NCBI RefSeq assembly: GCF_900129175.1
Contig: NZ_FQUI01000018.1
Coordinates: 1 to 38,300, forward strand
Length of the DNA stretch: 38,300 nt
Reading direction: 5' to 3'
Source of the DNA: Marinitoga hydrogenitolerans DSM 16785
GTDB lineage: Bacteria; Thermotogota; Thermotogae; Petrotogales; Petrotogaceae
In this document: piece after piece, positions 1 to 38,300 of the stretch
Position numbering within the stretch: position 1 is the first letter of the stretch
How the letters are laid out: each line of letters starts with the position of its first letter
Translations under genes and position numbers: made by a program
The notes under the pieces: model-generated
What the model was told of the DNA's origin: nothing
Database searches by the model: none
Seen by the model: the letters and a program-made list of their open reading frames with translations, nothing else

Positions 1-167
1 ATTCTCTTAGATATCATAATCCTATTTTCAAAGAATATTACTGGAAAAAGTTTAATGAATCTAATTCTCATCGTCATATGAGAGCTCTTGTATTAAGCGG
101 TAGAAAATTTGTCAATCTTATTTTTTATTTACTTAAAAACAATGTACCTTATATTCCCATGAAATAA
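1..167 (+). CDS. IS110-family transposase, C-terminal end (cut by window start)
   Basis: The open frame enters from the left edge (first complete codon at 3) and stops at 165-167. The visible 54 residues contain HNPIFKEYYWKKF, then HRHMRALVLSGRKFVNLIFYLL and NNVPY. This is the usual end of the IS110/IS1111 transposase_20 domain (NP..r.yY..l, then the R..A....arK....i...l....pY block), which carries the serine-dependent recombinase activity that moves the element. The rest of the gene and the left end lie outside the window, so intactness cannot be judged. About 180 bases of pyrimidine-rich DNA separate it from infB, and the right end of the element must be in there. Confidence 0.72.
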   Translation, partial: SLRYHNPIFKEYYWKKFNESNSHRHMRALVLSGRKFVNLIFYLLKNNVPYIPMK

Positions 168-310
168 TTTTTTCTCATCCTTGTTTTATTATTTATTTTC
201 TTTTATTTTTGAATTTCAATATTCTCAAACTATTAGCTTCTTTTATAGCTAATTATTTCCTTTTTGCTCTTTTTTACTGATTTGACTCCCTACCGGAAAT
301 CTTCAACATT
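168..310. other. Pyrimidine-rich gap between IS110 transposase and infB
   Basis: No convincing gene is present. The plus strand is dominated by T and C runs. The right end of the IS110 element should fall here, but such elements lack conspicuous terminal inverted repeats, so I cannot place the boundary. Confidence 0.4.
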
Positions 311-337
311 AAAAGCAAGCTCGCATTTAGCGAGCTT
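311..337 (-). terminator. Intrinsic terminator of infB
   Basis: Positions 317-324 (AAGCTCGC) pair perfectly with 330-337 (GCGAGCTT) around a 5-nt loop. On the minus strand the stem is followed by GCTTTTAA, and it sits just 13 nt past the infB stop codon. Confidence 0.7.
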
Positions 338-350
338 AATATATATTATA

Positions 351-2516
351 TTATTCTTCTTTACCAAATTCCAAAGTTCTTTCAACCTGGATAAATTTGT
401 AAAATTCCATTTCATCACCCTCATTAATATCATCAAAATTCAGAATTTTAATACCACATTCCTTTGGCGCCTCAATTCTTTTAACCTCATCTTTATAATG
501 TCTCAATGATTCTATTTTTCCATCATATACTAATTTCCCCTGTCTATATAACCTTACTCCACCATCTCTTTCAACATATCCTTCTTTTAATTGTATCCCT
601 GCAATATTACCAACCTTTTTAATTCTAAACACTTGTTTTACTTCCCCAGCACCTGTAATTTCTTCTTTTTCTTCAGGCTCCAACATACCCTGTAATGCTT
701 TTTTCAAATCATCTATTAAATTAAAAATAATATCATATCTCTTAATTTGAATATTTTCGTGTTCTGCATATTTCACCGCACCACTATCTGCTTTTACTCT
801 AAATCCTAAAATAACAGCATTAGAAGCGGTTGCTAACATAACATCACTTTTTGTTATAGCACCAATACCACCATGAATAACTTGCAATTCTATTTCTGGA
901 TTTTCAAGTTTTGCTATAGCATTTTTCAATGCTTCTAATGAACCAAATGTATCTGCTTTTAAGATAATATTTAATGTTTTTTGCTCTCCTTCTTCTTGCA
1001 TCATTTTTAATGCATCTTCAAGTCTTATATGCCTTTTTTGAACAACTTTTTCTTCAAGCGCTTTTTTCTTTTCGACATAGTCTTTAGCTTCATGTAAGGT
1101 TTTTACTCCATATAATATTGAGTGCATATCTGGAACTTCTTCAAATCCAAGAATTTGTACTGGATCTGAAGGTCCTGCAACCTTTACGTTTTTACCATTT
1201 GGATCAATCATCCTTCTAACTTTTCCAAATGTACTACCAGCTACAAAATAATCTCCAACTTTTAATTTTCCATCTTTAATTATAGTGGTTGCAACTGGTC
1301 CTAAAAATTTATCTAATTTACTCTCTATTATAACCCCTCTGGCTAATCCTTCAGGATAACATCTTATTTCTTGCATTTCAGCAACCAATAATATCATTTC
1401 CAATAATTCATCTATACCCTGACCAGCTTTTGCAGAAATAGGAACTGTAATTGTATCTCCACCCCAATCTTCTGGAATGAGATTTAATTTTGCAACCATT
1501 TGTTGCTTTGTTAAATCAATATTTGCATTAGGTTTATCAATTTTATTTATCGCAACAATTATTGGAACATTTGCATTTTTAGCGTGATTATACGCTTCAA
1601 TTGTTTGAGGCATTACACCATCATCAGCTGCTATAATCAATACAACTATATCAGTTGCTTGAGCTCCTCTAGCTCTCATTTCTGTAAAAGCTTCGTGTCC
1701 AGGTGTATCTATAAACGTTATCTTTTTTCCTTCATAATTTACTTGATAAGCACCTATTGATTGTGTAATTCCACCAGCTTCTTTTTCTGCAACTTTTGTG
1801 TTTCTTATATTATCAAGTAAAGTTGTTTTACCATGATCAACATGTCCCATTATAGTAACCACTGGTGCTCTTTCAATTAATTTATCTTCATTTTCTTCAT
1901 ACAAATTCTTCCATCTTTCCTTCAAAACATCTTCTGGATCGATCTTTTCAGATTTTGTTTCTTTAACTTTTGGATCAATTGTTTCTTCCACTATTTCAAT
2001 CAAAGCATTAAACATCATTGCAATTTCTTCAGCTTGTTCCTCTGTTAATAATTGTCCAGGTCTTAAAACTTTACCTTTCATAAAAAACTCTTTTATAATA
2101 TCATTTTGACCTTTTCCTAATTTATTAGCAAGAATATCCAATTTTAATTCTGATTTTGTAAGTTTTATTTCTTTTATTTCTTCTATTTCTGTTTTCTCTT
2201 CTTTTTTATTATAATTTTTTGATGTTTTTTTACCATGTTTCTGAAATTTTTGCTTTTTATTTTTATCATATCTTTTTGTTTCTTTCTTTTTAATTTCTTC
2301 CTTTTTTACTAGCGAAGATTTTTCTTCTTTCTTTTCTTCTTTTTTGTTTTTAACTTTTTCAGCTTCATAATATTCTTTTATAGCTTTAACGTCTTCATCT
2401 TCTAAAGAAGACATATGACTTTTTAAATTATATCCTAAATCCTTTAATTCTTCTAAAAATTCCTTTGCATGTTTTCCAAGCTCTTTGGCCAATTGGTATA
2501 CCCGCGTCTTAGACAA
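351..2516 (-). CDS. infB: Translation initiation factor IF-2
   Basis: IF-2 is the GTPase that brings initiator fMet-tRNA to the 30S subunit and promotes 50S joining. The N-terminus has the IF2_N helical domain ([16 protein letters not shown]), then a Lys/Glu-rich linker, a second IF2_N-like segment, and the G domain with GHVDHGKT (about residues 224-231), DTPGHEAF and NKID. Domains II-IV follow to the C-terminus. The open frame reaches a TTG at 2531, but I prefer the TTG at 2514-2516. It lies 4 nt after a perfect GGAGGTGAT, and the protein then starts directly at the conserved [12 protein letters not shown]. This gives 721 residues and an 8-bp overlap with the upstream L7Ae-like gene, so the two are probably translationally coupled. 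IF-2 proteins often have a longer linker; this short form is typical of thermophiles. Confidence 0.96.
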
Positions 2517-2844
2517 TTGAATCACCTCCAACGTTCACTACCTCTTTAATTCCATTAACTATATTTTCATCTAGGACTCCTACAACACTTATCTCATCCT
2601 TCCCCAATGCCCTACCTAATTGTTCTTTCGTATAGTTAGATAATAAAACATAAGGAACCTTGTGAGACTGACATCTTTTTATAGTATCTTCTTTTATTGA
2701 TTCACCTACATCAGAAGCTATAATAATAAATTTTTTTCTTCTTTTTGGATTTCTAATATACTCTCTAATATTATCTTTTCCAAAAATAATTTTCCGCATT
2801 CGAGAGGCAAACCCTAAGAGGTTTACAACCTTCTGTTCATTCAT
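2509..2844 (-). CDS. L7Ae/L30e-family RNA-binding protein (YlxQ-like)
   Basis: A 111-residue protein with the L7Ae/L30e/Gadd45 fold pattern: an N-terminal [20 protein letters not shown] segment, a central strand FIIIASDVG, and [20 protein letters not shown] near the middle. Members bind kink-turn or related RNA structures. In many bacteria a member (YlxQ) sits between nusA-ylxR and infB, exactly as here ahead of infB. The start is the ATG at 2844 after GGGGGT. nusA and ylxR do not precede it: a promoter-like sequence lies just upstream and the next DNA is an insertion-sequence remnant, so the usual operon has been split in this genome. The precise RNA target is unknown. Confidence 0.85.
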
Positions 2845-2876
2845 TCTTTTACCCCCAATTTTCTCTTTCTAAAGTA

Positions 2877-2905
2877 ATTATAACATATAAAATAGGAATA
2901 AAGAA
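2877..2905 (-). promoter_or_regulatory. Probable promoter of the L7Ae-like gene and infB
   Basis: A perfect minus-strand -10 hexamer TATAAT lies at 2877-2882. A weak -35 (TTCTTT) lies 17 nt upstream at 2900-2905. It is 33 nt before the L7Ae-like start codon. Confidence 0.45.
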
Positions 2906-2993
2906 ATGTTCATTATATCATAGAAATTAAATAACAAATCCTTAACAAAGGAATATCTATAAAATAGAATACCGTATTCACCACTTACAAGAT

Positions 2994-3022
2994 TTGGACA
3001 AAAAATAAGAAAGTGATATCAT
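2994..3022 (+). promoter_or_regulatory. Promoter-like sequence in the IS remnant
   Basis: TTGGAC (2994-2999), a 17-nt spacer and TATCAT (3017-3022). It reads toward the truncated transposase and the small gene pair at 3173-3831, and could drive them because no terminator intervenes. Confidence 0.4.
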
Positions 3023-3052
3023 AAAATTGAAAAAAAGAAAGGGGTTTTTTTA

Positions 3053-3145
3053 ATGAGAAAACGAACTAGTTATGAACCTGAATTTAAGTTGTCTTTTTCA
3101 GCAATGCTGAAAGGAATTATGTTTCTTTATTATAAAATCAATTAA
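3053..3145 (+). pseudogene. IS3-type transposase OrfA remnant
   Basis: A 30-codon frame preceded by AAAGGGG begins MRKRTSYEPEFKL, the standard start of IS3-family OrfA helix-turn-helix proteins. It then runs into unrelated residues and stops. The upstream CTTACAAGATTTGGACA resembles the end of such elements, so the left end and first 13 codons of an IS3-type element seem to survive next to foreign DNA. The rest of the transposase is absent from the window. The 15-nt perfect palindrome TTCAGCAATGCTGAA (3097-3111) lies just after the break. The assignment rests on a short motif only. Confidence 0.5.
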
Positions 3146-3172
3146 AGTAAACTTTTCACAGGAGGTGGCTTT

Positions 3173-3502
3173 ATGGGCATTAGAATGGATGCTATTTATG
3201 AAGGAAATGTTAGTGGGTATGGACATGTCAATCAAGGAAAATACGTTACAGGTTCAGAAGCTTGGGAAAAACTTCAGCAAAAAAATGCTCAAAAAATTGA
3301 AGAATTTAACCAAAAAGGTATTGAAGGATGGAAAGAAACTAAAGAAGCAGCAAAGTGGGGAGGAATTGGCGGGGCAATAGGATATCTTGGATTGGCAGCC
3401 GTTAGTTCTAATCCAATTACGTTATCAGGGTTGGCTGGAGGAATAGTTCTTGGAGCAATCGAAGGAGCAATAACTTCTGATATAGCTTCGTGGGGTAAAT
3501 GA
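3173..3502 (+). CDS. Small Gly-rich protein, candidate bacteriocin-like peptide
   Basis: A 109-residue protein with a strong ribosome site (GGAGGTGGCTTT) before the ATG. Residues 1-60 are polar and Lys/Glu-rich. Residues about 61-103 form a hydrophobic Gly/Ala-rich stretch with repeated small-x3-small spacing (GGIGGAIGYLGLA, LAGGIVLGAIEGAITSD). That pattern is seen in pore-forming class II bacteriocins and small membrane-active peptides. There is no classical signal peptide, and no clear double-glycine leader at the usual position. The next gene overlaps by 4 bp (ATGA) and encodes a 110-residue multi-pass membrane protein, the arrangement expected of a toxin with its immunity protein. No transporter or processing peptidase is nearby. 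The function is inferred from composition and context only; a membrane-stress or secretion-related protein is also possible. Confidence 0.5.
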   Translation: MGIRMDAIYEGNVSGYGHVNQGKYVTGSEAWEKLQQKNAQKIEEFNQKGIEGWKETKEAAKWGGIGGAIGYLGLAAVSSNPITLSGLAGGIVLGAIEGAITSDIASWGK

Positions 3503-3831
3503 TAATGAATAAAAAAATATTATTTAAAGTTATTAAAAGTATAAGCCCTTTAATATTATTAACCGTAATAATTAAAAAATTTAGTGATTATCCAGTTTCA
3601 ACAAAAGATCTTATAGGATATATTTTAATTTTTAGTTCCATTTTATTTGCGATGTTTAATTTACAGGAAAACTATAACATTAATAATAAAATAATAACTA
3701 AACAACTTATTATTTTATTTGTTATAAATAATTTCTTCTTTTTATGGGGGGCCCTGCCCGTGGTTATGGCTATGAATATAGTTTCTATTTTTATATATTT
3801 TGAAAAATTACCCGGCATGAAAAAAGATTAA
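3499..3831 (+). CDS. Small four-helix membrane protein, candidate immunity protein
   Basis: A 110-residue, very hydrophobic protein with about four membrane segments (near residues 10-25, 36-53, 66-82 and 84-101), short loops and basic ends. I do not recognise a named family. Its ATG overlaps the stop of the Gly-rich gene as ATGA, and a second in-frame ATG follows at 3505. Either could be used after GGGGT. Size, topology and tight coupling match many bacteriocin immunity proteins, but those families are too diverse to assign by eye. A terminator follows at 3905-3931, so the two genes form a compact unit of their own. Confidence 0.5.
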   Translation: MIMNKKILFKVIKSISPLILLTVIIKKFSDYPVSTKDLIGYILIFSSILFAMFNLQENYNINNKIITKQLIILFVINNFFFLWGALPVVMAMNIVSIFIYFEKLPGMKKD

Positions 3832-3904
3832 TAAAAATATCTCCAAGAAACATTTCAGGAGAAAGAAATACTCGTTGAATTTATTAACATGCATCAATAT
3901 TGAT

Positions 3905-3931
3905 AAAAATGCCGGAACTTCCGGCATTTTT
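3905..3931 (+). terminator. Intrinsic terminator after the small gene pair
   Basis: The 11-bp stem AAAAATGCCGG / CCGGCATTTTT has a 5-nt loop and ends in a T run. It is symmetric and could also stop minus-strand transcription from the pseudogene at 4005-4422. Confidence 0.8.
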
Positions 3932-4004
3932 ATTATTTTACCTTTGATGGACTTTCAAAATCTGTTTTTATAAAATATATGTTTATTTTTATATAAAAGT
4001 ATAT

Positions 4005-4422
4005 TTACTTAGACGTTTTTTCTATATAATGATTAAAATCAAGGTCTATATAATTAAATGATTTTTTAATTTTATTTGCCCAATTTAATGTAATAGGATG
4101 TTCTATTCTTGACAAAATCATTGTCTCTAAGCCTAAACTTTCAGTAACTTTTAAATACTCAGAAGTTTTTAATAATCCCCCAAATTTTGTGATTTCAAAT
4201 ACCAATCCTGCAGAAATATTTTTTAATCTTATTATATCCTGAAGTGTTTTAAAGGATTCATCCAAAAAAACAGAGTATTTCGTCAAAAGGTCTTTTACTG
4301 CAAATTCACTCCCAACAGGTATTTGAATCAATTTTGAAAACCGCATGTTTTATCCATTCTTTCTTTAAATATTTTAATATATTTCTTTCCTGCCAATAAT
4401 ATACATCTCTTTTTCTATTCAT
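4005..4422 (-). pseudogene. Internally deleted copy of the enolase-superfamily gene at 9993-10925
   Basis: The minus-strand sequence from the ATG at 4420-4422 matches the first 34 codons of the full gene at 9993-10925, including its GGAGGAAAATT ribosome site. It then jumps at 4321/4320 to the part encoding PIGSEFAVKDLL and continues to the same C-terminal IEKTSK. About 515 bp are missing, which is not a multiple of three, so the N-terminal frame stops at 4306-4308. An open frame of 113 codons remains for the C-terminal part, starting at 4346 within the junction region, but has no proper start. The lost part contains the first two metal ligands of the full enzyme, so no enzyme activity is expected. 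The copy is a close but not identical paralogue, so it is an old duplication or the scar of a recombination event. Confidence 0.88.
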
Positions 4423-4488
4423 AATTTTCCTCCGTTTGTGTTCAAAAAAATTTTTTAAATCAATTATATGCTATGATTATTATATTAA

Positions 4489-5727
4489 TTAAAATTCTGC
4501 TTTTGCAGATATGAATAAATAATAATTTTCAAAATCCATATCAAAATCATGCCCTATTTTAAGTTCTGCAAGAATATTACTATTAATAAATTCGACTCCA
4601 ATTTTATAACCTAAATTATTTGAATTATCATAATACACATCTGTTAAAATATTTATATCTTCTAAAATTGGTAAATTTAAGTCACCTATTAAAAAATATG
4701 TATTTTCAGATATATTATAATTTCCGCTTATTTCTAAAAGTGATGTTATCTTTGAATAAAACTCTATATTCTTATTTACAAGAGTATAAATACCTTCGAT
4801 ATATAAATTATCATTAATAAAATCTGCTTTTAAATATTCCAAAGAATCTGAATATTTACCTTCAATACCAACATTCAAAGTTTCCGCTCTTATATATAAA
4901 TTCATTGTAGTTTCATCAGTTGCAGGTAAGTATCCTAAATAAATATATGTATTTTCAAAACCTACCTTTGCAGTAGTGAAATACTTTAATTCATTATTTT
5001 CAGAATAAATATCAACAACAACATCAGCTACTCTTAATTTAATACCACCATAAAATCCTGATTTATTATATTCAATATTGGTTTCATAAAATTTCCATAA
5101 AGTATTAGCTGATGAATTATTGAATAATCCAAAAACAAATCTATTATTCTCCCATCTTACTTTTAATGACTCTAATCTAAATTGCCACGAACTGTTATCC
5201 GCGACCAAATTAGCTTCAAATTTCATACCTGATTTTTCAGGATTTATTTTTAAATTAAAAACATGACTTAAAGTTGGTGTTTTCAATGAATATGTGTCGG
5301 TATCTATCTTTGATTTTAAATCGAACACATATGATCCACTTATAATACCAAATTCTTGTTTAGTTGCTTTTTTTATTTTTAACTCGCCATTTTCTAAAAC
5401 TAATGAAAATGCACCATTTTTCCCACCAAACCCATCTGGTGCATAGTCTGGAGCTTCTGGATCTTCTTTCCAATCTGTTCCATTTATTACAAATTTATAT
5501 TGATAGTCACCTGGTGAAAGTTTCAATGTTATCCTCCATAGTCCACCTTTTATTTTTTTCATTTGCAATGCTGTAGAATCCCAATTATTGAAACTACCAG
5601 CTAAATATACAGAAGAAGCTGTTAAATCCTTATACTCAAAAACTACAACACCTTTATACACATATACCTTAGAAAAAGACACTATTGATAATATAATTAA
5701 AAATGCTGTTAATAATACTTTTTTCAT
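4489..5727 (-). CDS. CBM48-type domain fused to an outer-membrane beta-barrel
   Basis: A 412-residue exported protein. The signal peptide (MKKVLLTAFLIILSIVSFSK) is followed by a CBM48/AMPK-type glycan-binding domain at about residues 20-115: SVYLAGSFNNWDS, an LWRITLKL strand, GDYQYKFVINGTDW and DPEAPDY. The rest is about 300 residues of alternating strands ending in ISAKAEF, and a terminal Phe is the usual mark of outer-membrane barrels. I infer a barrel that displays a starch/glycogen-binding module at the outer envelope. The chosen ATG (5727) lies 4 nt after GGAGGTGTG; the longer frame to 5736 starts inside that ribosome site. The gene is last in an operon with 5740-7125 and 7122-7853. The barrel portion matches no family I can name. 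Confidence 0.75.
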   Translation of the reverse strand: MKKVLLTAFLIILSIVSFSKVYVYKGVVVFEYKDLTASSVYLAGSFNNWDSTALQMKKIKGGLWRITLKLSPGDYQYKFVINGTDWKEDPEAPDYAPDGFGGKNGAFSLVLENGELKIKKATKQEFGIISGSYVFDLKSKIDTDTYSLKTPTLSHVFNLKINPEKSGMKFEANLVADNSSWQFRLESLKVRWENNRFVFGLFNNSSANTLWKFYETNIEYNKSGFYGGIKLRVADVVVDIYSENNELKYFTTAKVGFENTYIYLGYLPATDETTMNLYIRAETLNVGIEGKYSDSLEYLKADFINDNLYIEGIYTLVNKNIEFYSKITSLLEISGNYNISENTYFLIGDLNLPILEDINILTDVYYDNSNNLGYKIGVEFINSNILAELKIGHDFDMDFENYYLFISAKAEF

Positions 5728-5739
5728 TAAACACACCTC

Positions 5740-7125
5740 CTAAAAGCCTGTTTTAACTGTTAAAGATAATTGTTTTTTAAACTCTTTTGACGCACCGAAA
5801 TTTCCATCACCAATCCCTAATAATAATTCCATATTAGAAAAGCCTGTATATTTTGCTTCTAAATACATAGTTTTATATCTCTCTATTACTCCATATATAT
5901 ACATGCCTTTTCCAAATAGATTTAAATTCCCAAATGATTTTGATAATGAACCATATAACACCTCGGAAAAACCTCCACCGTACACTGTTGAATTTTCTAT
6001 ATTAACATCTTTATTTCCAAAAATATAGGATATATCATAATAATAACCTAGTAAATTCCCTTTTAAATTTGAAGAAAATGAGAAATCACCATATTTCTTG
6101 ATATTAGTCCAATCATCTTCTATTCCTTTTTTATATACCGATAAATTCAACTTACCAAATAGTGGTAAATCAAATGGTAAGTTTATTGTCCATTCCAGAT
6201 CGTTTAAATTATAGTTATCATTCACAACAGGTATTCCTATGTAAAGATAATTATAGTTATTATAATTTAAATAACCTTTTAATTGACTTAGAGAAAAATT
6301 TTCAACGGAAATCTTGTTATTTTTAAAATAATAATCAAAATCAACATTAATCCCTACATTGTTTAAGGTTAACTCATTTCTAATATTATTATAAAAACTA
6401 TCAGGCAGATATGTTTTATTAAAAGCTGGAGCCAAATATTTTAAAAATATCGCATTACTAATTCTACCTAAATTTACTCTATTACCCAAAAAAAGAAGAT
6501 AATTATCTTCTAAATAAAACTCATCTTTATCATATGAATAACCAAATTCACCAAAAAATTGTGTTTTACCTAAATTTAAATTGTAATCATAAAACCTCCA
6601 GTTTATATAATTATATTTTGTGTAATATTCTTTCGAGTAAATAAAGCTATAATAAAAGTTTCCTAAAGGAATTCCTCTAACATGTGAAATCAAAAATGAT
6701 GAAGATCCTCCATCTTTTTTAAATAAAAAATTTTCTGTGTTTCCTATTGGAAGGTCATATTTTAATACTAATCCATCGACCGCCCCTATTTTTTCATTAT
6801 TAAACGCATTTATCCAATCAGTTGTATTAACACTTTTTTTCTTCCATAACGTTTTAAATAAGTTACTCCCGAATTTAAAATCAAACTCACCATCTGTAAT
6901 ATAATATTTATCATCATCACCTTTATTCAAATTTAAACTACCGGAAAAATCCGAACCGTCCGGTTTAATATACAAATCTAATTTTAACCCATTATAATAA
7001 AACTGTGCGGGAGATGATTCCATGGTGTATGTCCATGAAGTTTCAAAATAACCATTAATTTGAATATCCGATAATCCAATTATAAATAATAATAATAAAA
7101 ATAGTATAATTATTATTTTTCTCAT
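5740..7125 (-). CDS. Putative outer-membrane beta-barrel protein
   Basis: A 461-residue protein with an N-terminal signal peptide (KIIIILFLLLLFIIGLSD) and then amphipathic strands throughout, rich in Tyr, Phe, Asn and Gly, ending in LTVKTGF. The C-terminal Phe, the aromatic strands (FYYSFIYSKEYYTKYNYINWRFYDYN) and the lack of cysteine suggest a porin-like barrel of the toga. I cannot assign a family. Its start overlaps the stop of the upstream starch-binding-like lipoprotein (ATGA at 7122-7125) and the downstream CBM-barrel gene starts 12 nt after its stop. The three are therefore a single unit, probably for glycan capture or uptake across the outer envelope. Confidence 0.7.
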   Translation of the reverse strand: MRKIIIILFLLLLFIIGLSDIQINGYFETSWTYTMESSPAQFYYNGLKLDLYIKPDGSDFSGSLNLNKGDDDKYYITDGEFDFKFGSNLFKTLWKKKSVNTTDWINAFNNEKIGAVDGLVLKYDLPIGNTENFLFKKDGGSSSFLISHVRGIPLGNFYYSFIYSKEYYTKYNYINWRFYDYNLNLGKTQFFGEFGYSYDKDEFYLEDNYLLFLGNRVNLGRISNAIFLKYLAPAFNKTYLPDSFYNNIRNELTLNNVGINVDFDYYFKNNKISVENFSLSQLKGYLNYNNYNYLYIGIPVVNDNYNLNDLEWTINLPFDLPLFGKLNLSVYKKGIEDDWTNIKKYGDFSFSSNLKGNLLGYYYDISYIFGNKDVNIENSTVYGGGFSEVLYGSLSKSFGNLNLFGKGMYIYGVIERYKTMYLEAKYTGFSNMELLLGIGDGNFGASKEFKKQLSLTVKTGF

Positions 7126-7853
7126 TGAGAATCACCAACCTTAATTTCTTCAATCTCCACATAACTAATTAAAGAATAAAATTTAATCTTAAATCCTGTC
7201 ACATTATTTTTAAAAGTATATTTTTGATTTTGAGATGAATCAGAATATACTTCACCATTATATATCATTTGCCATGGCATCCAAGTTGTCGAAACAGGAA
7301 TTTTATATTCTATATTATCTCCTTTGTTATATGAAGAATTAATAGTTATTTCAAAGTAATCACCCATCTTATTCATTTGTTTTGGAGTCCAATTGTTAAA
7401 AGTACCTGCTGCGTACCAGTTCATATTTAATTTTGTATCATCTCCTACTCCTACGGCTTTTCCCGCTTCTAATTTATCCAGATCTAGATATACTGTAATC
7501 TGATTTTGAGTTACTGCTGATTTTAATATTGGAATAGAATCTGAAACAATATTACCGTCACTTTTTACATAATATACCTTATAATATCCAATATTAAACT
7601 TATTTCCATTATTATCAATTTCATTAAATATTATATTTGATGCATCGATAGTTGCTTTATATAATTTCAAATTTTCATCGTATGTAAATTTACTATTTTC
7701 TATCAATGTTTTATCATCTGTTTGTAACCAATTATTCCCGTCGTATCCTACATATATACCTTCAGGAACAGATAAATCAAGAACTTTCATTAAACAACTA
7801 GAAAAAATAAAAAGTATAGATAATAGAAATAATAAAAAGTATATTTTTTTCAA
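7122..7853 (-). CDS. Lipoprotein with a starch-binding-like domain
   Basis: A signal peptide with lipobox (ILFIFSSC) makes this a lipid-anchored protein of about 243 residues. The C-terminal half contains NWYAAGTFNNWTPKQMNKMG, EITINSS and later strands. This GxFNNWxP pattern is characteristic of CBM48/CBM20-like and SusE/F-like starch-binding modules. The N-terminal half (VPEGIYVGYDGNNWLQTDD) may be another small beta domain. The open frame extends to 7868, but GGAGGTGAT covers its first codons, so I choose the TTG at 7853, 4 nt after that site. It is the first gene of the three-gene operon with the two barrel genes. No catalytic residues are recognised, so a binding role is inferred. Confidence 0.72.
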   Translation of the reverse strand: MKKIYFLLFLLSILFIFSSCLMKVLDLSVPEGIYVGYDGNNWLQTDDKTLIENSKFTYDENLKLYKATIDASNIIFNEIDNNGNKFNIGYYKVYYVKSDGNIVSDSIPILKSAVTQNQITVYLDLDKLEAGKAVGVGDDTKLNMNWYAAGTFNNWTPKQMNKMGDYFEITINSSYNKGDNIEYKIPVSTTWMPWQMIYNGEVYSDSSQNQKYTFKNNVTGFKIKFYSLISYVEIEEIKVGDSQ

Positions 7854-7875
7854 AAACATCACCTCCATTTACTTT

Positions 7876-7904
7876 AAAAAAACCCACCCCAAATTTGAGG
7901 TGGG
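7876..7904 (-). terminator. Intrinsic terminator between the lipoprotein gene and the barrel operon
   Basis: CCCACCCCAAA at 7883-7893 pairs with TTTGAGGTGGG at 7894-7904. The single mismatch becomes a G-U pair in minus-strand RNA, and seven U residues follow (7876-7882), so it works on the minus strand. It ends the 7925-9814 transcript, perhaps partially, before the next three genes. Confidence 0.85.
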
Positions 7905-7924
7905 GATATTAATCATGAAATATT

Positions 7925-9814
7925 CTATTGTATTGTATATTCTACCATATTAATAATTGTTAAAGGTACATTCCAATCCCAATTTTCAGGATAAGGATTA
8001 TTTGGAATTGTATCTGGTGACGAAGAACCATCTCCTCCTACTATTGTTCCAACAAATTTAAATTTGTCTCCTTTAGTCAAACCAAAATCAGATAATTTAA
8101 TTTTAACTTCCATAACCGGATCAGCATTAATTTTTTGATCTATTTTTCCAGATATATCTGTTTTTGTTTCTGTCCCTTCGACAATCCACAGTTGCGGATC
8201 TCCATGTTCCCAAGCGGCTACAAAACCATGAATTGGTGTTCCATCTTGAGTTTGAATTGCTCGTGGCCAACTTCCGAAATTCATGTCTGTTGCTCCACCA
8301 GTAGCACCATCTACAGAAAAATATATAATAAAACCATTGCCTGAAGCTTTATATTTTGCTCCTATATATAAGTATTTATCATCATTTGCAACACCTATCC
8401 AATTTACGTCATTGTCTGACCCCCATTTGCTATCATCTGCAGCATCATCAAGAACTGTCTTTGTTGCATAATCTGTCCAATCTGATAAATCGCCATCTAT
8501 AATTATTTGTCCAGGTGCTGCTATATCATTTTCATCTCTCGGAACAACTTTTAATTGATCATAATTATACATTACAACTCCAGTAATATTATAAGTTATA
8601 TCAGTACTGAATTCTGTTGTCGTATAATTTTTTACAACAATTGTTGCACCATTTGATTCAAAAGTAGCATTATTATATCCATCATCTATATTTTTACATA
8701 CACCTTCAAATTTTACTAATTTTCCATAATAATCCCAATTGTCAGCTATTTCAACCCCACTTATGTCTACGGGGATTATTTCTACATTTGATTTCAAAAC
8801 AGTTACAGAAGCTGTATCGTTTAAATTATATTTATATACATTATTAGTTGAATCTATGAAATGACTTACCGATCCTTCAACATATACTAAATCACCTATA
8901 TTCAAATTAGCAATATTAGCAGGCTTGTATATTTCAATTCCTTTTGTCTCATCTTGAATAAATACATATGTGCTATATTTATAGTTCACAATACCAATAG
9001 AGGAAGCATCATGTGTTCCATTTACATCTATATCATTAACAACTTCGGAGATTGATTTAATTTCGTCTAAAGGTTCAACAATTAATTTTGAAAAATGTGG
9101 ATCAAATTTTATTCTCGCTCCCATTGCATAATTTCCTGAGGTAAATGCTAAAGTATTTCCACCCGTTCCATAATAATGATTTTCGCTAAATATAAATGGT
9201 CCATTATCCCAATTATTAACTCCTACACCAATTTTGAATTCAAGTGGATTTTCGGGTCCAAAAATTGTTTTTGTAGATTTTTCTGTTGTATAACTCCCCT
9301 CTGTCATTTCAACAAAGTTCCACCCTGTTGGAGTTCCAACAAAATATATTGGAGAAGCGTCTTTTGTATTATCTCCCATTACTCCTGCTATTGTTTTATG
9401 ATCAGTTGTTGTATCTGCTGATGGATCAAAATAGAATATTACCTTGTCCATATTTTTAACAACATCCGGATCTATTGGAACACTTGGATCAAACTTTTCA
9501 AATCCACCATATGCAATTGAACTATCTCCCGTTATTTGAACAACTTTCCACCACCATACTTTTTCATTATTAGTTGGTGCTGGAACATTATCTATTAAAT
9601 CTGATCCAGCAATTTCTAATTTATATGTTCCATCGTTTTGCTGTGAAAATTTCCAGTCAGGAATTAAATCAAATTTAAATCCTTCTTCACTATTAGAAAA
9701 ATAAAGATAATATCCATCTTCTAGTTTAGTAGGTTCTTCGGGTTTTGGAAAACATCCTACTAAAAATAAAGATAATAATACAGTAATGCTAAAAAAAATA
9801 AAAATCTTTTTCAT
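7925..9814 (-). CDS. Large envelope lipoprotein with OB-fold and CBM9/DOMON-like domains
   Basis: A 629-residue lipoprotein (SLFLVGC lipobox). The N-terminal part (to about residue 245) has repeated beta segments, including IYFVGTPTGWNFVEMTEG, which recalls SusE/F-type starch-binding modules. The middle (about 260-430) looks like an OB-fold: ISEVVNDID, YVFIQDETKGIEIYKP, LNIGDLVYVEGSV, VVPRDENDI. The end (about 435-629) starts IIIDGDLSDWTDYATK and resembles CBM9/DOMON carbohydrate-binding domains found at the ends of secreted glycosidases. No catalytic motif is visible, so I infer glycan binding at the cell surface. The ATG at 9814 follows GGAGGGGAAATT; the frame extends 15 codons upstream without support. 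It has its own promoter-like -10 and terminator. Confidence 0.72.
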   Translation of the reverse strand: MKKIFIFFSITVLLSLFLVGCFPKPEEPTKLEDGYYLYFSNSEEGFKFDLIPDWKFSQQNDGTYKLEIAGSDLIDNVPAPTNNEKVWWWKVVQITGDSSIAYGGFEKFDPSVPIDPDVVKNMDKVIFYFDPSADTTTDHKTIAGVMGDNTKDASPIYFVGTPTGWNFVEMTEGSYTTEKSTKTIFGPENPLEFKIGVGVNNWDNGPFIFSENHYYGTGGNTLAFTSGNYAMGARIKFDPHFSKLIVEPLDEIKSISEVVNDIDVNGTHDASSIGIVNYKYSTYVFIQDETKGIEIYKPANIANLNIGDLVYVEGSVSHFIDSTNNVYKYNLNDTASVTVLKSNVEIIPVDISGVEIADNWDYYGKLVKFEGVCKNIDDGYNNATFESNGATIVVKNYTTTEFSTDITYNITGVVMYNYDQLKVVPRDENDIAAPGQIIIDGDLSDWTDYATKTVLDDAADDSKWGSDNDVNWIGVANDDKYLYIGAKYKASGNGFIIYFSVDGATGGATDMNFGSWPRAIQTQDGTPIHGFVAAWEHGDPQLWIVEGTETKTDISGKIDQKINADPVMEVKIKLSDFGLTKGDKFKFVGTIVGGDGSSSPDTIPNNPYPENWDWNVPLTIINMVEYTIQ

Positions 9815-9863
9815 AATTTCCCCTCCTGTTATAAGAATTTTGTTATCTTTTTGTTGCAATAAT

Positions 9864-9892
9864 ATTATACCTCTTTACTTTTAAGCAAGAAA
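9864..9892 (-). promoter_or_regulatory. Possible promoter of the large lipoprotein gene
   Basis: A consensus TATAAT -10 lies on the minus strand at 9864-9869, about 50 nt before the start codon. The -35 at 17-nt spacing is poor (TTTCTT at 9887-9892). Confidence 0.4.
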
Positions 9893-9964
9893 TGCGAAAA
9901 AAAGTTATTATATATAATTTTATTATATTATTTATAATTATTTAATATTAACAGCAAAATTCTT

Positions 9965-9994
9965 AAAAAAAATAAGGAATCCTTTGGATCCCTT
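9965..9994 (-). terminator. Intrinsic terminator of the enolase-superfamily gene
   Basis: AAGGAATCC at 9974-9982 pairs with GGATCCCTT at 9986-9994 around TTT. The one mismatch is a G-U pair in minus-strand RNA, and eight U residues follow. The stem includes the last bases of the stop codon. Confidence 0.82.
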
Positions 9995-10925
9995 ACTTAG
10001 AAGTTTTTTCTATATAATGTTCATAATTAAGATCTATATAATTAAATGATTCTTTTATCTTTTTCGTCCAATCTAATGTTATTGGATGTTCTATTCTTGA
10101 TGAAATCATTGTTTCCAAACCTAAACTTTCAGCAACTTTTAAATACTCAGAAGTTTTTAATAATCCCCCAAATTTTGTGATTTCAAATACCAATCCTGCA
10201 GAAATATCTTTTAATCTTATTATATCCTGAAGTGTTTTAAAGGATTCATCCCAAAAAACAGGATATTTCGTCAAAAGGTCTTTTACTGCAAATTCACTCC
10301 CGATAGGTAATGGTTGTTCTATTGCCATTATATCAAGCCCTTTAAATACATCAAGTATTTTTTTTACTTCATAATGGTTAAATATACCTTTAAAATCTAT
10401 CCATATTTTGTATTTATCAATATTTGCTTTTAATATCTCTAATTCTTCTAAAGACAATTTTTCAATGAATTCAATTTTAACCATTAATGCATCTATTAAT
10501 TCATCATAAACAGCATATCCCATATCATTATAAACATATAATTTTTTCATCTCTTCGTTTAAATCTTTTTTTGAAAAAAGTATTTTTGACAAATCTAAAT
10601 TTTTAGAATTTAGGATATAATCAGCAATAGCAATTTCAACGGCTGTTTTTGATGACATATCAAATTTAACTATATTACTCATTACTTTTTCAAAGTCTGC
10701 ATAATTGTTCAAATCTTCCCATTCTTCGGTTAATTTTCTCATCTTCTCAATTATAGCCATTGTTGTTTTGTATGTTTCGCCAAAATCTGCATTTGGAGTT
10801 CCAGCTCCTATTCCTTCAATTCCATTTGAATTTATTTTGAAAACAGCATGTTCTATCCATTCTTTCTTTAAATATTTTAATATACTTCTTTCCTGCCAAT
10901 AATATACATCTCTTTTTCTATTCAT
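9993..10925 (-). CDS. Enolase-superfamily protein (muconate cycloisomerase/dipeptide epimerase-like)
   Basis: A 310-residue protein with the barrel signature of the muconate-lactonizing/mandelate-racemase group. Three acidic metal ligands fall at the ends of successive strands (D177 in WIDFKG, E203 in IEQPLP, D226 in FWDESF), followed by the lysine K251 in ITKFGG that these enzymes use as acid/base. A further Lys at 150 (LMVKIEF) may be the other catalytic base. The N-terminal capping domain is present but divergent. Members abstract a proton alpha to a carboxylate; the substrate cannot be told from the sequence, and dipeptide epimerase, o-succinylbenzoate synthase-like or sugar-acid roles are all possible. 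The start ATG follows GGAGGAAAATT. A deleted copy lies at 4005-4422, so the envelope cluster sits between two direct copies. Confidence 0.7.
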   Translation of the reverse strand: MNRKRDVYYWQERSILKYLKKEWIEHAVFKINSNGIEGIGAGTPNADFGETYKTTMAIIEKMRKLTEEWEDLNNYADFEKVMSNIVKFDMSSKTAVEIAIADYILNSKNLDLSKILFSKKDLNEEMKKLYVYNDMGYAVYDELIDALMVKIEFIEKLSLEELEILKANIDKYKIWIDFKGIFNHYEVKKILDVFKGLDIMAIEQPLPIGSEFAVKDLLTKYPVFWDESFKTLQDIIRLKDISAGLVFEITKFGGLLKTSEYLKVAESLGLETMISSRIEHPITLDWTKKIKESFNYIDLNYEHYIEKTSK

Positions 10926-11001
10926 AATTTTCCTCCTGATTTTAGGTATTTATAATTTATAGTAATTAAAAAAATATTTAAGTATTTATACTTTTTTCTG
11001 A

Positions 11002-11007
11002 TATAAT
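11002..11007 (+). promoter_or_regulatory. Possible -10 element upstream of the Sia-type operon
   Basis: TATAAT occurs about 48 nt before the first start codon. A second TATAAT lies at 11013-11018. No good -35 is seen at 16-18 nt for either, so the promoter may need an activator or an alternative sigma factor. A short inverted repeat AAGTA-TTTA-TACTT (10980-10993) lies just upstream. Confidence 0.3.
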
Positions 11008-11054
11008 AAATATATAATATTAAAATAAATATATGAGATATGGGGGTTAATATT

Positions 11055-12749
11055 ATGATGAATAGGCATAAAATCATTTTCCCATTATTATTTATATCTA
11101 TGTTATTGATAATAGGGATGGGATTGTTTTTTTCTATTAACTATTATAATATAAATTTAAGCAAAGCGCAAGACTATATTAAAAGTGAGAATTCTGTTGT
11201 TGCTACATTCATTGATGATTATTTTACAGAATTAATTCATTTTACAGAAACATTTGCAAAAGATAAAGATTTTATCAATGCTGGATTTTCTAAAAAAAGT
11301 GAAGAAAAAGTTTTAGAAATATTGAAAAATTACAAGAATTCAAATAAAAATATCGCTTACATTTATACTGGTTATAAAAACAAAAAATTAGTTATTAACG
11401 ATTGGGAAGTACCTGAAGAATATGATCCAACAATTAGACCATGGTATATTGAAGGTATTAAAAATCCTAAAAGTGTATATATCGGAACACCTTATGAAGA
11501 ATATAAAACAAAAATATGGTTAATCTCTACAGGAAAAGCTTTAATTAACGAGAAAAATGAAGTAGTTGGTGTCTTATCTATAGATTGCTCTCTTAGTGAT
11601 TTTGTAAACTTAATAAACTCCGAATTAAGTTACAAAACAGGACAAACTTTTGTTATTAATGACAAAGGAACTATAATTCTACACAAAAATATAGAAAATA
11701 TAAACAAAAAATTTGAATATACTCATTTCGTTGGATCAAAAGGAATTATAAAAGATAATATTAATAATAAGAGCTATTACATAGCTTATACTAAATTAAA
11801 CTCATCTGGATGGTATATTGTTACTATGGTAGAGAAAGCTGAAGTTATGTCACCCATATACAAAGGCGTAATTTCTTATTCTATTATATCTATTTCTTTA
11901 CTTTTATCTTTTGTTATATTACAAAGTATATTAATATCTAATTTCAGGTTAAAAAAGTTGGTTGAAGAAAGAACAAAAGAGTTAGAACAAAAAAACAAAA
12001 AAATTATGGACAGCATTTTATATGCTAAAAATATACAAAATTCTATATTACCATCTGAAAAAATTTTAAAAAACAAATTCAAAGATTTTTTTATACTATG
12101 GAAACCTTCAAATATTGTAGGTGGCGATTTTTATTGGTATAAAGAAAGAAATGATGGTTCATTCTATATTGCAGTAGTTGATTGTACTGGTCATGGGGTG
12201 CCTGGAGCTTTGATGACAATGACTGCAAATTCTATATTAAACAGAATTATAGACGATACAAATTTAGTTAGTCCTTCAGATATACTTCAAAAATTAAATA
12301 TTTTATTTAAAAATGCTATTAACTCTTATAATAATGATTATAGATATGATGATGGAATGGAAATAGGTCTTTGTTATATTTCGAATAACAAATTAACATA
12401 TAGTGGTGCTGGTATATCTTTGTATTATACAAAAGATAATAAAACCATAAGAGTAAAAGGAGATAATAAGGGTATTGGATATAAAAGGTCTAAAACTGAT
12501 TATATCTTTAGTGAACATATTATTGAAATTGAAAGTAACATGAATTTTTATATAACTTCTGATGGATATGAAGATCAAAATAATCCTGAGGGAAAAAGAT
12601 TGGGCAGGAAAAATTTTGTTAATTTATTAAATAGCATTTATAAAGAACCGATGGATAAACAGAAAGAAGAAATTGAGAAATTTCTGAAAAATTATATGAA
12701 AAATGAAGAACAAAGAGACGACATTACTGTTATAGGTTTCAAATTATAG
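11055..12749 (+). CDS. siaA: SiaA-like membrane PP2C phosphatase with Cache sensor
   Basis: A 564-residue sensor phosphatase. TM1 is at about residues 7-28, followed by a periplasmic dCache-type domain with the RPWY motif near 128-131, TM2 near 273-297, a short coiled coil (LVEERTKELEQKN), and a SpoIIE/PP2C domain from about 320. The metal-binding acids of the phosphatase are present: VGGDFYW, VDCTGHGVPGA and RDDITVIGF. In Pseudomonas aeruginosa SiaA removes the phosphate from SiaC; here SiaB- and SiaC-like genes follow two and three genes downstream, which fixes the assignment. Unlike the Pseudomonas protein I see no HAMP domain between TM2 and the phosphatase. The ATG at 11055 is chosen because GGGGGT sits 8 nt upstream; the ATG at 11040 overlaps that site. 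Confidence 0.88.
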   Translation: MMNRHKIIFPLLFISMLLIIGMGLFFSINYYNINLSKAQDYIKSENSVVATFIDDYFTELIHFTETFAKDKDFINAGFSKKSEEKVLEILKNYKNSNKNIAYIYTGYKNKKLVINDWEVPEEYDPTIRPWYIEGIKNPKSVYIGTPYEEYKTKIWLISTGKALINEKNEVVGVLSIDCSLSDFVNLINSELSYKTGQTFVINDKGTIILHKNIENINKKFEYTHFVGSKGIIKDNINNKSYYIAYTKLNSSGWYIVTMVEKAEVMSPIYKGVISYSIISISLLLSFVILQSILISNFRLKKLVEERTKELEQKNKKIMDSILYAKNIQNSILPSEKILKNKFKDFFILWKPSNIVGGDFYWYKERNDGSFYIAVVDCTGHGVPGALMTMTANSILNRIIDDTNLVSPSDILQKLNILFKNAINSYNNDYRYDDGMEIGLCYISNNKLTYSGAGISLYYTKDNKTIRVKGDNKGIGYKRSKTDYIFSEHIIEIESNMNFYITSDGYEDQNNPEGKRLGRKNFVNLLNSIYKEPMDKQKEEIEKFLKNYMKNEEQRDDITVIGFKL

Positions 12750-12763
12750 GTGGTGATATTATT
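12749..12763 (+). promoter_or_regulatory. Ribosome binding site and AUU start of the SiaD-like gene
   Basis: GGTGGTGAT (12749-12757) matches the GGAGGTGAT consensus at 8 of 9 positions. It is followed after 3 nt by ATT at 12761-12763, in frame with the GGDEF domain. There is no ATG, GTG or TTG in this frame until 13010, which lies inside the conserved domain. Another ATT at 12758 is too close to the site. Confidence 0.6.
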
Positions 12764-13489
12764 TATTTAAAAAAAGAATTTGAAATTATAAAAAAGGCTG
12801 AGAATACTTTAAAGGAAAATCCTTCTTATGATTCTTTAAAAGAATCATATAGATCTTTATTAGATGAATATAAAAAATTACTTGATGAATATTACAAATT
12901 AATTCATATCTCAGATATTCAGGATAATTATCTTTTTGAACTAAAGGAGAAATTAGAAAGAAAAAATATTTATTTAAAAAATTTATCTGAAAAAGACACA
13001 TTAACTGGATTGTATAATAGACTAAAATTCGATGAAATCATTAACTATCAAATCAATTTATATAAAAGAGAAGGAAGAAAGTTTTCCTTAATTATGATGG
13101 ACTTAGATAAATTTAAGAAAATTAATGATGCATTTGGACATAATATTGGTGATAGAATTTTAATAGAACTTTCAAAGATATTAAGAAGAAACCTAAGAAA
13201 AATCGACTTTGTTTTCAGATGGGGAGGAGACGAATTTTTAATAATCTTGCCTAATACCAACTTAAAATCTGCTATAAAAGTGGCTCATAAACTTAAAAAA
13301 ATTATTTTATTAGATAAAAATTTAAAAAACATAACCGCAAGTATTGGATTAACTGTTTATAACGGAGAAAACATCGACGAAATAATAAATATAGCTGATA
13401 CTGCATTATATAATTCAAAAAATTCTGGAAGAAATAAAATATTTTTCTATCAAAGGGGGGAGTTTTTTGAATCCGAAAAACATTCTTGA
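12761..13489 (+). CDS. siaD: SiaD-like diguanylate cyclase with AUU start
   Basis: A GGDEF enzyme that makes c-di-GMP from two GTP. Read from the AUU at 12761 it has 242 residues: a helical N-terminal region of about 80 residues, then SEKDTLTGLYNRLKFDE, the MMDLDKFKKINDAFGH block and RWGGDEF. The inhibitory-site motif RKID lies five residues before GGDEF, so product feedback is expected. Pseudomonas SiaD has the same plan, a helical N-terminus that binds SiaC followed by GGDEF. Starting at the first ordinary codon (TTG 13010) would remove the helical region and the conserved DTLTG block. The upstream frame is open and gene-like back to the ribosome site 11 nt after siaA. The SiaB-like gene overlaps its end by 23 bp. 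No membrane segment, so it is cytosolic. Confidence 0.8.
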   Translation: MYLKKEFEIIKKAENTLKENPSYDSLKESYRSLLDEYKKLLDEYYKLIHISDIQDNYLFELKEKLERKNIYLKNLSEKDTLTGLYNRLKFDEIINYQINLYKREGRKFSLIMMDLDKFKKINDAFGHNIGDRILIELSKILRRNLRKIDFVFRWGGDEFLIILPNTNLKSAIKVAHKLKKIILLDKNLKNITASIGLTVYNGENIDEIINIADTALYNSKNSGRNKIFFYQRGEFFESEKHS

Positions 13490-14012
13490 AATTAAAGATC
13501 AAATTCGAAAAAATAATATTATTATGAGTTTTATAGGGCCATTTTCTCAAGGTATAATAGAAGAAATAGGAAGAGCATTGAGAGAATATATAAAAAATGA
13601 TAAAAATCATAACACATCTTCTAACAATATTTTTTCTGTATTTATTGAACAAAGTCAAAACATTAAAAACTATGAACGAATTTTATCTAAAAAAGAAATC
13701 AATCATGTATTTTTAGAATCAATAATATTAATTGGAAAAAACGAACAAAACTATTTTATCAGTTCTGGAAATATAGTAAAAAAAGAGGATATAGAAAATC
13801 TTAAAGAACGTATAGATGAGATAAATTCCTTAAGTAAAGATGAAATTAAATTATTATATAAAAAACGATTAAGAGAAAATTTCAAAAGCAAAACCGGCGG
13901 TGCTGGCTTGGGATTTCTTGAAATGGCTAAAAGGGCTTCAAATAAATTTGAATATGATTTTATTAAACTCGATAATAATTATTATTATTTTATTCTAGTA
14001 ATAACGGTCTAA
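13467..14012 (+). CDS. siaB: SiaB-like serine/threonine kinase
   Basis: A 181-residue protein of the SiaB/DUF6272 family, a small GHKL-fold kinase. The N box is FIEQSQNIKNY (about 59-69), and a Gly-rich ATP-lid segment GGAGLGFLEMAKRA lies at about 144-157. In Pseudomonas this kinase phosphorylates SiaC on one threonine, countering the SiaA phosphatase. The start is a TTG placed 4 nt after GGGGAG, overlapping the end of the SiaD-like gene. The SiaC-like gene follows after 15 bp with its own GGAGGT. Family, size and neighbours all agree. Confidence 0.88.
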   Translation: MNPKNILEIKDQIRKNNIIMSFIGPFSQGIIEEIGRALREYIKNDKNHNTSSNNIFSVFIEQSQNIKNYERILSKKEINHVFLESIILIGKNEQNYFISSGNIVKKEDIENLKERIDEINSLSKDEIKLLYKKRLRENFKSKTGGAGLGFLEMAKRASNKFEYDFIKLDNNYYYFILVITV

Positions 14013-14027
14013 ATAGGAGGTATTAAA

Positions 14028-14408
14028 ATGGAAAAATTAATTATTAAACCAACTAAATCTACACCAGAAATAATATTTGATCCTGAAAAAAACATCTTAT
14101 CTATTAAAGGTGAATCATATCCAGAAAATTCCTTTGATTTTTATAATCCTATATTTGAATGGTTAGAAAATTATATAAATAATTTAGATATTGAAACAGA
14201 AGTTATTTTTAATTTTGATATTAGTTATTTAAATACCAGTAGCACAAAATCAATTATGTTTATATTAGACATTTTAGAAGAAGCTTATAACAAGAATAAA
14301 AATGTGAAAATTAATTGGTATTATGATGAAGATAATGAATTTTCTTATGAAATAGCGGAAAATTTTATGGAAGATTTAACCATACCATTTACACTAATAA
14401 AAAAATAG
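14028..14408 (+). CDS. siaC: SiaC-like phospho-switch protein
   Basis: A 126-residue protein of the SiaC/DUF1987 family, which has a STAS-like fold. The family signature FDISYLNTSSTKSI is clear. T70 in this motif is the likely counterpart of the threonine (Thr68) phosphorylated in Pseudomonas SiaC. In that system unphosphorylated SiaC binds SiaD and activates c-di-GMP synthesis. The start ATG follows GGAGGTATTAAA. It is followed by a CheA-like kinase gene, an addition to the four-gene Pseudomonas operon. The mechanism is carried over from Pseudomonas and is untested here. Confidence 0.9.
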   Translation: MEKLIIKPTKSTPEIIFDPEKNILSIKGESYPENSFDFYNPIFEWLENYINNLDIETEVIFNFDISYLNTSSTKSIMFILDILEEAYNKNKNVKINWYYDEDNEFSYEIAENFMEDLTIPFTLIKK

Positions 14409-14437
14409 TGAGATTATTCTCCCAAAGAGGTGTTTTA

Positions 14438-15985
14438 ATGGACAGTATTTTTTCAAATGAATATAAGAAATTGGAAAATCATAAAATTTTTTTAAAAAAT
14501 AATAGTTTTTCTGTGGAAAATTTAATTGATAAATATGAATGTTTGATCAAAGATTATGAGCACTTGTTGAGTCAAACAAAAAAGATTTCTAAGATAAGCG
14601 ATATTAATCAAATGATGTTAATTGAAACAAAAAAAAGATTAAGGTTATTATTGGACAACTCTGATGAAGGCTTTTTAATGTTTGGAAAAGATTTCTTGAT
14701 TCACAATGAATATAGCAAGGAATGTTTAAATATTTTTGAAACAGATGATATTTCAAAAAAAAATATTTTAGAATTATTATATAATTCAGATTATGAAATC
14801 GAAAAAAAAATATTATCTCATATTTTTGAAAATGATGAAAAAGATTATGTATATTTGGAATTATTACCAGATGAAGTTAAAATAAATAATAAAATATTAA
14901 AAGTAAAATATAAGATTATTTATTTAGACTCTGTAAAAAGGGTTATGTGCATAATACAAGACATTACGGAAAAAAAAGAATTAGAAGAAAAAATAGAAAA
15001 TGAAAAAAATAATACAAAAATGCTATTGAATGTTGTAATGAATAGAGATATTTTAAAAAAGAATATAGAGGATTATATTAGATATGTTACAAAACAGATA
15101 TATAATGATATATCTGTATATTCAATTCAAGATTTTATTATGAATTTTTATAAAAATATACATACTTATAAAGGTTTATTTTTACAGTGGCACTTTATAA
15201 AAACCGGAAAAAATTTAGATAAACTTGAAAATGAATTAGATTTATTAAAAAAATCAAATATAAAAGATAAAAATAAAGTAGTAACTTTTATAAAAGACAG
15301 AAAGCTAAATACTTTTCTAAATGAAGAATTGAATTTTATCAATAGTGTTTTAGGAAAAGATTTTCTAAAAAACGAAATGATCTGGATAGATAAAAATAAA
15401 ATAATAATTTTAGAAAAATATATTGAAAATATTTTACCAGAAAAATATTCTCAATTAATATTGGCTGAAATAAAAAAACTTTATTTCAAAGATATAAAAG
15501 ATATATTTGAAACATATAAAAAATATACCTTTGAATTAGCAGAGAAATTTGGGAAAAAGATTGATTCGTTTGAAATTGACTCTAACTTGTTTATAGATAT
15601 TGATGATTATTATGACTTTATAAAGTCATTAATCCATATATTTAGAAATATTGTCATACATGGCATAGAAAGACCAGAAGAAAGACTTATTTTAAATAAA
15701 ACACCAGGTGGTAATATTAAATGTAAAATATATGAAAAAGAAAATATTATTCATATTATAATATCAGATGATGGAAAAGGCATAGAAAATATAGATAAAA
15801 TATTCGAATATGGCTATACATCAAAATATGAATCAAATATATACGCTGGAAAAGGAATTGGATTATATTCCGTAAAGAATGAAGTTGAAATTTTAAATGG
15901 TAAAATTTCCGTTTATTCTGAACCAAATAAAGGTACAACTTTTAACATCACAATTCCCAGGAGGTATCTATGTCAAAAATATTGA
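14438..15985 (+). CDS. CheA-like hybrid: PAS, Hpt-like histidine and ATPase domain
   Basis: A 515-residue cytosolic protein. It has an N-terminal helical segment, a PAS-like domain at about 66-180 ending in the linker CIIQDITEKKELEEK, a helical region with NIHTYKG around H242 that resembles the phosphorylated His of CheA/Hpt domains (HxxKG), and a GHKL ATPase domain. In the ATPase, IFRNIVIHGIE (402-411) is the CheA-type N box, SDDGKGIE the G1 box and GKGIGL the G2 box. It has no CheW-binding or response-regulator-binding domain of CheA type. It presumably passes phosphate to the response regulator encoded next, whose start overlaps by 16 bp. The ATG at 14438 follows AGAGGTGTTTTA; the GTG at 14408 has no ribosome site. 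Confidence 0.75.
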   Translation: MDSIFSNEYKKLENHKIFLKNNSFSVENLIDKYECLIKDYEHLLSQTKKISKISDINQMMLIETKKRLRLLLDNSDEGFLMFGKDFLIHNEYSKECLNIFETDDISKKNILELLYNSDYEIEKKILSHIFENDEKDYVYLELLPDEVKINNKILKVKYKIIYLDSVKRVMCIIQDITEKKELEEKIENEKNNTKMLLNVVMNRDILKKNIEDYIRYVTKQIYNDISVYSIQDFIMNFYKNIHTYKGLFLQWHFIKTGKNLDKLENELDLLKKSNIKDKNKVVTFIKDRKLNTFLNEELNFINSVLGKDFLKNEMIWIDKNKIIILEKYIENILPEKYSQLILAEIKKLYFKDIKDIFETYKKYTFELAEKFGKKIDSFEIDSNLFIDIDDYYDFIKSLIHIFRNIVIHGIERPEERLILNKTPGGNIKCKIYEKENIIHIIISDDGKGIENIDKIFEYGYTSKYESNIYAGKGIGLYSVKNEVEILNGKISVYSEPNKGTTFNITIPRRYLCQKY

Positions 15986-16617
15986 TTATTGAAGATAATA
16001 TAAATATTAGAAATATTTTAAAAAAATATTTGAAAGAATTAGGACATGAAATTGTTGGAGAATTTGATGATATATTCGGTATTATCAACAAATGTCAAAA
16101 ACTAAACCCAGAAGTTATAACCCTAGATTTATACTTAAAAAATACCGATGGAATAAACGCTATAAAACTTTTAAAAGAACAATTCCCTAATTTAAAAATA
16201 ATTGTTATAAGCGTTTCTAATAAAAAACCAGAAATATTTAGAGCATTAAATTATGGAGCTGACTATTTTATAATTAAACCAGTAGATAAAGAAAAATTAA
16301 AGAAAGCATTCGAGAAAATTCAAATATCTCAAAATAAAATTTCTAAAATTAGGAAATTGTATAAAAGAGAAGAAGAAAATATTTTAGATGTAAAAAATTT
16401 TAATAGTACTCTAACAATTTATATAAAAAAACCATTAAATGGTAAAACCATAGAAAAAATTAATAAAGTTGTAGATGGATTATTAATAATTAAACCTTTA
16501 AAAATTGTATTTAGCTATTTTGATAAAAATGAAAGTGTAGGAAAAATAGAGAAATCATTAAATGATATTATAATAAAAATTAGAAATCATGGTGGAATTG
16601 CAGAAATTGAAAAATAA
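15970..16617 (+). CDS. Response regulator with an uncharacterised C-terminal domain
   Basis: The receiver domain (residues 1-120) is complete: acidic pair E8/D9, phospho-acceptor D53 in TLDLYL, a Ser in IVISVS, and K103 in IIKP. Residues about 130-215 form a separate domain with an alpha/beta pattern (STLTIYIKKP, LKIVFSYFD, IRNHGGIAEIEK) that I do not recognise. Its layout could be STAS-like, which would fit the SiaC neighbourhood, but this is a guess. No DNA-binding motif is visible, so output is probably by protein contact. The gene overlaps the CheA-like kinase and has its own GGAGGTATCT. Confidence 0.78.
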   Translation: MSKILIIEDNINIRNILKKYLKELGHEIVGEFDDIFGIINKCQKLNPEVITLDLYLKNTDGINAIKLLKEQFPNLKIIVISVSNKKPEIFRALNYGADYFIIKPVDKEKLKKAFEKIQISQNKISKIRKLYKREEENILDVKNFNSTLTIYIKKPLNGKTIEKINKVVDGLLIIKPLKIVFSYFDKNESVGKIEKSLNDIIIKIRNHGGIAEIEK

Positions 16618-16633
16618 TTGAAGGGAGTACAAA

Positions 16634-17056
16634 ATGAGTGAATTTAATAATTTAGGTAAGTTATTCGAAAGTAAGATTAAAGATTTAAGAGAGGTGCCTG
16701 TAGACACCTTTGCATATATTGGAGATGCTGTAATTAATTTATATTTTATAAATTATATTATAGATACTGGTAGAAAAAAAGCAGGTAAGTTACATAATGA
16801 AAGTAAAAATTATGTTAGTGCAAAGGCACAAGCTAAAATAGTTGATAATATTTTAAATTCTTTCAATGAAGAAGAGAAAAATATATATAAAAGAGGACTT
16901 AATTCAAAAGGCGCTAAAAAGCGTGGAAATGATTTAGAATATAGAAAAGCAACTGCATTTGAAACTGTTATTGGATATCTATTTTTAAAAAAAGATTATT
17001 CAAGATTAAATGAAATTTTAGAAAGTTCTAAAAACGTATTAGGGGAGAGAAAATAA
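16634..17056 (+). CDS. mrnC: Mini-ribonuclease III
   Basis: A 140-residue RNase III-type nuclease without a double-stranded-RNA-binding domain. Signatures are FAYIGDAVINLY (catalytic Asp), GLNSKGAKKRGNDLEYRKAT and AFETVIGYLF (catalytic Glu). In Bacillus this enzyme matures the ends of 23S rRNA, and here it is followed at once by rlmB, a 23S rRNA methyltransferase. The ATG follows AAGGGAG; the gene begins 16 bp after the response regulator stop with no terminator between, so it may be read from the Sia-type operon. Confidence 0.93.
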   Translation: MSEFNNLGKLFESKIKDLREVPVDTFAYIGDAVINLYFINYIIDTGRKKAGKLHNESKNYVSAKAQAKIVDNILNSFNEEEKNIYKRGLNSKGAKKRGNDLEYRKATAFETVIGYLFLKKDYSRLNEILESSKNVLGERK

Positions 17057-17778
17057 TGTATGTATATGGCAGAAATGTATTAAAAGAAATTATAAATGCA
17101 CATTATCCTGTAAAAAACATTTATTTTACCGATAGTAAAAAAACAGATAAAACATTTAAAGAATTAATTGAATTGACCAAAAAACATAAATATTCTTTCT
17201 CTTTTGCACCTGATAATGTTCTACAAAAAATGGTTAATGTTTCAAAACATCAAGGTGTTGTAATAGATATTGGAAAAGAATTTAAATATGTTGATGAAAC
17301 TATTCTGAATAATTTAAGAGAAAACGCTACAATTGTAATCCTGGATCAAATTCAGGATCCTCATAATTTCGGAGCCATTATTAGATCTTCTCTCGCTGCT
17401 GATGCTAATTTAATAGTTATTCCTAAGGATAACTCCGTCGAAGTAACCTCAACTGTTATTAAAGTTTCAGTAGGGTTGGCTTTTAGAATTCCTATTTTAA
17501 AAGTAACTAATATTTCAAGATTTATTGAGACTATTAAAAAACACGGGTTTTGGGTATATGGTGCTGACATGAGTCATAATATATACTATGAAACAAATTT
17601 AACTGGAAACGTTGCTATTGTTATGGGAAATGAAGGAAGCGGTATTAGAGAAAAAGTTAAATCAAAATGTGATGCTTTAATTTCTATTCCAATGGCAAAT
17701 AATGTCGAATCTTTAAATGTTGCCGTAAGTGCGGGAATATTATTATTTGAAATTTTCAAACAAAAAAGTGGTAGGTGA
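17056..17778 (+). CDS. rlmB: 23S rRNA (guanosine-2'-O)-methyltransferase RlmB (TrmH family)
   Basis: A 240-residue SPOUT methyltransferase with an N-terminal substrate-binding domain (MYVYGRNVLKEII) and the three family motifs: DPHNFGAIIRSS, IVMGNEGSGI, and SIPMANNVESLNVAVSAGI. These build the trefoil-knot SAM site and catalytic Asn/Arg. The family 2'-O-methylates a guanosine in 23S rRNA; the close relative TrmH acts on tRNA, but the N-terminal domain favours RlmB. Its ATG shares a base with the mrnC stop (TAATG), and mutL starts 4 bp after its own stop. Confidence 0.93.
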   Translation: MYVYGRNVLKEIINAHYPVKNIYFTDSKKTDKTFKELIELTKKHKYSFSFAPDNVLQKMVNVSKHQGVVIDIGKEFKYVDETILNNLRENATIVILDQIQDPHNFGAIIRSSLAADANLIVIPKDNSVEVTSTVIKVSVGLAFRIPILKVTNISRFIETIKKHGFWVYGADMSHNIYYETNLTGNVAIVMGNEGSGIREKVKSKCDALISIPMANNVESLNVAVSAGILLFEIFKQKSGR

Positions 17779-17782
17779 TTTA

Positions 17783-19642
17783 ATGGCTATTGTTAAATTA
17801 CCCGAATCGGTAATAATGAAAATCGCCGCTGGTGAAGTAGTTACCGGAACTTTTGCTGTTGTAAAAGAACTATTTGAAAACGCCATTGATGCCCATGCTG
17901 ACAAAATTACTGTTGAAATAAAAGATGGTGGAAAAACATATATTAGAATTACAGATAATGGTGTAGGAATGTCTGAAGAGGAAATATTACTGGCTGTTCA
18001 ACCACATACCACAAGTAAAATAAAAGACGTTAATGATTTATACAATATTCATACATACGGATTTAGAGGCGAAGCTCTAGCAGCTATTTCAAGAGTTTCA
18101 AGAATGAAAATAACCTCTAAAAGAAAAGATGATGATGTTGCAACAAGCATCGAATTTGTTGGTTCTAAACCTATCAGCACAAAAAAAACAGCTGCACAAA
18201 ATGGAACTACTATAGAAGTAAAAGATTTATTCTTTAACATTCCCGCAAGAAGAAAATTTTTAAAATCCGCAGCCATCGAAGGCCGCATGATAACTGAAAT
18301 TATAGAAAAATTTATTTTAGCAACTAATGTTGGTATAGATTATATTAAAGATGGTAAACTTATATATTCCATCTCTAAAAATATACCTTTAATAGAAAAA
18401 ATAAATACTATTTTTCCAGAAACAAAAAAAGATGATTTTTTTGAACTCAATATAGAAGAATCCTGGTTTAAAATAAAAGGCTTTATTTCTCACCCCAGAG
18501 TAACCAGAAACAACAGAACAGCTCAAATATTTTTTATAAATAACAGATATATCAGATCTGGTGATTTATTTGCAGTTTTTGAATCTGGTTATGGCGAAAT
18601 GTTAGAATCAAGAAGGCATCCATATGGTATTGTTTTTTTTGAAATAGATCCAAAAGAAGTTGATATTAATGTCCATCCACAAAAATTAGAGGTAAAAATA
18701 TCAGAATCGAGAATCATATATAATAAATTTAAAAGATTAATAAGGGAAACCCTTATTAACAAAACTACTTTCAGAATGTCTATTAATGTGGAAGATGCTA
18801 GTGATGACACTTATACTACTAAAAAAGTTATACAAAAAACTTATGAAAATAGCATTCCAACTGTCTCTGAACTTGAGGAAAAATATGAAACTTTTTTAAT
18901 TAATAAAGAAAGAAAAAGTGAAAGAATAGAAAAAAAGCCTTTACCTATTATGCAAAAAAAACTTCATCAAAAACAGGAAGAAAAGAAAATCATACAAGAT
19001 ATAAACCAAAATATAAATTATTTAAAATCACAACATGTAAACCCTGAAAATACTATAGAAAAAAAATCTATTGATTTTAGCTATTATAAAATAGTTGGTT
19101 TAGTTGCTGATAGGTATATAATTCTTGAATTAAAAGACTCTATACATTTTATTGATTTTCATGCTGCTCATGAAAGAGTAATTTATGAAGATTTAAAGAA
19201 AATATTTTTTGAAAAAGGAAATATTACTACACAAATGATAATGTTACCTATAAAATTAAATCTAGACGAAACGAGAAAAGAAATACTAGAAAACAATATT
19301 GAAAAAATTAGAAAATTAGGTTTTGAAATTACGGAAGAAAATAATGAGTTTTACATTATAGGATTTCCATCTAATATAAAAATAAATGATCCACAAACCA
19401 CCATTATTGAAATTTTGGATGAACTTAGGTTGGAAGGGATAGAATCGCCAGAAAAGATTTTTGATCATGCTATTGCAACTATGGCATGTAGAGCTGCTGT
19501 AAAAACTGGTGATGATCCTGTTGGATTAGATATATTAATTTCTAAAATTATTGAATATAATATTTTAACTTGCCCACATGGAAGACCTATTTCAATGGAA
19601 TTACAGTTAAAAAAATTAGATGAGTTTTTTGAAAGAAGTTGA
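17783..19642 (+). CDS. mutL: DNA mismatch repair protein MutL
   Basis: A 619-residue MutL. The N-terminal GHKL ATPase has KELFENAIDAHA, DNGVGM, GFRGEAL and PHTTSKI, and the DIxVHPxKxE motif is present as DINVHPQKLE. The C-terminal dimerisation domain carries DFHAAHERVIYE, which fits DxHA(x)2E(x)4E, the metal-binding endonuclease motif, together with ACRAAVK and CPHGRP. This MutL should therefore nick DNA itself, as in bacteria without MutH. The open frame extends to 17729 inside rlmB, but the ATG at 17783 follows GTAGGTGATTTA and gives the standard AIVKLPESVIMKIAAGEVV start. It is the last gene of the run beginning at siaA. Confidence 0.95.
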   Translation: MAIVKLPESVIMKIAAGEVVTGTFAVVKELFENAIDAHADKITVEIKDGGKTYIRITDNGVGMSEEEILLAVQPHTTSKIKDVNDLYNIHTYGFRGEALAAISRVSRMKITSKRKDDDVATSIEFVGSKPISTKKTAAQNGTTIEVKDLFFNIPARRKFLKSAAIEGRMITEIIEKFILATNVGIDYIKDGKLIYSISKNIPLIEKINTIFPETKKDDFFELNIEESWFKIKGFISHPRVTRNNRTAQIFFINNRYIRSGDLFAVFESGYGEMLESRRHPYGIVFFEIDPKEVDINVHPQKLEVKISESRIIYNKFKRLIRETLINKTTFRMSINVEDASDDTYTTKKVIQKTYENSIPTVSELEEKYETFLINKERKSERIEKKPLPIMQKKLHQKQEEKKIIQDINQNINYLKSQHVNPENTIEKKSIDFSYYKIVGLVADRYIILELKDSIHFIDFHAAHERVIYEDLKKIFFEKGNITTQMIMLPIKLNLDETRKEILENNIEKIRKLGFEITEENNEFYIIGFPSNIKINDPQTTIIEILDELRLEGIESPEKIFDHAIATMACRAAVKTGDDPVGLDILISKIIEYNILTCPHGRPISMELQLKKLDEFFERS

Positions 19643-19659
19643 GTTTTTATTTTAAATAC

Positions 19660-19688
19660 TTGACATTAAAATTTTTTTATAGTATAAT
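19660..19688 (+). promoter_or_regulatory. Consensus sigma-70 promoter of the asparagine synthetase leader
   Basis: Perfect TTGACA (19660-19665), a 17-nt spacer and perfect TATAAT (19683-19688). The leader peptide start lies 30 nt after the -10, so the leader RNA should begin near 19695. Confidence 0.9.
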
Positions 19689-19717
19689 AGAAAAAAATTC
19701 AACAGGTGGTGTTACTT

Positions 19718-19795
19718 ATGATTATAACAATATCAATAAAATTAAATAATTTAAATAATAATAATATCAACCAGCGTTGGTGCAACGCGAGGTAA
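19718..19795 (+). CDS. Asn-rich leader peptide of an attenuator
   Basis: A 25-residue frame with an ATG after AGGTGGTG. Eight of the 25 residues are Asn, and residues 10-18 read NNLNNNNIN, seven Asn in nine codons (six AAT and one AAC). The stop TAA (19793-19795) lies within a hairpin loop just upstream of mutually exclusive RNA structures. Downstream is the asparagine synthetase gene. This matches the design of trp, his and leu leader peptides, in which the peptide is a sensor of charged tRNA and not a product. The genome is AT-rich, which favours AAT codons, but the clustering, the signals around it and the downstream gene go well beyond composition. Confidence 0.85.
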   Translation: MIITISIKLNNLNNNNINQRWCNAR

Positions 19796-19823
19796 CTCGT
19801 CGTTTATAATCCACCGGCGCTGG
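19771..19823 (+). promoter_or_regulatory. Antiterminator and competing leader hairpins (Asn attenuator)
   Basis: Strand 19771-19782 (CCAGCGTTGGTG) can pair with 19812-19823 (CACCGGCGCTGG) over 12 positions, two of them G-U. That pairing would destroy the terminator at 19814-19851. The same strand is masked when GCGTTG (19774-19779) pairs with CAACGC (19783-19788). A third hairpin, CGAG-GTAA-CTCG (19788-19799) with a GNRA loop, contains the leader stop codon and extends with AACG/CGTT at 19784-19787 and 19801-19804. A ribosome held at the Asn codons would leave the antiterminator strand free. A ribosome reaching the stop codon would cover part of it and allow termination. Confidence 0.78.
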
Positions 19824-19851
19824 ATGTTTTCATACCAGCGCCGGTTTTTTT
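19814..19851 (+). terminator. Attenuator terminator upstream of the asparagine synthetase gene
   Basis: A perfect GC-rich 10-bp stem CCGGCGCTGG / CCAGCGCCGG (19814-19823, 19835-19844), with ATG/CAT pairing inside the loop, is followed by seven T (19845-19851). It lies 70 nt before the asparagine synthetase start codon, between promoter and gene. Confidence 0.92.
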
Positions 19852-19920
19852 ATTAAAAAAATTTGGAGAGGGAGAGATTCTATATAATTTTATAAATTAC
19901 ATTTGAAGGGAGAGGGTATT

Positions 19921-20889
19921 ATGACAAAAAAAAGTGTAGAAAGCATGGTAAGAAAGGTTGATACTGTGGAATTAGTTAAGGAATATTTAGAAAATCCTGT
20001 TTTTAAAGATGCAACTTTAGTACAGAGTGAAATTTTAAAAAGCATTAGACATGTCCTGGATGAAAAAGAGTTTGTGGAATTATTACCAGTTACAGTTTCT
20101 CCAATAACGGATCCATTAAACCATCCTCACTTTGAAGCAGAATTTGAATACTATGGTCAAAAATATTCAGTTACAAAATCTATGATACTACACAAACAGG
20201 TAGCAGTTTTAGTTCATAAGAAAATATATATTGTATCCCCAAATGTTCGTCTTGAAACAGAAGATAAAATGGACTCTGGAAGACATTTGTTTGACTTTGT
20301 TCAAATAGATATGGAAATGTTAGAAGCAAGCAGAGAAGATGTTTTTGACATAATGGAAGATGCTATTATACACACAATCAAAACTATAAAGAAAAAATAT
20401 CCTGATATTATTAGAAAATATCATCCGTCATTAAAAACACCTTCCAAACCGTTTAAACGTTATACTGTTAAAGAATTAAAAGAGAAATATGGAGAAAGAG
20501 ATTATGAAAAAATTGCTTCTTTAAATGCTGATGAACCGTTTTGGATGATTGATATTCCATTAATGGATAGAGAATTTTATGACAAACAAGATCCAAAAAG
20601 ACCAGATGTTTTATTAGACTTTGATCTCATATACCCTGAAGGTTTTGAAGAAGCTATCTCCGGGGGAGAAAGAGAACATGAATATGAACAAATATTAAAA
20701 AGAATGAAATTGAAAAATACTCCACCCGAACAATTTGAAGATTATTTAGCTGTTGCTAAAGCCGGAATATTAAGGCATTCTGCCGGATGCGGTATAGGAA
20801 TAGAAAGATTCACACGATGGGTTCTTGCATTAGATCATGTAGAAAAAACTCGTTTATTTGCTAAAACACCTGGAAAACACTCAATATAA
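19921..20889 (+). CDS. asnA: Archaeal-type asparagine synthetase A (AspRS/AsnRS-related)
   Basis: A 322-residue protein with the class II aminoacyl-tRNA synthetase catalytic core and no anticodon-binding domain. Motif 2 reads NVRLETEDKMDSGRHLFDFVQIDMEM (R110, E112, R121, H122) and motif 3 GCGIGIERFTRW (about 289-300). Proteins of this kind from archaea such as Pyrococcus make asparagine from aspartate, ammonia and ATP through an aspartyl-adenylate. The Asn-codon leader peptide and attenuator directly upstream support asparagine synthesis over a tRNA-charging role. It differs in sequence from Escherichia coli AsnA although both derive from the same synthetase fold. The ATG at 19921 follows GAAGGGAGAGGG; the frame opens at 19903 without support. 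A strong terminator follows, so it is transcribed alone. Confidence 0.88.
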   Translation: MTKKSVESMVRKVDTVELVKEYLENPVFKDATLVQSEILKSIRHVLDEKEFVELLPVTVSPITDPLNHPHFEAEFEYYGQKYSVTKSMILHKQVAVLVHKKIYIVSPNVRLETEDKMDSGRHLFDFVQIDMEMLEASREDVFDIMEDAIIHTIKTIKKKYPDIIRKYHPSLKTPSKPFKRYTVKELKEKYGERDYEKIASLNADEPFWMIDIPLMDREFYDKQDPKRPDVLLDFDLIYPEGFEEAISGGEREHEYEQILKRMKLKNTPPEQFEDYLAVAKAGILRHSAGCGIGIERFTRWVLALDHVEKTRLFAKTPGKHSI

Positions 20890-20917
20890 TAAAAGGGGCA
20901 TTAGCCCCTTTTATTAT
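20886..20917 (+). terminator. Terminator of the asparagine synthetase gene
   Basis: A 14-bp perfect stem (20886-20899 with 20904-20917, core AAAAGGGGC / GCCCCTTTT) with loop ATTA. It is symmetric, so it may also work for minus-strand transcripts arriving from the chemoreceptor gene. Confidence 0.85.
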
Positions 20918-21009
20918 ATTGATATTATTATTTATTTTATGTCTTCGCAATTTTGCTTTTTATCTACTCACTATAATAAAAGTGCTTGTAAATGTACCTT
21001 TATTATATG

Positions 21010-23097
21010 TTATATCTTGAATTTTTTTATTAATTGCATTAATGATTGAGATAATTTATTCCCCTCTTCTGCTGAATTATTAACTTCCCGAGAACTCTGA
21101 TTTTGCTGCTCTATAGCTCTTACCATATGTTTTACCTGATCAGATATTTCTTCTATAGTTTTTGAAATTCTATCCATTGCAGCGGCCATTTCTTCTGTAG
21201 ATGCACTTTGTTCCTCTGCTGCCGAAGACAATTCATGTACTTTCATATTCATCTCTTCTACTTTCTCACGAATTAAATTAAATTGAGAAACTATATTGTC
21301 AGATTCATTATCTATATCTTTTATAATTTTAACTACTTTATTTGTAGCTTTATTTGCACTCAATGCCCCATCTTTTACGGAAATTAAGATTTTTGCTATC
21401 TCTTCAGTGGATGATTTGCTTTGCTCTGCAAGTTTTCTTATTTCATCTGCAACAACTGCAAATCCTTTCCCAGCTTCACCAGCCCTTGCTGCCTCGATTG
21501 CTGCATTTAACGCTAATAAATTTGTTTGCTCTGTAATTTTGTTTATAGTCTCTACAATATCACCAATATTTTGAACTTTTTCTGATAAATCATTAACTTT
21601 CTCTTGTGTATCTTTTGATTCTTCAACTGCTGTTTCAACTATTTCTGCTATTTTATTAACTGATTTTTCTCCCTTTAAAGCTGCTTCTGATGTTTCATTA
21701 GCTTTGTAAGATAATTCCTCCGCATTTGTCGAAATCAATTGTGCCGAACTCGCAATTTCTTCTACACCTGAAGAAACCTCTTCTACGGATGCTGACGCAT
21801 CTTCAGTATTTGATTCTATAATTTTAGATTGGGATGTTAAATCTTCTGAAATTGCATTTTGTTCTTCTGAAATTGATGCAAGCGAATCCGAGGATAATGA
21901 TAATTTATTTGATGCTTCATATATTGATTTCATCGAATCACGCAAATCTCTTGCCATTACATCTAATGTTTTAGCCATTTGAGCTATTTCATCTTTACCT
22001 TTAAGTTTAAAATCAATTGTTAAATCACCTTTACCAAATTTCTGAATTTTTCCTCTTAACAAATTAATTGATTTTATAATATTTTTTATAATAATATATG
22101 CAAAAATAATCGCTAAAATTACACCAATTATTATCGATGAAATAACTATAGTTATTGCCTTTTGTGCATTCGATGTTGTTTCTTCTGCTTTCTTTGCTGC
22201 TTGAATTTTATTATAATCAACTATTTTTTTCAATACTTCAGATGCACTTTCAAAAAGAGGTAAGTTAATATTTAAACTCTGGTCTGCCATTTGTTCTTTT
22301 AATTGCAAGGCTTCATCTGCTATTTGATTAATAGTTTCAAATGTGTCAAAAATATTTTCCAGATACGGTATAAGTGAATTATTATAAACCCTTTGCATTA
22401 ACTCTATTTGCTTTTCATTCTTTTTCTTTATTACCGTATTTATTGTTTTAGCTGTTTTTAAAAATCCTTCGTTATATTTTTTCATTTCTTCAAACATATC
22501 AGCTAAATAGTCATTTTCTGTTTGATAACTATCTAACCATTTTCCAAAAGCACTTTTTCTTGGATTTAGTTCTTCATTAAATGGCTCTTTTTCTACTATT
22601 GCTTTTTCAATAATCCATGCCAATCTGTATAATTCACTTTCATAGGTTTTTACAGCAAGTTTTAATGATTTAGGATCAAGTATTTTTGTTTCATCCAATT
22701 TCTTTGATAGTTCTATAAAACTTTCATGAGCACTTTTCCATGCGTTTAATCTATTTTTATATTCTTTCCAATATTTCATCTCTTCCTCATTCAAATTAAA
22801 TGTTTCATATTCTTTAATCAATTTATTAATTGAATCCCATGTTTCTTGCATACCCTGATATTCATTATCTCTAAGTTGTTGATCTGTTAAATCGAGTAAT
22901 GCCATTTCAGTTTTTTCAATAAGCGTTTGTAATTGATGAATTGATAATATTTTTTGAACTTTTGGTAGGGTTTCATTTGCAATATTTGAAACACTATTTT
23001 TTAATTCATTTGTTGATAATAGCCCTAAAACTCCTATCATGACAGCTATCAACAATACTACAGAAAATCCTAATATGATTTTAGCTTTTAAACTCAT
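21010..23097 (-). CDS. Methyl-accepting chemotaxis protein
   Basis: A 695-residue chemoreceptor with TM1 near residues 5-28, a helical sensor region to about 310, TM2 near 313-337, HAMP 338-390, and a long signalling coiled coil. The hairpin tip is canonical: [24 protein letters not shown] / [14 protein letters not shown]. Within the sensor region, [11 protein letters not shown] (157-167) and [11 protein letters not shown] (181-191) resemble the two halves of chemoreceptor zinc-binding (CZB) domains (HxxW and CxxGKW), but the His and Cys ligands are replaced. The ligand is unknown. The ATG at 23097 follows GGAGGTGAAAAA; the frame opens at 23133 without support. Monocistronic, with its own promoter. 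Confidence 0.93.
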
Positions 23098-23124
23098 TTT
23101 TTCACCTCCAGATACTATATTAAT

Positions 23125-23153
23125 ATTATACACTATAATAACTAATTTTTAAA
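23125..23153 (-). promoter_or_regulatory. Probable promoter of the chemoreceptor gene
   Basis: A minus-strand -10 TATAAT (23125-23130) with a 4/6 -35 TTTAAA (23148-23153) at 17-nt spacing. It lies about 28 nt from the start codon. Confidence 0.5.
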
Positions 23154-23231
23154 GCCTCATTTTTTAATATTACTTAAACACAAATTTTGTTGATATTAAT
23201 TATGACAATAATTCATATATTTTTTTAGGAA

Positions 23232-23251
23232 ATTCTTTTTTTTCAAAGAAT
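23232..23251 (+). repeat. Inverted repeat upstream of the lipoprotein-flagellin pair
   Basis: ATTCTTT and AAAGAAT form 7-bp arms around six nt (TTTTTC), 35 nt before the lipoprotein start. It could be an operator or an RNA hairpin, but in DNA this AT-rich a chance origin is possible. I see no clear promoter in 23154-23285. Confidence 0.3.
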
Positions 23252-23285
23252 GATAAATTGAAAGATTATTCCATGGAGGGATATT

Positions 23286-25400
23286 ATGAGAAAACTATAT
23301 TATTTAATAACATTCATTTTGTTATTTATACTATCTTCTTGTTTAAAACCTGTTGAATCAAAATTTAAAATAAACGTTGAAATTTCATTTTCTTCGCAAA
23401 CAAAAGCAATAATGAATAAAGATATTAACGAAGCAACTGGAGAAATTATTTTAAGACTTGATTCCCCTCTTGCTAATATTGGTCAAGCTTATTTAAATAT
23501 AGTAAATACAAAAGATACTAAAGACATTAAAACTATTGATTTAACGTCTTTAAATGAAAATACATTTAAAGGTACTTTCGAATTAAAAGAATCTGGAAAA
23601 TATGAGATAGTTGGAATTTTTTCCATTGGTGGTGAAGATTATATAAGCAAAAATAAATTATATATAAATGTTTATGATTATAAAAAGGAATTAGAACCTA
23701 CTCTAAAATTCAAAAACACCAAAACAGGTAATGTTCTTGAAAATAATATTTATGAACCTTACAGAAATTATTCCATATTGGTTTCTATTGATTCTGAAAT
23801 TGTGTATAATAGCGATTTTTCTTATAAAATTTTTTTTGATAACAAATTAATCGAAGAAGGCAACTTAAAAAATAAAACTTTCGAATCAACCCCTGTTTTT
23901 TTCCAAAAGAAAAATCATACCATTTCTGTTGAAGTATTAGATACTGCTAATAACGGTTTTGGTAGAACCACTGTAACCTTATCTCCTAAAGATATTGATA
24001 CATCTTTTAATTTAAATGCAAAAATTTATAAAAACTCATATAATGGTATTATTTTAACAAACAACTCTACTTTAACAACTATAGATCCTATATATGTTGT
24101 AATGAATGTAAACGAAAACTATGATTTACCTGCTTCTTATCTATTCAACATCTCTGATGATAATGGAAATATTATTGAATCATCTCTTGAAAAAACAGAA
24201 TTTAAATATGGACCTATGTATTTAAATAATGGAGATGTAACACTAAAATTATCTGTAAAAAATTTAATTACAAATGATTCAACTGAAAGTTATTTATTCT
24301 TAAATGTTGAGCAATTTGAAGAATTTACTGCCGATTTGAATATTTATAAAAAAGATTATTTAAATAATAATATAAAAATAGATGATTCTTCATTAATAAC
24401 AAATAGGGATCCTATTTATTTTAAAATCCAGGTAAATAAAAAATATGATTTTTCCAATGATCTAAATTACAGTTTTATATTAAAAAAAGATGGTAATGAT
24501 TATAAAAAATTAGATATAACTACAAATAGTACTGTTTTAGAAACAGAAAAAATGTACTTAGATGAAGGAAATTATGAATTGAATTTAACGATAACCAAAG
24601 AAGATACTAATTATGTAAAGAATTATTACAGAACATTTAAAGTTTCCAAGGTTGTTAATAATTTTAATTTAGATTTTTCATTAATACAAAAGAATTCTGA
24701 TGAAAGTACAAATTTATATTATTTACCTGAAAAAGTTATCGTTGATCCAGAGTCCACTATGTTAAATGATTTTGATGTGAATTTTGATATAAAATCGGAA
24801 TATTCATATCCTGCAACTTATGTATATTCTATTTATGTTAATAATAATGAATTGTTTAGATCAAATCCTGTTCAAACTAGAAATTTCAAATACACATCCT
24901 ACAAATTTCCAGAAGGACATAATTATGTTAAAGTTTCTGCTAAAGATGTTGATAGTAATTACTTAGTTACAAAAAATTTTGAAGTGTTAGTTAAAGAAAA
25001 TAATCCACCTGAATTATATAGGGTATCGATAGAAGGAACAGATGTATATTCAAAAGAAAATGCCTATGACTTTTACGATCTAGAAATTAGTAATCCTCTT
25101 AATAATCCGAGAATTATGATTGAATTCGATGATAAATCAGAAATAGTACAAAAGAATGATTTAAACATAAGTATAACTAATATAGAAAGCAATGTTACTA
25201 AAACCATTAATATACCTTTATCTGTAAATCAAAAAAGTAAATTTGTTAGATACTCCGGAATACTCGAAGGTATAACTTTGGATTCAACACAAACCTGGGA
25301 AATTAAAATAGACCCTTCACAAATAGTTGATGAATTTGGAAACACCTGGGCTGATGAATTTGAAACCATTTATTATACCATAAATTTCAAAACCAAATAA
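23286..25400 (+). CDS. Large surface lipoprotein with Ig-like repeats
   Basis: A 704-residue lipoprotein with lipobox ILSSC at about residue 19. The body is all beta with several repeats of about 110 residues. Three share a pattern of a short entry strand, then IDPIYVVMNVNENYD or NRDPIYFKIQVNKKYD, then an aromatic strand (about 260-350, 370-460 and 485-575). They are probably Ig-like domains. The last part (from about 585) resembles bacterial Big-type Ig domains, with IVDEFGNTW near the end. No catalytic motif is seen. The flagellin gene starts 21 bp after its stop with no terminator between, so the two are likely co-expressed, and an envelope role linked to flagella or adhesion can be proposed. 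Family not recognised. Confidence 0.7.
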   Translation: MRKLYYLITFILLFILSSCLKPVESKFKINVEISFSSQTKAIMNKDINEATGEIILRLDSPLANIGQAYLNIVNTKDTKDIKTIDLTSLNENTFKGTFELKESGKYEIVGIFSIGGEDYISKNKLYINVYDYKKELEPTLKFKNTKTGNVLENNIYEPYRNYSILVSIDSEIVYNSDFSYKIFFDNKLIEEGNLKNKTFESTPVFFQKKNHTISVEVLDTANNGFGRTTVTLSPKDIDTSFNLNAKIYKNSYNGIILTNNSTLTTIDPIYVVMNVNENYDLPASYLFNISDDNGNIIESSLEKTEFKYGPMYLNNGDVTLKLSVKNLITNDSTESYLFLNVEQFEEFTADLNIYKKDYLNNNIKIDDSSLITNRDPIYFKIQVNKKYDFSNDLNYSFILKKDGNDYKKLDITTNSTVLETEKMYLDEGNYELNLTITKEDTNYVKNYYRTFKVSKVVNNFNLDFSLIQKNSDESTNLYYLPEKVIVDPESTMLNDFDVNFDIKSEYSYPATYVYSIYVNNNELFRSNPVQTRNFKYTSYKFPEGHNYVKVSAKDVDSNYLVTKNFEVLVKENNPPELYRVSIEGTDVYSKENAYDFYDLEISNPLNNPRIMIEFDDKSEIVQKNDLNISITNIESNVTKTINIPLSVNQKSKFVRYSGILEGITLDSTQTWEIKIDPSQIVDEFGNTWADEFETIYYTINFKTK

Positions 25401-25421
25401 CATAAACATGGAGGTGTGATT

Positions 25422-26615
25422 ATGAGGATTTACCACAACATGGAAGCGTTAAATGCATGGAGAACGCTGTCTAATGTAAAAGGTAGTATGGGAAAAACCT
25501 TAGAAAAACTTTCTTCTGGTTTAAGAATTAACAGAGCTGCCGATGATGCTGCAGGATTGGCTATTTCAGAAAAAATGAGAAACCAGATAAAAGGTCTTGA
25601 TAAAGCCATAAAAAACGCTCAGGACGCTGTATCAATGATTCAAACTGCAGAAGGTGCATTAGATGAAGTTCATTCTATTTTAAAACGTATGAGGGAACTT
25701 GCAGTTCAATCATCAACAGAAACCAATACAGATGCAGATAGAGATCAACTTCAAAATGAATTTCAAGAATTGCGCGATGAAATTAACAGAATTGCTAAAA
25801 CCACTCAATTTAATACAAAAAATTTATTAGATGGCTCAATCAAAGGAACAAGAACTGCTGAAGCTAAAATTGTTGCTCCAGGTTCTGCGCACTTTGCAGT
25901 TGGATCATATTCGTCAAATATTACTGCAAGCGGTAATTTCATTATTGAAGTTGGACAATTCCAGGGCGGGGCTACTTCACAATTAGATGTTAAAATTTCA
26001 AGAATTGATTCAAATGGAGTTTCTCAAGTCACTATTACAAGCGTAACTCTATCTGGTTCTAGAGTTGCAGTGACTTTAAGCGGAGGAACAGGTACAGTAG
26101 CCATTACATGGGATTCTAATCAGATTGCAAGAATAAAAGATTATGGCGGAACTTTAGCCAGTGGTACAAAAATAGATGGAGGATCTGTAGCAGTTTACGG
26201 TATAGTAACGGGTGATGTTGATCCCATAAAATTTCACATTGGAGCTAATGAAGGTCAAGTAATCACATTAGGATTTGAAAGTATGAAAGCTGAAGATTTG
26301 GGAATTACTACAGGTGTTAAAATTAATTCTCAAAGTGATTCGGAATTTGCTATAAGCGCTTTGGATGCTGCTATATACAAAGTTTCAGCATTTAGGGCAA
26401 AACTTGGTGCTTCTCAAAATAGGTTAGAACATACAATTAAAAACTTAGGCGTTGCTCAAGAAAACTTAACTGCTGCTGAAAGCCGTATTAGAGATGCAGA
26501 TATGGCAAAAGAAATGGCGGAATATACAAAACAACAAATTTTACTTCAAAGTGGTACTGCTATGTTATCTCAAGCGAATCAATTACCACAACAGGTTACA
26601 CAACTTCTTAGATAA
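25422..26615 (+). CDS. fliC: Flagellin
   Basis: A 397-residue flagellin, the subunit of the flagellar filament. The N-terminal D0/D1 helices read MRIYHNMEALNAWRTLS with LEKLSSGLRINRAADDAAGLAISEKM, and the C-terminal helices RLEHTIKNLGVAQENLTAAESRIRDADMA end in QLPQQVTQLLR. The central 150 residues (about 150-300) form a variable, Gly/Ser/Thr-rich surface domain. There is no N-terminal signal peptide, as expected for flagellar export. The ATG at 25422 follows GGAGGTGTG; a GTG at 25416 lies inside that site. Any separate promoter would have to lie inside the upstream lipoprotein gene, because the gap is only 21 bp. Confidence 0.96.
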   Translation: MRIYHNMEALNAWRTLSNVKGSMGKTLEKLSSGLRINRAADDAAGLAISEKMRNQIKGLDKAIKNAQDAVSMIQTAEGALDEVHSILKRMRELAVQSSTETNTDADRDQLQNEFQELRDEINRIAKTTQFNTKNLLDGSIKGTRTAEAKIVAPGSAHFAVGSYSSNITASGNFIIEVGQFQGGATSQLDVKISRIDSNGVSQVTITSVTLSGSRVAVTLSGGTGTVAITWDSNQIARIKDYGGTLASGTKIDGGSVAVYGIVTGDVDPIKFHIGANEGQVITLGFESMKAEDLGITTGVKINSQSDSEFAISALDAAIYKVSAFRAKLGASQNRLEHTIKNLGVAQENLTAAESRIRDADMAKEMAEYTKQQILLQSGTAMLSQANQLPQQVTQLLR

Positions 26616-26647
26616 AAAACTCCGGCTTACACCGGAGTTTTATTTTT
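26616..26647. terminator. Shared terminator of flagellin and the convergent CheW gene
   Basis: The 10-bp stem AAAACTCCGG / CCGGAGTTTT (26616-26625, 26632-26641) is followed by TATTTTTTAA on the plus strand and an A/T tract on the other side. The stop codon of the convergent CheW gene lies in the hairpin, so the last codons of that gene are part of the stem. Confidence 0.82.
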
Positions 26648-27103
26648 TAATATTTTTTCAATATTTATTATTAAAACTATTTCTCCATTAAAAGAAAAGA
26701 TCTTATCAACAAAATAAAATTCCTGCATTTCTTCTCCAACATCTTTCAATATTCCTATATCAACTGGAATAATATCTACTATTTCTTTCGTAAAAAATCC
26801 ATAATTTTTTTTATCAAAAATAAAATTTATCACATACATTTTTTCATTATACTCCTGAAATTCATCATTTACAAGCCTTTTTAAATCTATTAATGTTATA
26901 GGTTGATTATCTTTGTTTATCACTCCAACAATATATTCTGGAGTATTTGGTAATTCTTTTTTTTCTGAAGAACTCATAATCTCTTTTATAATATTTGTTT
27001 TTAAAGCATATAACAAATTTCCTATTTTGAAAATTGCATAATAATCTATTTTATCTTTAAGAATTAAAAGTTTTTTTAAATTTTCAAAGGGATTCTTCTG
27101 CAT
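26627..27103 (-). CDS. CheW-domain protein
   Basis: A 158-residue protein with one CheW domain: YYAIFKIGNLLYALKTNIIKEIM, LPNTPEYIVGVINKDNQPITLIDLKRL, and the C-terminal strands FYFVDKIFSFNGEIVLIINIEKIL. CheW couples chemoreceptors to the kinase CheA. Its start (ATG at 27103, 4 nt after a GGAAGTGAC site) lies 20 bp inside the end of the chemoreceptor-like gene, so the two are co-translated and probably act together. It has a short charged N-terminal extension. A CheV-type receiver domain is absent. Confidence 0.87.
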   Translation of the reverse strand: MQKNPFENLKKLLILKDKIDYYAIFKIGNLLYALKTNIIKEIMSSSEKKELPNTPEYIVGVINKDNQPITLIDLKRLVNDEFQEYNEKMYVINFIFDKKNYGFFTKEIVDIIPVDIGILKDVGEEMQEFYFVDKIFSFNGEIVLIINIEKILKNKTPV

Positions 27104-28967
27104 TAAAGTCACTTCCTGTTTCTTCTTTTTTTTCTATTTCTTCTAGTTTTCTAAATATTTCTTCAAGATTCTTTGGGGTTTTTTTAGAACTAAACATTTT
27201 TTTCAACTCTTCATAATTTTTCTCAATTTCTTTAAAACTTTCAACTATATTCTCCATAATATTTTTGTTCTTATTTATAATTAGCTTCAATAAATTAAGA
27301 GCATTTTTTACCTGAGCTGCTGATATTGAATATTCTTTAATAAAATTCTCAATGTCTGTATAATTAGTTGTTACTTTTCTTATTTCAGAAATGTTTGAAT
27401 CTATATTTTTAAATAATTCATCTAAAACATTCTTATACTCATTTAAATTCTCAATTATATGAGATACATGCGAATATGTTTTTACATTATAATCTTTTAA
27501 AACATAAGACATATCCCTCATATCAGCCGCAATTACAGCAAATGATAAAGCACCTTTCTCTTTCGATGCTTCAAGTGCTGCATTTAAAGATAATATTTCT
27601 GCTCTAAATGACAAATCGCTTACTTTCTCTGAAATATCAGTTATTCTATTTATCAAATCATTAAACAAAGATATTTTAGACTTAGATTTCAGCAAATTAT
27701 GGCGCAATTTTTCAAGTTCTTCATCATATAATGAAAGTTTATTCTTGAAATTTTCTGAAACATTTTGAGAATCATTTACCGCCTGAGAAATTGCTTCAAA
27801 TGTTTTTGAAAGTTTTTCAACAGTTTCATTTTCCTCATTTATTCGAGATATTTCTTCTTTAATCAATTCACCAGTTTCATTAATATTATTTTCTAATTTA
27901 TTTATTTTCCTGGAAAAGTTATTAAAATTTTCTTTTAAATTCACGGTAGTCAATTGTAAATTATCAGAAAAATCAACAAACATGGGTTCTTTCACATTTA
28001 TTTCTATATTATCGAAATTCAATTCATTTACTTTTTTTAACTCCTTTTTTAAAACTTCTATAGAGTTATAAAATCTCTTTTTTAAAATAATATTATTAAA
28101 AAGCACTTCTAATAAAATCAAAACTATTAAAAACATTAATCCTATCAAATAATACTTATTAAAATCAGGAGAAATTAAGTTTTTTTCTATATAAAATCCT
28201 ATTCTCCATCCTACAGAATTAATTGGACTAACAAATAATAAATAATCCTTTTTGTTTTTTTTAACTTCTAAAAAACCATGAGAATTTTTCAAATCTCTTA
28301 TTATATTTTCTCTAAAATTTTTGGCAAATGTCCCAGAGTTTATACTACCATCATTATTTACACTAAAATAAGTTCCCAAATTATCTATAAAAAATAGTTC
28401 CCCTTGTTTTTTAAATTTAAATTTATTTGAATCTAAAAAAACATTTTTTAAATTCAAAGCCCCACCAAAAATATACTTTTTACCATTATCATAATGTTCT
28501 AATGCAATTATAATAGCAACATCTCCCGAAATTTTCGACGTAAATATATCGCTAATTGCCCATTGTTTGTTATTTGTAAATATCTCTTGAAAATATCTAT
28601 ATCTTGAAATATTAGTGAAAATATTAGAACTTGAAATACTTTCTCCATCAGAATTTGCTACAAAAAATTCTTCGAATTCAGGAAATTTTTTTAATTGATT
28701 TTTTAAATATTTCAAAACTTTTCCTGTTTCTGTTGAATCATACGAAAAATCTTTTGGCATTAATTTCAATTTTTCAATTTCACTTTTAAAATATAGTGAA
28801 ATATAATTACCTCTTTCATTTAAGTTATCCATTATACTTTCTGAAACAGGATCAGAAATATTTTTGATTAAATCAAATTTGAAAAAATAAATTATAGAAA
28901 ATACCGATATAATCAAAAGTATAATCGTTACTAAATTCAAAAGCCCTTTCATAGATATCTTAGACAT
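27084..28967 (-). CDS. Divergent chemoreceptor-like protein with dCache sensor
   Basis: A 627-residue membrane protein with TM1 near residues 9-29, an extracytoplasmic dCache-like region (about 35-265; FFVANSDGESISSS, SRYRYFQEIF, INSVGWRIGFYI), TM2 near 272-296, and a long coiled coil. The receptor hairpin tip is recognisable but altered: AEILSLNAALEASKEKGALSFAVIAADMRDMSYVLKDY in place of the standard [28 protein letters not shown] see no clear HAMP. The altered tip and the dedicated CheW gene suggest it signals in a separate cluster or has lost CheA control. It starts 11 bp after panC ends. Confidence 0.8.
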   Translation of the reverse strand: MSKISMKGLLNLVTIILLIISVFSIIYFFKFDLIKNISDPVSESIMDNLNERGNYISLYFKSEIEKLKLMPKDFSYDSTETGKVLKYLKNQLKKFPEFEEFFVANSDGESISSSNIFTNISRYRYFQEIFTNNKQWAISDIFTSKISGDVAIIIALEHYDNGKKYIFGGALNLKNVFLDSNKFKFKKQGELFFIDNLGTYFSVNNDGSINSGTFAKNFRENIIRDLKNSHGFLEVKKNKKDYLLFVSPINSVGWRIGFYIEKNLISPDFNKYYLIGLMFLIVLILLEVLFNNIILKKRFYNSIEVLKKELKKVNELNFDNIEINVKEPMFVDFSDNLQLTTVNLKENFNNFSRKINKLENNINETGELIKEEISRINEENETVEKLSKTFEAISQAVNDSQNVSENFKNKLSLYDEELEKLRHNLLKSKSKISLFNDLINRITDISEKVSDLSFRAEILSLNAALEASKEKGALSFAVIAADMRDMSYVLKDYNVKTYSHVSHIIENLNEYKNVLDELFKNIDSNISEIRKVTTNYTDIENFIKEYSISAAQVKNALNLLKLIINKNKNIMENIVESFKEIEKNYEELKKMFSSKKTPKNLEEIFRKLEEIEKKEETGSDFNAEESL

Positions 28968-28978
28968 TTTTATCTCCC

Positions 28979-29821
28979 CTATCCTAAAATAATATTATCA
29001 ATTAATCTTGCTTTACCCACAAAAGCAGCTACTGCAACAAGAACTTTCCCTTCTATTTTTTCAACATTTTCCAAACTATATTCATCAACTATTTCTATAT
29101 AATCTATTTTCACTAATGGATTCTCATCAAATATTTTCTTCATTTCATTTTTTATTTTATTCACATCTCTTTCACCATTTTCAAACAATTCTTTAGCCCT
29201 TTTTAGCGATTTATTTAAAGCCAATGCTTGTAATCTTTCTTCATTATTCAAATAAATATTTCTTGAACTCATAGCTAGTCCATCTTTTTCCCTAATTATT
29301 GGCATTTCTACCATTTCAACATCCATATTTAAATCATCAACCATTTTTCTTAATACCCTAAATTGCTGCGCATCTTTTTGACCAAAATAAGCTCTAGTGG
29401 GCCTTACTATATTAAATAATTTTGAAACTATAGTTGTAACCCCTTTAAAATGTCCTGGCCTAGATTTGCCACAAAGTACCTTTGTTAATTTGACTTCCTC
29501 TACATAAGTAGAATAATCCCTTGCATACATTTCCTCAACTAACGGATGAAAAATATAATCAACATTAAATGGTTTTAACAAATCCATATCTCTATTTAAA
29601 TCTCTTGGATATCTATCAAAATCTTCATTAGGACCAAACTGTGTAGGATTTACAAATATACTTACAACAACTATATCATTATCTTTTCTTGCTTGTTCAA
29701 CCAATGACAAATGCCCCTTATGTAAATATCCCATAGTGGGAACAAATCCTATACTTTTCCCTTCTTTTATTAATTTATTTCTAATTTCTTTCATTTTATT
29801 AATATTCTCAATCAGTTCCAT
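28979..29821 (-). CDS. panC: Pantothenate synthetase
   Basis: A 280-residue enzyme joining pantoate and beta-alanine with ATP to give pantothenate, the coenzyme A precursor. Signatures are [16 protein letters not shown] (with the HxGH nucleotide-binding site), [40 protein letters not shown] and AMSSRN. The ATG at 29821 is preferred because it is 6 nt after GGAGGG; the ATG at 29827 abuts that site. It is the first gene of an unusual operon with the chemoreceptor-like and CheW genes; no other pantothenate genes are near. Confidence 0.96.
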
Positions 29822-29859
29822 TTTCATCCCTCCATTTTACTAATACAATTTCTAAAAGA

Positions 29860-29887
29860 ATTTTACCACATTAAATCTCTTTTTCAA
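29860..29887 (-). promoter_or_regulatory. Promoter of panC
   Basis: On the minus strand TTGAAA (29882-29887), a 16-nt spacer and TAAAAT (29860-29865). It lies about 38 nt before the panC start. Confidence 0.55.
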
Positions 29888-29931
29888 AAAAAAATTTTTT
29901 ACACTAATAGCATCTAAAAATAGTTTAAAAC

Positions 29932-29961
29932 TTGAAATTTAATATCATATTGTTGTATAAT
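29932..29961 (+). promoter_or_regulatory. Promoter of the GH57 amylopullulanase gene
   Basis: TTGAAA (29932-29937), an 18-nt spacer and a perfect TATAAT (29956-29961). The transcript would have a leader of about 65 nt. It diverges from the panC promoter. Confidence 0.6.
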
Positions 29962-30031
29962 CTTAAATGACTGTCTTTATATAATCACTAACACAAAAAA
30001 TACATTCTTTTAAAAGGGGGTTACAAAAAGT

Positions 30032-33000
30032 ATGAAGATTTCAAAGTATTTTCTCGTAGTTATACTTACGGTATTGTCTCTTTTTCTAATTAGTTGTGGG
30101 GCTCAACAACAAACAGCCGCAAACGAAGTTCCAGCAGTGGAAAAATTTGTTTCTGAAAATGAATCACCTGAAGCTACAGAATTGACCACAAAAGATGATT
30201 TCATAGAGTTAACATTCAAAGTCTCTTTACCAGAAAATACACCTCAAAACGAAAATATATATATCGTTGGTTCTTTTAATGATTGGAACCCTGGTGATGA
30301 GAATTATCTTTTAAAAAGAAATGGAAATATTGGAACAGTTGTTTTAAATGTTGAAAAGGATACAGAAATTGAATATAAATATACACGGGGCAATTGGGGT
30401 ACAGTTGAAAAAGACGAAAACGACGAAGAAATCGAAAATAGAAAAGTTTTAGCGGATGAAAATAAAATTATTGAAGATGTTGTTGCAAGTTGGGCAGATA
30501 TACCTGCTGAAATTAAAACAAAAGCGCAACCTGGTGAAAAAGCTGTTGTCACATTTGAAGTTACACTTCCTTCGAACACCCCTAAATCAGATCCAATATA
30601 TATTGTAGGTAATTTCAACAATTGGGATCCAGGGCAGCTTGAAATGGATAGAAATGAAAATAAAGCAACATATCACTTAGAAACAGAAGTGGGAAAGAGA
30701 TTGGAATACAAATATACAAGAGGAAATTGGGATACTGTTGAAAAAGACGAAAATGGCGAAGAAATTTCAAATAGAGTATTAATAGTAACAGATACAGAAC
30801 AATTGCAAACAGATAAGGTTGCTTCATGGAGAGATATTCCACCACAAGAAACTTCAAATTCATCAGAAACACCTGAAGTAAAAAACATTTCTGATGAAGC
30901 AATTGAAAACTTTTTATCTTCAATTCCAAAAGGTGATGAGAATAAAGAACCATTAAAAGTTGCTATTGTATGGCATCATCATCAACCTTCATATAAAATT
31001 CCAGGAAATTTAAATGCCGAAATGCCATGGGTTAGAGCTCATGCTATAAATGATTATCCATATATGGCAGATTTGGTTGACAAATACTTAACTTCAGGAA
31101 GTGTTACATTTAATATTACACCAGTATTATTAATGCAATTAATGGATTACGTCAATAATGGAGCTAAAGATAAATATTTGGAACTTTCTTTAAAAGATAA
31201 TTTAACAGATAAAGAAAAAGAATTTGTAAAGTGGCATTTTTTTGATATAAATCCACAATTTATTGATTCTCACCCAAGATATTCAGAATTAAGAGAAAAA
31301 AGAGATAAAAATGAAGAATTTACTTCCCAAGATTGGTTAGATTTAAAAGTAGCATGGAATCTTTATTGGATAAACATTGAATATATAAATAGGGATGCTA
31401 AGTTAAGAGAGTTAGCTGAAAAAGATAAAAATTATACAAAAGAAGATTTAGATTATGTAATTTCAAAACATTATGAATTAATGTCTCAAATTGTAGAAAA
31501 ATATAAAAAATTATGGGATGAAGGAAAAATCGAATTAACAACAACACCTTATTATCATCCAATTTTACCGTTATTAGTAGATATGGGATGGCCTGAAGAC
31601 GCTAAAGCCCAAATATCAAGGGGATTGGAATATTTCTCGAAAATCTTTGGAAGAAAACCTGTAGGAATGTGGCCTTCAGAACAAGCTGTTAGCTCACCTC
31701 TTGTTCCTATGTTTGCTGATAATAATGTAAAATGGATAATTACAGATAAACAGATTTTACAAAAAGCCGGAATCAACACTGGTGATCCACGTCAATTATA
31801 TAAGCCATATAAAGTAACAGTGGATGGAAAAAGTGTCATTGTATTTTTTAGAGATACCGACTTATCTGATAGAATAGGTTTCAAATATTCAAACATGTCA
31901 AAAGAAAATGCTGTAAAAGACTTTCTTAGCACGTTACACGATATACAAAAAATGAACGATAATGGTGATATGATTGTTACAGTAGCTCTTGACGGTGAAA
32001 ATGCTTGGGAACATTACCCAAATAATGGTAATGATTTTAGAAAATTATTTTATCAAGCTTTATCAAATGACCCTTACATTGAATTAGTTACACCTAATGA
32101 ATACATAGAAAGTTATAATATAGAAGGTGAATTAAAACAATTACCAAAAGGTTCATGGGTTGGCGGAAGTCTGGATACATGGTATGGGGAAAAAGAAGAA
32201 AATGAAGGTTGGGAAAGATTATCTGAAGCAAGAAAGGTCTTAATGAATAATAAAGATAAATTATCTGATGCTGAGTTCAAAAAAGCATTAGATATTTTAT
32301 ATGCAGCAGAAGGTAGTGATTGGTTCTGGTGGTATGGTGCAGACCAAGATGCTGGAAATAATGAAGTTTTATTTGACATGCACTTTAAAAAATTATTAAT
32401 TCAATTATATAGAATATCTAAAGTTCCTGAAGATAAAATTCCAGGATATTTATTTATAGCAAATAAAAAACCTTCTTCTGCTACACAGGGCAACATTGGA
32501 AAAGTAGAGATAACATTAGATGGAGAAATTGACAACAATGAAATTACAAAAAGCGGATATTTCGCAGATGATGATTCTGGTGTAATGCACAGAGAAGGAG
32601 ATTTAATCTCAGGTTTTTATGTTGGAAGAGATAATTCAAATATATATGTTGCCATTGAATTAAAAAAATCTCTTGATGAGTTAGCTGGAAAACCTTATAA
32701 ATTAGAAATTTATACCGATGCTCCAAATGCAAAAAAATTAAATACTAAAACAGCTTATTCAAAAACAGGTGAAGATATAACTGATTTAGGATTTGCTTTG
32801 GCTAAAAGATTCAGTTTTAATTTGCAAAAATATCCAAAATCTCACGATTTATATTATTATAATGCAAGCGGAACAGAAAGATGGATGATATCCGGTAAGT
32901 CTTCTAAATATATCGCAGCAAAAAACAACATTGTAGAATTTAAAATACCTTTTGACTTATTAGGAATAAAAAGCGGCGATGAACTCAACTTAGCCGTAGT

Positions 33001-33799
33001 TATGGCTTTTACTGAAAAAAATAATTCTGGCGATGTTGATTTCGCTCCAAATTCAGGACCTGTTCACATAATGATACCAAAAGAAATTGGCGGAAAACTT
33101 ATAAAAACCTTTGAAGATCCTATTGGAGACGAAGATGGACCTGGTGGTTATACCTATCCAAAAGACGGCGCATTTGAACCTTATAAAGGTTTATGGGATA
33201 TTGAATGGGTTAAAGTATTCGATAACGACGATTCAATTGTGTTCAAATTCAAATTTGGCGAAATGACAAATCCATGGGGAGCACCTAAAGGATTTTCTCA
33301 TCAATTAATAAATATATATCTTGATACAAAAAATGGCGGAGTAACAAAAACATACAAAGATGGTGCAAGGGTAAGCTTTGATAAAAATCATCCATGGGAC
33401 TATTTTATAAAAATTGCAGGATGGCCAAGTTATGGTCAATTACTAGCTACATCTGATGGTCAAGAACTTCCTGAAGGAGTTCAAGTAGAAGCTGATCCTG
33501 GAGAAAAAATAATTACTGTAATTGTAATGAAAAAATTCATTGAATTAGAAAATAACAAAATATATGCTTATTTCATGGTAGGTTCTCAAGATGGTTACGG
33601 TGCAGATCATTATAGAGCTGTTACTCCAAAAGAAACACAATGGACACTTGGTGGATATCCATCAGATGCTGGTGATTTCGGACCTTATGTTCTTGACATT
33701 ATAGTTCCAGAAGGATATGATCAATATTCTATATTATCTGGATACGATGCCTCAAAAGAAAAATATGCTACGTTGATCCCTGTTGAAATTGACTTTTAA
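30032..33799 (+). CDS. GH57 amylopullulanase-type lipoprotein with two starch-binding modules
   Basis: A 1255-residue lipid-anchored glycoside hydrolase (lipobox LFLISC, Cys22). Two tandem CBM20/CBM48-like modules come first (about 56-155 and 168-267), with IYIVGSFNDWNPG and IYIVGNFNNWDPG and nearly identical ends (EYKYTRGNWGTVEKDEN and EYKYTRGNWDTVEKDEN). The GH57 domain spans about 305-800: HHHQP (315-319), TTTPYYHP, WPSEQAVS with nucleophile E550, VALDGENAWEHY with acid/base D654, and GSWVGG. The C-terminus holds a DOMON/CBM9-like domain (about 820-1040) and a glucodextranase C-terminal-like domain (about 1040-1240; NPWGAPKGFSHQLINIYLDT). It should cut alpha-1,4 and alpha-1,6 bonds of starch or pullulan at the cell surface. 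It complements the envelope starch-binding cluster at 4-10 kb. Flanked by its own promoter and terminator. Confidence 0.92.
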   Translation: MKISKYFLVVILTVLSLFLISCGAQQQTAANEVPAVEKFVSENESPEATELTTKDDFIELTFKVSLPENTPQNENIYIVGSFNDWNPGDENYLLKRNGNIGTVVLNVEKDTEIEYKYTRGNWGTVEKDENDEEIENRKVLADENKIIEDVVASWADIPAEIKTKAQPGEKAVVTFEVTLPSNTPKSDPIYIVGNFNNWDPGQLEMDRNENKATYHLETEVGKRLEYKYTRGNWDTVEKDENGEEISNRVLIVTDTEQLQTDKVASWRDIPPQETSNSSETPEVKNISDEAIENFLSSIPKGDENKEPLKVAIVWHHHQPSYKIPGNLNAEMPWVRAHAINDYPYMADLVDKYLTSGSVTFNITPVLLMQLMDYVNNGAKDKYLELSLKDNLTDKEKEFVKWHFFDINPQFIDSHPRYSELREKRDKNEEFTSQDWLDLKVAWNLYWINIEYINRDAKLRELAEKDKNYTKEDLDYVISKHYELMSQIVEKYKKLWDEGKIELTTTPYYHPILPLLVDMGWPEDAKAQISRGLEYFSKIFGRKPVGMWPSEQAVSSPLVPMFADNNVKWIITDKQILQKAGINTGDPRQLYKPYKVTVDGKSVIVFFRDTDLSDRIGFKYSNMSKENAVKDFLSTLHDIQKMNDNGDMIVTVALDGENAWEHYPNNGNDFRKLFYQALSNDPYIELVTPNEYIESYNIEGELKQLPKGSWVGGSLDTWYGEKEENEGWERLSEARKVLMNNKDKLSDAEFKKALDILYAAEGSDWFWWYGADQDAGNNEVLFDMHFKKLLIQLYRISKVPEDKIPGYLFIANKKPSSATQGNIGKVEITLDGEIDNNEITKSGYFADDDSGVMHREGDLISGFYVGRDNSNIYVAIELKKSLDELAGKPYKLEIYTDAPNAKKLNTKTAYSKTGEDITDLGFALAKRFSFNLQKYPKSHDLYYYNASGTERWMISGKSSKYIAAKNNIVEFKIPFDLLGIKSGDELNLAVVMAFTEKNNSGDVDFAPNSGPVHIMIPKEIGGKLIKTFEDPIGDEDGPGGYTYPKDGAFEPYKGLWDIEWVKVFDNDDSIVFKFKFGEMTNPWGAPKGFSHQLINIYLDTKNGGVTKTYKDGARVSFDKNHPWDYFIKIAGWPSYGQLLATSDGQELPEGVQVEADPGEKIITVIVMKKFIELENNKIYAYFMVGSQDGYGADHYRAVTPKETQWTLGGYPSDAGDFGPYVLDIIVPEGYDQYSILSGYDASKEKYATLIPVEIDF

Positions 33800-33832
33800 A
33801 AACATCCCGGTTAAAAACCGGGATGTTTTTTT
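33798..33832 (+). terminator. Terminator of the amylopullulanase gene
   Basis: The stem AAAAACATCCCGG / CCGGGATGTTTTT (13 bp, 7-nt loop) is followed by more T. It begins in the stop codon of the gene. Confidence 0.88.
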
Positions 33833-34039
33833 ATAGAATCTAAATTTTACTTTTATCAATTATTAGTAACAAGTGCTATAAAAAATAGTAAATAATATAT
33901 TTATTTACGTACTAATAGCTTGTTTATTTAATATATAAAATTTTTGTAATACTTTCGAACAATTTGAACTTAGCAAAAAAATTTACGTCAAAAATATCGG
34001 AAGTTGAAAAAAAGAAATTTATAAAAAGGAGGGGATATC
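33833..34039 (+). other. AT-rich upstream region of the small heat-shock gene
   Basis: No gene is visible. The octamers TATTAGTA (about 33860-33867) and TACTAATA (about 33910-33917) are inverted copies about 40 nt apart, and ATTTACGT occurs twice (33903 and 33981). No CIRCE element (TTAGCACTC-N9-GAGTGCTAA) is present and no convincing -35/-10 pair was found, so heat regulation cannot be read from the sequence. The ribosome site AAGGAGGGGATATC is strong. Confidence 0.35.
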
Positions 34040-34492
34040 ATGAGCGAAATCAAAAGATATGAAAAAGGAAATTTCTTCGAACCATTTGAAACATTAAGAA
34101 GAGAAATTGAAAGATTATTTGATGATTTTGGAACTCTTGGTATCTTCGAAAATTCAAAAACTTTTACAATGCCAAATTTAGATATTTACGAAACTGAAAA
34201 AGATATTGTAATTGAAGCAGATGTTCCAGGATATGACAAAAAAGATATAAATATCCGCTTAGATGATGATATTTTAACAATTTCTGCAGAAAAGAAAAAT
34301 GATAAAGAAGAAAAAGGAAGAAATTATATCAAACGCGAAAGATTCTTTGGGAAATTTGAAAGATCTATTAGATTACCTGATTACATTGATTTTGAAAAAA
34401 TTAAAGCTAAATTCAAAGATGGTGTTCTAAAAATCGAAATTCCAAAATCATTAGAAAAAGCTAAAAAATTTAAGAAAATTAATATCGAATAA
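34040..34492 (+). CDS. Small heat-shock protein (Hsp20/alpha-crystallin family)
   Basis: A 150-residue chaperone that holds unfolding proteins. The alpha-crystallin domain covers about residues 40-135: MPNLDIYETEKDIVIEADVPGYDKKDI, LTISAEKK, FERSIRLPDYID and KAKFKDGVLKIEIPK. The short C-terminal tail lacks an obvious IxI motif except for the ending KKINIE. The N-terminal helix (FFEPFETLRREIERLFDDF) is typical. It is transcribed alone, between two strong terminators. Confidence 0.95.
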   Translation: MSEIKRYEKGNFFEPFETLRREIERLFDDFGTLGIFENSKTFTMPNLDIYETEKDIVIEADVPGYDKKDINIRLDDDILTISAEKKNDKEEKGRNYIKRERFFGKFERSIRLPDYIDFEKIKAKFKDGVLKIEIPKSLEKAKKFKKINIE

Positions 34493-34500
34493 AAAAACTC

Positions 34501-34541
34501 AAAAAAGCCTTTCACAACTTTACGTTGTGAAAGGCTTTTTT
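34501..34541 (+). terminator. Terminator of the small heat-shock gene
   Basis: A perfect 18-bp stem (34501-34518 with 34524-34541, core GCCTTTCACAAC / GTTGTGAAAGGC), 5-nt loop, ending in six T. Confidence 0.95.
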
Positions 34542-34570
34542 ATATTGACATCAATTCTTTACATTTAAAC

Positions 34571-34599
34571 TTGACAAAAACTATCTAATTTGATAGAAT
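34571..34599 (+). promoter_or_regulatory. Promoter of the sulfur operon with an embedded palindrome
   Basis: TTGACA (34571-34576), a 17-nt spacer and TAGAAT (34594-34599). The near-palindrome CTATCTAATTTGATAG (34581-34596, 14 of 16 symmetric) fills the spacer and overlaps the -10, the classic place for a repressor site. There is no room for a SAM riboswitch before the start codon at 34656. Confidence 0.7.
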
Positions 34600-34655
34600 A
34601 TATATGACAATTTTTGTTCGATTTTGTTGTGCATTTTTTAACAAGGAGGGTTTCT

Positions 34656-35813
34656 ATGAATAAAAAAAATTTGTATGACAATGTCTTAGAGATAGTTGGA
34701 AATACACCTGCTCTGCGATTAAAAAAAGTAGAATCCTATTTTAACTTAGATAATGAAGTATATGCAAAAATAGAATATATGAATCCTGGTGGAAGCATAA
34801 AAGATAGGATGGGTATTTATTTATTGAAAATGGCCGAAAAAAATCAACTTATAAATAAAGATACAATAATTGTAGAACCAACTTCTGGTAACACAGGTGT
34901 GGGGCTTGCTTTGTATAGCACAATAAACGGAAACAAATTAATATTCACTATGCCATCTAAAATAAGCAAAGAAAAAGAATTACTTTTAAAGGCTTATGGT
35001 GCTTTTGTTGTAAGAACTCCCACTAATGTAAAACCAGATGCTCCAAATTCATACTATAGTGTTTCAAAAATAATTGCAAAATTAATATGGAAAAAGAATA
35101 AAAAACTAACTATTACCGAAATCGAGGAAATTGTAATATATGTTCAAAATCTAGTTGACACAAATAACTTAGAAAAATTAAACAATATTTTAAAAGAAGA
35201 TATAAAAGAGAATTTACTTGCGTATATACCTAATCAATATTTTAACAAATATAACCCTGAATCTCATTATAGATTAACTGCTCAGGAAATTTGGTCTCAA
35301 TTTGATGGCAATTTAGATTATATTTTTGCAGGTATTGGAACTGGAGGAACTATTACAGGAATTTCAAAATTTTTCAAAGAAAGAAAAGAGATTAAAGTAA
35401 TTGGAGTAGATCCAATAGGTTCTATATATTATTTAATAAAAAATGGAATGAAACTAGAAAAAGCTATTGAAAAAGCTCATACTTATAAAGTCGAAGGAAT
35501 AGGAGAAGACATATTGCCTGAAACAATTAATTTGAATTTAATCGATGACATTTCTGTGGTAAATGACCAAGAATCTTTCTCAATGACGCGATTTTTAGCT
35601 AAAAAAGAGGGGATTTTGGTCGGCGGATCTTCTGGAGCTGCTTTAATAGGAGCCATTAAATATATCAAAAAAAATAATATAAAAAGAAAGAAGATTTTAG
35701 TAATATTTCCAGATAGTGGTAGAGGATATTTAAATAAAATCTTTAATAATCAATGGCTTATTGAAAATAATTTTGAAGTTGATGACGAAAAAATTTTGGA
35801 GGTGTTAAAATGA
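34656..35813 (+). CDS. Cystathionine beta-synthase (PLP-dependent, CysK/CBS family)
   Basis: A 385-residue fold-type II PLP enzyme. The PLP lysine is K49 in PGGSIKDRMG; the Asn loop TSGNTG is at 76-81 and the phosphate loop GTGGTITG at 228-235. The C-terminal half (VDPIGS, YKVEGIGEDILPE, FPDSGRGYLNKIF) follows cystathionine beta-synthases more than O-acetylserine sulfhydrylases. It should condense homocysteine with serine. A cystathionine gamma-lyase gene overlaps its end by 4 bp, and S-adenosylhomocysteinase lies further down. An extra helical segment of about 45 residues (roughly 144-188, Lys/Glu-rich) interrupts the usual sequence between SKIIAK and YIPNQYFN; no regulatory CBS-pair domain is present. 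The ATG at 34656 follows AGGAGGGTTTCT; the frame opens at 34614 upstream without a ribosome site. Confidence 0.85.
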   Translation: MNKKNLYDNVLEIVGNTPALRLKKVESYFNLDNEVYAKIEYMNPGGSIKDRMGIYLLKMAEKNQLINKDTIIVEPTSGNTGVGLALYSTINGNKLIFTMPSKISKEKELLLKAYGAFVVRTPTNVKPDAPNSYYSVSKIIAKLIWKKNKKLTITEIEEIVIYVQNLVDTNNLEKLNNILKEDIKENLLAYIPNQYFNKYNPESHYRLTAQEIWSQFDGNLDYIFAGIGTGGTITGISKFFKERKEIKVIGVDPIGSIYYLIKNGMKLEKAIEKAHTYKVEGIGEDILPETINLNLIDDISVVNDQESFSMTRFLAKKEGILVGGSSGAALIGAIKYIKKNNIKRKKILVIFPDSGRGYLNKIFNNQWLIENNFEVDDEKILEVLK

Positions 35814-36964
35814 AATTTGCAACAAAATCAATACATATCGGAGAAGTTCCGTTTGAAAATCAACATGGTGATGCTATTTATCCTATACATCTATCTACAA
35901 CTTTTGCCAAAACAAATTTAGATGATGTGGAAAAAGGCTATGTATATTCAAGAAGCGGAAATCCAACAAGAGACAGCTTAGAAAATAAATTAGCCTCTTT
36001 AGAAAATGCAAAATATGGCTTAGCTTTTTCTTCCGGACTTGCTGCAGAAACAACAATAATATTGTCATTATTAAATAAAGGAGATCATATTCTTGCATTT
36101 GATGATTTATACGGAGGCACAAAAAGGTTATTTACTAATGTTTTAAAACGTTTTGGCATTGAAGTGAGTTATGTCGATTTCAGAAATATTGAACTGATAG
36201 AAAGATCAATTAAAAAAAATACTAAGATTATATGGATAGAAACACCAACAAATCCTCTTTTAAAAATTGCTGATATAAAAAAAATTGCTGATATATCTAA
36301 AACTAACAATATTATTTCTGTTGTAGATAATACTTTTGCCAGCCCTTACTTTCAAAATCCATTAGATCTCGGAGCTAATATTGTTGTTCACAGCATTACC
36401 AAATACATAAATGGACACTCTGATGTAATTGGTGGTGCTTTAATGTTAAATGATGATAATTTATATGATAAATTAAAATATCATCAAAATTCTGTAGGTT
36501 CAATTTTATCACCCTTTAATTCATGGTTAGTAATGAGAGGAATTAAAACACTTGCCTTAAGAATGGAAAGGCATGAAAAAAACGCATTTACTATTTCAAA
36601 ATATTTAGAAACTCATCCATCAGTTTTAAAAGTTTATTATCCTGGACTCAAATCTCACCCTCAACACGAATTAGCTGCAAAACAAATGCGCGGATTTGGC
36701 GGAATGTTATCTTTTGAAATAAAAGGTGGTTTAGATGAAGCAAGAAAATTTGTTGAAAATTTAAGTTTATTTTCTTTAGCAGAAAGTTTAGGTGGTGTTG
36801 AATCTTTAATAGAAATACCTGCATTAATGACACATTCATCTATTCCAAAAGAAGAAAGAATCAAAACTGGGATTACTGATTCATTAATCCGAGTTTCTAT
36901 CGGAATAGAGGATGTTGAGGATTTAATAACCGATTTAGAAAAAGGTTTTAAGGCGGTGATATGA
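35810..36964 (+). CDS. Cystathionine gamma-lyase (Cys/Met metabolism PLP enzyme)
   Basis: A 384-residue fold-type I PLP enzyme with TKSIHIGEVP at the start, YSRSGNPTRDSLE, FSSGLAA, the aspartate D173 in VVDNTFASP, PLP lysine K198 in SITKYINGHSD, and the C-terminal SLGGVESLIEIPALMTHSS. The last motif matches cystathionine gamma-lyases well, although cystathionine gamma-synthase and methionine gamma-lyase are close relatives. After the CBS-type enzyme the obvious role is cleaving cystathionine to cysteine, 2-oxobutanoate and ammonia (reverse transsulfuration). Start and stop overlaps (ATGA on both sides) tie it to both neighbours. Confidence 0.9.
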   Translation: MKFATKSIHIGEVPFENQHGDAIYPIHLSTTFAKTNLDDVEKGYVYSRSGNPTRDSLENKLASLENAKYGLAFSSGLAAETTIILSLLNKGDHILAFDDLYGGTKRLFTNVLKRFGIEVSYVDFRNIELIERSIKKNTKIIWIETPTNPLLKIADIKKIADISKTNNIISVVDNTFASPYFQNPLDLGANIVVHSITKYINGHSDVIGGALMLNDDNLYDKLKYHQNSVGSILSPFNSWLVMRGIKTLALRMERHEKNAFTISKYLETHPSVLKVYYPGLKSHPQHELAAKQMRGFGGMLSFEIKGGLDEARKFVENLSLFSLAESLGGVESLIEIPALMTHSSIPKEERIKTGITDSLIRVSIGIEDVEDLITDLEKGFKAVI

Positions 36965-37665
36965 TGGATATATCAGATGCAAAAAAAATATTAAAAAAAA
37001 TGGGTTATTCAAATTCTGAGATAATTAAATTCTCAGAACAAATTGAACATTTTGAAATGGAAGCACCTGATAGAGATAACATTGTAAAATCTTACTTAAA
37101 TGACAAATGTGTTAATTTAATAGTTGAAGAAATATTAAACGAGATAGATGATGAAGTTATGTTATTAGATGTTGCTGCTGGTTCAGGTTTTTTTACCGAA
37201 AAAATTATCAAAAAACAAAAAAAGATAAAACCATATGCTATTGATATAACTCCCAGCATGTTAGATATTTTAAAAAATAAAAATATAAACTCTATTTGGG
37301 GAATTGCTGAAAGAATTTCAGATTCCATAACCTTTTTTAATGAATACTATAATCTTAATTATCCTATTAAATATGATTTTATTATGTCGACTCTTGCTTT
37401 TCATCATTTCACAGATCCCAGAAAAGTTCTTAAAAGCATGAATGATGTAAAGAAAAAAAACGGAAAAATTGTCATTATTGATATTTTAAAACATGAATAT
37501 AATGATATTTTGGATGATATGAAAGACACTCACTCCGGATTTTCAATTGATGAATTAAAAGAATTAAGTAAAGATATTTTTGATACAATTAACATTACAC
37601 CATTAAATGCATATTGCGTAGTTGAAGATAAAAAAATATACTTATACAAAGCTATTTTCAAATAA
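36961..37665 (+). CDS. SAM-dependent methyltransferase (class I)
   Basis: A 234-residue methyltransferase. The SAM-binding motif I is LLDVAAGSGFF (about 68-78), followed by PYAIDITPSML and MSTLAFHHFTDP, as in UbiE/type-11 methyltransferases. The substrate cannot be told. Its place between cystathionine gamma-lyase and S-adenosylhomocysteinase suggests it supplies SAH to this pathway or acts on a sulfur metabolite. Two ATG codons overlap the previous stop (36961 and 36964); the second fits the usual spacing from GGCGGTGAT slightly better. Confidence 0.82.
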   Translation: MMDISDAKKILKKMGYSNSEIIKFSEQIEHFEMEAPDRDNIVKSYLNDKCVNLIVEEILNEIDDEVMLLDVAAGSGFFTEKIIKKQKKIKPYAIDITPSMLDILKNKNINSIWGIAERISDSITFFNEYYNLNYPIKYDFIMSTLAFHHFTDPRKVLKSMNDVKKKNGKIVIIDILKHEYNDILDDMKDTHSGFSIDELKELSKDIFDTINITPLNAYCVVEDKKIYLYKAIFK

Positions 37666-37707
37666 AAATATAATAATTTACAAAACAATTATACGAGAGG
37701 TGAAAAA

Positions 37708-38300
37708 ATGAATTTAGTAGAAACCGGGAGAAAAAAGATAGAATGGGTAAAGGAACATATGAAAGTATTAAACACATTAAAAGAAATGTATATGGAAGAA
37801 CAACCATTTAAAGATATAAATATATCAATGAGTATACATTTAGAAGCAAAAACAGCATATACTGCGGTAGTTTTACACGAATTAGGAGCAAAAGTAGCAA
37901 TAACAAGCAGCAACCCGTTATCAACACAAGATGATGTAGCTGAGGCGCTAAAAACATATGGCGTTAATGTTTATGCTAAGCGCTCTATTGATGAAGAACT
38001 ATATTGGAAAAACATAGATGAAGTACTTTCTATTGAACCCAATATTGTTATCGATGATGGTGCAGATTTAGGGGTTAGGATTGTAGAAAAATATCCAGAA
38101 TTATTAAAAAACATATGGGGAATAAACGAAGAGACGACAACAGGTATAAAAAGATATAAAGCATTATTAAAAGATGGAAAATTAAAAGTACCAGTAATAG
38201 ATGTAAATGATTCATATATGAAATATTTATTTGACAACAGATACGGCACAGGGCAATCAACATGGGATGGAATAATTAGATCAACAAATCTAACAGTAGC
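37708..38300 (+). CDS. ahcY: S-adenosylhomocysteinase (cut by window end)
   Basis: The first 197 codons of S-adenosylhomocysteine hydrolase, which splits SAH into homocysteine and adenosine. Recognisable parts are GRKKIEWVKEHMKVL, MSIHLEAKTA, ITSSNPLSTQDDVAEAL, the DDGADL segment, NEETTTGIKR and VIDVNDSYMKYLFDN, with GTGQSTWDGIIR at the edge. The NAD domain lies beyond the window. The ATG at 37708 follows GAGAGGTGAAAAA, 42 bp after the methyltransferase gene. It completes the route from SAM by-product to cysteine. Confidence 0.95.
   Translation, partial: MNLVETGRKKIEWVKEHMKVLNTLKEMYMEEQPFKDINISMSIHLEAKTAYTAVVLHELGAKVAITSSNPLSTQDDVAEALKTYGVNVYAKRSIDEELYWKNIDEVLSIEPNIVIDDGADLGVRIVEKYPELLKNIWGINEETTTGIKRYKALLKDGKLKVPVIDVNDSYMKYLFDNRYGTGQSTWDGIIRSTNLTV

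Follow-up and report, generated by a model that had tools for sequence, protein, structure and literature searches.

Six genes lie between nucleotides 11055 and 16617 of the window, i.e. the whole 38,300-nt stretch of Marinitoga hydrogenitolerans DSM 16785 DNA that was analyzed. All six are on the plus strand and tightly packed in the order A-D-B-C-K-R, in agreement with the initial annotation, which had read A-D-B-C followed by a kinase gene and a receiver gene. We conclude that A-D-B-C-K-R is an operon. The genes and the features within them are as follows.

11055 to 12749, plus strand: A, dCache sensor and SpoIIE/PP2C phosphatase, SiaA-like (Pfam)
12758 to 13489, plus strand: D, SiaD-like diguanylate cyclase (DGC) with a stalk (GGDEF match)
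12830 to 12967, plus strand: stalk of D (stalk profile A1, E 8.2e-15; DGC-only profile, 1.2e-4)
13467 to 14012, plus strand: B, SiaB-family protein kinase (NF038262; alignment with SiaB, 6kko)
14028 to 14408, plus strand: C, SiaC phosphoprotein (PF09345; alignment with SiaC, 6kko/6kkp/7e6g)
14438 to 15985, plus strand: K, CheA-like histidine kinase of 515 aa (HATPase_c; CheA P3/P4)
14510 to 14653, plus strand: stalk of K, residues 25-72 (stalk profile A1, E 2.2e-17; DGC-only profile, 1e-4)
15970 to 16617, plus strand: R, receiver domain (Asp53) and a C-terminal domain from about residue 119 (Response_reg, 2.7e-24)

An in-frame ATG is present further upstream of A at 11040, and a GTG at 14408 is an alternative start for K. 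No ATG, GTG or TTG start was found at the 5' end of D; this gene likely starts with ATT at 12758 or 12761, downstream of AGGTGGTGAT.

The threonine switch and the diguanylate cyclase

The SiaABC switch activates a c-di-GMP-making enzyme and, to our knowledge, diguanylate cyclase is the one kind of SiaC client that has been characterized. The product of A contains dCache_1 (2e-25) and SpoIIE (6.9e-17) domains, both over the Pfam cut-offs, as well as the GGDFYW, DCTGHG and RDDIT motifs, so that the Cache-PP2C phosphatase of the initial annotation was borne out. Because its match to the NCBIfam SiaA model (226 bits, C-terminal half only) did not reach the equivalog cut-off of 700, we refer to it as SiaA-like. 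B matched DUF6272 with 137.6 bits (cut-off 26.6) and the SiaB_fam_kinase model NF038262 with 180.5 bits (cut-off 85), and the catalytic Glu (SiaB E61) was kept within FIEQSQN when aligned with SiaB (6kko). C matched Pfam SiaC (PF09345, DUF1987) with 145.9 bits (cut-off 24.5). Alignment with SiaC of 6kko, 6kkp and 7e6g identified its switch threonine as T70 (codon at 14235; phospho-threonine motif YLNTSS), equivalent to T68 of Pseudomonas aeruginosa SiaC. The profiles thus place the genes starting at 13467 and 14028 inside the SiaB and SiaC families, assignments on which the initial reading of the locus depended.

D gave a GGDEF match of 3.1e-45 (Pfam) and has the GGDEF and RxxD motifs. Its NCBIfam SiaD score of 178.7 bits is under the cut-off of 290, hence the name SiaD-like. 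The earlier description as a GGDEF enzyme with a helical N-terminus was correct for the enzyme, but "helical" is too weak a term, as this N-terminus forms a stalk with homology to the one through which SiaD binds SiaC. In the docking motif of the D stalk (HISDIQ, 12905-12922) the Ser and Asp are kept and the Gln is replaced by Asp; at one other locus of the set (L017) the docking Ser is lost as well as the Gln.

The CheA-like kinase, its stalk and the receiver protein

HATPase_c (9.2e-17) was the sole Pfam domain of K to pass. The catalytic part matched the CheA P3/P4 region (4xiv, 5.8e-28, profile positions 317-521), and HTYKG, an N box (RNIVIHG) and G boxes (DDGKGI and GKGIGL) are present. 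Pfam detected no CheW-like regulatory domain (P5), the chain ending after HATPase_c; therefore we describe K as CheA-like and not as CheA. K had previously been described as a PAS-Hpt-ATPase protein. The ATPase stands; the PAS domain was unsupported in the window copy and appeared in a single homologue at E 0.016. The Hpt assignment comes down to HTYKG, the His of which is invariant in six species; Pfam gave no Hpt match. A search of the genome contigs with K returned one distant kinase only. Single-sequence structure models of K (pLDDT 35) and R (pLDDT 45) were too poor for use.

The N-terminus of K contains the coiled-coil motif KISKISDINQMM. This stalk was overlooked in the initial annotation; the D and K stalks are of the same type. 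In the SiaC-SiaD crystal structure (7e6g) the SiaC docking site on SiaD is KVARISDRYQQM, in which S82 and Q86 contact T68 (PMC8457831). The corresponding motif of K is KISKISDINQ (14582-14611), with S54, D55 and Q58. In a gapless alignment of the two stalks, SiaD residues K77, I81, S82, D83, Q86 and M88 are identical in K, and R80 and D91 are replaced conservatively by K and E. In the K proteins of the other species, His or Tyr takes the place of the motif Gln. To our reading of the sequences, the new feature of this locus is a predicted SiaC-docking-type stalk on K.

A stalk profile made from DGCs only, and without sequences from the genus Marinitoga, found K at 1e-4 among 2125 ORFs. Every match to this profile better than E 0.3 was a SiaC-linked stalk gene, and the best match of the shuffled set was 0.092. 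A second profile, composed of kinase, cyclase and phosphatase stalks only, gave 7e6g as its top PDB match (7.8e-7), in register across both SiaC-binding motifs. On the other side, a profile built solely from K of the genus did not find 7e6g in the PDB.

The receiver protein that had been assigned to the last gene was confirmed by its Response_reg match. The C-terminal domain of R is present only in the seven genomes of the genus, and no Pfam or PDB relative of it was found; its pattern of strands and helices prompted a STAS-like reading, which we did not adopt. K and R are linked solely by their neighboring genes, constant co-occurrence and intact His and Asp residues, from which we predict phosphotransfer from K to R.

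Distribution of the stalk and a proposed model for SiaC docking

The kinase and regulator genes adjoin SiaC in 7/7 genomes of the genus, the co-occurrence with SiaB and SiaC genes that the initial annotation had anticipated. A-B-C-K-R was kept in all complete loci of the genus (n = 6) and D in three. As the DGC gene is missing from 3/6 loci (G003, G004 and G006), where the stalk was found on K only, K and not D is the constant partner.

The stalk is almost confined to genomes that encode SiaC. Its fusion partners are GGDEF enzymes, HisKA kinases, class III cyclases and SpoIIE phosphatases. A stalk profile whose training set contained no Spirochaetota found 12 of the 15 SiaC genomes of this phylum compared to 2 of the 232 others (E 1e-3), a count that leaves out weak SiaC matches of 22-27 bits as unrelated STAS proteins and whose co-occurrence would be reduced by their inclusion. 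The stalk tracks SiaC genome-wide in two phyla. At four Spirochaetota SiaC loci (L069-L072), BLAST found neither A nor B nor any linked stalk gene. Three Azospirillum species have A-B-C together with a HisKA kinase and a DGC that both bear the stalk. One further genome (G033, locus L020) was left out; its 7-kb contig, possibly foreign, carries A-B-C followed by an ABC transporter and has no stalk.

In the mechanism that we propose, the sensor phosphatase A and the dedicated kinase B would set T70 phosphorylation on the STAS-like SiaC (C), with B phosphorylating and A dephosphorylating it by analogy with P. aeruginosa. In its unphosphorylated form, SiaC would dock on its client enzymes at the ISDxxQ motif within their N-terminal stalk, a parallel coiled coil, and stabilize the active client dimer, and the T70 phosphate would block docking. 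The CheA-like, stalked K would be the constant client in the genus and would then phosphorylate the receiver of R, and D, whose copy of the stalk has diverged, would be an optional second client. Protein families, catalytic and switch residues, stalk homology and gene linkage are assigned here by sequence. From these and the gene neighborhoods, we consider it probable that SiaC docks on stalked K as on SiaD, in which case one threonine switch would feed a His-Asp pathway parallel to c-di-GMP synthesis in those species that have the DGC. A single threonine phosphate therefore probably acts on two different kinds of signaling enzyme, K having this type of docking stalk in common with the DGC.

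Docking on the K stalk, dimer stabilization and the sign of the effect would follow the precedent of P. aeruginosa SiaD, the sole client studied, which is activated by docking to give an active dimer (PMC8457831). This precedent makes it unlikely that SiaC, once bound to the K stalk, has the opposite effect or serves as a scaffold, i.e. that the kinase is held inactive or that competition between K and D balances the outputs. The docking evidence would nevertheless be the same (the DGC-only profile reaches K and the mixed stalk profile reaches 7e6g), two stalked clients occur beside one SiaC in the window and at L014, L017 and L022, and SiaC could inhibit K instead of activating it.

The initial annotation favored a two-layer control of c-di-GMP, with the kinase and regulator as a second layer on SiaC or SiaD, such that phosphorelay and threonine switch converge. 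Its view that the switch shares one operon with a histidine kinase and a receiver protein, and is joined to them, was upheld by the family profiles and the genus neighborhoods. Convergence is improbable: although the DGC shares the operon in the window, and HsbA/HsbD is a known case in which a STAS partner acts on a DGC downstream of a phosphorelay (PMC8457831), K and R stay in the complete loci from which the DGC is missing, and the D stalk lacks the docking Gln and at L017 also the Ser. These observations suggest a branch, from SiaC to K and to D where present, rather than a relay layered on the DGC. A further view, in which K and R form a conventional two-component system that happens to lie in the operon and the stalk is a generic coiled coil, is more improbable still: the stalks are helical and composition-biased, chance coiled coils (GrpE at L118, an SMC-like protein at L088) occurred among the stalk matches and a designed coiled coil was second in the PDB search (3.8e-4), but the DGC-only profile picked SiaC-linked genes alone at better than E 0.3, the stalk goes with SiaC in two phyla and its conserved part is the ISD core, not the heptads.

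Returning to docking on K, we lean towards SiaC being a clamp of general use, controlled by phosphorylation, for coiled-coil stalks. In this view a single docking module would occur on no fewer than five classes of enzyme (GGDEF, HisKA kinases, a CheA-like kinase, class III cyclases and SpoIIE phosphatases); threonine phosphorylation would, if the clamp is real, directly gate His-Asp, cyclic-nucleotide, c-di-GMP and PP2C pathways via dimers. A docking stalk shared by histidine kinases, nucleotide cyclases and phosphatases would let SiaC serve as an adaptor that links threonine phosphorylation to several other bacterial signaling currencies, and gives a sequence rule to predict SiaC clients across phyla.

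Comparison with known systems

The Marinitoga operon shares with SiaABCD of P. aeruginosa a PP2C phosphatase, a SiaB kinase with E61, SiaC with its switch threonine and a GGDEF enzyme with a SiaC-docking-type stalk, all in one operon. The gene order is A-D-B-C here and A-B-C-D in P. aeruginosa, the sensor is dCache here, and Marinitoga adds the stalked CheA-like kinase and the receiver protein. In addition, the Marinitoga DGC is optional in the genus and its stalk is without the docking Gln. The Azospirillum plasmid loci (B510, lipoferum 4B and ramasamyi) likewise contain SpoIIE, SiaB and SiaC followed by a histidine kinase and a DGC, with an ISDxxQ stalk on both. However, the kinase is HisKA/HATPase and not CheA-like, and no receiver gene comes after them in the operon.

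K has the P3/P4 catalytic part, the CheA-type N box and the HTYKG motif in common with CheA; it differs in having an N-terminal SiaC-type stalk, a middle region without assignment and a candidate phospho-acceptor inside the chain, and no CheW-like domain. In the HptB-HsbR-HsbA-HsbD system of P. aeruginosa, as cited in PMC8457831, a STAS-type partner also controls a DGC, and partner switching is likewise combined with a phosphorelay. In that system the STAS partner is downstream of the phosphorelay, whereas the Marinitoga kinase seems to be itself a client of the STAS-like SiaC.

The six-gene operon and its conservation in the genus

The initial annotation had described a run of six genes, and all six were present as described:

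11055-12749 (+): A, dCache sensor and SpoIIE/PP2C domain
12758-13489 (+): D, GGDEF enzyme
13467-14012 (+): B, kinase, passed the SiaB-family model
14028-14408 (+): C, passed the SiaC model
14438-15985 (+), alternative GTG start at 14408: K, CheA-like kinase, HATPase_c the sole Pfam pass
15970-16617 (+): R, receiver and additional C-terminal domain

The proposed assignment of the 13467 and 14028 genes to the SiaB and SiaC families was upheld by the profiles. In comparisons with solved structures, C aligned over its full length with Pseudomonas aeruginosa SiaC, placing T70 at T68, and B aligned with SiaB and retained E61. D and A fell short of the SiaD and SiaA equivalog cut-offs in the model search and are therefore named SiaD-like and SiaA-like. 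The K family profile matched the CheA P3/P4 region. The 5' end of D (12748-12763) contained no ATG, GTG or TTG, either in the window or in the closest species (L017). The Shine-Dalgarno-like sequence AGGTGGTGA(T/G) was kept ahead of ATTATT at both loci, with GAGGTGATATTATT in L014, which suggests that D translation initiates at ATT. Downstream of the operon are two genes whose products contain MCP signalling domains (21010-23133 and 27084-28967, both minus strand).

A-B-C-K-R was retained in every complete locus of the genus (the G001 contig stops at C), in agreement with the proposed extension of the switch by K and R. The C-terminal domain of R was found only in this genus, always with K adjacent. 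D was present in the window, G002 and G005 and absent from G003, G004 and G006. As the D-less genomes formed no common group in a tree built from A, B, K and R, repeated loss of D is the simplest reading. The complete set is located elsewhere in the G002 genome, and one of its flanks is rearranged in G003, which marks it as a unit separate from the downstream housekeeping genes. At the G003 locus (L015) the reading frames of siaC, K, trmH and an enolase-like gene are also broken, by what look like sequencing errors.

The stalk of K and D

In loci of related genomes the D N-terminus matched that of K, and both correspond to the stalk, the N-terminal coiled coil with an ISDxxQ docking motif that binds SiaC in the SiaC-SiaD crystal structure. 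SiaD residues S82 and Q86 hydrogen bond to SiaC T68, and D83 also contacts SiaC (PMC8457831). The aligned counterparts of SiaD KVARISDRYQQMMRD were KISKISDINQMMLIE (K) and KLIHISDIQDNYLFE (D). K retains SiaD residues K77, I81, S82, D83, Q86 and M88; its KISDIN core is invariant across six species, and the motif Gln is His or Tyr in the others of these. The D stalk retains Ser and Asp and has lost Gln, with Ser lost too in L017.

Homology of the stalk was weighed against generic coiled-coil similarity using profiles. A profile of eight DGC stalks from outside this genus was run against 2125 stop-to-stop ORFs from 38 loci. All matches at E < 0.3 were SiaC-linked stalk genes, including K (1e-4), D (1.2e-4) and an Azospirillum kinase (1.4e-13); the shuffled control yielded one sequence at 0.092. 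A reverse profile of sixteen stalks from kinases, cyclases and phosphatases gave SiaD (7e6g) as the top PDB match (7.8e-7), with both motifs in register, followed by a designed coiled coil (3.8e-4). A K-only profile of this genus did not recover 7e6g from the PDB.

Stalk-bearing enzymes and their co-occurrence with SiaC

The products of SiaC-adjacent stalk genes were GGDEF enzymes, SpoIIE phosphatases, HisKA kinases (some also containing receiver and Hpt domains) and class III cyclases (some also containing GAF). A LytS-type kinase with a weaker stalk shared a contig with SiaC (L115), and G282 and G323 contained stalked GAF-cyclases separate from their SiaC, which stands without A or B. In three Azospirillum species, genes for a HisKA kinase and a DGC, each stalked, come after A-B-C, an independent instance of both putative client kinds sharing an operon. 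No stalk gene was found at the two Bacteroidota plasmid loci or at one A-B-C locus of G280 (L078). Another G280 locus (L077) packs a tandem pair of A-B-C sets into 7 kb, and a single stalked DGC lies between A and B of the first set. At L067, a 92-residue open frame consisting mostly of stalk (1212-1487, plus strand) lies directly upstream of SiaC. In G108, where SiaC was not found, L106 (862-1740, minus strand) encodes a SiaC-type stalk on an HD-domain protein (HD-GYP-type). A different kind of A-B-C genes, with no stalk gene, lies beside an ABC transporter in G033 (L020), where the contig is short (7 kb) and possibly foreign.

The 103 genomes of the window's phylum included 10 with SiaC, and nine of these ten had the stalk, each time at the SiaC locus. 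Among the 93 other genomes, one gave a match, which was weak and lay in an SMC-like protein. In the phylum of the Spirochaetaceae genome G103, strong SiaC matches were obtained in 15 of 247 genomes. There a stalk profile whose training set excluded this phylum matched 12/15 SiaC genomes versus 2/232 others at E 1e-3 (Fisher 5e-16), and 10/15 versus 0/232 at E 1e-5. The per-genome counts for both phyla assume an independence the genomes do not have. Counted by genus in the window's phylum at E 1e-3, the stalk was present in 3/4 SiaC genera versus 0/34 (Fisher 5e-4).

Proposed mechanism and known systems

By analogy with SiaD, B and A would set the SiaC switch, and unphosphorylated SiaC would dock on the K stalk and favour the K dimer. 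K would in turn act on R. D would be an optional second output, with SiaC docking perhaps weaker because the D motif is degraded.

In the literature searched, the first SiaABCD paper (EMBO J 2020) excepted, we found no paper that describes a kinase, cyclase or phosphatase with this stalk. The SiaC papers in that literature concern P. aeruginosa and the DGC client. That DUF1987 proteins modulate adjacent proteins is a general suggestion of the structure paper (PMC8457831), and one paper on signalling evolution counts SiaABCD among merged pathways.

Follow-up and report, generated by a model that had tools for sequence, protein, structure and literature searches.

A predicted asparagine-sensing leader-peptide attenuator upstream of the archaeal-type asparagine synthetase gene asnA in Thermotogota

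What controls transcription of asnA, whose product converts aspartate to asparagine, in Marinitoga hydrogenitolerans? Leader-peptide attenuation has been described for few amino acids, mostly in Proteobacteria, and the initial annotation of the DNA analysed here (a stretch of 38,300 nt, hereafter the window, from a genome of 2.3 Mb) proposed such an attenuator, with specificity for Asn, in the short interval between mutL, which ends at 19642, and asnA, which starts at 19921. This interval contains a promoter, a leader ORF, a predicted antiterminator and a terminator, all on the forward strand. From the sequence and its comparison with relatives, we conclude that the asnA leader is very probably a ribosome-mediated transcription attenuator that senses charged tRNA-Asn and controls asnA alone.

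The sigma-70-type promoter TTGACA-17-TATAAT (19660–19688) matches the consensus at 12/12 positions, with TTGACA at 19660–19665, a spacer of 17 nt and TATAAT at 19683–19688, and is the only 12/12 promoter within 19000–21500. A predicted Shine-Dalgarno sequence (AGGTGG, 19704–19709) is situated 8 nt upstream of the ATG at 19718, which opens a leader ORF of 25 codons (19718–19795; MIITISIKLNNLNNNNINQRWCNAR, followed by a stop codon) with eight Asn codons. The putative regulatory codons encode NNLNNNNIN, residues 10–18 (19745–19771), and adjoin the antiterminator strand in all genera; the eighth Asn is residue 23. The 5′ strand of the predicted antiterminator, region 2 (CCAGCGTTGGTG, 19771–19782), would pair with its 3′ strand, region 3 (CACCGGCGCTGG, 19812–19823), in a 12-position duplex that includes two G-U pairs, a pairing supported by duplex energy and by covariation in 19 family sequences. 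Region 3 overlaps the 5′ arm of an intrinsic terminator (19814–19851), in which CCGGCGCTGG (19814–19823) and CCAGCGCCGG (19835–19844) form a 10-bp GC-rich stem followed by seven T (19845–19851), as supported by its fold (−25.2 kcal/mol) and by covariation. A possible protector hairpin, GCGTTG-GTG-CAACGC (19774–19788), seen in the sequence and equivalent to a hairpin that covaries in family f7, would hide region 2. The fold of the leader RNA was better than 200/200 dinucleotide shuffles (z −4.8), and the antiterminator duplex reached −23.5 kcal/mol, as against −13.6 kcal/mol for dinucleotide shuffles of its 5′ strand (fraction 0.004). Promoter, 25-codon leader with its ribosome site and eight Asn codons, 12-position antiterminator and 10-bp stem with seven T thus all lie exactly where the initial annotation had placed them.

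The gene downstream, asnA (19921–20889), codes for a product of 322 aa that scores 415.6 bits against NCBIfam NF005054 (cut-off 309); its best PDB match is 3p8t, an archaeal asparagine synthetase A (182 bits), versus 107 bits for the best asparaginyl-tRNA synthetase (AsnRS) chain. The AsnRS of the same genome has ca. 440 aa, and an anticodon-binding domain would not fit in the shorter asnA product, which bears out its earlier designation as an archaeal-type asparagine synthetase. The transcription unit probably comprises this one gene, because asnA is directly closed by a bidirectional terminator (20881–20922) with a 19-pair stem on both strands. AsnRS is almost universal in the Thermotogota genomes searched, and tRNA-Asn is charged directly with it; the regulated gene therefore fits the signal, as asnA is an asparagine synthetase in genomes with direct charging. 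The window genome also codes for a glutamine-type asparagine synthetase, asnB (G000:C29:7752-9296, L123; over the cut-off of TIGR01536), which has no poly-Asn leader and is present in 3/7 genomes of the genus. The only close relative in a scan of a genome collection with the protein is Marinitoga lauensis (88% protein identity). The gene in this species (G002; L008/L009/L040) is interrupted by an internal stop and reads as two overlapping frames, owing to a sequencing error or to genuine breakage of the gene, and the attenuator upstream is intact. No member of this asnA family was detected in the 398 genomes belonging to the phylum of a Clostridia genome, which does not imply absence, as that search gave no positives at all.

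An alignment of the leader in Thermotogota relatives, proposed in the initial annotation together with a search for compensatory changes, was carried out on 103 genomes and covered every asnA locus whose upstream sequence was long enough; families f8 to f10 do not have this asnA. A leader ORF containing Asn codons, followed by a terminator, was found in 48/48 testable loci (47 genomes, 5 families, 19 genera), which do not include those of G015, where the contig ends inside the terminator, and of G054, where the 5′ part is missing. Both the Asn run and the alternative pairings thus persist in relatives. For the 47 loci that were modelled and tabulated for structure and codons, leaders contain from 2 to 11 Asn codons, with 204 AAT and 72 AAC in total. 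Ribosome sites occur upstream of the relatives' leaders, and a promoter with at least 9/12 consensus positions lies at a similar position in 34/47. In 47/47 modelled loci a GC-rich hairpin with a T run is situated 15–43 nt downstream of the leader stop, and an alternative pairing with the 5′ arm of the terminator is predicted in nearly all of them.

The distance from the leader stop to asnA ranges from 68 to 625 nt across loci. Loci L024 (G041) and L026 (G042) carry GC-rich repeat-like inserts, of the GGGCGGAGCCCT type, between terminator and gene, and it is because of these inserts that the distance reaches 625 and 218 nt, respectively, leaving asnA far from the attenuator. A short ORF, MLLTLLTFQCYFLLFSFSLPF, with a long hairpin after it is found at both L128 and L130 of G001 and probably represents a repeated palindromic element.

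Could the Asn run be a mere product of base composition? Slippage on AAT in a chance ORF might generate it in an AT-rich genome, the terminator then being constitutive or marking where an upstream transcript stops. The ca. 150 AAYx4 runs found are indeed as many as those of the reversed control pattern (76/76 vs 69/77), with no genome-wide enrichment; the run taken alone is hence weak evidence, and its significance comes from its position and conservation. We took the start of region 2 as the reference point of each leader; the sequence of this region (CAGCGT in f1, GGCCGGGATCGGTC in f2, TCGACATCGGTC in f7) and its reading frame vary by family. Asn occupies codon −3 before region 2 in 45/47 leaders and codon −2 in 40/47, falling to 2/47 at codon −10. 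Differences between genera in codons −2 to −5 amount to 895, 842 and 1655 at codon positions 1, 2 and 3, respectively, and the intergenus variation of the Asn codons is chiefly at the third position (AAT/AAC). No such third-position excess exists within genera (86, 65 and 39 at positions 1, 2 and 3), so that the case is built on the differences between genera and on the constant place of the codons. Together, these two lines indicate that the Asn codons are under selection as an amino acid. Slippage is accordingly very unlikely to explain the run: Asn is kept with a mixture of AAT and AAC codons whose intergenus differences concentrate at third positions, the run adjoins region 2 in every genus, even where the leader region is richer in GC, and in the sequence sampled below such leaders are found only at asnA. 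A chance AAT repeat was in this way rejected on codon-position and location evidence.

That sample comprised both strands of 438 kb from Marinitoga, namely 400 kb from a relative plus the window. It contains 1076 short ORFs with a ribosome site, 33 of them with a terminator on their 3′ side; among these 33, only the asnA leader of the window and its orthologue are Asn-rich. Likewise, no Asn leader was found upstream of the genes for AsnRS or of asnB among the readable Thermotogota loci, which exclude a few with too short an upstream sequence or a misplaced start.

In genus f2/g12 (Mesotoga-like; L055–L063) the run is down to 2–4 Asn codons, 2–3 of them consecutive and often in the context Val-Asp-Asn-Asn, and most antiterminator duplexes are no stronger than those of shuffles; this genus may have a switch that is losing strength or has been retuned. 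Two leaders of family f7 (L051 and L048) have Asp codons among the Asn codons (DNDN and NNNDN), a curious observation given that the enzyme converts Asp to Asn.

Support for the two pairings comes from duplex energy and from covariation. The antiterminator duplex exceeded dinucleotide shuffles (fraction of at most 0.05) in 34/47 loci, including all members of f1. In alignments made with MAFFT, which is blind to structure, and judged against shuffles that ignore relatedness, the 19 sequences of f1 showed 16 cells changed on both sides in the antiterminator and 14 in the terminator, with 0/500 shuffles as high in either case, and both signals collapsed when slid. The 13 sequences of f2 and f11 gave three such cells for the antiterminator (1/500 shuffles) and six for the terminator (0/500). 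The search for compensatory changes was thus positive for both pairings in f1 and in f2 plus f11. In f7 (nine sequences) the antiterminator pairing is kept with no covariation, and a hairpin that would hide the 5′ strand of the antiterminator shows six covarying cells (0/500 shuffles).

These pairings also bear on the possibility that leader translation acts otherwise, by way of access for Rho, stability of the mRNA or repression of its translation, the hairpin then being a processing site. Cys leaders of Mycobacterium have no terminators and may use Rho (PMC1262725), and the variable spacing between leader stop and asnA would be compatible with such a role. Against it, a GC-rich hairpin with a T run is present at every modelled locus and the pairing that excludes it covaries, while in the window the structure leaves the ribosome site of asnA, well 3′ of the terminator, uncovered; we consider this explanation extremely improbable.

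The behaviour expected of an attenuator was then modelled for two ribosome positions, the first Asn codon of the run and the stop codon, with the RNA beneath the ribosome masked. For nascent RNA, the antiterminator had a mean probability of 0.82 in the first state and 0.20 in the second. The direction was correct in 46/47 loci and the contrast holds at 55, 65 and 75 °C; the sole exception, L031, arises because its antiterminator overlaps only the outer arm of the terminator and is missed by the measure. Part of the drop at the stop codon is trivial, as the probability falls whenever upstream RNA is masked, in shuffles too, and the drop went beyond that of shuffles in only 26/47 loci, the leader of the window (0.21) not among them. 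The comparison of this probability with shuffles is therefore a weak measure, and we relied on duplex energy and covariation in its place. In the full leader of the window at equilibrium the terminator stays at ca. 0.98 in every ribosome state, and in the nascent RNA without a ribosome the equilibrium model favours the antiterminator (0.83). As equilibrium of the full leader always favours the terminator, the switch in the window would have to be kinetic, with the antiterminator acting before region 4 is made.

The locus has a translatable leader, clustered Asn codons, a terminator, an antiterminator and a downstream gene that makes Asn, which are features of the trp/his class. By analogy with that class, we infer the following sequence of events, in which leader translation, ribosome stalling and a kinetic competition would set the direction of the response. 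RNA polymerase would start at the promoter (19660–19688) with a ribosome trailing on the leader. When Asn-tRNA is ample, the ribosome would clear the Asn codons, reach the stop codon (19793–19795) and cover region 2 (19771–19782), so that region 3 would be free to pair with region 4 and transcription would stop at 19845–19851. When Asn-tRNA is scarce, the ribosome would stall on the AAT run just 5′ of region 2, which would be free to pair with region 3 ahead of the synthesis of region 4; no terminator would form, and the polymerase would enter asnA. The Asn-sensing attenuator of the initial annotation is thus supported by conservation, codon placement and covariation, and refined by the f7 hairpin, the kinetic nature of the predicted switch and the shrinkage of the run in f2/g12.

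A T-box for tRNA-Asn, or an Asn riboswitch that works without translation and makes the short ORF incidental, would answer the same biological need, asnS being T-box-controlled in a few Firmicutes (PMC2494555), but is most improbable, as all Rfam families score below their gathering thresholds in the window, there is no large conserved aptamer, region 2 differs per family and the Asn codons persist, and a ribosome site lies upstream of the leader ORF. The best weak Rfam hit was on the opposite strand and unrelated, and neither a T-box nor another known RNA family was found.

If the attenuator reading is correct, tight coupling of transcription and translation serves amino-acid sensing in a thermophilic phylum, and the asnA leader offers a way to test whether the ribosome closely trails RNA polymerase in thermophiles. 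An Asn version in Thermotogota would add one amino acid and one phylum to attenuation, and would tie the poorly studied bacterial archaeal-type asnA to Asn supply. The several sequences of regions 2 and 3 that obey one logic would, in turn, represent many natural variants of a single switch. The initial annotation knew of no described Asn leader-peptide attenuator, and our literature search, of incomplete coverage, likewise found no description of one; priority is for this reason not certain. Since there is no Asn leader in the searched text and no Rfam match, we propose a new specificity and a new phylum for the classical trp/his-type mechanism, and the specificity for Asn, the occurrence in Thermotogota and the target gene asnA all appear to be undescribed. 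We consider it likely that this is the first described Asn-specific attenuator, phylum-wide and probably ancestral in Thermotogota, which travels with the archaeal-type asnA and arose separately from the proteobacterial ones.

How does the asnA leader compare with known systems? T-box control of Firmicutes asparagine genes follows the same logic, in that low charged tRNA-Asn leads to read-through (PMC2494555). However, the T-box makes direct contact with the tRNA and does not depend on translation of a leader, and the asnA leader has no T-box match; the same survey lists no T-box in its two Fusobacteria/Thermotogae genomes (PMC2494555). A 2010 study reporting a His leader of hisS/hisZ in bacilli states that, until then, leader-peptide systems were established only in Proteobacteria and Actinobacteria (PMC2965389). 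Actinobacteria have trp, leu and cys systems (PMC1262725), and a Cys leader with the uORFC-8-2 motif precedes cysS in Rhodobacterales (PMC8632094). These leaders share with that of asnA the repeated cognate codons in a short upstream ORF and, in some cases, a terminator, but they respond to other amino acids and belong to other phyla; asparagine is not mentioned in the main texts of the three studies (PMC1262725, PMC2965389, PMC8632094). A 2013 survey of amino-acid attenuators listed specificities for His, Leu, Thr, Trp, Ile/Val and Phe, with Asn not among them, and suggested a gamma-proteobacterial origin (PMC3766115). The closest likeness is to the trp, his, leu, phe, thr and ilv attenuators of Proteobacteria, with a promoter, a leader with a codon run, a strand shared by antiterminator and terminator and a biosynthetic gene on the 3′ side; the protector hairpin of these systems has a possible counterpart at asnA. 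None of the Rfam leader families matches the asnA leader, and this leader differs from the proteobacterial attenuators in its predicted sensing of Asn, in its occurrence in Thermotogota and in preceding one archaeal-type gene instead of a long operon.
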